Shown: piece after piece, positions 1 to 46,051 of the stretch
Layout: each line of letters begins with the position of its first letter
Position numbering within the stretch: the first letter of the stretch is position 1
Assembly (NCBI GenBank): GCA_035529395.1
Contig: DATKWT010000045.1
Span: forward strand, 1-46,051
Source: Dehalococcoidales bacterium
GTDB lineage: Bacteria; Chloroflexota; Dehalococcoidia; Dehalococcoidales; Fen-1064
DNA: 46,051 bases
Direction of reading: 5' to 3'
Notes under the pieces: generated by a model
Databases searched by the model: none
What the model was told of the DNA's origin: nothing
What the model saw: only the letters and a program-made list of their open reading frames with translations
Made by a program: the position numbers and the translations under genes

Positions 1-396
1 GGACAGCCCGGCGTAGATGAGCCGGGGGTTCAACTGGCTCAGCGCATCGTAGTCCAGTTTGAACTTCTCCCGCTCGAAGAGCCGCAGGTTGGTGGTAAAG
101 ACATCGGCACTTTCCACCAGACGGTAGATTACCTCCCGACCCTCGTCCTGCGAGAGGTCAACCGCCAGGCTCCTTTTATTGCGGTTATAGGTCTCCCAAT
201 TGTAGTTGATATCGGACGGTGCACCAGCACCACCACTACCCAGGCCGGCCTGGAAACCCCGCCATGAGTCCCCGGTCTTCGGGTTCTCTACATGGATAAC
301 GTCAGCACCAAAATCAGCAAGGTGGCGGGCCGCCATCGGTACCGCAGCCACCTGTGAAACATCTATGACTTTGATACCGTCAAGCGCCTGGTTCAT
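1..396 (-). CDS. CaiB/BaiF family CoA transferase, N-terminal part
   Basis: The minus strand is open from an ATG at 394-396 to the window edge (132 codons, 3' end missing). The N-terminus (MNQALDGIKVIDVSQ, then a conserved ARHLADFGADVIHVENP segment) is typical of family III CoA transferases, which move CoA between carboxylic acids and usually start acyl-CoA degradation routes. The SWRGF and YNRNKRSLAVDL segments are further family hallmarks. The catalytic Asp of this family (about residue 170) lies outside the window. GGAGG lies just upstream of the start (minus strand, near 403). The substrate cannot be told from this part. Confidence 0.9.
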   Translation of the reverse strand, partial: MNQALDGIKVIDVSQVAAVPMAARHLADFGADVIHVENPKTGDSWRGFQAGLGSGGAGAPSDINYNWETYNRNKRSLAVDLSQDEGREVIYRLVESADVFTTNLRLFEREKFKLDYDALSQLNPRLIYAGLS

Positions 397-581
397 GTAG
401 TCCTCCGGGTCATTCTTCGCGCACGTGTTTACTGAACGCCTTTGCTGACTTGGCCGGGCTGGCTGGTCGACATCTGTTCTACATCCGTGGAAGAAGCAGT
501 GCCATATCATACCACACCACCGGCCATCGTTGGGCCACCCAGCAAACACGATATCACGTCAGGAATAGCCCTTTTTCTTCG

Positions 582-611
582 TTGACAACCACCAGTAGTG
601 ACGTCTAAGCT
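582..611 (+). promoter_or_regulatory. Candidate promoter for the small membrane protein and ABC operon
   Basis: TTGACA at 582-587 is followed after 18 nt by TAAGCT at 606-611. The -35 is perfect and the -10 is weak (3 of 6). Transcription would start near 618, which favours the internal ATG at 644 over the ATG at 617 for the first gene. Confidence 0.4.
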
Positions 612-643
612 TATTCATGGACAGCATGCGGGGAGGCAGTACT

Positions 644-853
644 ATGAATGATGTCGAGGTTCTCAGGGAGATGCTTCCCTTCCTTATACCGGTCGGCGTT
701 ATCGAACTCGGTCTGATGGCTTTCGCCCTGGTTGACCTTACCCGGAGGGAAGTGGTCAAGGGCGGGCGGAAGTGGCCGTGGGCAGTGGTGATTGTCCTGC
801 TCGGCATTATTGGCCCCATCATCTACCTTCTTATAGGGCGGGAGCAGTACTAG
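644..853 (+). CDS. Small two-TM membrane protein (PLDc_N-like)
   Basis: This 69-residue protein has two hydrophobic segments (about residues 8-30 and 44-64) separated by a basic loop (TRREVVKGGRKWPW). The layout matches the short phospholipase D N-terminal (PLDc_N) membrane domain often found beside ABC-2 exporters. An ATG also exists at 617, but GGGAGG at 631-636 sits 7 nt before the ATG at 644, so 644 is preferred. Its stop codon is one base from the ATG of the ABC ATPase, so the two are cotranscribed and probably act together. Its exact role is unknown; an accessory or assembly subunit of the exporter is an inference. Confidence 0.75.
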   Translation: MNDVEVLREMLPFLIPVGVIELGLMAFALVDLTRREVVKGGRKWPWAVVIVLLGIIGPIIYLLIGREQY

Positions 854-854
854 T

Positions 855-1796
855 ATGGAAGCTATCCGCTGCCAGAATCTTACCAAACGGTACGGTGAGA
901 TTACAGCTCTGGACAACCTCGACCTCACTATCGAGGAACACTCGGTCTTCGGTTTCCTCGGACCCAACGGCGCCGGTAAGACCACCACCGTCAAACTACT
1001 GACCGGGCTAAGTATACCCTCGGCAGGCACCGCATGGATTGCCGGGGAGGAAATCACCACCGGCAACGCGGTAGTCCGTACCGGTATTGGATTCCTGCCC
1101 GATGTTCCTGCCTTCTGCGACTGGATGACAGGGCAAGAGTTCCTTACCTTTGTTGGCGAACTGCACGGTCTTCCCTCACGAGAGATTTCCCTGCGCCGCG
1201 ATGAACAACTCGAACTGGTCGATCTGAAAGACGCAGCCCGGCGCAAGATAGGTGGCTACTCGCGCGGCATGAAACAACGTTTAGGTATTGCACAGGCGTT
1301 GATAAACCACCCTCGTGTACTCTTCATGGACGAGCCTACCTCTGCCCTCGACCCCGTGGGCCGGCGTGATGTGCTGCTGTTGATAGAGCGTCTGAGAGAG
1401 CAGACCACTGTATTTATGTCAAGCCACATCCTGTCCGATGTTGAGCGCGTCTGTGATGTCGTCGGTATCATCGACAAAGGCAAGCTGGTCATCCAGTCAA
1501 CCGTAGAGGAACTCAGGCAGCGGTATACCCGATCCATCTTCGAACTCGAGTTTGAGGAGGACACCGCCCCCCTGATGGCCAGAATAGAGTCTGCTCACTG
1601 GTTGGCCACCCAGGAGTTAGTAACTATCAATGAAGTTCCTACTCTACGTGTCCAGGTCAACAATATCGCTGAGGCAAAGCGGGAACTGCCGGGACTGGTC
1701 GCTGCCAGCGGGCTCACGCTACTCCGCTACGAACTGACACTACCGAGCCTGGAAGACATCTTCGTGGACCTGGTGGAAGGCGGGGGTGCGCCATGA
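855..1796 (+). CDS. ABC transporter ATP-binding protein (ABC-2 type exporter)
   Basis: This 313-residue cytoplasmic ATPase has Walker A GPNGAGKT (36-43), the ABC signature YSRGMKQR, Walker B VLFMDEPT and an SSHILSDVERV switch-His segment. The C-terminal 90 residues after the ATPase core (EFEEDTAPLM and onward) match the accessory domain of NatA/CcmA-like exporters. It overlaps the permease gene by ATGA (1793-1796), which indicates translational coupling. The substrate is unknown; related systems export small molecules, ions or antibiotics. Confidence 0.93.
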   Translation: MEAIRCQNLTKRYGEITALDNLDLTIEEHSVFGFLGPNGAGKTTTVKLLTGLSIPSAGTAWIAGEEITTGNAVVRTGIGFLPDVPAFCDWMTGQEFLTFVGELHGLPSREISLRRDEQLELVDLKDAARRKIGGYSRGMKQRLGIAQALINHPRVLFMDEPTSALDPVGRRDVLLLIERLREQTTVFMSSHILSDVERVCDVVGIIDKGKLVIQSTVEELRQRYTRSIFELEFEEDTAPLMARIESAHWLATQELVTINEVPTLRVQVNNIAEAKRELPGLVAASGLTLLRYELTLPSLEDIFVDLVEGGGAP

Positions 1797-2548
1797 CCGG
1801 CCTGGTAGCCCTGCTCAAGAAGGAACTGAGAGAGCAACTGAGGACGTATAAACTGCTGATTGTTACCGCCGTCTTCCTGTTTTTCGGCTTTGCTACTCCC
1901 CTGCTGATAAAGTACACGCCACAACTCCTGGAGGCAACGGGAGAGGATATCATAGTGCAGATGCCGGAGCCCAGTGCTGCAATGGCAATCGGGGAATACG
2001 CCGGTACAATTGTCCAGATCGGCGTTCTGATAGCCGTTCTCATGCTCATGGGTGCAGTCGCCCGAGAGAGGAACAGAGGACTCGCCGCCATGATTCTCAG
2101 CAAGCCGGTCAGCCGGGGTGCTTACATCACCGCTAAATTCCTGGCGACAAGTGTCAGCTTCATAGCTGCCCTTGTCCTGGGTTCAACCGCCTGCTGGATA
2201 TACACCGTTCTACTCATCGAGCCTGCCAGCGTATCCGCTTTCCTCGGTCTAAACCTGCTGATGGCACTCTTCCTGGTCTTCTGTCTATCGGTCACGCTGC
2301 TCTGCTCAAGCCTGTTCCGAAATCAGCTGATAGCTGGTGGTGTGGCCCTGGTTGTCCTGGTTGTCCAGGCACTCCTCACCCAGGTACCCGGTTTTGGAGA
2401 CTACATGCCCGGTCAATTGACCGGCTGGGGAATAGGGTTGCTTTCCAGTCCACAGCCCGCGGCATGGCCCGCCGTGGCGGTATGCATGGTACTCACGATT
2501 GCCTGCTTGTTCCTGTCCCCCGTGGTATTGCGTCGCAAGGAGCTATAA
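1793..2548 (+). CDS. ABC-2 type transporter permease
   Basis: This 251-residue integral membrane protein has about six hydrophobic segments. Its N-terminus (LVALLKKELREQLRTYKLLI) is the amphipathic KELRE-type start typical of ABC-2 permeases such as NosY or GldF. The segment GAVARERNRGLAAMILSKPV matches the conserved cytoplasmic loop of that family. Its start overlaps the ATPase stop codon. With the ATPase and the small membrane protein it forms a three-gene exporter operon. An 11-bp palindrome (ACCGTAACGGT) follows the stop, but it is too short to call a terminator. Confidence 0.88.
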   Translation: MTGLVALLKKELREQLRTYKLLIVTAVFLFFGFATPLLIKYTPQLLEATGEDIIVQMPEPSAAMAIGEYAGTIVQIGVLIAVLMLMGAVARERNRGLAAMILSKPVSRGAYITAKFLATSVSFIAALVLGSTACWIYTVLLIEPASVSAFLGLNLLMALFLVFCLSVTLLCSSLFRNQLIAGGVALVVLVVQALLTQVPGFGDYMPGQLTGWGIGLLSSPQPAAWPAVAVCMVLTIACLFLSPVVLRRKEL

Positions 2549-2561
2549 CCGTAACGGTGTC

Positions 2562-3428
2562 CTAGCGCAATATGTACCCGCCGTCAACATTCAGGGCCTG
2601 GCCGGTGACGTTTCGGGCGTCATCGGAAGCAAAGAAGACTACCGCCCGGCCCATATCTTCGGGGGTCTGCTCTCTGCCGAGAGGGGCATTGGGCTCAACA
2701 AGGCGTGTCCGCCAGAACTCCTCGGGCGTCAACTCCTCAATCTCCGCACCAGCAAAACGCTCCGGAAGCTCTTCTCCGGACTCTTTTGCCTGCTTGATTT
2801 GGTTGTACATAGCGGTTGCCCCTCTCTCCCATAGCGGGGTGTAGACCCACCCCGGGCAGACACAGTTGACATTGATGTTGTTCGGGGCCAGCTCACGGGA
2901 CAACGACCACGTGAAGGAAATCACACCTGCCTTGAACACCGAATAGGGCATATTGCCGAAGTCGCCCAGTCGACCGGAGATGGACGAGATGTTGACTATC
3001 TTACCGCTCTGCTGCGCTGTCATGTGGGGAACAACAGCCCGGCACATGATAATCGTCGGCTTGAGGTTGATTTCGTAGGAACCCAGCCACTCTTCGTCGG
3101 TGCGGTTCGTTATGCGAGCCGGCTCAGTCCGGGATTCCGGTACTCCTCTCATACCACCGACGTTGTTGACCAGGATATCAATCCTGCCAAAGCAGTCCAT
3201 TACGGCAGCTACCGCTCCTTCCACATCATCACTGGCGGTAAGGTCAGCGACTACAGGAAGTGACCGGCGTCCCATCTTCTTGACCTCATCGGCTGCGCTC
3301 CGGGCGTGTTCACCATCAATATCAATCACGGTAACATCCGCGCCTTCTTCAGCGAGGCAACGGACTATGCCCCTGCCAATCCCCTGCGCTCCACCGGTAA
3401 CTACCGCCACTTTTCCTTCGAGTTTCAA
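2562..3428 (-). CDS. SDR family NAD(P)-dependent oxidoreductase
   Basis: This 288-residue classical short-chain dehydrogenase has the cofactor motif TGGAQGIG (11-18), NNVGG, and the active-site pair Tyr162 and Lys166 (YSVFK) preceded by Ser in NISSISG. It interconverts an alcohol and a carbonyl group with NAD(P). The start is a TTG at 3426-3428 with AAGGAGGG placed correctly upstream. Only 35 bp upstream is a displaced 3' tail of a haloalkane dehalogenase gene (3464-3553), so this SDR was probably once the third gene of the dehalogenase operon. A role in oxidising the alcohol released by dehalogenation is inferred, not shown. Confidence 0.93.
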   Translation of the reverse strand: MKLEGKVAVVTGGAQGIGRGIVRCLAEEGADVTVIDIDGEHARSAADEVKKMGRRSLPVVADLTASDDVEGAVAAVMDCFGRIDILVNNVGGMRGVPESRTEPARITNRTDEEWLGSYEINLKPTIIMCRAVVPHMTAQQSGKIVNISSISGRLGDFGNMPYSVFKAGVISFTWSLSRELAPNNINVNCVCPGWVYTPLWERGATAMYNQIKQAKESGEELPERFAGAEIEELTPEEFWRTRLVEPNAPLGREQTPEDMGRAVVFFASDDARNVTGQALNVDGGYILR

Positions 3429-3455
3429 TCGACCCTCCTTTGTAGAACTTATTTT

Positions 3456-4790
3456 CTACCTAACTATGGTAGCGGTGTCTCCAGAATCCACCTGCGGATG
3501 TTCTCGGCGACTTCCTCTCCGGCGTCCTCCTGGATGAAGTGACCTGCGTTCCTCACTCCTCAGCTTCTCCCTCATCGCTTTCACGAGACTCTCGCGGCCG
3601 TCCCGCGTAATCCTCCGGGCAGGACCTTTTGTGCACTCTTCCCTTACAGCGCATCCCTTACAGAACTTGCCTCGGTATACAATGAACGGTGGCTTGCCTT
3701 TCCGTTTCATCTCTTGATATCGCTTTAAGTCCTGACCCTCAGGACAGATATAGACATCCCTCATCTGGTCGTACTGAAAGTTGCTTTTGTGATACCTTTT
3801 CTCAGACTCGCCTTTCTTCTCCAGCACTACAAAGAAGTCATCAGGCATGTAGGCATCTAGCCCCCTCTGCTGAGTATATTCCAGATTCTCATAAGATGAG
3901 TATCCAGCATCAGCGCTTGCCTCTTGGGGCAGAGTCCCCAGATTTTGTTCCACCGCTTCTACCATCTTTATTAACTCGTGGTGGTCAGTCGTTTCCTGGG
4001 TGATGTCGGCAGCTACGATTACTTGCTCCTTTTCGTCCACTGCAATCTGTCCATTGTAGCTGGGCTGGATTGCCCTGCGGCTGTCCTGCATCAGCCGAGA
4101 TTCCCGATCGGTTATATTGACGCGCTTAAGCTTTCCCCTTTCAAGCGTTTCCCTTGCCTCGTTGAGCCTCTTCAACCGGTATTCCTTTTCTCGGAGTTCC
4201 TTTACCATCTCCGAGCCATCCCCATCAGGATGCGCCTGTTCTTCGCTCTCATCTATCCGGATCGAGGCTTCGATCATCCGTCTCACTTGCTCCTTGATGC
4301 ACTTAATCTCCTTCTCAAGACTGTCCCTGTCGCGGCTTTGCCTCAACGCAGCATTGGCTTTAAGTTTTGTGCCATCGAAGGCTATATGCCCGAGTCCCAC
4401 CATGCCCACGGAGGCGCAGAGCCTAACCACCTCCACGAATAGATCCGGAAGAATACCAGCATGCTGGGAACGGAAAAGGCAGATGGTTCTGAAGTCAGGT
4501 GTTTGTAGCCCCGATAGAAACATGAAAGCAGTATCAGTTTTCAGTTCTTGAGCAACTCTGCGAGAGCTATATATTCCTAGGCTATAGGCATAGATGATCA
4601 CTTTTAGCATCATCGCTGGATGATAGGCTGGTGCCCCGCCACCTTCATACTGACCAAGTAAAAGCGACGAATCAAGGGTATCCACCACATCACTGATAAT
4701 ACGCACTTCGTGATCCTCAGGTACAAATTCATCCAGCGATGGGGGAAGTAGAAAATTCTGATCTTGTCTGTATTCCTTAAATATCTTCAT
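3456..4790 (-). CDS. IS1182-family transposase, C-terminally truncated and fused to foreign sequence
   Basis: The first ~410 residues are an IS1182-type DDE transposase. They show the N-terminal helical region (FLLPPSLDEFVPEDHEVRII), a conserved IAFDGTKLKANA segment with the first acidic catalytic residue, DAGYSS with the second, and a C-terminal Cys cluster (CPEGQDLK, CKGCAVREECTKGPA). The normal ending after MREKLRSEE is missing. From about 3553 the frame reads out of frame through a fragment of a dehalogenase gene and ends at 3456. The third catalytic Glu of the family normally lies near this C-terminus and seems lost, so the protein is probably inactive. The start ATG follows a TATAAT-like box (4827-4832, minus strand). 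Confidence 0.88.
   Translation of the reverse strand: MKIFKEYRQDQNFLLPPSLDEFVPEDHEVRIISDVVDTLDSSLLLGQYEGGGAPAYHPAMMLKVIIYAYSLGIYSSRRVAQELKTDTAFMFLSGLQTPDFRTICLFRSQHAGILPDLFVEVVRLCASVGMVGLGHIAFDGTKLKANAALRQSRDRDSLEKEIKCIKEQVRRMIEASIRIDESEEQAHPDGDGSEMVKELREKEYRLKRLNEARETLERGKLKRVNITDRESRLMQDSRRAIQPSYNGQIAVDEKEQVIVAADITQETTDHHELIKMVEAVEQNLGTLPQEASADAGYSSYENLEYTQQRGLDAYMPDDFFVVLEKKGESEKRYHKSNFQYDQMRDVYICPEGQDLKRYQEMKRKGKPPFIVYRGKFCKGCAVREECTKGPARRITRDGRESLVKAMREKLRSEERRSLHPGGRRRGSRREHPQVDSGDTATIVR
3464..3553 (-). repeat. 90-bp direct repeat, copy 1 (displaced dehalogenase 3' tail)
   Basis: This is identical at every base to 11580-11669. It encodes the last 29 residues and the stop codon of a haloalkane dehalogenase, including the catalytic His segment, but no dehalogenase body precedes it. 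Identity ends at the junction with the truncated transposase (3553/3554). On the other side it ends one base past the stop codon. Confidence 0.95.
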
Positions 4791-4883
4791 CTCGTGGCCT
4801 CCAACGGAAAGACCTTCTTGTGGAATATTATACCCTACTTTGCCACGTGGGTGTGATCGTAGGGGGACTTTTTAGACAGCCTG
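3554..4883 (-). mobile_element. Remnant IS1182-type insertion sequence, one end lost
   Basis: The transposase gene is preceded by an IS-end-like sequence at 4862-4883 (minus strand AGGCTGTCTAAAAAGTCCCC), about 75 bp upstream of the start, a usual distance in this family. The opposite end should follow the transposase stop but is replaced at 3553/3554 by the dehalogenase tail. No second inverted repeat and no target duplication can be found here. The end assignment rests on recalled family resemblance. Confidence 0.6.
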
Positions 4884-5160
4884 ATATAGTATGTTGTTAC
4901 CTCGATATGGCATATAAAGGTTCCTGGCTTGCCCCCATAGAGGGTGCTACTTCTTAGATCTCGGTTACAGTCAATATCCGTGTTTCATTCACGGCAAGGA
5001 GGGACTATAATAGGGCTGCCAGGGAGCAGAGTAAAGAGCTTTGACTGTCGATTAACTCAAAGGCTACAATTGTTCCACTTTTGCTGACCACATACATACG
5101 GGGGTAGGTCAGCGTGAAAGCCGTCACATAAACTGAAATGGAGGAAAAAAGGACGTCAAC
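4791..5160. other. Intergenic region between IS transposase and SDR
   Basis: This 370-bp stretch holds the transposase leader and putative IS end (4862-4883), then about 150 bp of apparently non-coding sequence, then a strong promoter and leader for the SDR gene at 5161. I see no ORF with protein-family features and no RNA gene. Confidence 0.6.
5041..5070 (+). promoter_or_regulatory. Promoter of the SDR gene at 5161
   Basis: TTGACT (5041-5046) and TACAAT (5065-5070) are separated by 18 nt. Each box matches the sigma-70-type consensus at 5 of 6 positions. The transcript would have a leader of about 85 nt ending in GGAGG before the ATG. Confidence 0.6.
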
Positions 5161-5991
5161 ATGAGTGAGAAGCATTTAGAAGACAAAGTCGCCTGGGTGA
5201 CCGGTTCCTCGCGGGGCATTGGTCGGGTGATTGCCGATCATCTGGCGGCCTTGGGGGCGAAAGTAGCGGTTCACGGCACGAGTCCCACCTCAACCCGTGC
5301 CTTTAATGAGGCTGAATCGCTGGACGCGGTGGCCGAGGCCATTACCGCAGCCCATGGGAGCGTAGTGCTGCCAGTCTGGGGCGATCTGACCGATGCGGCC
5401 ACGGTTAAGCAGGTCGCCGAGCAAATTCGCCAGAAGTTCGGCCAGATCGATATTCTGGTGAACTGTGCCGGAGGTGACATCGGTTCGCAGGGTGTTATGG
5501 GAGAGAATGCCGGTAAACCGCTGTCCAACGATGCCGTGTTTATTGCCCTGGAAGATGTGCGGACAGTGCTGGACCGGAACATAATGACCTGTATTTTGTG
5601 TTGTCGTGAGGTGGCGCCGGAAATGATCGCCCGCAAAGCAGGCTGGATCGTCAATATCGGCAGCGTTGGTGGGCTGTCGGGCCACGCTGGAGAGGCGATC
5701 TACTCAACGGCTAAAGCGGCCGTCCACGAGTATACACGCTGCCTGGCGGCCCAGTTGCGGCCCGATAACGTATACGCCAACGCAGTTGCGCCCGGGCCGA
5801 TTATTACACCCCGCTTTGAAGCCAGCCGGCCCATTAATGAGTCCATGAAATTGACCGACGGTACGCTCGAGCGGTACGGCTGGCCGATTGAAATTGCTCG
5901 GGCGGTTGAGTTTTTTGTTACCCAGGATTCGTCATACATAACCGGGCAGGTGCTGCGGGTGGATGGCGGGATTCAATTGTGGCCGGCTTAA
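5161..5991 (+). CDS. SDR family oxidoreductase
   Basis: This 276-residue short-chain dehydrogenase has TGSSRGIG (14-21), NCAGGD, and the catalytic Tyr181 and Lys185 (YSTAK) preceded by NIGSVGG. The C-terminal ITGQVLRVDGG is the usual SDR ending. It reduces or oxidises an unknown carbonyl or alcohol with NAD(P). GGAGG lies upstream of the ATG. It is the only plus-strand gene between 2549 and 15041, has its own promoter, and its codon choice looks different by eye from the neighbours, so it may have been acquired with the surrounding segment. Confidence 0.92.
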   Translation: MSEKHLEDKVAWVTGSSRGIGRVIADHLAALGAKVAVHGTSPTSTRAFNEAESLDAVAEAITAAHGSVVLPVWGDLTDAATVKQVAEQIRQKFGQIDILVNCAGGDIGSQGVMGENAGKPLSNDAVFIALEDVRTVLDRNIMTCILCCREVAPEMIARKAGWIVNIGSVGGLSGHAGEAIYSTAKAAVHEYTRCLAAQLRPDNVYANAVAPGPIITPRFEASRPINESMKLTDGTLERYGWPIEIARAVEFFVTQDSSYITGQVLRVDGGIQLWPA

Positions 5992-6012
5992 AAGCCGGCG
6001 AGTGTCTTTGTT
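5982..6012 (+). terminator. Hairpin terminator overlapping the SDR stop codon
   Basis: GCCGGCTT (5982-5989) and AAGCCGGC (5992-5999) form an 8-bp perfect stem with a 2-base spacer, followed by a T-rich stretch (GTGTCTTTGTTTT). The stem includes the end of the SDR gene, which fits a Rho-independent terminator. Confidence 0.55.
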
Positions 6013-6234
6013 TTGGGAAATTGAAGCCCGGTGCTCTACCTAAGCCGAACTCCTAACTGCAGTTGCCTACAAAACGCATAGGGTCACAATCAGCCAGATT
6101 GTTAGATCACGACCCCCTGTGCGTGCGGAATGTAGCTGCGACATTTGAGGGAGGAAGTGCTGTTGAGGTAGTAACTAAGCAATCTCCACCAAATAAGGGC
6201 TAGCAAACCATTGAAGAGCTGCTAGCCTTCCCCT

Positions 6235-7467
6235 TTAATCTACTATCGCAGGGTAAATCAAAGACTTCAATTGACCCCGGAAATTAAAGGTATTTGACGG
6301 CATTAGCTGCGTTAAGAATATTACGATGAGGTCCTGGGCCGGGTCTATCCAGAATATAGTACTGGCGGCTCCTCCCCAGTAATACTCACCAAGCGAACCT
6401 ACCTGCTGGGATTTAACCAAGTCAATGATGACAGCGAAACCAAGTCCGAAGCCGACACCTTCATTAGCCGTCTCACTGAATGCGCTTATACTGAGGTCAG
6501 TAAGGTCTTGATTTCCCGGCAGATGATTAATCGTCATATATTCAATTGTTCTTGGACCCAGAAGACGAGCGCCGTCAAGTTCTCCCCTATTTAAGAGCAT
6601 CTGGCAGAACCGGTAATAATCGGCCGCAGTTGAAACAAGCCCACCACCACCGGAAAAACAGGCAGGAGGCGTCAGATATGCACTCTTAGCAGGGTCATCC
6701 ATTAGCTGCAATCTCTTCTTATCATCACGATTATAATTAGCGGCGAAACGGTCTACCTTTTCTGGAGGTACATGGAAACTGGTATCTACCATTCCTAATG
6801 GCTCGAAGATATACTCCTTCAGGTATTCGTCAAAACTCATTCCGGATATCACTTCCACCAAGCGACCGCATACATCAGTCGAAATCCCGTAATTCCACCT
6901 CGTACCCGGTGAAAACTCAAGGGGTAATTTAGCTACTTCTTGAACCATTTCCTTAAGTGTTCCCTTACGTCGGTCCATTACATTTAACTTCTGATAAGCT
7001 GCACCTACCGGCGTACCTAACTCCGCGGGTGCACCATACGTAAGACCTGAAGTATGTGTAAGAAGGTCTCGAATAGTCATGTCCCGCTCTGACGGTTTCG
7101 TCACGAAGTTTGGGTATTCTCCGGAAACATAAACCTCCAGGTTTCTCCACTCAGGTATGTATTTGTAGACTTGGTCCCCGAGCTGGAAGTGACTGTGCTC
7201 ATAAAGCATCATCAAGGCAACCGTAGTAATCGGCTTGGTCATCGAATAAATACGAAAGATAGTGTCCTCAGCCACAGGTTTTGCCCGTTCGATATCCATC
7301 ATGCCTGTGGGAGATAAATAGGCTACCTTACCATGGCGGGCAACCAGGGTAAGAGTACCGGCGATTTTCTTAGGTATCAGATACCGGTTCAGTAGGTGGT
7401 TTTCTATCCGGACTAGGCGTTCACCTGCGAGGCCGACTTCTTCTGGATTTGCTACTTTAATAGTCAC
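6235..7467 (-). CDS. Serine hydrolase, class C beta-lactamase family
   Basis: This 410-residue protein has the SxxK motif SMTK (Ser75, Lys78), the Tyr motif RWNYGIS (Tyr193) and a WGG triad-like segment (YYWGGAAS) in place of KTG. That set is characteristic of the EstB and 6-aminohexanoate-dimer hydrolase group rather than true beta-lactamases. Likely activity is hydrolysis of esters or amides. No signal peptide is visible, so it is probably cytoplasmic. The start is a GTG at 7465-7467 with AAGGAG 8 nt upstream. The gene looks more A+T rich than its neighbours, which may point to a different origin. The substrate is unknown. Confidence 0.9.
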   Translation of the reverse strand: MTIKVANPEEVGLAGERLVRIENHLLNRYLIPKKIAGTLTLVARHGKVAYLSPTGMMDIERAKPVAEDTIFRIYSMTKPITTVALMMLYEHSHFQLGDQVYKYIPEWRNLEVYVSGEYPNFVTKPSERDMTIRDLLTHTSGLTYGAPAELGTPVGAAYQKLNVMDRRKGTLKEMVQEVAKLPLEFSPGTRWNYGISTDVCGRLVEVISGMSFDEYLKEYIFEPLGMVDTSFHVPPEKVDRFAANYNRDDKKRLQLMDDPAKSAYLTPPACFSGGGGLVSTAADYYRFCQMLLNRGELDGARLLGPRTIEYMTINHLPGNQDLTDLSISAFSETANEGVGFGLGFAVIIDLVKSQQVGSLGEYYWGGAASTIFWIDPAQDLIVIFLTQLMPSNTFNFRGQLKSLIYPAIVD

Positions 7468-7469
7468 GA

Positions 7470-7571
7470 TTAATTCTCCTTATGTTTCAGTGCCCTCTGC
7501 AGCGAAGGCTGCATCTTCATCTCGCGGAACTCGTTGATGGCGAAGCCCAGGTGCTCAACGACCTCCATCCT
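7470..7571 (-). pseudogene. Possible C-terminal remnant of a TPR/AAA regulator-type protein
   Basis: In the 87-bp gap between the HAD and serine hydrolase genes, and slightly into the HAD gene, the minus strand reads MEVVEHLGFAINEFREMKMQ and on to a TAA at 7470-7472. This resembles, from memory, the C-terminal end of large Chloroflexota AAA/TPR proteins (FREMKMQPSL-type ending). No body of such a protein precedes it. It may be a relic left by a deletion; the AAGGAG ribosome site of the next gene lies inside it. Confidence 0.3.
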
Positions 7572-8256
7572 CTTTTATTACAGTCAGAATGTCTGTCAAT
7601 GAGGAGATAGTGAGGCCATCCCACTGTTCGCGGTTCATCAGATGCGACTCGGTGCTGTCTGCATCAGGGCGGGTCAGGACAGGCTTCATACCGACGCCTA
7701 GTGCTCCACTTAACTCCTGACTACCACCATCACCAACAAACAGGCATTCCTCTGGTCGGACCTCAAGTCGTTCGGCTGTGAGTTTGTATATCCGTGGGTC
7801 AGGCTTCCTCATTCCCACTAAGCATGAGAATACTGCCACATCAACCAGGGGAGCGAAAGGCGTTTCTGGCCAGACAGTCGGAATCTCGTGAGTGCAATTG
7901 CTGAGGAGGCCAATCTCATACCCTTCTTCCTTCAGGCGCAAGAGCACTTCTATGGCGCCCGGCTGCGGCGTCATAACGTCACGTATATGGTCCAGCCTAT
8001 GTTGTACTGCGAGTTGCACCTGCTTATCTCTGGGAAGTACACCCAGTTCACGACAGACTTGTTTAACATCGGCCTCGCAGTTCTGATTTACACCTGTGTT
8101 CCGCTTTCTTGAAGTGGTGAACCACTCCCGCCTGAAGTCATCGGAAGGTAGTGATAGTGCAGAAGCCATCTTAACCAGTGCTTCGTTGTAATCTTGAGAC
8201 GAGAAGTTGCCTGCCAGCGTCCCAAATAGGTCGAATATTACAGCTAGATACCCCAT
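7555..8256 (-). CDS. HAD superfamily (subfamily IA) hydrolase
   Basis: This 233-residue protein has all four HAD motifs: motif I FDLFGTL (nucleophile Asp9), motif II LLSNCT, motif III Lys in RKPDPRIY, and motif IV FVGDGGSQELSGA. Residue 11 is Phe instead of the second Asp normal in HAD phosphatases; haloacid dehalogenases carry Tyr there. The RKPDPRIY segment also resembles haloacid dehalogenases, but motif IV looks phosphatase-like. It could be a phosphatase or a 2-haloacid dehalogenase; the sequence alone does not decide. No clear ribosome site is visible upstream. It lies 63 bp downstream of the aldo/keto reductase gene on the same strand. Confidence 0.88.
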   Translation of the reverse strand: MGYLAVIFDLFGTLAGNFSSQDYNEALVKMASALSLPSDDFRREWFTTSRKRNTGVNQNCEADVKQVCRELGVLPRDKQVQLAVQHRLDHIRDVMTPQPGAIEVLLRLKEEGYEIGLLSNCTHEIPTVWPETPFAPLVDVAVFSCLVGMRKPDPRIYKLTAERLEVRPEECLFVGDGGSQELSGALGVGMKPVLTRPDADSTESHLMNREQWDGLTISSLTDILTVIKEDGGR

Positions 8257-8319
8257 CGTTTCGAGTTACGCTCTCAGAATCTCCTTGTATCTCGGTTCAC
8301 CGGTACAGCCTATGGGTAG

Positions 8320-9486
8320 CTACTTACCGAATAGCTCCGCGGCTCGCCTCATGTTGGCGACGACGTCCACACCGAATGGGCAGCGGTCTGTGCAGATACC
8401 ACACTCGGTGCACGCTGAGGCGTGAACGGCGAGGGATTCATACTGGGTGATGGTGTTGCCGTCCATGCTGTAGCTAGCAGTATCTGTGATTCGCGTCGTC
8501 ACGGCGATGTCTATGGCCTCTGGACAAGGTAGGCAGTGGTTGCAGTACATGCAGGCCCCATGCAGCTTCCACATGGCGTTAGTATCGATAGCGCTGTAGT
8601 CCTTCTGCTCGTCGGTGGCATCCAGATAGGCAAGTGCCGCCCTCATCTCGTCGACATTCTTGCAGCCGGGCACGATGGTGGTGACGCCTGGTTGTGACAG
8701 AGCATAGCTGGCGCATTGTACCGGAGTCAGGACGATGGAACTGGGATTCTCGGGATTGAACAGCCGACCAGCGGCGTAGGGCTTCATGGCCACTACGGCA
8801 ACACCCGCGGCGGCACATGTATGGTACAGCTCCTGGCGCGTCGGTGACGTAGTCTCTTGCACCGCTTCGGCTTTCTGAAACGTCCCAGGCTCCCACACAG
8901 TTTCGAATCTCATATCACCGGGCAGGATGTCCGTCGCTGGATTCACCGGGAACATCAGTACGTCAATGTGTCCGCCCCTCACTGCCTTAAGGGCAACAGG
9001 TACGGAGTGGCCGCTCATTCCGAGTAGTCGTGCCTTGCCTTCCTTCCGGAGTCGCTGGGCTACTCCCAGCAGACCCTCCGGCTCAAACACCTTGTTATAA
9101 TCACCCTGCTCATCAACGCAGTGCAGCATAAGCACATCGACGTAGTCCGTCTGGAGCCGTACCAGAAGGTCCTCGAAGGACTTCTCGCACAACGCTTTCT
9201 CCCTATGGGGAGTGTACTGGTTATTCTCCAGTACAGCCCCTAGATGACCGGCAACCATCACTTCCTGGCGCCTGCCCTGGAGGGCAATACCGAGATTCTT
9301 TCTTACCGCTGGAGCAGGCAAAGGTATATCTATGTAATTAAGGCCCTTGTCCAGCGCTTCGTCTACCACGGAGACAACAGTGTCTAGCGAGGCCGGTCTT
9401 CCCAGACTGAAGTCCCATAGATACTCGGCGCCCAGTCCTATGACACCGACATCCAGACCGCTTCTTCCCAATTTACGATACTGCAT
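8320..9486 (-). CDS. Aldo/keto reductase with C-terminal 4Fe-4S ferredoxin domain
   Basis: This 388-residue fusion has an AKR barrel (about 1-280) followed by a ferredoxin-like region with Cys clusters CMYCNHCLPCP and CTECGICTDRCP, enough for two 4Fe-4S clusters. In the barrel Asp53 (NYIDIP) and His122 (LMLHCVD) are conserved. The catalytic Tyr expected about five residues after Asp53 is absent (PLPAPA), and the Lys expected in an ATK motif is His81 (AGHLG). It may therefore not use the classic AKR mechanism. GAGG lies upstream of the ATG. Its upstream region carries a 12-bp repeat array (9723-9778). Confidence 0.9.
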   Translation of the reverse strand: MQYRKLGRSGLDVGVIGLGAEYLWDFSLGRPASLDTVVSVVDEALDKGLNYIDIPLPAPAVRKNLGIALQGRRQEVMVAGHLGAVLENNQYTPHREKALCEKSFEDLLVRLQTDYVDVLMLHCVDEQGDYNKVFEPEGLLGVAQRLRKEGKARLLGMSGHSVPVALKAVRGGHIDVLMFPVNPATDILPGDMRFETVWEPGTFQKAEAVQETTSPTRQELYHTCAAAGVAVVAMKPYAAGRLFNPENPSSIVLTPVQCASYALSQPGVTTIVPGCKNVDEMRAALAYLDATDEQKDYSAIDTNAMWKLHGACMYCNHCLPCPEAIDIAVTTRITDTASYSMDGNTITQYESLAVHASACTECGICTDRCPFGVDVVANMRRAAELFGK

Positions 9487-10085
9487 ACGCCAACGACCCT
9501 CCTCTGTTGCCGTGAACGTTCCCCTACTGAGCCGGTGCCCACAGTCTATGACTGGGAGGTGAGGATGTCAAGCAATGCAGCTTGCCAGATGCGGGCATGA
9601 GTACCCTCTCACCTGCCCGTGCAGCTACTACGACGGCTTTTGGCAATATTATGTACTTGTTGCGGTTAACAAAACATCGGATTGGTCAACCGAAGACACA
9701 AAACCTAGGATTGTTACCTATGGTTTACCATATGGTTTACGATGACGTTTACCATACCGTTTACCTGTATGGTTTACCTCCGTTATTGCAGCTGATATTT
9801 TTCTCTAATCGAGGCTAATACAGGAGGGGGGGACCCGCCTGAGGGTACACGTGAAAAATGAAGGAACTCTGTTGCAGACGCCACACGGAAAAACGTGAAA
9901 GAGAAGGTCTCTTGATTGGATAGGCTATCAGCGAACAGAGTAGAACCGGTTACCCGTGGCTGCCAGCGCGGAGTGCCGCCAGGCTGACGGTCACACACAT
10001 AGTCTTATTGCTGGATGAGGCCGACTCACCGGATACGGAAACAGGTATACGGTACGGTTGATTACCGCAGGTGGGATAGATCCCC
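9487..10085. other. 600-bp non-coding region between AKR and MCM-like ATPase genes
   Basis: No convincing gene is present. The region holds the upstream sequence of the aldo/keto reductase gene, the GTTTAC repeat array at 9723-9778, and about 300 bp before the 3' end of the ATPase gene where I see nothing recognisable. Confidence 0.6.
9723..9778 (+). repeat. Five-fold GTTTACC array, 12-bp period
   Basis: GTTTAC(C) occurs at 9723, 9735, 9747, 9759 and 9772, so starts are spaced 12, 12, 12 and 13 bp. Flanking bases are partly conserved (ATGGTTTACC). About one helical turn separates the units, which fits a multimeric DNA-binding site such as an operator or iterons. It lies about 240 bp upstream of the aldo/keto reductase start. 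Confidence 0.8.
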
Positions 10086-10997
10086 TCAGCTCAGGAGCAG
10101 CCGGATCGTTTTGTCGATGCCCAGTTGTGGGCTCAAGCGGGCAACCCTTACCGCGTCTCTCACGTCCTGGCAACGACCGCCAAGCTTCCTGGCTATCTCT
10201 TCCGCAAGCTCTGGAGTGCTACCTTCACGATGTACCAATACGCCCTCGACGACCGAATGGAACTGTGCCGCGTCATAAGGTCTTAGCGTCCGCATGGCAA
10301 ACCTGGACATCAGTTCCGGAGATAGCCTGGCCACTCGGTTGGTTGCTGCCACGACTCTAATGGCAATGGTGGCATCGAGTGCCCTGCCTTTCTTGGCCCG
10401 CACCAGTCTACCACCCTCCATCAAGCTGAGTAATGCCGCGGTATCGACGGCGCTCATCTTGTCCAGTTCGTCGATGAGCAGAATCTGCGGCTCCCGTTCC
10501 GCTACCACGTCCCACAGTCCCGCCTTGCTGGTTGCCGACCCAACAAGCCATAGAGCCTGCTTGCCACACACTCGCTCTATGTCCCACAGGAATAGGGACT
10601 TTGCGAGTGCCGGTGGCCCTGCCAGCAGCACATGCACTGGCTTGTCCGCAAGGAGTGCAGCCGTCAGGAGTTCCTTGACATCTTCATGGCCAATGATGTC
10701 TTCGAAGATGTCGCTGGGGAGTGTCACGGTTTCATCTCGATGTTTCTCACAGGCTTCTGATGCCTCCGTCAGCAGTGTTGCCTGCTGCCGGCCCAGGTCG
10801 GTTAGCAGCAATCCCCGATGGCTGTTTGAGTGGAACTTCTCCTCAAGCAGTCCCTTCAGCAATAGGCTATTCAGAGTAGGTGGGGCAACACGGACATCAC
10901 TCCAACGCCATCCCAGGCTGAAGTCCTCCGGATCATGGGTCTGCTCGTATTCAAGTGTCTTGAGTAAGGCATCCGTCTGCTTCTGATTTAGGTTCAT
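10086..10997 (-). CDS. AAA+ ATPase with MCM-like core and N-terminal winged helix
   Basis: This 303-residue protein has an N-terminal winged-helix-like part (about 1-75) and a AAA+ core. Walker A is GPPALAKS (127-134), where Ala replaces the usual Gly before Lys, as in MCM helicases (GDPxxAKS). Walker B is LLIDELDKM (173-181), close to the MCM signature IDEFDKM. A SATSKAGL segment mirrors the MCM SSAAGLT stretch. Sensor 1 is ATN (218-220) and SRF carries the likely arginine finger. It is much shorter than MCM proteins and lacks their N-terminal OB and Zn domains. MoxR-type ATPases are the alternative. A GTG at 11006 is possible, but GGAGG is spaced 8 nt from the ATG at 10997. The gene stands alone. 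Confidence 0.8.
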   Translation of the reverse strand: MNLNQKQTDALLKTLEYEQTHDPEDFSLGWRWSDVRVAPPTLNSLLLKGLLEEKFHSNSHRGLLLTDLGRQQATLLTEASEACEKHRDETVTLPSDIFEDIIGHEDVKELLTAALLADKPVHVLLAGPPALAKSLFLWDIERVCGKQALWLVGSATSKAGLWDVVAEREPQILLIDELDKMSAVDTAALLSLMEGGRLVRAKKGRALDATIAIRVVAATNRVARLSPELMSRFAMRTLRPYDAAQFHSVVEGVLVHREGSTPELAEEIARKLGGRCQDVRDAVRVARLSPQLGIDKTIRLLLS

Positions 10998-11270
10998 TCT
11001 ACTCACCTCCCAGTGATAATAACAACGGCAGGGTGTAACTCCTTTGTCCCCTCTCCCTTCGGTTCTCTACCCCGTTCCGCCGACATTTTGCTGACAAACT
11101 GCTCAGTATCAGGCAGTATATGATGGTATGTCCAGGTACGATACATCACCGCGGTAACAACAGAAAAGGACCAGATACTACCTGGAGGGGCGGTGTGGGA
11201 CATCGGGCTTCTTATGTTGGCTAAGACGTAGTCTACCAGACGACCGGATATCCGGTCCTCCCAGGCAGTC

Positions 11271-11341
11271 TATCACCAACTTGACTGCCAATTGTGCACT
11301 TCCACAAGGGGAAGGGGAAGAGATTATATCTGGGGGACACC
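11271..11341 (+). repeat. Dispersed intergenic repeat, copy A
   Basis: The segment 11321-11341 (AGATTATATCTGGGGGACAC plus C) is identical to 35578-35598. The segment 11271-11309, ending in ACTTCCACAAGG, matches the reverse complement of the 35689-35727 region at 32 of 39 positions. Two shared blocks in different relative orientation mark this as a mobile or rearranging intergenic repeat. Confidence 0.75.
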
Positions 11342-11342
11342 G

Positions 11343-11448
11343 GCAGAATCTGGTTTCGGATTCTGCTAACGTCATTCTGTAAGAATGACGCCCAGACACC
11401 CCCGCCATAGGGGGCTCAGGCCCTTTCCAAGGGGTAGGCCCACTATGG
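11343..11448 (+). repeat. Three consecutive inverted repeats
   Basis: GCAGAATC (11343-11350) pairs with GATTCTGC (11359-11366). GTCATTCT (11371-11378) pairs with AGAATGAC (11382-11389). CCATAG (11405-11410) pairs with CTATGG (11443-11448), enclosing GGGCTCAGGCCC. All stems are perfect. Three hairpins in about 105 bp suggest a structured RNA, a transposition-related end, or a compound terminator. Confidence 0.6.
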
Positions 11449-11539
11449 ACTTCCCTTTTTCAGAACCCTGTCAGAGTAGTAGCTCCATTTGAAAGCAGGG
11501 TAAAAATGCAGGGCAAACGAAGTTTGTATTAAGTTAATG

Positions 11540-11559
11540 CCCCACAGCAAGCTGTGGGG
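11540..11559 (-). terminator. Perfect 9-bp hairpin after the dehalogenase gene
   Basis: CCCCACAGC and GCTGTGGGG are separated by AA, 20 bp past the dehalogenase stop. On the minus strand the tail (CATTAACTTAAT) is only weakly T-rich; on the plus strand the tail is TAGTTTATTAT. It is a probable terminator. A REP-type palindrome is an alternative. Confidence 0.5.
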
Positions 11560-11579
11560 TAGTTTATTATATTCTCTAG

Positions 11580-11669
11580 CTATGGTAGCGGTGTCTCCAG
11601 AATCCACCTGCGGATGTTCTCGGCGACTTCCTCTCCGGCGTCCTCCTGGATGAAGTGACCTGCGTTCCT
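11580..11669 (-). repeat. 90-bp direct repeat, copy 2 (native dehalogenase 3' end)
   Basis: This is identical to 3464-3553. It covers residues 409-437 and the stop codon of the dehalogenase, including catalytic His413 (NAGHFIQED). In place it is an ordinary gene end, so this copy is the functional one. Confidence 0.95.
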
Positions 11670-12893
11670 GATGGGCAGCGGGGGAGCGCAGTTGCGGAAT
11701 ATATTGCGGAACATACCCTCTCCTGCCCTGGTTATGGCGTCTCCCTCTGCCCAGGGTAGAAGTACCGGTAGCTCAAGCGTCTTCAGCACCTCGATGGCAA
11801 CATGGTTGTCATAGGCACCGGGATGGTCCGGGCGTATCGGTACCTGACGGGGCCAGAGGAGGGCCGCTGTCTGATACTCCACCGAAGGGAAGGGCGCCCC
11901 GTAGGCGGCTGCTTCGGCTTCGGTCAGTTCGCGGTTGCCGACCGCCTGCTTCATCATTGCCGGCAGGTCGAACTCTGCCAGCCGTTGTGAAAGCCTTCGC
12001 CACGTCATAAAGGCTCCTCCCATTCCGCCGGTCTCCGCAGCAGACGACCCACCAGGTCTACCCCCATCGGGGATACCGGTGTTCATCGGGACAATCCGGG
12101 CAAAACGTTCGGGCAACTGAGAGACAACCCGCAGGCCAACCAGACCTCCCCAGTCCTGGCAGACCAGCGTGATTCGCTTGAGGTCCAGTTCCAGGATGAG
12201 CTTCCGCATCCAGCGCACGTATGCCCTGTAGCTGTATGCGTTATCCGCAACCGGCTTATCGGACCGTCCAAACCCTATCTGGTCGGGCACTATGACACGG
12301 CCTACCCCGGATAGAACCGGTATCATGTGTCGGTACAAATACCCCCAGGTCGGCTCACCGTGAAGCATCAGTATCGGGTCGCCGGAGCCTTCCTCCACGT
12401 AGGCCATGCGCAGACCTTCAATCTCCACATAGCGCGGCTCGTAGGGGTAGTCCGGCAGATTGGCAAAGCGTTCCTCCGGCGTACGCATCACTGAGCCGTC
12501 AGGCCAGGACAACTGCACCCGGTCGGTCTGCTGCTGAGCGAACCCGGCCACCAGCCTGATATCGGCGGGGTCCATGCCCTCGGTGACTTCCGCCACCCAC
12601 GTCCCGAAGTCAAGCAGGTCACTATCAATCTCGTGCTCCGGGGGACGCGGCTCGTAGCGGTCCCAGAAACCGAAGACGGTGGCTGTCGAGGGCCGACCCC
12701 TACCGAGGTCCCCCAGTTCCAGGGCGTAGAGGTGGTCATGCTCCGAACGCCAGTAGACCCTGCCCGCGCGGATACCGGTCGCTCTCTCCAGTGCTTGGGC
12801 GACTTCCGGGCGGATATCAAGCTCCTGCTCTACCAGCAACGGGTCGGCACGGAGATAGGATAGCTGTTCAGCGGATGGTGTAATGAACTTCAT
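11580..12893 (-). CDS. Haloalkane dehalogenase-like alpha/beta hydrolase with extra N-terminal domain
   Basis: Residues 136-437 resemble subfamily I haloalkane dehalogenases (DhlA type). They show RTPEERFANLPDYPY, the oxyanion motif HGEPTW, nucleophile Asp247 followed by Trp (CQDWGG), and catalytic His413 (NAGHFIQED). Such enzymes release halide from haloalkanes to give alcohols. Residues 1-135 are an additional region that DhlA (about 310 residues) lacks and that I do not recognise. Met136 could be an internal start, but the gene opens at an ATG that overlaps the upstream gene stop (ATGA, 12890-12893) with GGGGAGG before it. Halide specificity and activity are inferred. Confidence 0.88.
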   Translation of the reverse strand: MKFITPSAEQLSYLRADPLLVEQELDIRPEVAQALERATGIRAGRVYWRSEHDHLYALELGDLGRGRPSTATVFGFWDRYEPRPPEHEIDSDLLDFGTWVAEVTEGMDPADIRLVAGFAQQQTDRVQLSWPDGSVMRTPEERFANLPDYPYEPRYVEIEGLRMAYVEEGSGDPILMLHGEPTWGYLYRHMIPVLSGVGRVIVPDQIGFGRSDKPVADNAYSYRAYVRWMRKLILELDLKRITLVCQDWGGLVGLRVVSQLPERFARIVPMNTGIPDGGRPGGSSAAETGGMGGAFMTWRRLSQRLAEFDLPAMMKQAVGNRELTEAEAAAYGAPFPSVEYQTAALLWPRQVPIRPDHPGAYDNHVAIEVLKTLELPVLLPWAEGDAITRAGEGMFRNIFRNCAPPLPIRNAGHFIQEDAGEEVAENIRRWILETPLP

Positions 12894-13819
12894 AATGACC
12901 TCCCCACCGTCCTGTCAAGGAACTCGACTATGCTTCGGGCGATATCCGGGCCGCGGTCATCCTGAAGGAAGTGCGCCGCATTTTCAAATGTTATCGGGCC
13001 TTCGGCATGTGGCAGTAATTCCTTCAGTCGGTTAGCGTACTCTATTGGAAAGACATTGTCCTCCGGCGCCCAGATAAGGAGGGTCGGAATCCGAGCCAAC
13101 TCCGGCAACCGTCGCTCGATGGTGAGCATGTCCTCCCAGCCACGGTCGCCTTCACGCATCGGGATGGTGCGCGGCCATGTCAACACCACGTGGTCCGAAT
13201 CCGCCTCATCGTAGATGTGGTGATAGGCACGGGCTTCCGGCTCACTCATGCCCCGCCGGGAGACAAGTGATGGCCCGGCGTGGGACAGAATCTTGTGCCG
13301 TTTCATAAAGAACTGACCTATCAGCGGTGCGTGCCACGTTGTCCAGGGACGCGACGAAGAATGGAAGCGGCCGACATTACCGGTAAACAACCAGGTATTC
13401 ATCAGCACCATTGCATCGAGTCGTTCCTGGCGCTGCAAGGCGGCACCAACTCCCTGTGGGCCTCCCCAGTCCTGCCCCACGACGACGAATCCCCGCAGTC
13501 GTAGCTGGTCCATGAGAGATACCAGGTCGGCAATGTGGTGGGGCGTCGTGAGAGCGCTGTCTACCCGCGGTTTGTCAGAGTAGCCCGCCCCAATCCAATC
13601 CGGCACGATAACCCGGTACCCGGCCTCGGTCAGCGGCGGAATGAAATAGCGGTATAGGAAGCCCCAGGTGGGATTTCCATGGAGGAGCAGGACCGGTCGG
13701 GCTCCGGGGTCACCCTCGTCGATGTAAGCCATAGTCCGCCCGTTCACGGTAGCCGCATGCTGCTCCCAGGGAAAGATTGCCTTGAGCCAGTCAGGTCTTT
13801 CAAGCAGTTTTCGGGTCAT
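12890..13819 (-). CDS. Haloalkane dehalogenase-like alpha/beta hydrolase
   Basis: This 309-residue protein has the length of canonical haloalkane dehalogenases. It has HGNPTW (oxyanion and halide-binding region), nucleophile Asp117 followed by Trp (GQDWGG), and catalytic His283 (NAAHFLQDD). The likely reaction is hydrolytic removal of halide to an alcohol; a non-dehalogenating epoxide or ester hydrolase is possible. It is the first gene of the minus-strand operon, with AAGGAGG upstream of the ATG, and overlaps the next dehalogenase gene by 4 bp. The two paralogues differ enough to suggest different substrates. Confidence 0.88.
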   Translation of the reverse strand: MTRKLLERPDWLKAIFPWEQHAATVNGRTMAYIDEGDPGARPVLLLHGNPTWGFLYRYFIPPLTEAGYRVIVPDWIGAGYSDKPRVDSALTTPHHIADLVSLMDQLRLRGFVVVGQDWGGPQGVGAALQRQERLDAMVLMNTWLFTGNVGRFHSSSRPWTTWHAPLIGQFFMKRHKILSHAGPSLVSRRGMSEPEARAYHHIYDEADSDHVVLTWPRTIPMREGDRGWEDMLTIERRLPELARIPTLLIWAPEDNVFPIEYANRLKELLPHAEGPITFENAAHFLQDDRGPDIARSIVEFLDRTVGRSL

Positions 13820-13944
13820 ACGAACATCACCTCCTTTCGATGAGAGAAACAGAATAGTGTTTCAGGTTAACCGTAAGCGCAATTATAGCAGGCTGCTACG
13901 ATAGCCGACAAGCAGAGTCACACAACCCCGATGTCCCGGCCTCG

Positions 13945-14790
13945 TTATTGCACCTGCCCGCTTATTGCCAGCACTCGCTCCAGCACCACAGCCACACCGT
14001 CGTCATCATTACTGGTAGTGGAATATCTGCAAAGGGATAGTACTTCAGGAACGGCATTAGCCATGGCTACCGCAGTACCACATGAGGCCAGCAAATCAAC
14101 ATCCGGAATATCATCTCCAAAGGCAAGCACATCAGCCATTGCGATTTCCCGCGACAGGAGGAGATGCCGTAGAGCGCCGGACTTTGATGCCCGGATACTC
14201 AGGATATTGAGAAACGTCATCCCGTTAGCCGGCACCACTGATACAATATCGCCATATCGCCGCGAGACCTCCGCAGCAAGGTCAGAGACATCGCTCCCAC
14301 CACGACTGGCGGCAATCTTTGCGGGGTTTCTCGACAGAGCCTCGTCCACGGACGTGACCATATCCGGTGTTGCCGCGTTGAACCGCCAGAGCGTGTCTGC
14401 GTCGGCTGCCCAGTTGGCACCGAATTCCCAACCTTCGATTTCCACCGTCACGCGCACTTCCGGTCCCATGCCTACGAGCAGGTCCACAATGCCCCGGGCC
14501 ACCCCTGTCGGGAGCACCTCCCGAAACTCACCTGACAGTGGCGGTGTTGTCAGGGCGACAGCGCCATTCATAACTACCAGAGAGCAGATGTTTGTCAGGT
14601 CATTACCGACCAGGCGGCGAAGCGTCCGGATGGGTCGAGAGGTGGCAATAACAACGGGAATGCCCCGTGCTACGCACCCTCTGATAGCCATGCGATTGCG
14701 CTCGGATAACTGTGTCCGGTTGTTTAGCAGGGTCCCGTCAAGGTCAACGGCAATCGCACCGGGAATACGGTTAAATGTGGGAATGTTCAT
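13945..14790 (-). CDS. Cof-type HAD-IIB family hydrolase
   Basis: This 281-residue protein has motif I AVDLDGTLLNN (Asp16 nucleophile, Asp18), motif II VVIATSRP, and a C-terminal motif IV ADVLAFGDDIPDVDLL. The type IIB cap lies between. The family dephosphorylates sugar phosphates, pyridoxal phosphate or FMN-like compounds in the cytoplasm. A GTG at 14814 would add 8 residues, but it directly abuts its only purine-rich run; GGAG sits 10 nt before the ATG at 14790, so the shorter form is preferred. The gene stands alone, and about 125 bp separate it from the dehalogenase operon. Confidence 0.9.
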   Translation of the reverse strand: MNIPTFNRIPGAIAVDLDGTLLNNRTQLSERNRMAIRGCVARGIPVVIATSRPIRTLRRLVGNDLTNICSLVVMNGAVALTTPPLSGEFREVLPTGVARGIVDLLVGMGPEVRVTVEIEGWEFGANWAADADTLWRFNAATPDMVTSVDEALSRNPAKIAASRGGSDVSDLAAEVSRRYGDIVSVVPANGMTFLNILSIRASKSGALRHLLLSREIAMADVLAFGDDIPDVDLLASCGTAVAMANAVPEVLSLCRYSTTSNDDDGVAVVLERVLAISGQVQ

Positions 14791-15041
14791 CGCTTTCCAA
14801 CTCCGGAACAGCACCCTCTTAAGTACGCATAGGTCACGCAGACAGCGCTAAGCGCCAAAAACATTATGTGTCAAAGAGACAACTTTTGCAAAGTAAACGG
14901 GAACTGCCGGTTGACTGTTCGAATGGGCAGCATATGCTTCGGGGAAGGACGCCCGGGTCACCGTTCCGCGATATTGATAATTGTCCGCACTATAATGTAG
15001 AATGAGCCAATGTTTCTTCCGTAAAAGGAGTGCCACGAGCA

Positions 15042-16007
15042 ATGCGCAACTACATAATCCGAAGAATTGCTCTCATGATACCCACTCTTTTATTGGTAAC
15101 CATAGTGGTCTTTCTCACCATTCGCCTTGTTCCCGGCAGCGCGGTGGAGATGATGGCTATCGAGATGGGGTCAAGGGAATCGACCGGTGGGCAGCTGGAC
15201 ATCGAGGCAGTCGAGGCAATGCTCGGCATGGACATGCCCTGGCATGAGCAATACCTGACATGGATGCAGGGTATCTTTATGCGCGGCGATTTCGGAGATT
15301 CCCTATGGTTAAAGCGCCCCGTACTCCCCGAGATAATCGCCAGGCTACCGATAACCTTTGAGCTTGGCCTTCTCGCATTTCTAATCTCACAGATAATCGC
15401 CATCCCGATAGGTCTCTATTCCGCGATACGTCAGGACACCATTGGCGACGTCCTGGGAAGGACTTTTGCCATTGTTAACCTGGCGACGCCTGCCTTCTGG
15501 CTGGCGACTATGATTATGGTCTTCCCATCCATATGGTGGGGCTGGTCGCCACCAATGCGCTACATTCCTTTTGGTGACGACCCCATGTCCAACCTCGAAC
15601 AATTCCTCATTCCTGCAATACTCATGGGCACGGCGATGTCGGCAACGACAATGAGGATGCTGCGCACCACAATGCTTGAAGTACTGCGGCAGGACTACGT
15701 GCGGACTGCCTGGTCAAAAGGTCTGAAAGAGCGCGTAATCGTCATTCGCCACGCCATGAGGAACGCCATGATTCCCGTGATTACCATGATATCCGGCCAG
15801 GTACCCATTATGATAGGTGGTGCCGTCATAATGGAGCAGATATTCAGTCTGCCCGGTATGGGGCGCCTTTTTCTGGATGCCATCAACAGAAGAGACTATC
15901 CCTTTGTCAGCGCAATAAACACTCTGCTGGCTGCATTCGGTATGGTACTTATTTTACTGACAGACCTAAGCTATGCCTTTCTGGACCCACGGGTACGCTA
16001 CAGGTAG
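15042..16007 (+). CDS. DppB/OppB-type ABC transporter permease (orphan)
   Basis: This 321-residue membrane protein has the N-terminal MRNYIIRRIALMIPTLLLVT segment, a periplasmic loop with the GSAVEMMAIEMG type, the inner-membrane EAA-like loop (DYVRTAWSKGLKERVIVIRHAMRNAMIPVIT) and the ending DLSYAFLDPRVRYR, all typical of the first permease of dipeptide or oligopeptide importers. A GTG at 15030 is possible, but it overlaps AAAGGAG (15024-15030), so the ATG at 15042 is chosen. A TATAAT box lies at 14991-14996. No binding protein, second permease or ATPase gene follows, which is unusual since the subunit cannot work alone. Confidence 0.9.
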   Translation: MRNYIIRRIALMIPTLLLVTIVVFLTIRLVPGSAVEMMAIEMGSRESTGGQLDIEAVEAMLGMDMPWHEQYLTWMQGIFMRGDFGDSLWLKRPVLPEIIARLPITFELGLLAFLISQIIAIPIGLYSAIRQDTIGDVLGRTFAIVNLATPAFWLATMIMVFPSIWWGWSPPMRYIPFGDDPMSNLEQFLIPAILMGTAMSATTMRMLRTTMLEVLRQDYVRTAWSKGLKERVIVIRHAMRNAMIPVITMISGQVPIMIGGAVIMEQIFSLPGMGRLFLDAINRRDYPFVSAINTLLAAFGMVLILLTDLSYAFLDPRVRYR

Positions 16008-16515
16008 TATTCATATCCATTGACAGAGTAAGTGATTAATCTGTCGGCCGACCTGACAGTCATTCCCTCTCAGTATTCTCCTTACAAAACCAGCACGGGT
16101 TCTTTCCACAGACAAACTCCGTGTCAGTTTCCTGTGCCCCGTATCCGATACTTCTGGAAAAGCACATACGTCCTTATCCCCTGCAGAACACACCATAGCC
16201 AGATACCAGCTACATCACCTCTTTAAATACGCAGCATCAGTACTACGAGTGAATATACACCCCGGCATCTGACACTATATTTTACGATTGTGACTTCCCT
16301 TTGTCAGTACATATCTTATTCAATCACTTGACAGTTGACAATATGTATGACAAGTGCTAACTTATTATTGTATTTGATGTCAGGTCTCTGTCAGTGTATT
16401 GTTAGTGCCTTCCGGTTCCCGGTTAGTTGAATCCAGACACTATTACTCTGACAGTCTGAACTGACATGAATTCGGTATTTTGTCTTACTGACCTCGGTCG
16501 GGAGTAACAAAATTC
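16008..16515. promoter_or_regulatory. 508-bp A+T-rich regulatory region with many TGTCAG motifs
   Basis: No gene is seen. TGTCAG, CTGACA or close forms lie at 16021, 16053, 16122, 16269, 16302, 16329, 16336, 16348, 16378, 16389, 16448 and 16461. The pair at 16378 and 16389 is spaced 11 bp, the period at which PhoB/OmpR-family regulators bind. The downstream operon encodes such a regulator, so autoregulation is plausible. TTGACA occurs at 16328 and 16335, but no convincing -10 box pairs with either. Confidence 0.5.
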
Positions 16516-19101
16516 ATGACTGGTGATGATAGAACCAGAGACCAACGTCTCCGGGAACTGGAGACTCTGTACCTGCGTACGGCAGAGCTTGAGGCATCCC
16601 GAACCGAGCTTGAACATAGCAAGGAAGAACTCCGTCAATCAGAAGAGCTACACCGCGTCACGCTCAGCAGTATCTCGGATGCCGTCTGCATGACTGACAA
16701 CTCAGGAAACTTCACATTTGTCAGCCCAAACGTAGAAGCTGTTTTTGGTTACTCCATTGAGGAAGTGCGCCGCCTGGGCAATATCTCGAAGCTTCTGGGG
16801 GACATTCCCGTTGCACCTGCTGAGTTGGAAGCCCGAAAAGAAGTGCGCAACATCGAGCGCGAGATTACTGACAAAGCCGGCAAACGCCGCGTCCTCCTCA
16901 TCGATATGAAAGGTGTTTCCATCCGGGATGGAAGCGTGCTCTACTCCTGTCGCGACATAACCGACCCCAAGCGAATCCAGGGAGAACTGCGACGGCACCG
17001 TGACCATCTTGAGGAACTCGTTGAAGAACGTGCCACTGAACTGAGGAAAAGTAACGACCAGCTTGAGCAGCGCAACAAGCTCCTCAGCGCTTTGAGTCGC
17101 GTGCAAACCCAGTTCATCTCCGAGGCGGACCCCCGCCTCCTGTTCGACCATTTGCTGGATGAGTTACTTTCCCTGACCGATAGCGAGTACGGTTTCATTG
17201 GCCAGGTACTCTACAATTCCGATGGAGAGCCGTACCTGAAGACCCACTCAATCACCAATATTGCCTGGAGCGGTCGATCAAACGGTATCTACGGGAGCGA
17301 CGAGACCACCGGCATGGAGTTCCATAACCTGAAGACCCTCATCGCTGCAGTAATGTCATCGGGGAAACACATTATTGCTCATGACCCGACCGCCGACTTC
17401 CGGGGGCGTGATGTTGCCGAAGGCCACCCACGCCTGAACGCATTTCTTGGACTCCCCCTGCACAACGGCAAGGGACTTATCGGCATGGTTGGCATCGGTA
17501 ATCGTCCCACAGGATACGATGCCATGCTGATAGAATTCCTCCAGCCTTTCCTGGCAACCTGCGGGAGTATCATAGAAGCTCACAGGAACGTCCAGCAACG
17601 CCGGCAGGCGGAAACCGAACTCGCTAAATCCGAGCGCAATTTCCGTAACTCTATCGATAGTTCTCCCTTGGGAACTTCCATTGTGACCAGGGGCGGCAAG
17701 CTTGTTTACGCCAATCAGGCTTTTCTTGATATCTATGGTTATGACAGTATCGAAGAACTGAAAGCAGTGCCCCTGAAGCAGCGCTATGCGCCGCAGAGCT
17801 ACGAGGAGCACCGGGAACGAAGGTCAAAGATGCGGTGGGGAGAGCCTTTGCTCGCTTCCTATGGACTGAGCATCGTCCGCAGGAACGGTGAAATCCGGCA
17901 TCTTTCCGTATCCTGGAGCGGTATGCGATGGGATGGTGAACGGCGCTTTCTGGTAATATACCAGGACATCACGGAGCGCAAGAGGGCCGAGGAGATACTC
18001 CGTACCAGCGAAGCAAGCCTGACCAATGCCCAGCGCATTGCCCGTCTTGGGAACTGGGACTGGGATATCAGGAACAATACTGTCCAGCTATCTGAGGAGG
18101 CATACCGTATTCTGGGCCTGGAGCCCGGGGCTCTCGCTGAACCATACAAGGTACTGTCTAACATCATCCATCCCGATGATAGGGAAAATGCACAGAAGTC
18201 AATTACCCGGGCACTTTCCGAAGGCAGACCTGATGACCATGACTATCGCATCGTACGTCCCAATGGCTCTGAGGCCATGGTCCATGTTCGTGGTGAGGTT
18301 AAGTACGATGATAATGGAATACCTCTCAGCGCTACAGGTACAATCCAGGACATCACCGAGCTTCGCGCCCTGGAGAGGAAGGTCATTGAATACCAGGAAC
18401 TGGACCAGGTTAAGACCAACCTTCTTTCCACAGTCTCCCACGAGTTGCGCACGCCATTATCGATAATCAAGGGATACGCCACCCTTCTGCTGGACTACGA
18501 TGAGAGACTGGTAAACGAGGAGAAACGCGAGTACCTGGAATCGATAGACAGAGCCACGAATCGGCTGACCGAACTTGTGGACCATATTCTGGACATGTCT
18601 CGCCTGGAGTCAGGTCTACTCCAGCTGGAACGCGCACCAACATCAATCGCGAAGCTGGCCCGTGAAGCAGTAGCTGAAGCCAGAGTCAGGGCACCTGTCC
18701 ATAAGATACAGTTAAACATGGCAAAGAGACTGCCGAAGGTGGACGTTGACGCCAAGCGAATTCGGCAGGTACTGGATAATATCATCGACAACGCTGTCAA
18801 GTACTCCCCGGAGAAAACGACGATAACCGTGTCCGCCGAGCGGAAGGACGATGAACTGGTGGTCAGCATCTCAGACCAGGGTGTAGGTATCCCGGCCAAA
18901 GACCTTAACAGGGTATTTGACCGTATGTTCCGCGTTGAGCAGGGACTGACGCCAACAGTTGATGGAGTTGGTCTGGGGCTGGCGATCTGCAAGGGGCTCG
19001 TAGAGCAGCACGGGGGACATATCTGGATGGAAAGCGAAGAGGGCAAAGGAAGCACCTGTCGCTTTGCCTTGCCAATCTTGAAGGGAGAGTCACAAGTATG
19101 A
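16516..19101 (+). CDS. Multi-PAS/GAF sensor histidine kinase
   Basis: This 861-residue kinase has, in order, a short coiled coil (1-45), PAS (about 48-160), coiled coil, GAF (about 195-360), two more PAS domains (about 375-490 and 500-620), a HisKA dimerisation domain with phospho-acceptor His642 (SHELRTPL), and a HATPase domain with N box Asn755/Asn759 (DNIIDNAVKYSPE), G1 DQGVGIP (787-793) and G2 GVGLGLAIC. No membrane segment is visible, so it is a soluble sensor of an intracellular signal. GGGAG lies 11 nt upstream. It overlaps the next response regulator gene by ATGA. Ligand or cofactor is unknown. Confidence 0.95.
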   Translation: MTGDDRTRDQRLRELETLYLRTAELEASRTELEHSKEELRQSEELHRVTLSSISDAVCMTDNSGNFTFVSPNVEAVFGYSIEEVRRLGNISKLLGDIPVAPAELEARKEVRNIEREITDKAGKRRVLLIDMKGVSIRDGSVLYSCRDITDPKRIQGELRRHRDHLEELVEERATELRKSNDQLEQRNKLLSALSRVQTQFISEADPRLLFDHLLDELLSLTDSEYGFIGQVLYNSDGEPYLKTHSITNIAWSGRSNGIYGSDETTGMEFHNLKTLIAAVMSSGKHIIAHDPTADFRGRDVAEGHPRLNAFLGLPLHNGKGLIGMVGIGNRPTGYDAMLIEFLQPFLATCGSIIEAHRNVQQRRQAETELAKSERNFRNSIDSSPLGTSIVTRGGKLVYANQAFLDIYGYDSIEELKAVPLKQRYAPQSYEEHRERRSKMRWGEPLLASYGLSIVRRNGEIRHLSVSWSGMRWDGERRFLVIYQDITERKRAEEILRTSEASLTNAQRIARLGNWDWDIRNNTVQLSEEAYRILGLEPGALAEPYKVLSNIIHPDDRENAQKSITRALSEGRPDDHDYRIVRPNGSEAMVHVRGEVKYDDNGIPLSATGTIQDITELRALERKVIEYQELDQVKTNLLSTVSHELRTPLSIIKGYATLLLDYDERLVNEEKREYLESIDRATNRLTELVDHILDMSRLESGLLQLERAPTSIAKLAREAVAEARVRAPVHKIQLNMAKRLPKVDVDAKRIRQVLDNIIDNAVKYSPEKTTITVSAERKDDELVVSISDQGVGIPAKDLNRVFDRMFRVEQGLTPTVDGVGLGLAICKGLVEQHGGHIWMESEEGKGSTCRFALPILKGESQV

Positions 19102-19520
19102 CGACCAGACACAAGGTCGAGTCTGTCCTGGTCATCGAGGATGAGGCTGACATCCGGAATTTCGCCTTCCGGGTGCTGGAACTGGAAGGTTATCGCGTTC
19201 TCCAAGCCGGCGATGGAAACGAAGGCCTGAAATTGGTCAGGAAAAATCGGGGACTTTCCATGGTGCTTCTGGACCTGAGGCTACCCGGTCGCGACGGCTG
19301 GGTAGTGCTTCAGGAGATGAAGAAGGACCCTGAGCTTTCCATGATACCCGTTGTCGTGTTTAGCGCCCTGGCAGCGGCATGGCAGCGGAAGAGGGCGCTC
19401 GGTATGGGTGCCGCCGCTTACCTGACCAAACCAGTTGACGCCACCAGCCTGAAACGGACAGTTTCCTCCACAGTGCACTTGAAAGGAGTGACGTCGGCAT
19501 GTCGTCCAAAAAACCGTTAG
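19098..19520 (+). CDS. Single-domain response regulator (CheY-like)
   Basis: This 140-residue protein is a receiver domain only. It has the acidic pocket (Glu14, Asp15), phospho-acceptor Asp59 (VLLDLRLPG) and Lys111 (YLTKPVD). It starts in the stop codon of the kinase and its 3' end overlaps the OmpR-type regulator gene by 22 bp, so the three are tightly coupled. It may act as a phosphate relay or sink between kinase and regulator, which is an inference. The last 20 residues have no domain assignment. Confidence 0.93.
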   Translation: MTTRHKVESVLVIEDEADIRNFAFRVLELEGYRVLQAGDGNEGLKLVRKNRGLSMVLLDLRLPGRDGWVVLQEMKKDPELSMIPVVVFSALAAAWQRKRALGMGAAAYLTKPVDATSLKRTVSSTVHLKGVTSACRPKNR

Positions 19521-20203
19521 TGCTCGTGGTTGACGACGACGTGCGAATGCTGCGCATGGTGCGTCGGATACTCGAACTGGAAAGCTACCGCATCATCACT
19601 GCTGGTAATGCTGAAGCGGCTCTCGATGTATTCGACGGTGAGAACCCTGACCTGGTACTGCTTGATGTCATGATGCCCGGCATGGATGGATACACCGCCT
19701 GCCAGCGTATCCGCGAATTTTCACAGATTCCAATAATCATGGTGACGGCGCGGAGTATCGACGAAGAGAAGGTCCGGGGACTGGACTCAGGTGCTGATGA
19801 TTACATCACCAAACCTTTCTCCGCCAGTGAGCTTACCGCTCGGGTACGCGCAGTACTCAGGCGAGCCCCACTCCGGGATGAGACTCGGGAGCCCGTACTG
19901 AAATGTGGTGACCTGGTAATTGATTTCGGCCGTCAGCGCGTCACCCTGGACGGTCAGTACCTGAACCTTACGGCGACGGAACACCGGCTGCTCTCGTATC
20001 TGGCTCGTAACGCGGACCGCATACTTACTCCGAATCAGATTCTCGAGAAGGTCTGGGGCGAGAAATATCTCGGCGAAACCAACCTCCTCCAGGCAAACAT
20101 TACCCGGCTTCGCAAGAGGCTGAAGGATAGCGCCAAAAACCCCAAGTATATTCTGACACGTCCGGGAATCGGTTATATGATGGTGAAGAAGCCGGAACCA
20201 TAA
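19499..20203 (+). CDS. OmpR/PhoB-family DNA-binding response regulator
   Basis: This 234-residue regulator has a receiver domain (acidic pocket Asp12-14, phospho-acceptor Asp56 in LLDVMMPGMDG, Thr83, Lys105 in YITKPF) and a C-terminal winged-helix DNA-binding domain (about 130-230, LTATEHRLLSYLARN and the LRKRL recognition region). It probably responds to the PAS/GAF kinase encoded upstream. The 11-bp spaced TGTCAG pairs before the operon, and before the next kinase gene, are candidate targets. This would link the two signalling operons. Confidence 0.95.
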   Translation: MSSKKPLVLVVDDDVRMLRMVRRILELESYRIITAGNAEAALDVFDGENPDLVLLDVMMPGMDGYTACQRIREFSQIPIIMVTARSIDEEKVRGLDSGADDYITKPFSASELTARVRAVLRRAPLRDETREPVLKCGDLVIDFGRQRVTLDGQYLNLTATEHRLLSYLARNADRILTPNQILEKVWGEKYLGETNLLQANITRLRKRLKDSAKNPKYILTRPGIGYMMVKKPEP

Positions 20204-20277
20204 GGCGGACCGGTTCATCACAGCGCCCTTCTCCTTCACAGCCTGCTCACTATCCTGCATCTCTACCTATGCGATAT

Positions 20278-20315
20278 TGTCAGGTATTTGTAAGGTTATT
20301 ACCCCTGTTTGTCAG
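20278..20315 (+). promoter_or_regulatory. TGTCAGG direct repeats upstream of the second kinase gene
   Basis: TGTCAGG at 20278, TGTAAGG at 20289 (11 bp later) and TGTCAGG at 20310 resemble the motif cluster upstream of the 16516 kinase. They lie 60-100 bp before the ATG at 20378, a usual place for an activator site. Confidence 0.45.
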
Positions 20316-20377
20316 GTACTCGTTACCCCAGTTCTCTAGCCTGTAAGTGGAAGCGTCATCTTATACATGGAGGCACT

Positions 20378-21130
20378 ATGGTTGTCAGGGATGCCCGACC
20401 GACTCGCCGGGATAATAAACAAGCCATCCGTCCCGAGAACATGCTGGAGGAGATACACCTCGTCCGGGAGAATGAGCGCCGCAGGCTTTCAATCGAAATA
20501 CATGATGGCGTTGCCCAGTGGATGATAGGCACTCTCTACCGCATTAAGGCCTGCCGCAGTCTTTTGCCTCAATCCGACTCAGACCACCTGACGAACGAGC
20601 TTTCCGATATTGAGAGAACACTCCAGAGAAGTGTCAGGGAACTCCGTCGTATCATATCCGACTTGCGTCCCTTCCCTCTGGAAGAGCTGGGGCTTATCAC
20701 CGCGATACACCAGATGGCAAATGTCCTCGAAGAAGAAGACATCAACTGTCGGTTTGAAGTGGATGGTGTGCTGCCCGGACTTACCCCTGCTGAAGAGAGG
20801 GCTACCTTCGGTATAGTCCAGGAAACACTGACGAACGTTCGCAAGCATTCCCAGGCCACGCGTGTCAGCCTCCGGATCCGTTTTCAGGAACAGACTGTTT
20901 CCGTAGCGATAAAGGACAACGGCGTCGGCTTCAATCCCAAGAACATCGCCGATAAGCAGTTCCGACCCAGCCATATTGGGCTCCTCGGCATGAAAGATAC
21001 CGCGGCGCTGGTTGGTGCCTACCTGAAGATTCACAGCAGTCCGGGAAAGGGTACCTCGGTGAAATTCGCCTTCCCTCCCGCATCCGGACAGATGCACAAA
21101 AGACAGGAGAGAGGTGAAGGGATTGTCTGA
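20378..21130 (+). CDS. NarL-type (HisKA_3) sensor histidine kinase
   Basis: This 250-residue cytoplasmic kinase has a HisKA_3 dimerisation domain with phospho-acceptor His42 (IEIHDGVAQW) and a HATPase domain (QETLTNVRKHSQA, IKDNGVGFNPKN, HIGLLGMKDTAALVGA). It lacks membrane segments and an N-terminal sensor domain, so it may receive its signal from a partner protein. A TTG start at 20309 is possible, but GGAGG at 20369-20373 supports the ATG at 20378. The response regulator gene downstream overlaps by 17 bp. Confidence 0.93.
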   Translation: MVVRDARPTRRDNKQAIRPENMLEEIHLVRENERRRLSIEIHDGVAQWMIGTLYRIKACRSLLPQSDSDHLTNELSDIERTLQRSVRELRRIISDLRPFPLEELGLITAIHQMANVLEEEDINCRFEVDGVLPGLTPAEERATFGIVQETLTNVRKHSQATRVSLRIRFQEQTVSVAIKDNGVGFNPKNIADKQFRPSHIGLLGMKDTAALVGAYLKIHSSPGKGTSVKFAFPPASGQMHKRQERGEGIV

Positions 21131-21554
21131 CATCCGTGTGCTCCTGGTCGATGACTATGAGGTAGTACTGTTGGGATTGCGGCGAATGCTCGAGCTTGAC
21201 GGCCGGATTAAGGTAGTCGGTGAGGCGAGTAACGGTGAGGAAGCTATTGCTAAGGCAGCCACGCTCCAACCCGATGTCGTCACCATGGACCTCAGGATGC
21301 CGGGGATGGACGGCATAACGGCAACCCGTCGGTTGAAGCAGGAGATGCCCAACGTGCATGTCCTGGCCATGACCATGTACGGGGATGACTTGATACAGGA
21401 AGCCATCGAAGCGGGGGTATCCGGTTACATCCTTAAGGAAACCGATTGCGACCAGATTATTCAGGCCATCCACCAGATATGTGCCGGCCTGCACCCCATG
21501 ATACCACCGCTGAATCTCCGCCTGCCCGCAGAGTTCATTCCTATCAATTCGTAA
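21114..21554 (+). CDS. NarL-type receiver domain protein lacking the HTH output domain
   Basis: This 146-residue protein has a NarL-like receiver domain: Asp13/Asp14, phospho-acceptor Asp59 (TMDLRMPGMDG) and Lys108 (YILKET). NarL-family regulators are normally about 210-220 residues with a LuxR-type HTH. Here the chain ends in a Pro-rich tail (HPMIPPLNLRLPAEF) after the receiver. Only 69 bp separate the stop from the convergent hydrolase gene, so no hidden HTH is encoded. It starts with GTG (or TTG at 21123) inside the kinase gene. It is either a true single-domain regulator or a decayed one. Confidence 0.85.
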   Translation: MKGLSDIRVLLVDDYEVVLLGLRRMLELDGRIKVVGEASNGEEAIAKAATLQPDVVTMDLRMPGMDGITATRRLKQEMPNVHVLAMTMYGDDLIQEAIEAGVSGYILKETDCDQIIQAIHQICAGLHPMIPPLNLRLPAEFIPINS

Positions 21555-21623
21555 GCCCTGCTCTACTGCCTCGCCGGTAAGAAGGCCAGTCTCCTATGCC
21601 TGGTTTCTAAGTCCGGAACGCTC

Positions 21624-23357
21624 TCAATTGGTCTCCGGGATTACGGGCATATCGATATACGAGGCATAATCAGACTGGTGGTATATTGTCTGCACCGCCG
21701 GAATACCCTTGGCATCCTCACCAAACGGATTCCCGGTATTCATGTTCCGGTCGATTCGCGGGAAATTACTGCTGGATACGTCTATCCGAATACGGTGTCC
21801 CCTACCAAAGACGATACTCGTCACCGCCAGGTCAATCATGTACTCGTAGACCTCGCCCGGATTTACCGGTTCCGGTCGGAGCACAGATTTCCGGCACCGT
21901 GCCCGGATGCAACCCTCGGCTATGTTGTACGCAGAACCATCCGGATAAACATCGATTAGCTTGGCCGTGAAATCGGTATCCTTTGCCGATGTCGACGCGA
22001 ACAGGTGCAGCATCAGTGGGCCGGTGACCTCAATCTCCTCCGTGAGTTCCGGAGTAGTGTAGCACAGGACATCATTGCGGTTCTCTATCCGTGACTGGTC
22101 GAACGGACCCGGTATCAGGCTGCCTGTGGGAAGTATCCGGCCCCCGACAGTGGGCACGGGGAAGCGGGGGTCATAGATGTAGACGTCCGCTGGCTCGGCA
22201 CCCGGGGTATCCCTGCTGAGAAGGCCATTCCCAGACGCCGTGTTAGAGCGGCCCTTGCTATGCAGGAAGAATCGTTGCCACTCGGTCTGCGGCAGCGGCC
22301 AGGTATCGGCATTGCGCCACCGGTTCGGACCCATCACGAAGTAGCGGACCGGGGCCATTTTGCGGCCCTCTATCCCGCGCAGGTACCTGTCAAAGAAGTT
22401 AATGTGCCGTTCCATGGTGAAGGTGGCCATACTGGCCCCGGCCGGACCGAAATGGAGACCGCCAACATAGGCCAGCAGGTTACCGCCATGAGACCACGGT
22501 CCGCAGAGCACGTACTGCCCTTCCCGGGCGAGTTCGGTACCGCCATTCCCGCGCATCCCCAGGAAGTTTTTGAACAGGCTACCAGAAAACAGGTCATACC
22601 AACCGGCGGCGTGGAAACAGGGGACCTTAACCCTGTGATACGGCCAGTGCAGGTCTTCTTCAGACTTCACATTTGGTGGAATATCATCGGTCATACGGGC
22701 TCCGAAGGCCTGAGAAAGCCCCTCAAACTGGAAATGTGGCACCTCTTTGAGGGGCAGATACTCGTACACCTCGCTGAGGTTGAACCTGGCGCGGTCCAGC
22801 ATCTCCCGCGCCCCGGTAACGTCCTTGCCCTGCTTCCTCTGTCGCTCCAGCATGTCAATCGCCATCGTAGTAAACCAGCTTATGGACTGCTCCAGGTCTA
22901 TCGGGCCGCCAAGACGGGAATCACTCAGGGGGCCTGACGTTGTTATCTGAGGGGCAATTGCCTTCAGGTGAGGAGGGTCTTCTATTGCGGCCTGCCACTG
23001 GTTGCGGCCGAGGTAGGAGCCACCGAATGTGCCGACATTACCATCGCACCAGGACTCAGCAGCGACTGCTTCAATCGTGTCGTAGCCGTCGAGGTCCTCC
23101 GGAGCTCCGGGCATGAACTCCCCTTCTGAGGCAAACCTGCCCCGCGTGTCCTGTATCACGAAGGCATATCCAGCGAAAGCGGCGTGCACCGCTGACAGGA
23201 AGTCACTGTCACCTCCCATTACCTTACTATATGGGGTACGGACCACGATCGCCGGATGTTTCCCGCTGTTATCCGGCCGGTATATGTCAGCCCGCAGCAC
23301 AACCCCGTCCCTCATCGTCATCGGTATGTCCCGGTCGATACGAATCGAGTTCGCCAT
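21624..23357 (-). CDS. CocE/NonD family hydrolase (X-Pro dipeptidyl-peptidase-like)
   Basis: This 577-residue protein has an alpha/beta hydrolase domain with nucleophile Ser114 (GTFGGSYLG), the VIQDTRGRFASEGEF segment, and HAAGWYDLF and CGPWSHGG, followed by a C-terminal jelly-roll domain (EVTGPLMLHLFASTSAKDTDF, RIDVSSSNFPRIDRN). This is the layout of cocaine esterase CocE and PepX-like acyl hydrolases. It hydrolyses esters or amides; the substrate is unknown. AAGGAGGAG precedes the ATG. No signal peptide is visible. It lies on the same strand as the MFS gene upstream of it (190 bp gap). Confidence 0.92.
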   Translation of the reverse strand: MANSIRIDRDIPMTMRDGVVLRADIYRPDNSGKHPAIVVRTPYSKVMGGDSDFLSAVHAAFAGYAFVIQDTRGRFASEGEFMPGAPEDLDGYDTIEAVAAESWCDGNVGTFGGSYLGRNQWQAAIEDPPHLKAIAPQITTSGPLSDSRLGGPIDLEQSISWFTTMAIDMLERQRKQGKDVTGAREMLDRARFNLSEVYEYLPLKEVPHFQFEGLSQAFGARMTDDIPPNVKSEEDLHWPYHRVKVPCFHAAGWYDLFSGSLFKNFLGMRGNGGTELAREGQYVLCGPWSHGGNLLAYVGGLHFGPAGASMATFTMERHINFFDRYLRGIEGRKMAPVRYFVMGPNRWRNADTWPLPQTEWQRFFLHSKGRSNTASGNGLLSRDTPGAEPADVYIYDPRFPVPTVGGRILPTGSLIPGPFDQSRIENRNDVLCYTTPELTEEIEVTGPLMLHLFASTSAKDTDFTAKLIDVYPDGSAYNIAEGCIRARCRKSVLRPEPVNPGEVYEYMIDLAVTSIVFGRGHRIRIDVSSSNFPRIDRNMNTGNPFGEDAKGIPAVQTIYHQSDYASYIDMPVIPETN

Positions 23358-23548
23358 GGTCTCCTCCTTCTAATGTACTTCGCCGGGTAATCTACCGTTC
23401 CGCCGTTGACTGTAGATGCTTTGCATTCCAGTAATCCCGGCATGTGCCACCCATGATACAACATCCACGGTGCGCAGACAAAGAGATGCAGATAGCATGA
23501 TGAGGTAATCCACAACTTGTCGCAGAAGTTGTTCAGATAGCATTCGAT

Positions 23549-24793
23549 TTAATCCCTGGTGCCCCTCAGGAAGAGCGAGCAGACCACGGATACAGCGACC
23601 ACCGCGGCTCCGGCAGCAGTGAAGCTGGTATGGAAGCCAAACCGCTCAATGAGGTAACCCATAACCGGAGCGAGCAGGCCACCGGCCTCCATACCGGCAA
23701 AGTAGTAGACTCCCAGTATCGTCGAACGCCGGCGCTCCGGTGTGTTGGCGATGATGAAGGACTCCGTTGCCGGCATTCGGACATACATTGTGGCACCTAT
23801 CACCAGCAACAGGGCACCCAGACCGACACCAAACGATGCCAGGTTCATCAAATAAATCAGTGGGCCGGTAACCAGAGATACTACCAGCACCACTCGTACT
23901 TTACCGAGACGGTCTGAGAGGTAACCTCCCAGGGGGCTTGCCCACAGCCCGGCCGAGTAGATAATGGCCAGGTAGGTCGCTGCTGCTCCCTCACTCACAC
24001 CATGCCGGTCTACCATGAAGAGGGGTACAAACGTGACTACGGAGAAGGCTACCGCCTGGGTGAATACCGTCAGGACCATAAATGTCACCAGGTGGCGCCA
24101 CCGGTTCGGCAGGTCTGGTTGTTCGCTGCCTTCTTCAACGACATCATCTTGAAGAACGGGGTCCCTGATACGCCGTCCAAGGAGCACGAAAAACACGACC
24201 CCGAATATTGCCGTGGGAATGGCCAGACCAAGGAAGGAACCTCGCCAACCCCAGGCGGAGGCGATACCGGCGGCAATCAGCGGTGCCAGAAAGAAACTCC
24301 CGCTGCCCCCCACCAGATGAAATCCGAGGGCACTGCCTCGGTTTTCCGGCTTCACCGACGCCGAAATCAGGGGTGAGGCTGATGGGTGGTAACCACCGCC
24401 GGCAATACCCATCAGTACCAGGAATACAATCATCATGACAAAGGTCTGGGAAAGCCCTACCAGGACCCCTCCTACCGCCACCCCGCAGATACCTATGGTA
24501 AGCATTATACGGGCACCTATACGGTCGGCAAGCCATCCGGCAGGTAGCTGCCCGATTCCATAGGCAAGGCTGAAGGCCGAAACTACCAGTCCGGCCTGGG
24601 TATAGCTCAGGCCAAAATCATCACGGATAAAGGGGAGCATCGGTACCGGCAGTGCCGTTAGCAGGTGGTGGGCAAAGTGTGCCAACACAAAGAGAGGTAC
24701 CAGCCCTGAGAAAAACGTGCGCATCCTGGTTTTGAAAATAGCGGTATCCTTTCGAGGTATGTCCTTCGCGCCGGAGAAAACACGCTGTGACAT
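23549..24793 (-). CDS. MFS transporter
   Basis: This 414-residue protein has about 12 hydrophobic segments and the MFS loop 2-3 motif GWLADRIGAR, with its half-repeat GGYLSDRLGKVR in the second half. The segment PMLPFIRDDFGLSYTQAGLV resembles sugar/phthalate-type MFS permeases. The first 23 residues are hydrophilic, and Met24 is an alternative start; no strong ribosome site supports either. It is divergent from the second MFS gene and may be cotranscribed with the CocE-like hydrolase, which could act on its cargo. Confidence 0.92.
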   Translation of the reverse strand: MSQRVFSGAKDIPRKDTAIFKTRMRTFFSGLVPLFVLAHFAHHLLTALPVPMLPFIRDDFGLSYTQAGLVVSAFSLAYGIGQLPAGWLADRIGARIMLTIGICGVAVGGVLVGLSQTFVMMIVFLVLMGIAGGGYHPSASPLISASVKPENRGSALGFHLVGGSGSFFLAPLIAAGIASAWGWRGSFLGLAIPTAIFGVVFFVLLGRRIRDPVLQDDVVEEGSEQPDLPNRWRHLVTFMVLTVFTQAVAFSVVTFVPLFMVDRHGVSEGAAATYLAIIYSAGLWASPLGGYLSDRLGKVRVVLVVSLVTGPLIYLMNLASFGVGLGALLLVIGATMYVRMPATESFIIANTPERRRSTILGVYYFAGMEAGGLLAPVMGYLIERFGFHTSFTAAGAAVVAVSVVCSLFLRGTRD

Positions 24794-24882
24794 TGGTTGG
24801 TCAGCACCGACGCGCCCTCATTGTACGTCATTTCCGCAGGTCTCAACAATAGCGTTCCGGGTGTATAAACAGGATACTTATG

Positions 24883-24912
24883 TTGACCTACGTCACTACT
24901 GGTCGGTATACT
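24883..24912 (+). promoter_or_regulatory. Promoter of the OFA-type MFS gene
   Basis: TTGACC (24883-24888) and TATACT (24907-24912) are separated by 18 nt, each 5 of 6 to consensus. The leader to the ATG at 25025 would be about 105 nt. Confidence 0.6.
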
Positions 24913-25024
24913 GTAGACACTGCTTGCCAGTGAGCTATTCATACCTCTCCGGCTGGAACACCCAGCCTCCCGGCTCGCGGTCGCTGACACCCGTACCCTG
25001 TGATGGAGCACCCGGATTCGTTAT

Positions 25025-26374
25025 ATGGTTGTTGCTGAAGAAGATTTGCTGAGCAGAATCAAGAATTTCAGACTCCGCAAGGTGTACTTCGGGTGGTGGA
25101 CGGTACTTACCGGCGGCCTCATCGCCCTCTGGGGACACGGCTTTCACACTTATGGGTTCTCCGCTCTTTTCAAACCCATTTCTTCCGAGCTTGGTTTTAG
25201 CCGTACCGTGACGTCTGTCGCCGCCAGTATCGGCCGGTTTGAAGGCGGTATCGAGGCTCCCATAACAGGCTGGATTACCGACAGGTTCGGCCCTAGATGG
25301 ATTGTAATTCTCGGTATCTTCTGCATATCTCTGGGCCTTATCCTGATGAAGTACGTCAACTCCCTGACAACCTTCTACATCTTCTGGGGAGTGTTGCTCG
25401 GGACGGGTACCAACATCGCACTGACTTTGCCGATGGATACCGCAATATCGAACTGGTTCATCAAGAAGCGCGGCCTGGCACTGAGCATCAAGTGGGTATT
25501 CTCCGGACTTTCCGGCGTGCTGGTGATGCCGCTCGTTACCTGGTTGATAACTGTTCAGGGTTGGCGTGATACCTGCTTCATTGGCGGACTGGTAATGGGG
25601 ATTATCGGTCTACCCCTCGCCTGGTTCTTCCTGAAACAGCACCGACCGGAATACTACGGCCTATTGCCCGATGGTGCCCAGCCTGATGAGCAATCCTTAG
25701 ATGCGGAGCAGATGATGCAGAAGGGTGTCGAATATGCCGCTGAAACTGGAGAGACAGAGTTCACCGTTCGGCAGGCCATGAAGACCCCCTCTTACTGGCT
25801 GTTGATATTAACGCAGATGTTCCACAGCCTTGTCATGCCGGTGATGAGTATCCATTGTATCCCTTTTCTTACCGATAGGGGAATCGACCCCGTCCAGGCT
25901 GCCGGCATGATGGCAATCTGGGTCACAGCGAGCATTCCAGCCAGGTTTCTCGGCGGACTTATTGCCGACAGGGTCAGTGTCAACCGCCTTCGCTTCATCA
26001 TAGGTGGGTCGTATCTTCTGCAAGCCATCGGTGTGGCCATTTTCCTGCAGAACCCGACGACTACTACGATCTATGTCTGGTTTGTTCTCTACGGTATCGG
26101 ACAGGGCATCCCAATGACGGTAAACCCCGTGATGAGAGCACGCTACTTTGGGAGGAAGAGCTTCGGTTCCATAGCGGGATTTTCCCGGATGTTCATGACA
26201 CCTGTGGGCGTTATTGGTCCGGTTTATGCCGGCTGGATATATGACACTACCGGCAGTTACATGAACGCCTTCATACAGTTCGCTATAATGCTGGCCGCCT
26301 CTGCCTTGCTCTCGACATTAATAGTACCACCGAAGCCACCCGACAGGATTCACGACGTGCGCAACATTATGTAA
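25025..26374 (+). CDS. MFS transporter, OFA (oxalate/formate antiporter)-like
   Basis: This 449-residue protein has 12 predicted hydrophobic segments. The start of the membrane part (YFGWWTVLTGGLIALWGHG) and SALFKPISSELGFSRT followed by GWITDRFGPR resemble OFA and monocarboxylate-type MFS carriers, which move small organic acids. A hydrophilic central loop (about 205-245) separates the two halves. The ATG lacks a clear ribosome site. The ferredoxin and Cys-protein genes follow on the same strand after 176 bp, so a shared acid-metabolism role is conceivable. Confidence 0.9.
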   Translation: MVVAEEDLLSRIKNFRLRKVYFGWWTVLTGGLIALWGHGFHTYGFSALFKPISSELGFSRTVTSVAASIGRFEGGIEAPITGWITDRFGPRWIVILGIFCISLGLILMKYVNSLTTFYIFWGVLLGTGTNIALTLPMDTAISNWFIKKRGLALSIKWVFSGLSGVLVMPLVTWLITVQGWRDTCFIGGLVMGIIGLPLAWFFLKQHRPEYYGLLPDGAQPDEQSLDAEQMMQKGVEYAAETGETEFTVRQAMKTPSYWLLILTQMFHSLVMPVMSIHCIPFLTDRGIDPVQAAGMMAIWVTASIPARFLGGLIADRVSVNRLRFIIGGSYLLQAIGVAIFLQNPTTTTIYVWFVLYGIGQGIPMTVNPVMRARYFGRKSFGSIAGFSRMFMTPVGVIGPVYAGWIYDTTGSYMNAFIQFAIMLAASALLSTLIVPPKPPDRIHDVRNIM

Positions 26375-26451
26375 TATGCACCGGATGGTACTACAGAGAA
26401 GCCGGACGGAAACTACCCCGTTCAAATCAAGCTGATATATATTGGTCTCTG

Positions 26452-26480
26452 TTGACAAAGCCAGCCCCACCACCTAAAGT
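26452..26480 (+). promoter_or_regulatory. Candidate promoter for the ferredoxin/Cys-protein pair
   Basis: TTGACA (26452-26457) and TAAAGT (26475-26480) are separated by 17 nt. The -35 is perfect and the -10 matches at 4 of 6. The leader to the ATG at 26551 would be about 65 nt. Confidence 0.5.
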
Positions 26481-26550
26481 GTCCCGGTGCTGGTCTTGAT
26501 ATCAGTCGATGCCGGTCAGCGCATGAGCCAATACCCGAGAGAGGAGAGCT

Positions 26551-27270
26551 ATGAAAGTAGATGAGGACAAGTGTACCGGCTGTCTCGAGTGTGTTGATTT
26601 CTGTCCGGTAGAGGCCATTAAGGAAGCCGATGTCGGTGGTACGGTGTATATTGACCAGGACGAGTGCGTGGAGTGTGGGGTCTGTCTGAGAGTGGGATGC
26701 TGCGAGTACGAGGCACTCTGGCAACCGGAGTTGGAATGGCCCCGAATCCTGAGGGCGCAGTTCAGCAATCCCGGCGTAGTCCACCCCAACACCGCCATCT
26801 ACGGACGGGGCACCGACGAGTCCAAGACCAACGACGTAACCGGTCGCTACCCCCGGGGGGGTATCGGTATCGCCGCCGAGTTGGGCCGACCCGGCATCGG
26901 TACACGGCTGAGAGATGTCGAGACAGTAGCACGGGCAATACTCCCCCTGGGTGTGGAGTTCGAGAAAGACAACCCCACCTATTACCTCTTCGAGGACCTT
27001 GAGCAGGTCAGAATGCGGCCTGATGTCCTCGATGAACGAGTGCTTTCCGCTATCCTGGAGTTCAAGACCACCCGGGAAAAAGCCCCGGAAGTCCTGAAGA
27101 CTCTTCACAGGGTCGCCGGAGAGGTAGACACCGCCATCAGTATCAATATCGGCTCCAAGCTCGAACCGGACGGCACCCTGCCCGCAGAGAAAGCAGCCAT
27201 AGAGGCTGGTTTTCAACTCCGTCCCAACGGCAAGAGCAACCTGGGACTGGGACGACCTCTGGTCGAGTGA
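26551..27270 (+). CDS. Ferredoxin-domain protein of unknown function
   Basis: This 239-residue protein starts with a regular 4Fe-4S motif (Cys8, 11, 14, 18 in CTGCLECVDFCP). A second, irregular cluster follows (Cys39, 42, 45, then Cys50 and Cys51 without the usual CP). The remaining 180 residues have no domain I can name; they include GRGTDESKTNDVTGRY, GRPGIGTRLRDVE and a C-terminal NLGLGRPL. I recall similar proteins in anaerobes but no assigned function. The regular start suggests electron transfer to or from the C-terminal part. GAGGAG precedes the ATG. The partner gene starts 16 bp after the stop. Confidence 0.85.
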   Translation: MKVDEDKCTGCLECVDFCPVEAIKEADVGGTVYIDQDECVECGVCLRVGCCEYEALWQPELEWPRILRAQFSNPGVVHPNTAIYGRGTDESKTNDVTGRYPRGGIGIAAELGRPGIGTRLRDVETVARAILPLGVEFEKDNPTYYLFEDLEQVRMRPDVLDERVLSAILEFKTTREKAPEVLKTLHRVAGEVDTAISINIGSKLEPDGTLPAEKAAIEAGFQLRPNGKSNLGLGRPLVE

Positions 27271-27286
27271 TAGCAGGAGGAAAGCA

Positions 27287-27922
27287 GTGACACACACGAA
27301 CCACCGTCAGGGTACCATAGAGAGTTTAAGCAAGGACTACGTGGTCTTTATCTATCCGGCAAACGGTATCAACGACGAGGGTGCCGGGCCAAAGGTAGAG
27401 CAGTTCCTGCAAATGGCGTACCGGCACGGCATGGTCAATGCGGGACCGGCGCGCACCGGGGACAGATTCATGGTGGACCCTGAGCGTGTGGTCAACAGGC
27501 CCGGGCGGGCAGGCAGCGCTTACGCCGTTTTCGATGATAAGGAGAGGGTGGTCACCTTCGTGAAGGACGTCATTAAGGCGGACTTCGGGATATCAATAAT
27601 CGTCAGCGGGCTCTTTGACGAGGTCGACGATATCTGTGAGCAGGCAGGCATCAAGCGCCACACTGCGCAATGCTCTCTGGGCATCTGGGGACAGGTAGAC
27701 AAGCTGCCCGCGGAGGCCATTCTGGATATTGCCACCATGTGCGGGCATGGCATGATTTCCTTTAACCTGGTGAAGCGGATGGCCGGCGAGGTCAGTAAAG
27801 GCCATACCTCTCTCGAAGAAGCCAGCCGCATCCTGGCCAGGCCCTGCTCCTGCGGAATATTCAATCCGAAGCGCGCTCAAGAACTCCTCAAGCAGATTAT
27901 CGATAGCGGTACTATCGAGTAG
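27287..27922 (+). CDS. Conserved Cys-containing protein of unknown function
   Basis: This 211-residue soluble protein starts with GTG after AGGAGGAAA. The N-terminal half (VFIYPANGINDEGAGPKVEQFL) has no Cys motif; the second half carries AQCSLGIWGQV, MCGHGMISFN and PCSCGIFNPKRAQELL. These Cys residues could bind a metal or Fe-S cluster. I do not recognise the family. The 16-bp spacing to the ferredoxin gene indicates one transcript, and the two probably act in one redox step. The product has no membrane segment or signal peptide. Confidence 0.8.
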   Translation: MTHTNHRQGTIESLSKDYVVFIYPANGINDEGAGPKVEQFLQMAYRHGMVNAGPARTGDRFMVDPERVVNRPGRAGSAYAVFDDKERVVTFVKDVIKADFGISIIVSGLFDEVDDICEQAGIKRHTAQCSLGIWGQVDKLPAEAILDIATMCGHGMISFNLVKRMAGEVSKGHTSLEEASRILARPCSCGIFNPKRAQELLKQIIDSGTIE

Positions 27923-28166
27923 GGGTCAACCAATGAGGGCCGGTATGAATCATCGACGTCTGCTCAACAACTCCGTAGCCACCAAGTGGACGTACTACGG
28001 CACGTGCCCGGTATTCGACTGAAGCGATAATATACTCCTTGCCAACCGATGCCTTCCACCGGCACCGGGTTCATATTTCTCACCGGCAGGAGTAGAATAT
28101 ATCCATAGCACGATATCCGGCGGTGGATGTCCGCTCCTGCATCAAACGCTGGTTACGGAGACAGAC

Positions 28167-31100
28167 GTGAGCACTCTTTCTCGTTTCCACCCGATTATCA
28201 CCCGGTGGTTCCTGGAGGAGGTCGGGCAGCCGACCGAGGTACAGGAAGATAGCTGGCAGAGGATTTCCGGTGGTGAGCACGTCCTCATTACGGCGCCAAC
28301 CGGAAGCGGTAAAACGCTGGCCGCATTCCTCTGGGCAATTAACCAACTGGTGACCGGACAGTTTACCACCGGGCACACCAGTGTCCTGTACGTATCTCCC
28401 CTGAAAGCGCTCAACAATGACATCCAGCGAAACTTACTCGGGCCACTCGACGAACTTAGAAATTCCTTCCGGAAGTCGGAGATACCTTTCCCTGATATCC
28501 GCGTTCTGACCCGCAGCGGCGATACACCGCAGTCGGAACGGCACCAGATGCAGCGCCACCCGCCGGAAATCCTCATCACTACCCCGGAGAGTCTAAACCT
28601 CTTGCTCAGTTCCAATGGTGGCCGTTCAATCCTGAGGGGTCTTGCCACGGTAATCCTCGACGAAGTCCACGCCGTGTTCGGAAACAAGCGGGGCGTGCAC
28701 CTGATGACGGCCGTGGAGCGACTCGTCCCGCTCAATGACGAATTCCAGCGTATTGCCCTATCGGCGACCATCCGCCCCCTGGAGACCGTGGCTGAGTTTA
28801 TCGGCGGGTTCCGGGTCGAAGGGGACGCACATTCTCCACTTCACACACCACGGACTGTCTCCATCGTGCGCTCCGATACAACGAAACAGTACGACATTCG
28901 AGTGCGGTTCCCCGAAGAGGCGGTAGACCGTCAGGTACAGGATTCCATCTGGGAGCCGCTGGCGGAACAGTTCAAGGAAATTATCGGTAGAAACCGCTCG
29001 ACGCTCCTATTCGCCAACGGCAGGAGGCTATGCGAAAAACTGGCGCTGATGCTCAATGAGGGGGAAGAGGCACCGATAGCATACGTGCACCACGGCTCCC
29101 TTTCCCGCGAGATACGCGCCGAAGTCGAGCGTAAGCTGAGAGAGGGTGAACTGCGAGCAGTGGTGGCAACCAACTCACTGGAGCTGGGTATCGATATCGG
29201 TTCGCTGGACGAGGTGATACTGGTACAATCGCCTCCCTCGGTCTCATCGGCAATTCAGCGTGTCGGCCGGGCCGGCCACCAGGTGGGTGAGGTCTGCCGG
29301 GGCGAGATATTCCCCACGCACCCTCAGGACCTGCTGGAAGCAGCGGTGCTCGCCTTGGCCATACCGGAACATGACATGGAACTCACCGGGCCTGTCCTGT
29401 GTCCTCTTGACGTGCTGGCACAGGTCATCGTCTCCATGGCAGGCATCGAGAAGTGGGACATCGATGAACTCTACATACAGGTTACCGCCAGCTACCCCTA
29501 CCGGCACCTGAGCCGGGAGCAGTTCGACCTCGTCCTGAACATGCTGGCCGGACGCTACGCCGATGCCCGGATACGTGAACTGAAACCACGTATTTCCATT
29601 GACCGGCTCGACAACAGTGTGGTCGCCCGGAAAGGAGCTCTGCTGACACTGTACACCTCGGGCGGCGTGATACCAGACCGCGGCTATTTCCACCTCCGCC
29701 ACCAGGAGACCGGCGCCCTCATCGGGGAGCTTGATGAGGAGTTTGTCTGGGAAGCATCGACCGGCCAGACATTTGCCCTGGGCACGCAGAACTGGAGAAT
29801 CGACCGCGTCACGCATAATGACGTCTTCGTGCTTCCCGGCAACCCCAGGATAATGGCAACACCGTTCTGGAGGGGCGAGGAGAACTACCGCGACTTCCAC
29901 TTCTCAGAGCGTATCGGCCAGTTCCTGGAAACTGCCAACAACAGTCTCGATGATGCTGCCTTTATCGATACGCTGCAACGTGACCACCGCATGGATTCCA
30001 CTGCATCGGAGCAACTGGTTGCCTTCCTGAAGCGCCAGAAGGAGAGGACGGGCTGTGACCTTCCCCACCGACACCATATCGTAGTGGAGTCTGTCAGCAC
30101 GGGGCCGGGTGGGGTGCCGGGGAACCAGCTCATACTGCATACCACCTGGGGTGGCCGGGTCAACCGTCCGTTTGCAATGGCGCTGGATGCTGCCTGGGAT
30201 ACCCGCTATGGTCAGCGACTGGAGATGTATACCGGCAACGATTGCATTGTGCTCCAGTTACCACATGATGTCGGTGGCGATGAGGTGCTCTCGCTGGTAT
30301 CGAGCGCAACCGTCGAGCAACTGCTCAGGAAGCGACTGGAAGGCTCCGGGTTCTTCGGGGCCAGATTCCGCGAGTGCGCCGGGCGGTCATTGCTCCTGAC
30401 GCGCGGCAAAATCGGCCAGAGAATGCCACTCTGGATGAACCGTATGCGCTCACAGAAGCTGCTCGATTCCGTTGTACGGTATGATGATTTCCCCATCCTG
30501 CTCGAAGCCTGGCGTACCTGCTTACAGGACGAATTCGACATGGAGAGTCTGCGGCAGGTGCTGGCAGAGCTTGAGTCAGGAGCAATTCAATGGTCGGAGG
30601 CGCATACTCTCTACCCGAGCCCGATGGCACAGAATGTCTCCTGGCGGCAGACCAACCAGTACGTCTACATGACCGACGAACCGACAGCGGGAACGACTTC
30701 CCGGCTGCGCAGCGACCTGCTCAACCACGTAGTCTTCACTCCCGGAATCCGTCCCGGCGTTGCCCGCGAGCCGGTAGCGCAGTTCGAGATGAAACGACAG
30801 CGACTCGCCCCGGGGTATTCACCGGAGACACCGCGAGAACTGGTGGACTGGGTCAAGGAACGGCTGCTGATTCCGGTACCGGAATGGGAGCGCCTGTTAC
30901 AGGTAATGCACGACGACCACGATACTGATACCGATGAGTTGCTGGAGTCCCTCACCGAGAGGCTGGTACGAATCAGCCCACCGGCGGCTTCGGACGCACT
31001 GGTAACAGCCCTGGAAACACTGCCCGGAATCGCCCACGCCCTTTACGGAGAACAGAAGGTAGCAACAGGACCGCTTGTTGGCTCACATGCTGTACCGGCC

Positions 31101-32681
31101 GGCGGAGTTAGTATGGCCACCGGCATGATAGAAGACCTTGACGAAGTCCTGACCGAAGTACTGGGAGAGTGGTTCCAGTTCTACGGTCCGGTCACATATG
31201 ATTTCGTCCAGGCCACGCTCGGCATCGAGAAGCAACGCCTGTCCCTGGCCCTGGAAGACCTGATTGACTCCCAGAAGGTAATCATGGGACCGCTGGTGAC
31301 GGATAGCACCGATGAATGTATCTGCGATAGTGAGAACTTCGAGGTCCTGCTCAGGCTGGCTCGGGCAAGCGCCATCCCTGTCTTCGAACCACTGGATGTG
31401 GAGTGGCTGCCCCTCTTCCTGGCGCACCACCAGGGTGTTATCGACCCCGCTGATGATATCGAGGGCCTGTTCCGGTGCGTCGAACAGTTACTCTGCCTGC
31501 CGACACCGGCGGCTCTGTGGGAATCAGAAATCCTGCCGGCAAGACTGCACCCGTATTCCACCTCCTGGCTGGACAGCGCAATGCAGGAAGGCGACCTCCG
31601 CTGGGTGGGCAGTGAGAATCGTCGTGTAGCTTTCTGCTTTGAGCCTGACCTGGACCTGATGCAGGGAGACAGAGAGGATGCAACAGGCACGGAGGAGTCT
31701 CTGGACGAGGAATCCCGCCTGACCGACATATTCCCCAGGTCGGTAGGACGATACGATTTCTCGACACTGCGCGCGCTGTCCGGCTATCGCACCGACGAGT
31801 TGTCGAATGCGCTCTGGCAATCAGTGTGGCGAGGACGAGTCACCAATGATACTTTTGCGGCACTGCGTCGGGGAATCGAGAACCGCTTCAGAGTACCGAA
31901 GTTGACCGCTACTGCACCAGACCTCCGTCATCGCGGTCGACGGACCGGCGGCCGGGGCGGTTTCGCCAGGTGGAGAAGCTCTGTTCCCTTCGCGGGCAAC
32001 TGGTTCCGGCTTCCTGCTCCCGAACCGGATGAAGACCTCCTTGAGACCGAGGAGCGGATGAAGGACCGGGCAAGACTCCTGCTGGACCGGTATGGAATCC
32101 TCTTCCGTGAGTTACCGGAGAGAGAGATGCCTGTTTTTCATTGGAGAAATGTCTTCCGCGCCCTGCGGTTGATGGAGCTTTCCGGGGAAGTGCTCGCCGG
32201 CTACTTCTTCCACGGCATCCCCGGGCCGCAGTTCATCTCACACCAGGCTTTTCACCGTCTGCAGCGGAGACTGCCGGAAGATGCCGTCTACTGGATAAAC
32301 GCGACCGACCCGGCATCCCTGTGTGGGGTCCAACTTGAAGCGATCAGGGGGTCTCTACCCAGGCGCATTGCCGGCACACACCTTGTCTACCGGGGTACCA
32401 GGCTGGTAGCAATATCAGGGCGGAACGGCCGGACTCTAATCTTCAAGGTTCTGCCCGACGACCCGCACCTGCCGGAGTACCTGAGCCCGCTGCGCCACCT
32501 GCTGACACGACAGTTTCAGCCGGTACGCCGGATTACCATCGAGACCATCAACGACGAGGAAGCGGCGCGCAGCCCGTATATCGATGTACTCCGGACAGCC
32601 TTCGATGTTGCCATCGACTACAAGAACGTGATACTCTACCGGAAGGCGGGCCAGGTGCAGCAAGACGCAGAACAAGTTTAG
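28167..32681 (+). CDS. lhr: Lhr-type superfamily 2 helicase, full length
   Basis: This 1504-residue protein is near the length of E. coli Lhr (about 1540). Motif I is APTGSGKT, motif II is DEVH (LDEVHAVFGNKRG), motif III SATIR, then VATNSLELGIDIG and motif VI QRVGRAGHQ. A winged-helix and beta-sheet bundle follow the helicase core, and a long C-terminal Lhr-CTD region fills residues 900-1504. Lhr proteins are DNA-translocating helicases linked to DNA repair. The start is a GTG with GGAG 6 nt upstream. A peptidase gene follows in 56 bp. Confidence 0.95.
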   Translation: MSTLSRFHPIITRWFLEEVGQPTEVQEDSWQRISGGEHVLITAPTGSGKTLAAFLWAINQLVTGQFTTGHTSVLYVSPLKALNNDIQRNLLGPLDELRNSFRKSEIPFPDIRVLTRSGDTPQSERHQMQRHPPEILITTPESLNLLLSSNGGRSILRGLATVILDEVHAVFGNKRGVHLMTAVERLVPLNDEFQRIALSATIRPLETVAEFIGGFRVEGDAHSPLHTPRTVSIVRSDTTKQYDIRVRFPEEAVDRQVQDSIWEPLAEQFKEIIGRNRSTLLFANGRRLCEKLALMLNEGEEAPIAYVHHGSLSREIRAEVERKLREGELRAVVATNSLELGIDIGSLDEVILVQSPPSVSSAIQRVGRAGHQVGEVCRGEIFPTHPQDLLEAAVLALAIPEHDMELTGPVLCPLDVLAQVIVSMAGIEKWDIDELYIQVTASYPYRHLSREQFDLVLNMLAGRYADARIRELKPRISIDRLDNSVVARKGALLTLYTSGGVIPDRGYFHLRHQETGALIGELDEEFVWEASTGQTFALGTQNWRIDRVTHNDVFVLPGNPRIMATPFWRGEENYRDFHFSERIGQFLETANNSLDDAAFIDTLQRDHRMDSTASEQLVAFLKRQKERTGCDLPHRHHIVVESVSTGPGGVPGNQLILHTTWGGRVNRPFAMALDAAWDTRYGQRLEMYTGNDCIVLQLPHDVGGDEVLSLVSSATVEQLLRKRLEGSGFFGARFRECAGRSLLLTRGKIGQRMPLWMNRMRSQKLLDSVVRYDDFPILLEAWRTCLQDEFDMESLRQVLAELESGAIQWSEAHTLYPSPMAQNVSWRQTNQYVYMTDEPTAGTTSRLRSDLLNHVVFTPGIRPGVAREPVAQFEMKRQRLAPGYSPETPRELVDWVKERLLIPVPEWERLLQVMHDDHDTDTDELLESLTERLVRISPPAASDALVTALETLPGIAHALYGEQKVATGPLVGSHAVPAGGVSMATGMIEDLDEVLTEVLGEWFQFYGPVTYDFVQATLGIEKQRLSLALEDLIDSQKVIMGPLVTDSTDECICDSENFEVLLRLARASAIPVFEPLDVEWLPLFLAHHQGVIDPADDIEGLFRCVEQLLCLPTPAALWESEILPARLHPYSTSWLDSAMQEGDLRWVGSENRRVAFCFEPDLDLMQGDREDATGTEESLDEESRLTDIFPRSVGRYDFSTLRALSGYRTDELSNALWQSVWRGRVTNDTFAALRRGIENRFRVPKLTATAPDLRHRGRRTGGRGGFARWRSSVPFAGNWFRLPAPEPDEDLLETEERMKDRARLLLDRYGILFRELPEREMPVFHWRNVFRALRLMELSGEVLAGYFFHGIPGPQFISHQAFHRLQRRLPEDAVYWINATDPASLCGVQLEAIRGSLPRRIAGTHLVYRGTRLVAISGRNGRTLIFKVLPDDPHLPEYLSPLRHLLTRQFQPVRRITIETINDEEAARSPYIDVLRTAFDVAIDYKNVILYRKAGQVQQDAEQV

Positions 32682-32737
32682 ACACAGGACGTACAGGACT
32701 CTCCGGACCTTGATTTCCAGAATACAGGGGGATATCC

Positions 32738-33967
32738 GTGACAAGCCACTTCCTTTCCGGTGAAAAACTGTACCAGGATGTGGTGGCGTACTCCTCCTTC
32801 GGCGACCACCGGACGGCAACCGATGGTGAGGAGAAGACTACGGACTGGATGGCAGAGCGGCTGACGGCATGCGGTCTCGATGTCAGTTTCCAGACCTTCT
32901 CCCAGGAGACCTACTTCGTCGATAACACCAACCTGACTGTCGACGGTAAGGAGATGGGCTGCTTCCCACTGTGGCCGCCCACATGGACCGGCCAGACACC
33001 CGTTCGGGGTCGACTTGTAGCTACCGATACCGGCCATGATATTCCGGAGGGGAGTATTGTGCTCCTCAAACCGTCCTTCAGCTACGGTGCGCCAGCCTTT
33101 TCCAACGAGGGGGATAATTCTGCTATTCGTGCGGCTGCCGGGGCAGGGGCAATTGCAGCAGTTGTCATCGGCAATGGGCCATCGGACGGAATGCATGCCT
33201 ACAATACCCCCGTAGAGACAGCGCGCCGGCCGATTCCGGTGGTACTTACTCCAAAGCGAAATGAGGCTGTCCTGGTCAAGGCCGCAGAAAGACATGCCGA
33301 GGTATCCCTGCTCCTGGACGGGACTGATATTCCGAACGCACAGCCGAGAAACATAATCGCAAAGCTTAACCGCGGCGATGACATTATCGTTATATCCACG
33401 CCCAAGAGTGGTTGGTTCACCTGCGCCGGCGAGCGCGGCCCCGGTGTTGCGCTGTCCCTGGCCCTGGCACGGTGGGCGAGTGAACGCAACTCCAATGTGA
33501 GCTACCTGTTCGACGCCAACACCGGCCATGAGACCGGCGGCACCGGTATAATGCGATTCATCGAGGAACTGGCCCCATCACCTGACAGGACGCTGGCCTG
33601 GATACACCTTGGCGCCAATATTGCCACCTGGGACTGGGAGGAAACTACCGGTGACCTTGTGAAACGGGCACGACCGGAGGACTATCGAGTGGTCTGCAGT
33701 AGCGAAGAGCTCCTGCCCCTGCTCAATACCGCCCTGGCGGAACTACCCGGACTGGAACCGCGTGCAGGCCGGGGGATAGGTGAAATGAGGGAAGTTATCC
33801 GCATGGGGTACCGGGGATTCGGGGTCAATGGCGGGCCGTACCGGTACTTCCACACGCCGGAAGACGTACCGGAAGTCGGGACCGCCCCCGAACTCCTCGA
33901 ACCGATGGCTGCGGCACTGGTCAGGGCACTGGAATTGCTGGAATCTGAGGTGAAATCACAGACGTGA
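32738..33967 (+). CDS. M28-like aminopeptidase-family protein, degenerate metal site
   Basis: This 409-residue protein has an N-terminal segment (SSFGDHRTATDGEEKTTDWMAERL) and an inserted PA-like domain (about 85-200, AAAGAGAIAAVVIGNG), then the C-terminal metallopeptidase fold, as in M28 aminopeptidases. The first metal-binding His-x-Asp motif is replaced by STPKSGWFTC, and only TGHETGGTG and HTPEDVP remain recognisable. It may use a different metal set or have lost activity. The start is GTG with GGGGG and GGA upstream. No signal peptide is visible. Confidence 0.78.
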   Translation: MTSHFLSGEKLYQDVVAYSSFGDHRTATDGEEKTTDWMAERLTACGLDVSFQTFSQETYFVDNTNLTVDGKEMGCFPLWPPTWTGQTPVRGRLVATDTGHDIPEGSIVLLKPSFSYGAPAFSNEGDNSAIRAAAGAGAIAAVVIGNGPSDGMHAYNTPVETARRPIPVVLTPKRNEAVLVKAAERHAEVSLLLDGTDIPNAQPRNIIAKLNRGDDIIVISTPKSGWFTCAGERGPGVALSLALARWASERNSNVSYLFDANTGHETGGTGIMRFIEELAPSPDRTLAWIHLGANIATWDWEETTGDLVKRARPEDYRVVCSSEELLPLLNTALAELPGLEPRAGRGIGEMREVIRMGYRGFGVNGGPYRYFHTPEDVPEVGTAPELLEPMAAALVRALELLESEVKSQT

Positions 33968-34046
33968 CCCCGGAGGGAGTCAAAATAATGCCAGATACCT
34001 GCTCCCGACCTGGCAGCATAGAAGAGCTACCCTGCAACCCTTCCCA

Positions 34047-35324
34047 TCACCGTACTATTATCTCACTCCGCTCCGGTCCCACCGAGATATAGCGCACCGG
34101 TTTCTCCAGGTGCTCCTCGATATACTCTACGTAGCGCTGTGCGTTCGCCGGAAGACCGTCATAGGTACGAATGCCGGTTATATCTTCATCCCATCCCGGC
34201 AGTTCCTCATACACGGGCTTCGCCTCGTAAAGCAGCGGTGTCAGGGGAAATTCCGTCTCGATATTACCCCTGATTTCGTAGCCCACGCAGACCTTGAGCA
34301 CCGGCTCAGACGAAAGGATGTCCAGCTTGGTCAGGGCGATTTCATCAACCTGCTGGACCTGCACTCCGAACTCCGAGGCTACCAGGTCGAGGTGCCCGGT
34401 CCGTCGCGGTCTACCGGTGGCGGCGCCGTACTCGCCCCCACCTTTCTCCCGCAAACGAAGACCGACTTCATCATCCAACTCGGTGACGAACGGGCCTTCA
34501 CCGACACAGGTCGAAAAGGCCTTGACGACACCGATGACATTGTCTATCGGGCGACTGAACAGCCCCGCCCCGATGGGTGCAAACGCTGTCAGGGGTGAGG
34601 ACGAGGTAGTCATCGGGTAGATGCCGTAGTGGATATCCCTGAGTGCTCCCAGTTGTCCTTCCAGCAGGATGTTCTTGCCTTCGACGACGGCCCCTTCAAG
34701 AAGTACAGTCGTGTTACATATAAAGTCTTTGGCCTTACCTCCGTATTCCTTGAGCCATGACAGGGTGGCTGCCAGAGTATGAGGTTCGCCGCCGTATACT
34801 GAAGTCAGCACGGCGTTCTTCCACTCCAACAGGTCGGAGACCCTGTCCGCCATGTATTCCGGATAGAGCAACTCACCTACCTGTATCCCCTTCTTGAGGT
34901 ACTTGTCCCCGTAGGCCGGTGCAATACCGCGTACGGTGGAGCCGTACTTCTTACCGGCCAGTCTCTCTTCTTCCAGCCGGTCCTGGTCGCGGTGGAACGG
35001 GAAACAGATGATGGCACGGTCGCTCACCTTCAGATTCCCGGTGTTTATGGTTATCCCACAGGCACGAATGTACTCAATCTCCTTGGCAAGGTGCTCCAGG
35101 TCTATCACCATCCCCGGCCCGAGCACGTTCACCACCCCCGGCCGGAATATACCCGAAGGAAGCAGGTTCAGGGCAAACTTGCCGTAGTCGTTGATAATCG
35201 TGTGTCCGGCGTTGTTGCCTCCCTGGAAGCGCACGACCACATCGTGTTCCGCGGACAGCAGGTCGACCATCCTTCCCTTACCTTCATCCCCCCAGTTCAC
35301 CCCCACAATCGCCGTTATCTTCAT
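34047..35324 (-). CDS. purA: Adenylosuccinate synthetase
   Basis: This 425-residue enzyme joins IMP and aspartate with GTP hydrolysis to make adenylosuccinate, the first step from IMP to AMP. It has the N-terminal GDEGKG loop (12-17) with catalytic Asp13 and His41 (NNAGHTI), and the conserved GRPRRTGHLD segment. Asn10 replaces the Gln usual before WGDEGKG. The C-terminal RYVEYIEEHLEKPVRYISVGPER is typical. GAGGAGGG precedes the ATG. The gene stands alone on the minus strand and converges with the peptidase gene. Confidence 0.97.
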   Translation of the reverse strand: MKITAIVGVNWGDEGKGRMVDLLSAEHDVVVRFQGGNNAGHTIINDYGKFALNLLPSGIFRPGVVNVLGPGMVIDLEHLAKEIEYIRACGITINTGNLKVSDRAIICFPFHRDQDRLEEERLAGKKYGSTVRGIAPAYGDKYLKKGIQVGELLYPEYMADRVSDLLEWKNAVLTSVYGGEPHTLAATLSWLKEYGGKAKDFICNTTVLLEGAVVEGKNILLEGQLGALRDIHYGIYPMTTSSSPLTAFAPIGAGLFSRPIDNVIGVVKAFSTCVGEGPFVTELDDEVGLRLREKGGGEYGAATGRPRRTGHLDLVASEFGVQVQQVDEIALTKLDILSSEPVLKVCVGYEIRGNIETEFPLTPLLYEAKPVYEELPGWDEDITGIRTYDGLPANAQRYVEYIEEHLEKPVRYISVGPERSEIIVR

Positions 35325-35873
35325 CGGTCTCCCTCCTCACGGACCTCTCGCTGCGGGACAGCCACCGCGTCAGCCCTGATTTCTTACCGTGGTACCGCCC
35401 TGCCCCGCACACTATAGATGCTCGCCCCCGGGACGTCAAGAGGCGTGTGTCTCCCTCTAGCAAGCCTATGAAAAACCCTTTCGACCACTCCCCGTGCGGC
35501 CCAGATGTGGCGCCCCTCAGACGGGGCGGTGCCTTCCCCTTCCTGTCCAGGAAGGAGCCTTCTGCGGAAGGGGGGAAAGATTATATCTGGGGGACACCCC
35601 CGGGCCCCTGCCAGAGGGGGTTTCGGCCCCTCTCAGAAGAGGAGTTTCAGCCCCTCTGAGGGGCGCCCCCTCTTATTTAATTCTTCTCCTTGTGGAAGTG
35701 TACAATTAGTGGTCGAGCTGGTGATTGAGTATTTGAGATAGAATGGATTAGCGGGGATTACAGATGGTACACAGCAACGGCTGGGTCCGACTCTGTGGTC
35801 GCCTCTTCTGAGAGGCGCCCCCTCCTTGATACCCCCCTTGCCAAATCGCTGCATTCTACCTCGTCGACACCAT
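35325..35873. other. 549-bp intergenic region with GC-rich repeats
   Basis: No gene is credible. The left 130 bp are the purA upstream sequence. From 35495 to 35830 the DNA is a patchwork of palindromes: CCTTCCTG/CAGGAAGG at 35538-35555, GCCCCTC/GAGGGGC at 35650-35664 and GCCTCT/AGAGGC at 35801-35816. It also contains the dispersed repeat copy B. Short open frames here encode only repeated Pro/Arg/Gly-rich sequence. Confidence 0.7.
35578..35727 (+). repeat. Dispersed intergenic repeat, copy B (composite)
   Basis: Positions 35578-35598 equal 11321-11341 exactly. The reverse complement of the 35689-35727 segment matches 11271-11309 at 32 of 39 positions. In copy A the two blocks lie in direct order 11 bp apart; here they are about 90 bp apart with one inverted, and GC-rich palindromes lie between them. 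Confidence 0.75.
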
Positions 35874-36974
35874 TCACGTGGATGCCGCAATCTCATATTC
35901 CATTTGCAGAGTCTCGATAAGCTCTCTAACGGAGATGATTTTGTCTACCCTGTGGGCATTAGCCCCGGCAAAGGCAAATCCTCTTTCAATGTCCCCCTTC
36001 TTGGCATTGGTCAGGGCGACACCGATGCAGTACGGCGCACTCCTTGCATCACAGGTCTTCAGACACTTCCAGGGGCACTTGAATGGTATCCTCGCCCCCG
36101 ATGATATCTGCTCGAGGAACCCATTCCGTATGGCTCTCCCCGGTAGTCCAACCGGGCTGTCGATTATGACAAGGTCCTCTTTCTTGCACCTCACATATGC
36201 TTCCTTGAATTCTGGGGAAGCATCGCATTCGTGAGTTGCCACGAACCTGGTTGCCATCTGCACCGCCTGAGCCCCTGATTGAAGGAACCTGTGAATATCG
36301 GCACCTGTATACACCCCTCCGGCAGCGATTACCGGAATGCTCTTACCAAAGTATTGCCCATAGTGCTTTGTCACCGCGATTACTTCCGGCAGTATCTTCT
36401 CCAGGGCATAGTCAGGATTAGTGATCTGCTCTTTCTTGAATCCAAGGTGTCCACCGGCTAATGGGCCCTCAACCACCACCGCATCAGGTACATGATTGTA
36501 GTGCCTCTCCCAGTATTGAAATATGACTCTGGCCGCCCTGGCAGAGGATACTATTGGAACAATCCTGGCTGTGACCTTTCTGGACCCATCCGAAGACAAT
36601 ACCGTAGGAATCCTCAGCGGAAGTCCGGCGCCAAGAAAGACCAGGTCTGCGCCTTCATCCACCGCGGTCTGCAGAAGGTCATAAGAATCTGAACTGGCTA
36701 CCAGTATGTTCACGCCAATAATGCCCGTCGTCAGTTCCCTTGCCCTTCTTATTTCTCTTTGCAAGGCTCTCTTATTGGCTTCCTTGAAATTCTTGTCGAA
36801 ATCAGTCTCAAGCATGCCGATTCCCGTGGCGGCAATAACTCCGATGCCTCCCTCGTTGGCAACGGTTGAGGATAGACTCGATAAGGAAATACCAACCCCC
36901 AGTCCCCCTTGCACAATCGGGATACTTGCTTCCAGATCGCCTATCCGCAGTCTTGGTGCCTTATTGAGGCTCAT
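35874..36974 (-). CDS. Nitronate monooxygenase-like (2-nitropropane dioxygenase family) flavoprotein
   Basis: This 366-residue TIM-barrel protein has the N-terminal PIVQGGLGVGIS FMN-binding segment, VEGPLAGGHLGF with the catalytic His seen in the family, and VIAAGGVYTGADIHRFLQSGAQAVQMATRF for the FMN phosphate. The family contains nitronate monooxygenases and FabK-type enoyl reductases. A C-terminal KCPWKCLKTCDARSAPYCIG segment has four Cys residues, which may bind a metal. The subgroup with this tail has no firmly known substrate. No clear ribosome site precedes the ATG. Confidence 0.88.
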   Translation of the reverse strand: MSLNKAPRLRIGDLEASIPIVQGGLGVGISLSSLSSTVANEGGIGVIAATGIGMLETDFDKNFKEANKRALQREIRRARELTTGIIGVNILVASSDSYDLLQTAVDEGADLVFLGAGLPLRIPTVLSSDGSRKVTARIVPIVSSARAARVIFQYWERHYNHVPDAVVVEGPLAGGHLGFKKEQITNPDYALEKILPEVIAVTKHYGQYFGKSIPVIAAGGVYTGADIHRFLQSGAQAVQMATRFVATHECDASPEFKEAYVRCKKEDLVIIDSPVGLPGRAIRNGFLEQISSGARIPFKCPWKCLKTCDARSAPYCIGVALTNAKKGDIERGFAFAGANAHRVDKIISVRELIETLQMEYEIAAST

Positions 36975-37297
36975 ACACTACACTCATTTAGCCAGGATGC
37001 CGTCTTTTGCCCGAGCCGCGCTGGCTTCTCCGAAACACTGCCCCCCGTTGGGTGAATCCTGTAGCTCCCCTCTGGTCTACTCCTCTTGTTCCAGTGCCGT
37101 GTAGACACGCGCAGTCAGCATTCCAATGTTCATGGCCCGTACCCGCCTGCGCTGCCGTTCAAGCCTAATCATAAGCTTTTATTCATCTTTTCTCAAGTCA
37201 TGACGAAGAACACGACACGGCAGACCGTCGACGGTACATCGATGGTCTGCCGCACATTGCGCCTGGCCTTCTTCGGATGGAACAGTCCTGGCCGGAC
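36975..37297. other. 323-bp intergenic region with strong hairpin
   Basis: No gene is seen. It holds the upstream sequence of the nitronate monooxygenase-like gene and a 14-bp-stem hairpin (37218-37252) beyond the SPFH gene stop. Confidence 0.6.
37218..37252 (-). terminator. 14-bp-stem hairpin downstream of SPFH gene
   Basis: CGGCAGACCGTCGA (37218-37231) pairs with TCGATGGTCTGCCG (37239-37252) with one G-T mismatch and a 7-base loop. It lies 46 bp past the SPFH gene stop on the minus strand, and the following sequence is moderately T-rich. It probably ends the NfeD-SPFH transcript. Confidence 0.55.
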
Positions 37298-38206
37298 TCA
37301 CTTCGAGCTATCGCCGCTTGACTGTTTCTCCCCCAGTCCCAGGACGTTTATCAGCCGGGACTGGTCGGACATAACGAGTTTGGTGTTATTCTCAAGAGCT
37401 GCCTGGGTAACCTGGAGCTGCTTCAGCAACTGGGCATTACCGACAAAGAACTTATCGGCCGCATTGGATACTTCTTCAACCGCCTTAGCTTCACCTTCAG
37501 CCCTCAGAATCGCAGCCTGCCTGTCACCCTCGGCCTCCAGTATCTCGCGCTGCCGGTTACCCTCGGCCTTCAGTATCGCGTTCTGCTTATCACCCTCGGC
37601 CTCCAGGATTTGCTTCTCCCGGTAAGCTTCCGCTTCAAGGATAATTCCCCGTTTCTCGCGCTCCGCCTTCATCTGCTTGCTCATGGCATCGGCAATGTCC
37701 CTGGGTGGCTCAATCTCCTTGACCTCTACCCTGGTTACCTTTACACCCCATTTATCGGTAGCCTCATCCAGGGTCTCCCGCAGGGCAGCATTGATGCGTT
37801 CCCGTGACGTCAGCGTTTCATCCAGGCTCATCTCACCGATGACGTTCCTGATGTTGGTCTGCGCCAGCTTGCTCACGGCCATGCCGAAGTTGGCTACTTC
37901 ATAGGTCCGTGCCTTGGCATCCGCTACGTAATAGTAGACAACCGCATCCACGGTAACGGCAACGTTATCCATAGTAATTACCGGCTGCGGTTCAATATCA
38001 AGCACCGTTTCTCTCATATCAACCTTTACCGCAAGGTTGTCAATGAATGGGACAAGGAACTTCAGCCCGGGGTCGAGCGTTTCCTTGTACCTGCCCAGCC
38101 GCTCGACGATGCCTCGCTCAAACTGCCGAATCACCTTCAAGGAACGGAACAGGATAATTACGGCCACCACCAGGATTACAATAAGCGCAATAATTCCACC
38201 TGACAT
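37298..38206 (-). CDS. SPFH/band 7 (stomatin-like) membrane protein
   Basis: This 302-residue protein has one N-terminal membrane segment (GGIIALIVILVVAVIILF), the SPFH domain (RQFERGIVERLGRYKETLDPGLKFLVPFID) and a long coiled coil with a 12-residue repeat of the form ILEAEGDKQNAI. It resembles stomatin and QmcA-type proteins, which form rings in membrane microdomains and influence proteases. It follows NfeD by 2 bp on the same strand; stomatin-NfeD operons are widespread. AAGGAGG precedes the start. The repeat shows also at the DNA level (37480-37620). Confidence 0.94.
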   Translation of the reverse strand: MSGGIIALIVILVVAVIILFRSLKVIRQFERGIVERLGRYKETLDPGLKFLVPFIDNLAVKVDMRETVLDIEPQPVITMDNVAVTVDAVVYYYVADAKARTYEVANFGMAVSKLAQTNIRNVIGEMSLDETLTSRERINAALRETLDEATDKWGVKVTRVEVKEIEPPRDIADAMSKQMKAEREKRGIILEAEAYREKQILEAEGDKQNAILKAEGNRQREILEAEGDRQAAILRAEGEAKAVEEVSNAADKFFVGNAQLLKQLQVTQAALENNTKLVMSDQSRLINVLGLGEKQSSGDSSK

Positions 38207-38208
38207 CT

Positions 38209-38664
38209 TCAGTCACCTCCTTCTGTTTTCTTTACTGTCAGAGTCGTCCCACGAATTTCGATAACGGTTACCTCCTGCCCTTTCTCCATCTCTTCATCGG
38301 CCGATGCCCGCCACCGAACCCCGCGAACTTGAATCCGGCCGGGGGCATACTTCGTAATCTCTTTCACCACGACACCCCGTGTTCCGATGATGGTATCGAT
38401 GTTCGTCTTTGCCTTCCTGGTCTGCGTCCAGCGGCGGAGGTATCTCCGTCCGGCGGCGATGTAGGCGAAGCAGAGCACGCTGGTGACAATAACGGCCACC
38501 GGCCAGGAATCGAACGGTGAGGCGACAAGCCCCCCTGCGATAAAGACCGAACCGATGATGACCAGCTCGAACCCGCTGAAACCACCGCCGAGGAACTCGA
38601 CCAGGACCATCGCGAGTCCTACACCCACGAATATCAGCCACAACCACTGGTCTGCAAACTCCAT
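38209..38664 (-). CDS. NfeD family protein (short form)
   Basis: This 151-residue membrane protein has three or four hydrophobic segments in the first 70 residues and a C-terminal OB-fold-like domain (IIGTRGVVVKEITKYAPGRIQVRGVRW), the mark of short NfeD proteins. The long form carries a ClpP-like protease domain, absent here. NfeD pairs with stomatin-like SPFH proteins in membrane homeostasis. GGGAGG precedes the ATG. A strong promoter lies upstream (38726-38754). Confidence 0.93.
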   Translation of the reverse strand: MEFADQWLWLIFVGVGLAMVLVEFLGGGFSGFELVIIGSVFIAGGLVASPFDSWPVAVIVTSVLCFAYIAAGRRYLRRWTQTRKAKTNIDTIIGTRGVVVKEITKYAPGRIQVRGVRWRASADEEMEKGQEVTVIEIRGTTLTVKKTEGGD

Positions 38665-38725
38665 TTTACCTCCCTTTTCCCCAGAATCCTGACAGGTCCT
38701 CCAAATAGTAGCTTACTGGAACTTG

Positions 38726-38754
38726 AGTTTATTACTCAGTAAGGAGTTTGTCAA
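38726..38754 (-). promoter_or_regulatory. Promoter of the NfeD-SPFH operon
   Basis: On the minus strand TTGACA (38754-38749) is followed after 17 nt by TAAACT (38731-38726). The -35 is perfect and the -10 matches at 4 of 6 positions. Confidence 0.6.
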
Positions 38755-38784
38755 CAGTCGTTTGAGATGATTACCCCACCAGTA

Positions 38785-38814
38785 TTGCCCGTGCCGTGAC
38801 CCGTATGGTATACT
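38785..38814 (+). promoter_or_regulatory. Promoter of the rpsB operon
   Basis: TTGCCC (38785-38790) and TATACT (38809-38814) are separated by 18 nt; TGG just before the -10 adds an extended-type element. Transcription would start near 38820, close to the TTG start of rpsB at 38843. It lies divergent to the NfeD promoter. Confidence 0.6.
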
Positions 38815-38842
38815 GTGTAGGAATTCGGCAAGGGGGTAGAGT

Positions 38843-39628
38843 TTGGCGGAGACCGTCACAATAAAAGAACTACTTGAGGCTGGGGCCCATTTCGGGCATC
38901 CGACCAGTCGCTGGCATCCTCGCATGAAGCAGTACATCTTTACCAAGCGTGATGGCATTCACATCATTGACCTGGAGCGAACCGCCAGTATGCTTGAGAA
39001 GGCCTGTGAGTTTATCAAGCAGGTAGCCGTCGAGGGCGGTGACGTCATGTTTGTGGGCACCAAGAAGCAGGCCCACGATGCCATCGAAGAAGAAGCCCAG
39101 CGATGCGGGATGTTCTTCGTCAACCTGCGCTGGATAGGGGGTACCCTGACCAACTTCGCCACCATCCAGTCACGCATTGACTATCTGGTGCGCCTGGAAG
39201 ACCAGCAGGCCCGGGGAGGCTTCGTTGGACTCCCCAAGAAAGAGATTCTCAAGATTGGAGAAAAAATAGCCCGTCTCAATCGGCAGATGGGGGGCTTCAA
39301 GGAGATGACCCGCCTGCCCGCCGCGCTGTTCATCATTGACACCACGAAGGAAGGCATCGCCATCGCCGAAGCCAAACGGGTCGGAGTACCGATAGTAGCC
39401 GTGATAGACAGCAATTCCAACCCTGTCGATATTGACTACCCCATTCCCGCCAACGATGACGCTATCAGAGCCATCAGGCTGGTATGCAGCAAGATTGCCA
39501 ACTCCATACTGGAAGGCAAGGCCGCGGTAGCGATGGAAGCCATCGAGGAAGGAGAAGGGGTAGACCTGGAAGAACCAGAGCAAGTTCCGGATGGTGAACC
39601 GCTGGTGTATACCCCCGATGATGAATAA
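38843..39628 (+). CDS. rpsB: 30S ribosomal protein S2
   Basis: This 261-residue protein has the S2 hallmarks: [56 protein letters not shown] and [25 protein letters not shown]. It binds the 30S head-platform region and is needed for translation. The start is TTG with GGGGG upstream. It has an acidic C-terminal tail ([15 protein letters not shown]). It leads a translation and lipid operon with promoter at 38785. Confidence 0.97.
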
Positions 39629-39632
39629 CAAC

Positions 39633-40190
39633 ATGAGCGTTTCTACGGAGAAAATCAAGGAACTCAGAGACCAGACAGGTGCCGGCATAATGGACTGCCG
39701 GAATGCGCTCCTCAAAACAGAAGGAGACATGGAAAAGGCAAGCGAGATTCTGAAAGAGCAGAGTCTGGTCCGGGTAGACAAGAAGAGCCAGCGTGAGACC
39801 TCGCAGGGACTGGTTGAGACCTACGTACATACCGGCGGACGCATCGGAGCGATGGTTGAGCTGAACTGCGAGACTGACTTCGTCGCCCGCACCCCGGAGT
39901 TCCAGGAATTAGCGCACAACCTGGCAATGCAGGTTGCCGCCCAGGAACCCCTGTGCATCACTGAGGAACAGATGCCTGAAGATGCCGATACGGAGCCGGA
40001 GATAGCCTGCCTGCTGCTCCAGGCCTTCATCAAGGACCCTGAGAAGACCATCCAGGACCTTATCACCGAGACCGCGGCCAGGGTTGGTGAGAACGTCAGA
40101 GTAAGCAAATTTGCCAGATTTGAACTGGGGCAGGGAGAGTGCCGCGTGGCCGAACTGAGTGCAGACGTTGCTACCGGTGCGGACTCCTGA
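39633..40190 (+). CDS. tsf: Translation elongation factor Ts
   Basis: This 185-residue factor exchanges GDP for GTP on EF-Tu. It has the N-terminal UBA-like part (STEKIKELRDQTGAGIMDCRNAL), with TDFVARTPEF in the core. It is shorter than the 283-residue E. coli form, as in Chloroflexota and cyanobacteria. Several ATG codons lie ahead (39591, 39618, 39621); 39633 gives the family-like start. The gene follows rpsB with a 4-bp gap. Confidence 0.95.
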   Translation: MSVSTEKIKELRDQTGAGIMDCRNALLKTEGDMEKASEILKEQSLVRVDKKSQRETSQGLVETYVHTGGRIGAMVELNCETDFVARTPEFQELAHNLAMQVAAQEPLCITEEQMPEDADTEPEIACLLLQAFIKDPEKTIQDLITETAARVGENVRVSKFARFELGQGECRVAELSADVATGADS

Positions 40191-40220
40191 CCATAACAAA
40201 ATAGGTTGTGAATAAGGCAA

Positions 40221-40973
40221 ATGGCTGCTCCCAAGCAAATCGTTACTCCTAAGTATCGGCGCATCGTCCTCAAGCTCAGTGGTGAGGCCTTCAGCGGCGG
40301 AGCCGATTTTGGTATCGATCCCACGGTCTCCACCTGGGTAGCCAGGCAGATCAAGCGGGTCAGCGAGATGGGGGTGGAAGTCGCCGTCGTCGTGGGTGGT
40401 GGCAATATCTGGCGGGGCGCTCAGGCGGAGCAGCACGGGATGGACCGGGCCACCGCAGACTATGCCGGAATGCTGGCCACAGTAATCAACGCCCTCTCCC
40501 TTCAGGATGCCCTGGAAAGGGAAGGTGTGACCACCAGGACCCAGTCTGCACTGAATATCCAGCAGGTAGCCGAACCCTACATCAGGCGAAGGGCTATCCG
40601 TCACCTGGAAAAAGGCAGGGTGGTTATCTTTGCAGCGGGAACGGGAAACCCATTCATGACCACGGATACCGCCGCCGCCCTGCGGGCGATAGAGATTGGT
40701 GCAGGGGCACTGTTGATGACCAAGAACAATGTTGATGGCATCTACAGTGCCGACCCCCGCAAAGACCCCAAAGCCAGGAAGTTCGATTCCATTACCTACC
40801 TCGATGCCATCAATATGCGGCTTGAGGTAATGGATGCTACCGCACTATCCCTCTGCCTGGAAAATAAACTGCCGATAATCGTCTTTAATTTCCTGGCAGA
40901 CCGGAGTATAGAACGTGCCGTGATGGGCGAGCCAATCGGCACACTGGTGTCCAGCAGGAAGAGCGATGAGTGA
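40221..40973 (+). CDS. pyrH: UMP kinase
   Basis: This 250-residue hexameric kinase phosphorylates UMP to UDP for RNA, DNA and envelope precursors. It has [13 protein letters not shown] (nucleotide loop), [11 protein letters not shown] and [17 protein letters not shown], all typical of bacterial PyrH. It ends in the first codons of frr (8-bp overlap). Confidence 0.97.
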
Positions 40974-41523
40974 GGATACTCTGCTAAACATCGAACAGAA
41001 GATGCGGAAATCGCTGGAGGCCCTGCAGAAGGAGCTGGCCGGTATCCGCACCGGGCGCGCTTCACCGGCATTGATAGAAAACGTCAGGGTGGAGTATGCC
41101 GGTGCCATCATGCCACTTAACCAGGTCGCCAGCATCTCCACACAAGGGGCAAACCTGTTAATAATCCAGCCCTGGGACAGGGCAAGCGTCAGCAGCATCG
41201 AGAAGGCTATCCTGGCATCTGACCTGGGTCTGAACCCGGCCAGTGATGGCCGCGTCATACGAGTGAATATCCCCCCGCTGACTGAAGAACGTCGACAGGA
41301 ACTCATCAAGGTCGTTCGGCGCAGGATTGAGCAAGGGAGGGTGGAAATCCGTAATCTGAGGCGGGAAGCTTTGGACGAACTCAGGACACAGGAGAAGAAC
41401 AAAGAGCTCTCGCAGGATGAGGATAAGCGTCTACAGGCACAGCTACAGAAGATCACCGATGGTTTCATTGCCGAGAGCGAGCGCATCGGTCATGACAAAG
41501 AAGCGGAAATCCTGGAGGTCTAG
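40966..41523 (+). CDS. frr: Ribosome recycling factor
   Basis: This 185-residue protein has the RRF signature: [45 protein letters not shown] and [18 protein letters not shown]. With EF-G it splits post-termination ribosomes. It starts within pyrH and precedes uppS by 33 bp. Confidence 0.97.
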
Positions 41524-41556
41524 TCCGGTTCTCAGAAATACACAGGGGATGGCAGG

Positions 41557-42279
41557 ATGACGGTTGCGAAATCGACCCCCAAACAACTGGAACGTCTGCC
41601 CAACCATGTAGCCATCGTACCCGATGGCAACGGCCGATGGGCAGAAAAACGTGGCTGGCCCAGGCTTGAGGGCCACCAGGCCGGGGCGGAAAACATGCAC
41701 CGCATGGTGCAGTACCTCAATAAGTACCCGATAAGCTACCTTACCCTCTATGGGTTCTCCACCGAGAACTGGAACCGTCCCGAATCTGAGATTAAGGGCC
41801 TGTTCCAGATTCTAACAGCATTTATAGACCGGTATCTTGATGAAATCCACGAGAAGGGTATCAGGCTGCGCCATATTGGCCGACTTCATCAGTTGCCGCA
41901 GAGCCTGCGGGAGTCGATAACCAGGGCAATTGCGGCCACCAGGGACAACACCAGCATGACGCTCTGCGTTGCCTTCAACTACGGGGGGCGCGCCGAGATC
42001 GTCGACGCCCTGCAGCGGCTAATTGCCGATGGTGTCAGACCTGAAGACATTACCGAGGAGTCACTCAGCAAGTATCTCTATGCCGGCGATATACCTGATG
42101 TCGACCTCTTGATTCGTACCGGTGACGAAACCAGGCTGAGTAATTTCCTGCTGTGGCAGACAGCCTACAGCGAGTACCACTTCACCAGGGTCCTCTGGCC
42201 GGACTTCAGCAAGCGTGACCTGGACAGAGCCCTCCTGTCATACAGCCGAAGGAAAAGGCGGTTTGGCGGGCTGGGGTAG
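41557..42279 (+). CDS. uppS: Isoprenyl (undecaprenyl diphosphate) synthase
   Basis: This 240-residue cis-prenyltransferase makes the polyprenyl carrier for peptidoglycan or other envelope glycans. It has the DGNGRWA motif with catalytic Asp, GHQAGAENMHR, TLYGFSTENWNRP and RTGDETRLSNFLLWQTAYSE. The chain length made is not visible from sequence. cdsA follows after 8 bp. Confidence 0.96.
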   Translation: MTVAKSTPKQLERLPNHVAIVPDGNGRWAEKRGWPRLEGHQAGAENMHRMVQYLNKYPISYLTLYGFSTENWNRPESEIKGLFQILTAFIDRYLDEIHEKGIRLRHIGRLHQLPQSLRESITRAIAATRDNTSMTLCVAFNYGGRAEIVDALQRLIADGVRPEDITEESLSKYLYAGDIPDVDLLIRTGDETRLSNFLLWQTAYSEYHFTRVLWPDFSKRDLDRALLSYSRRKRRFGGLG

Positions 42280-42287
42280 TAGCCGGC

Positions 42288-43139
42288 ATGCTTAAAAAAA
42301 GGATCATCACCACTCTGGTCATCATCCCCCTGCCTGTTGCGGCTATCTGGTTTGGAGAACCCTGGTTTACGGCCCTGATGGCTGTGGTGGCAGTGCTTGG
42401 CGTCATGGAGTTCTATCGGTTGGCCGTCGCCTCCAGGGCATCGCCACTTGTCCACATTGGGGTGGTACTGACTCTTCTCTTTATCATCAGTCGGAACCCG
42501 GACCTGTTATCGTTTCTGGCACCTCACTTCGACCCCGGCCTGTTGATACCACTTCTATTGATGCTGGCAATCGCGCTCCCCATGCTCTGGCTTCTGATAC
42601 GACCGCGCACCGGCGCAGCCTTTGTCAACTGGGCGTGGACGCTCGGCGGAATCCTCTATGTGGGCTGGCTCCTCAGCCACCTGGTGTCACTGAGGGGCAT
42701 GACCGACGGTATGAACTGGGTATTCCTTGTTATTCTGGCCAATGCTGCCTCCGATACCACTGCCTTCTTCATCGGCAGGTCTTTCGGACGCCACCGCCTG
42801 GCACCGCGAATCAGCCCCAACAAGACCTGGGAAGGCGCCCTGGCCGGAGTGGTCGGCGCAATGGTGTTCAGTTTGCTATTTACTGCGCCACGACTGTTTG
42901 CCGCAACCAACCCACTCTATGTCGAGGGCTTTATCTGTTGGCAGGCGCTGAGCCTCGGCCTCCTCGTCAGCGTGTTCGGACAGCTTGGTGACCTTGCAGA
43001 ATCGCTGCTCAAGCGCCATGCCGGAGTCAAAGACTCCGGCAGCCTGCTGCCGGGACACGGGGGCGTCCTGGACCGGATGGACAGCATTATCTTCGCAGGT
43101 ATCGTGGTATACTACTATGTAGTATGGGTAATACAGTAA
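42288..43139 (+). CDS. cdsA: Phosphatidate cytidylyltransferase
   Basis: This 283-residue membrane enzyme makes CDP-diacylglycerol from CTP and phosphatidic acid. It has about eight hydrophobic segments and the C-terminal signature GDLAESLLKRHAGVKDSGSLLPGHGGVLDRMDS. The N-terminus is LKKRIITTLVIIPLPV. Its 3' end overlaps dxr by 16 bp. Confidence 0.95.
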   Translation: MLKKRIITTLVIIPLPVAAIWFGEPWFTALMAVVAVLGVMEFYRLAVASRASPLVHIGVVLTLLFIISRNPDLLSFLAPHFDPGLLIPLLLMLAIALPMLWLLIRPRTGAAFVNWAWTLGGILYVGWLLSHLVSLRGMTDGMNWVFLVILANAASDTTAFFIGRSFGRHRLAPRISPNKTWEGALAGVVGAMVFSLLFTAPRLFAATNPLYVEGFICWQALSLGLLVSVFGQLGDLAESLLKRHAGVKDSGSLLPGHGGVLDRMDSIIFAGIVVYYYVVWVIQ

Positions 43140-44263
43140 AACGGCTGGCCATCCTCGGTTCTACCGGTTCAATCGGTAGACAGACGCTTCAGGTCGTGCG
43201 TAACCTCCCATCCCGGTTCCGCGTCGTGGCATTGACGGCAGGACAGAACATTGACCTGCTGTCCAGGCAGATGGAGGAGTTCCGGCCGAGCTTCGTTCAT
43301 TGCCAGGCAGAAGACATTCCCCGTACCGGTTTCGAGCATCTCCTTCCGGAGGAGATGGCCCGTCACACCGAGGTAGATATAGTTGTCGTTGCCACCTCGG
43401 GGAAGGCAGGGTTGACCGCAGTGTTATCGGCGGTCAGGGCCGGTAAGGATGTCGCCCTGGCCAACAAGGAATCGCTGGTCATGGCCGGCGATATCATCAC
43501 ACGGGAGGCGGAGGCAAACGGTGCCCGCATCTTTCCGGTGGACAGCGAACACAGCGCCATCTGGCAGTGCCTTCGGGGTGAAGAAAAGTCCGTGGCCCGC
43601 ATATATCTAACTGCTTCAGGGGGGCCTTTCCGTGGCTATTCACCGGAAGAGCTGGAGCGAGTAACCGCCGCCCAGGCCCTGAAACACCCCTCCTGGCAGA
43701 TGGGAAAGAAAGTCACAATCGACTCCGCTACCCTGATGAACAAGGGGCTGGAGATAATCGAAGCCCACTGGCTGTTCGATGTTCCCTATGACGGAATCCG
43801 GGTTATTGTTCATCCGCAGAGCATCATTCATTCCATGGTTGAATTCGCCGACGGCTCGATCAAGGCCCAGATGAGCTATCCCGATATGCGACTGCCGATT
43901 CAGTATGCCCTCACTTACCCCGAGCGCCTGCCCAATGCAGAGCTTCCCCGGATAGACTGGTCTGTGGTCCGGGAGCTGACCTTCGAGCAGCCGGACCCTG
44001 ACCGGTTTCCCTGCCTGAGGCTGGCAATCGAGGCCGGAAAAACGGGAGGGACCCAGCCCGCCGTCCTCTGTGCCGCCGACGAGGTGGCCGCTGACCTCTT
44101 TCTATCCGGAGACATCGGCTTTACGGACATCGCCCGTCTGGTGGGGCAGGTGCTGGCGGAGCACGAGACCATCACCGGGCCGGGCCTGGAAGACATCATC
44201 AGCGCTGACGGCTGGGCGAGGCAGAGGACGCATGTACTGGCCGGGGAGGGCAACCCATGCTGA
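43124..44263 (+). CDS. dxr: 1-deoxy-D-xylulose 5-phosphate reductoisomerase
   Basis: This 379-residue enzyme makes MEP from DXP with NADPH, the committed step of the MEP isoprenoid pathway. It has the NADPH loop LGSTGSIGRQTL, ALANKESLVMAG, VDSEHSAIWQCL (metal-binding Asp and Glu) and TLMNKGLEIIEAHWLF. Its presence beside uppS feeds prenyl carriers. It overlaps rseP by 7 bp. Confidence 0.97.
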   Translation: MGNTVKRLAILGSTGSIGRQTLQVVRNLPSRFRVVALTAGQNIDLLSRQMEEFRPSFVHCQAEDIPRTGFEHLLPEEMARHTEVDIVVVATSGKAGLTAVLSAVRAGKDVALANKESLVMAGDIITREAEANGARIFPVDSEHSAIWQCLRGEEKSVARIYLTASGGPFRGYSPEELERVTAAQALKHPSWQMGKKVTIDSATLMNKGLEIIEAHWLFDVPYDGIRVIVHPQSIIHSMVEFADGSIKAQMSYPDMRLPIQYALTYPERLPNAELPRIDWSVVRELTFEQPDPDRFPCLRLAIEAGKTGGTQPAVLCAADEVAADLFLSGDIGFTDIARLVGQVLAEHETITGPGLEDIISADGWARQRTHVLAGEGNPC

Positions 44264-45555
44264 CGGTACTTTCCTTTCTCGGCGTTATCATAGTGATAGT
44301 CTTTGCCCACGAGCTCGGGCATTTTGTAACCGCCAAGCTGTCCCACGTGAAGGTGGAGGAGGCAGGCCTTTTCTACCCGCCACGGTTGTTCGCCTTCAAG
44401 CGCGGTGAGACAGTATACTCGATAAACGCCCTTCCCCTGGGCGGATTCGTCAAGATGTCCGGCGAGGAAGACCCCGATGCACCTGGCAGCCTGGCAAACA
44501 AGAGTATCCCTACCCGGCTGCTCGTCCTCGGTGCCGGCTCGATTATGAACTTCCTGCTGCCTGTCCTGCTCCTCTCGATTGCCTTTATGGTCCCCCATGA
44601 TACCGTTATCGGCGACGTCGAGGTAATGGACGTAGCACCGGACTCTCCGGCGGCCCTTGCCGGGATTGAGCCCGGGGACATCATCCTGAGCATTAACGGC
44701 AAAGTCGTGAACAATTCCGGTGACCTCCAGCGCTACCTGTACCGCTACCTGGGCAGCACCATCCCGGTCTCCATCCGGCACACCGACCTGTCCACAGAGG
44801 AGGTGCGCTTGACTCCCCGCTGGGAACCCCCGGAGGGGCAAGACCCCATTGGCGTGACCACAGTCCAGTGGGTAGCAATTAAAGCGATAGCACCAGACTC
44901 CCCGGCCGCCGGGGCAGGCATCAGACCGGGAGACGTTATCCTGAGCATAGACGGAGAAGAAGTGCATAGCGTCGACGACCTGGGGGACTATCTTGACCGG
45001 CGCCTGGATACCGAGGTAGCTGTCCTCATCCGGCGTACTGACCTGACCACGGAAGAGGTCCGCCTTACACCCCGGTCGGACCCACCCGCAGAGGAGGGGG
45101 CTATGGGTGTTGCCGTATACACCTCTTCCGGGCCGGTCACGCGGCAACAGCTTTCGTTCTGGCAGGCTATACCGAAGGGTTTCGGCCAGAGTATAGAAAT
45201 CTTCGTCCTGTTCAAGAACGGCGTTGTCGGTATTATCAGTGGTGCTTTACCATTCGACCTGAGAGGGCCGGTGGGTATCGCGCAGATGACCGGAGAGGTA
45301 GCCAGGGCGGGAATAGGTCCCCTGCTGGAGTTTGCCTCCCTTATCAGTATCAACCTGGGAATCATCAACCTCTTCCCGCTTCCGGCGCTGGACGGTGGCC
45401 GGCTCATCTTTGTCTTCCTGGAGTTTGTCCGCCGGGGCAAGCGCATCTCCCCGAAGAAGGAATGGCAGATACACACCATCGGCTTCTTCCTGCTGATAGC
45501 GGTCTTCCTGGCGGTTACCGTCCAGGACATATTCAGAATCGCTGGCGGCGGGTAG
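44257..45555 (+). CDS. rseP: RIP metalloprotease (RseP/RasP, site-2 protease)
   Basis: This 432-residue membrane protease has the HExxH zinc motif (His18, Glu19, His22), LPLGGFVKMSGE, and the second metal motif NLFPLPALDGG in the C-terminal membrane part. Two PDZ domains (about 125-200 and 210-290) lie between; they share long stretches such as APDSPAA, PGDIILSING/PGDVILSIDG and EEVRLTPR and look like a recent tandem duplication. It cuts membrane-bound anti-sigma factors or other membrane substrates within the bilayer. Confidence 0.95.
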   Translation: MLTVLSFLGVIIVIVFAHELGHFVTAKLSHVKVEEAGLFYPPRLFAFKRGETVYSINALPLGGFVKMSGEEDPDAPGSLANKSIPTRLLVLGAGSIMNFLLPVLLLSIAFMVPHDTVIGDVEVMDVAPDSPAALAGIEPGDIILSINGKVVNNSGDLQRYLYRYLGSTIPVSIRHTDLSTEEVRLTPRWEPPEGQDPIGVTTVQWVAIKAIAPDSPAAGAGIRPGDVILSIDGEEVHSVDDLGDYLDRRLDTEVAVLIRRTDLTTEEVRLTPRSDPPAEEGAMGVAVYTSSGPVTRQQLSFWQAIPKGFGQSIEIFVLFKNGVVGIISGALPFDLRGPVGIAQMTGEVARAGIGPLLEFASLISINLGIINLFPLPALDGGRLIFVFLEFVRRGKRISPKKEWQIHTIGFFLLIAVFLAVTVQDIFRIAGGG

Positions 45556-45570
45556 AATCCCGTAGCAGGC

Positions 45571-45660
45571 TGCTGAAAAAGGGGAGTACAGAGGGGCTTC
45601 GCCCCTTCTGAGGGGGCTCCCACCTTCTGAGGGGGGCTCCCACCGGACACGGTATTCCCC
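45571..45660 (+). repeat. GC-rich intergenic repeat with tandem 20-bp unit
   Basis: After the rseP stop, CCTTCTGAGGGGGCTCCCAC occurs twice in tandem (from about 45604 and 45623, with one extra G in the second). It is preceded by AGGGGCTTCGCCCCT, a perfect hairpin. The style matches the repeats at 35495-35830. The hairpin may act as terminator for the rpsB-rseP operon. Confidence 0.55.
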
Positions 45661-45682
45661 ACTGAATATGGAGGGCATACGG

Positions 45683-46051
45683 ATGGTTTCTACCCGGTTC
45701 TCTCTCGAAGGTAAAGTCGCACTGGTAACCGGCGGCAGTCGTGGTATCGGTCAGGCCACCGCGCTGGCATTCGCCGAAGCCGGTGCCGATGTAGCGGTGA
45801 CCAGCCGGAAACTGCCTGACCTGGAGCTGGTAGCCGAAGAGATACGGGGCCTGGGCAGGAAGTCGATAGCCGTGGCAACGCATGTAGGCCGCATGGACCA
45901 GATACAGAACCTGGTCGATACAGTCGTCGCCGAATTCGGCAGGATTGACGTCCTGGTAAACAACGCCGGTACCAGTGTCGTCTGGATGCCGGCGCTTGAG
46001 CTGGAGGAAAGGGCCTGGGACTCGATAATGAACCTCAACCTGAAGGGTCTC
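45683..46051 (+). CDS. SDR family oxidoreductase, N-terminal part
   Basis: This gene is open to the window edge (123 codons). It has the cofactor motif TGGSRGIG, the acidic-basic change TSRK after strand two, and NNAGTSVVWM. The catalytic Tyr and Lys lie beyond the edge. GGAGGG lies 7 nt before the ATG at 45683. It belongs to the NAD(P)-dependent classical SDR group; its substrate is unknown. It is separated from rseP by the repeat region. Confidence 0.92.
   Translation, partial: MVSTRFSLEGKVALVTGGSRGIGQATALAFAEAGADVAVTSRKLPDLELVAEEIRGLGRKSIAVATHVGRMDQIQNLVDTVVAEFGRIDVLVNNAGTSVVWMPALELEERAWDSIMNLNLKGL

Follow-up and report, generated by a model that had tools for sequence, protein, structure and literature searches.

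A short AAA+ ATPase with MCM-like and RuvB-like features, free-standing beside an origin-like iteron array in a Dehalococcoidales genome

What is a short AAA+ ATPase with motifs resembling those of MCM proteins, and why does it stand alone in a bacterial genome? The question is raised by a gene in a 46,051-nucleotide contig of a Dehalococcoidales bacterium (DATKWT010000045.1; this whole stretch of DNA is the window referred to below), for which the original prediction proposed an MCM-like protein left behind by a former element. Otherwise, MCM-like genes of bacteria have been described in phages and in integrative plasmids (PMC5862659). The open reading frame is real: it occupies positions 10086-10997 of the minus strand, with an ATG at 10997 and a stop codon at 10086-10088, and encodes 303 amino acids, and a GTG a few codons upstream offers an alternative start that would give 306. 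On the basis of the reading frame, profile searches, homologue alignment and a structural model, we describe the product as a member of a short MCM/RuvB-like AAA+ family.

All AAA+ motifs are intact in the window protein, and the three strings that first drew attention to it are present on the minus strand. These are the Walker A sequence GPPALAKS (10596-10619), whose residues G127, P129, A132 and K133 are invariant in 25 homologues; the segment SATSKAGL (10515-10538), which hhalign places opposite the K-x-x-S/T-x-A-G-L/I motif of MCM; and the Walker B sequence LLIDELDKM (10455-10481), in which D176 and E177 are invariant in the same 25 homologues and the string DELDKM is identical to that of archaeal MCMs. 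Downstream on the same strand, the model forms a pre-sensor-1 beta-hairpin from strands 197-202 and 205-210 (10362-10415) with an invariant Lys202, and the alignment of 25 homologues reveals an invariant arginine finger, R232 of an SRF sequence (10302-10304), an invariant sensor-2 arginine, R280 (10158-10160), and an equally invariant R287. The N-terminal winged helix that had been proposed is also borne out, as residues 1-84 (10746-10997, minus strand) are modelled by AlphaFold2 as a MarR-like domain. When predicted alone, these residues reach a pLDDT of 84 and match MarR-family folds at Z ~10, the best-quoted match being MexR (3ech_B; Z 10.4, 80 residues, rmsd 2.0).

Profile searches favour MCM over the other AAA+ families named in the original prediction. 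The best Pfam match is MCM (PF00493, 4.3e-10; 39.5 bits with a cut-off of 23.3), followed by AAA (4e-8) and RuvB_N (2.5e-6), and this MCM P-loop domain is matched by 21 of the 25 homologues. The profiles bpMoxR (17.7 bits) and Sigma54_activat (16.6 bits) both fall below their cut-offs, and a MoxR or sigma-54 activator identity was therefore rejected. All RuvB and MCM matches in NCBIfam are sub-threshold, including the RuvB equivalog NF000868, for which the window protein scores 37.7 bits against a cut-off of 282; with its separate position in the tree, this led us to reject a RuvB paralogue. Another gene of the host is itself RuvB-like and appeared as a weak third match in the homologue search. 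In hhalign comparisons, the ATPase family scores 164 (E 3e-21) against archaeal and viral MCMs and 109 (4e-15) against RuvB, while RuvB and MCM score 56 against each other; the MCM and RuvB scores are not fully balanced because the RuvB alignment is shallow. In an hmmsearch of the PDB, MCM (1.2e-17) is narrowly ahead of RuvB (5.5e-15).

Structural comparison divides the resemblance between the two families. The AlphaFold2 model (pLDDT 86.7) has a core that fits Mcm4 best (7v3u; Z 18.6, 146 residues, rmsd 1.9), and RuvB (1j7k) fits both core and lid through the C-terminus (Z 16.3, 199 residues, rmsd 3.4); Foldseek alone ranks RuvB first. The RuvB alignment reaches residue 303 and the top MCM alignments stop near 240-265, and these extents suggest that the lid of the modelled protein is canonical. 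MCM, by comparison, has a lid-disrupting insertion before sensor 2 (PMC5039278). The spacing between Walker A and Walker B is 46 residues in the free-standing and Dehalococcoidales-element members and 43-49 in more distant relatives, compared with 48 in RuvB and 57-62 in seven MCMs, and on this basis we conclude that the helix-2 insert is missing; in the model, helix 161-168 leads straight into strand 172-176. AAA+ proteins that have the pre-sensor-1 hairpin and lack this insert fall in the clade that holds RuvB (PMC5039278). In our tree, long branches separate the family from MCM as well as from RuvB.

Considered together, the motifs, spacing, lid and tree indicate that the protein is MCM-like in its ATP site and RuvB-like in its frame and belongs to neither group. 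As read from sequence and model, it is a separate AAA+ family in which a RuvB-type frame carries an MCM-like ATP site and is joined to a MarR-like winged helix, and we found no paper naming such a family in the literature searched. The MCM identity originally proposed thus stands for the ATP site and the best Pfam match, and fails for the insert, the RuvB-like lid and the separate branch; likewise, of the two structural elements by which it was to be recognized, the hairpin is in the model and the helix-2 insert is absent. Archaeal, viral and eukaryotic (MCM2-7) MCMs share with it the AKS, SxAGL, DELDKM and SRF motifs, the hairpin lysine, the best profile matches and the core fold. Unlike them, the window protein shows no sign of a pre-sensor-2 insertion, has 303 residues rather than about 560-800, and carries its winged helix at the N-terminus rather than the C-terminus. 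Only this winged helix, of about 84-90 residues, precedes the AAA+ core, and the OB-fold/zinc N-terminal tier of MCM is absent. A bona fide MCM was rejected for want of the insert and this tier. RuvB shares the spacing, the hairpin and the lid alignment, whereas its ATP-site motifs differ from the MCM-like ones found here and its DNA-binding winged helix lies at the other end; no such C-terminal domain was found in the window protein, which ends after the lid. Orc1/Cdc6 iteron initiators also combine AAA+ and winged-helix domains beside short direct repeats, but their domain order is the reverse, and iteron reading by the window protein is putative.

Relatives of the gene point to where it came from. 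A homologue is present in 26 of 156 Dehalococcoidales genomes, none was detected at 1e-25 in a sample of Chloroflexota genomes outside this order, and more distant homologues were recovered from archaeal MAGs and from viral contigs; in the latter they lie near genes for a PD-(D/E)XK nuclease and an AAA_24 ATPase. Certain viral contigs (L172, L173 and L176) encode true MCMs, with short TATACAC or TACATAC arrays roughly 0.3-1.4 kb upstream. In complete Dehalococcoidales genomes, the AAA gene resides within elements of 25-30 kb near tRNA genes. Their genes encode, in this order, a large serine recombinase and an ImmA-like peptidase (both named from sequence rather than by profile), regulators and a Gp3-like recombination directionality factor (RDF; 1.5e-50), followed by a DUF3854 primase-helicase, a small ORF, a DnaJ-domain protein, the AAA gene, an HTH protein, and small membrane and hypothetical proteins. 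One such element (G057; L081 with L131, about 612-642 kb) also carries genes that, judged by sequence, encode a subtilase-like protein, small membrane proteins, a heavy-metal P-type ATPase and a DnaN-like protein; a scan of a few of its late genes against PHROGs returned no capsid match. The window ATPase derives from the replication module of a mobile element, as the original prediction had suspected: its homologues sit in such modules, and the remainder of the element is absent from the window genome. There, the sole trace is a decayed RDF fragment (G000:C110), and the DUF3854 primase-helicase is missing from this genome and from two others with free-standing copies (G001 and G007).

The intact elements resemble the SaPI Rep and SCC Cch and Cch2 systems in combining a serine recombinase, a DUF3854 primase-helicase (which in one element also has DUF927) and iterons at the helicase 3' end (PMC7581432). 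They differ in adding the short AAA+ gene, which is not mentioned for SaPI/SCC in the passages of that source consulted, and the window locus differs further in keeping only the AAA gene and an iteron array; the initiator helicase with iterons occurs in the intact elements of relatives and not in the window genome. In the SaPI/SCC modules, the C-terminal domain of the Rep helicase reads iterons located just downstream of rep (PMC7581432). The intact elements have their own clusters of 4-6 iterons close to the AAA gene, in most cases at the 3' end of the helicase gene and in one genome (G097) directly behind the AAA gene; their units include GACAGTA, GGCTACA, AGTGTCC, GGTTACA, ACCGTCCG, ACCTTTC and AACCGTC. 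Among the element copies of G085, changes in the helicase C-terminus coincide with changes in the iterons (96 of 98 residues are identical, then 39 of 89), and the AAA winged helices are nearly identical across elements with different iterons. Because the helicase C-terminus covaries with the iterons while the winged helix stays the same, judging from these sequences the helicase rather than the AAA protein is probably the iteron reader in intact elements, where the AAA protein would have an accessory role. Near-identical winged helices accompanying different iterons weaken the case for this domain as a specific iteron reader. In these copies (L075, L076 and L077), the helicase C-terminal domain and iterons appear to have been swapped as a cassette.

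Five GTTTAC(C) iterons with a period of 12-13 bp are arrayed about 0.3 kb behind the window gene (9721-9779, plus strand), in an origin-like organization. A pattern search of the 156 genomes recovered such arrays only here and at G007:C99 and G007:C16, two loci of another genome; in every case an AAA homologue is no more than about 1.2 kb away. The reversed control pattern gave no match in the same genomes; a rough estimate puts the chance of three such placements at about 1e-9. A fourth array lies about 1.4 kb from the AAA gene of another MAG (L037). A G-rich segment (9820-9840, plus strand), recognized by alignment of the four loci and by folding, follows the array in all four and forms part of a predicted hairpin in two of the three loci other than the window (L074 and L037). 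Where the array lies relative to the gene, and in which orientation, differs among free-standing loci, and at G007:C16 the same GTTTACC array accompanies an AAA protein of only 35% identity. At this last locus (L086, 964-3272), the gene and array are situated between housekeeping genes, and an N-terminally shortened FtsZ-like protein (FtsZ_C, 2.4e-9) is also encoded. The reading that we prefer, and to which we give an even chance, is that the ATPase is the AAA+ motor from the replication module of an integrative element and now stands alone, kept with its origin-like array as a replication or maintenance unit.

Besides the window copy, free-standing AAA loci occur at G000:C124, G001:C5, G001:C18, G007:C67, G007:C99 and G007:C34, and in the tree they group together (100/99) as a clade next to the element copies. 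Those in other genomes are 74-90% identical to the window protein, and dN/dS between full-length copies is 0.06-0.19, which argues that the gene, intact by its sequence, has been under purifying selection. This result bears on whether the gene is an undegraded leftover of a decayed element, now functionless, with the iterons an inert remnant of its origin. Decay is evident nearby, as the G000:C124 copy is truncated (90% identity over 94 residues, then unrelated DNA), the G007:C34 copy is internally deleted and the RDF fragment is itself degraded, but the low dN/dS values, and the conservation of the array between loci although synonymous sites mostly differ and are near saturation, make such a relic unlikely. 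Purifying selection, together with the gene's own leader of about 310 bp and the loss of the other element genes, would also fit adoption by the host for DNA remodelling or defence, with the array as an operator or binding platform. We consider this very improbable given that the gene is patchily distributed and missing from most genomes of the same family, has no conserved host neighbour and gives no convincing PADLOC match. An anti-phage system was rejected as a separate candidate, its PADLOC matches being weak only (DolB, 4e-4).

The boundaries of the free-standing copies raise the matter of mobility. The leader (11007-11320, minus strand) is 91-94% identical to that of G001:C5, G001:C18 and G000:C124, and all of these matches end abruptly at 11318-11321. 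Here lies a conserved 59-bp end sequence (11261-11319) with a CCTTCC-N6-GGAAG palindrome, found in all genus-level free-standing copies, similar in G007:C99, and present once without the AAA gene (G002:C10). The palindrome resembles a genomic stem-loop repeat of about 40 or more copies. G000, G001 and G002 contain dozens of copies of a stem-loop repeat, with hairpins of the form CCCCTTCC-TGGCCA-GGAAGGGG, and window positions 11310-11500 are part of this family. Two further copies, G007:C67 (L073) and G007:C34 (L087), start within sequences that, read by eye, look like tRNA-Ser(CGA) and tRNA-Thr(CGT) 5' halves interrupted at the anticodon loop. Neither ARAGORN nor a T-arm search detected tRNA 3' halves at the free-standing sites, and Rfam returned no family in the window. 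The right end of the unit is undefined because contigs break there, those of G001 ending inside the AAA gene or about 60 bp behind it.

The common boundary at unrelated loci, the palindromes and the apparent tRNA halves suggest, at the level of sequence, that these copies have been mobile. The gene and its cis array might then constitute a satellite that inserts at stem-loops and is moved or replicated by enzymes of a helper element. The insertions beside palindromes like the high-copy repeat, and inside two apparent anticodon loops, are what such a satellite would produce, but the unit contains no recombinase or transposase, its right end is undefined, no tRNA 3' half follows and its left end occurs once without the gene, and we judge this explanation to be unlikely as well. 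A more specific formulation, in which an MCM/RuvB-intermediate AAA+ gene and a five-iteron origin constitute a two-part mobile replicon of 1.2-1.6 kb that has no recombinase of its own and enters stem-loops and tRNA anticodon loops, strikes us as quite improbable.

On a larger scale, the gene lies in an 8-kb segment (3554-11566) bounded by a direct repeat of ~105 bp, 96% identical between its copies at 3449-3553 and 11567-11669. The repeat-bounded setting described in the original prediction is confirmed by a congeneric locus (G001:C51), which joins window positions 2563-3553 to 11564-13934 with a single repeat copy and without the 8-kb segment. G002 has positions 11438-11564 in common with the window. 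The repeat corresponds to the 3' end of a haloalkane-dehalogenase-like gene, and a transposase-like ORF (3456-4790) that runs into the left copy appears truncated. Within the segment, positions 9523-9615 form a dispersed repeat, also present in G002 and twice in G001:C75, that includes, in opposite orientation, 17 nt almost identical to the ribosome-binding region of the ATPase gene.

According to the preferred reading of a retained replication or maintenance unit, the ATPase would assemble as a hexamer, be recruited to origin DNA through its winged helix or through partner proteins, and draw DNA through the ring with the lysines of its pre-sensor-1 hairpins. In an intact element, it might help a SaPI/SCC-type initiator helicase to open or remodel the iteron origin; at the free-standing loci, it may still work on the array that was kept with it, the two forming a minimal unit for replication or maintenance.

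The AAA gene and iteron array constitute a protein-DNA pair that is directly testable as a replication module, and intact AAA-iteron versions are present in complete Dehalococcoidales genomes. The family is also small enough for biochemical testing. MCM is usually placed among the helix-2-insert AAA+ proteins. A compact family that combines the MCM ATP-site signature with a RuvB-type frame could help to explain the origin of helix-2-insert helicases.
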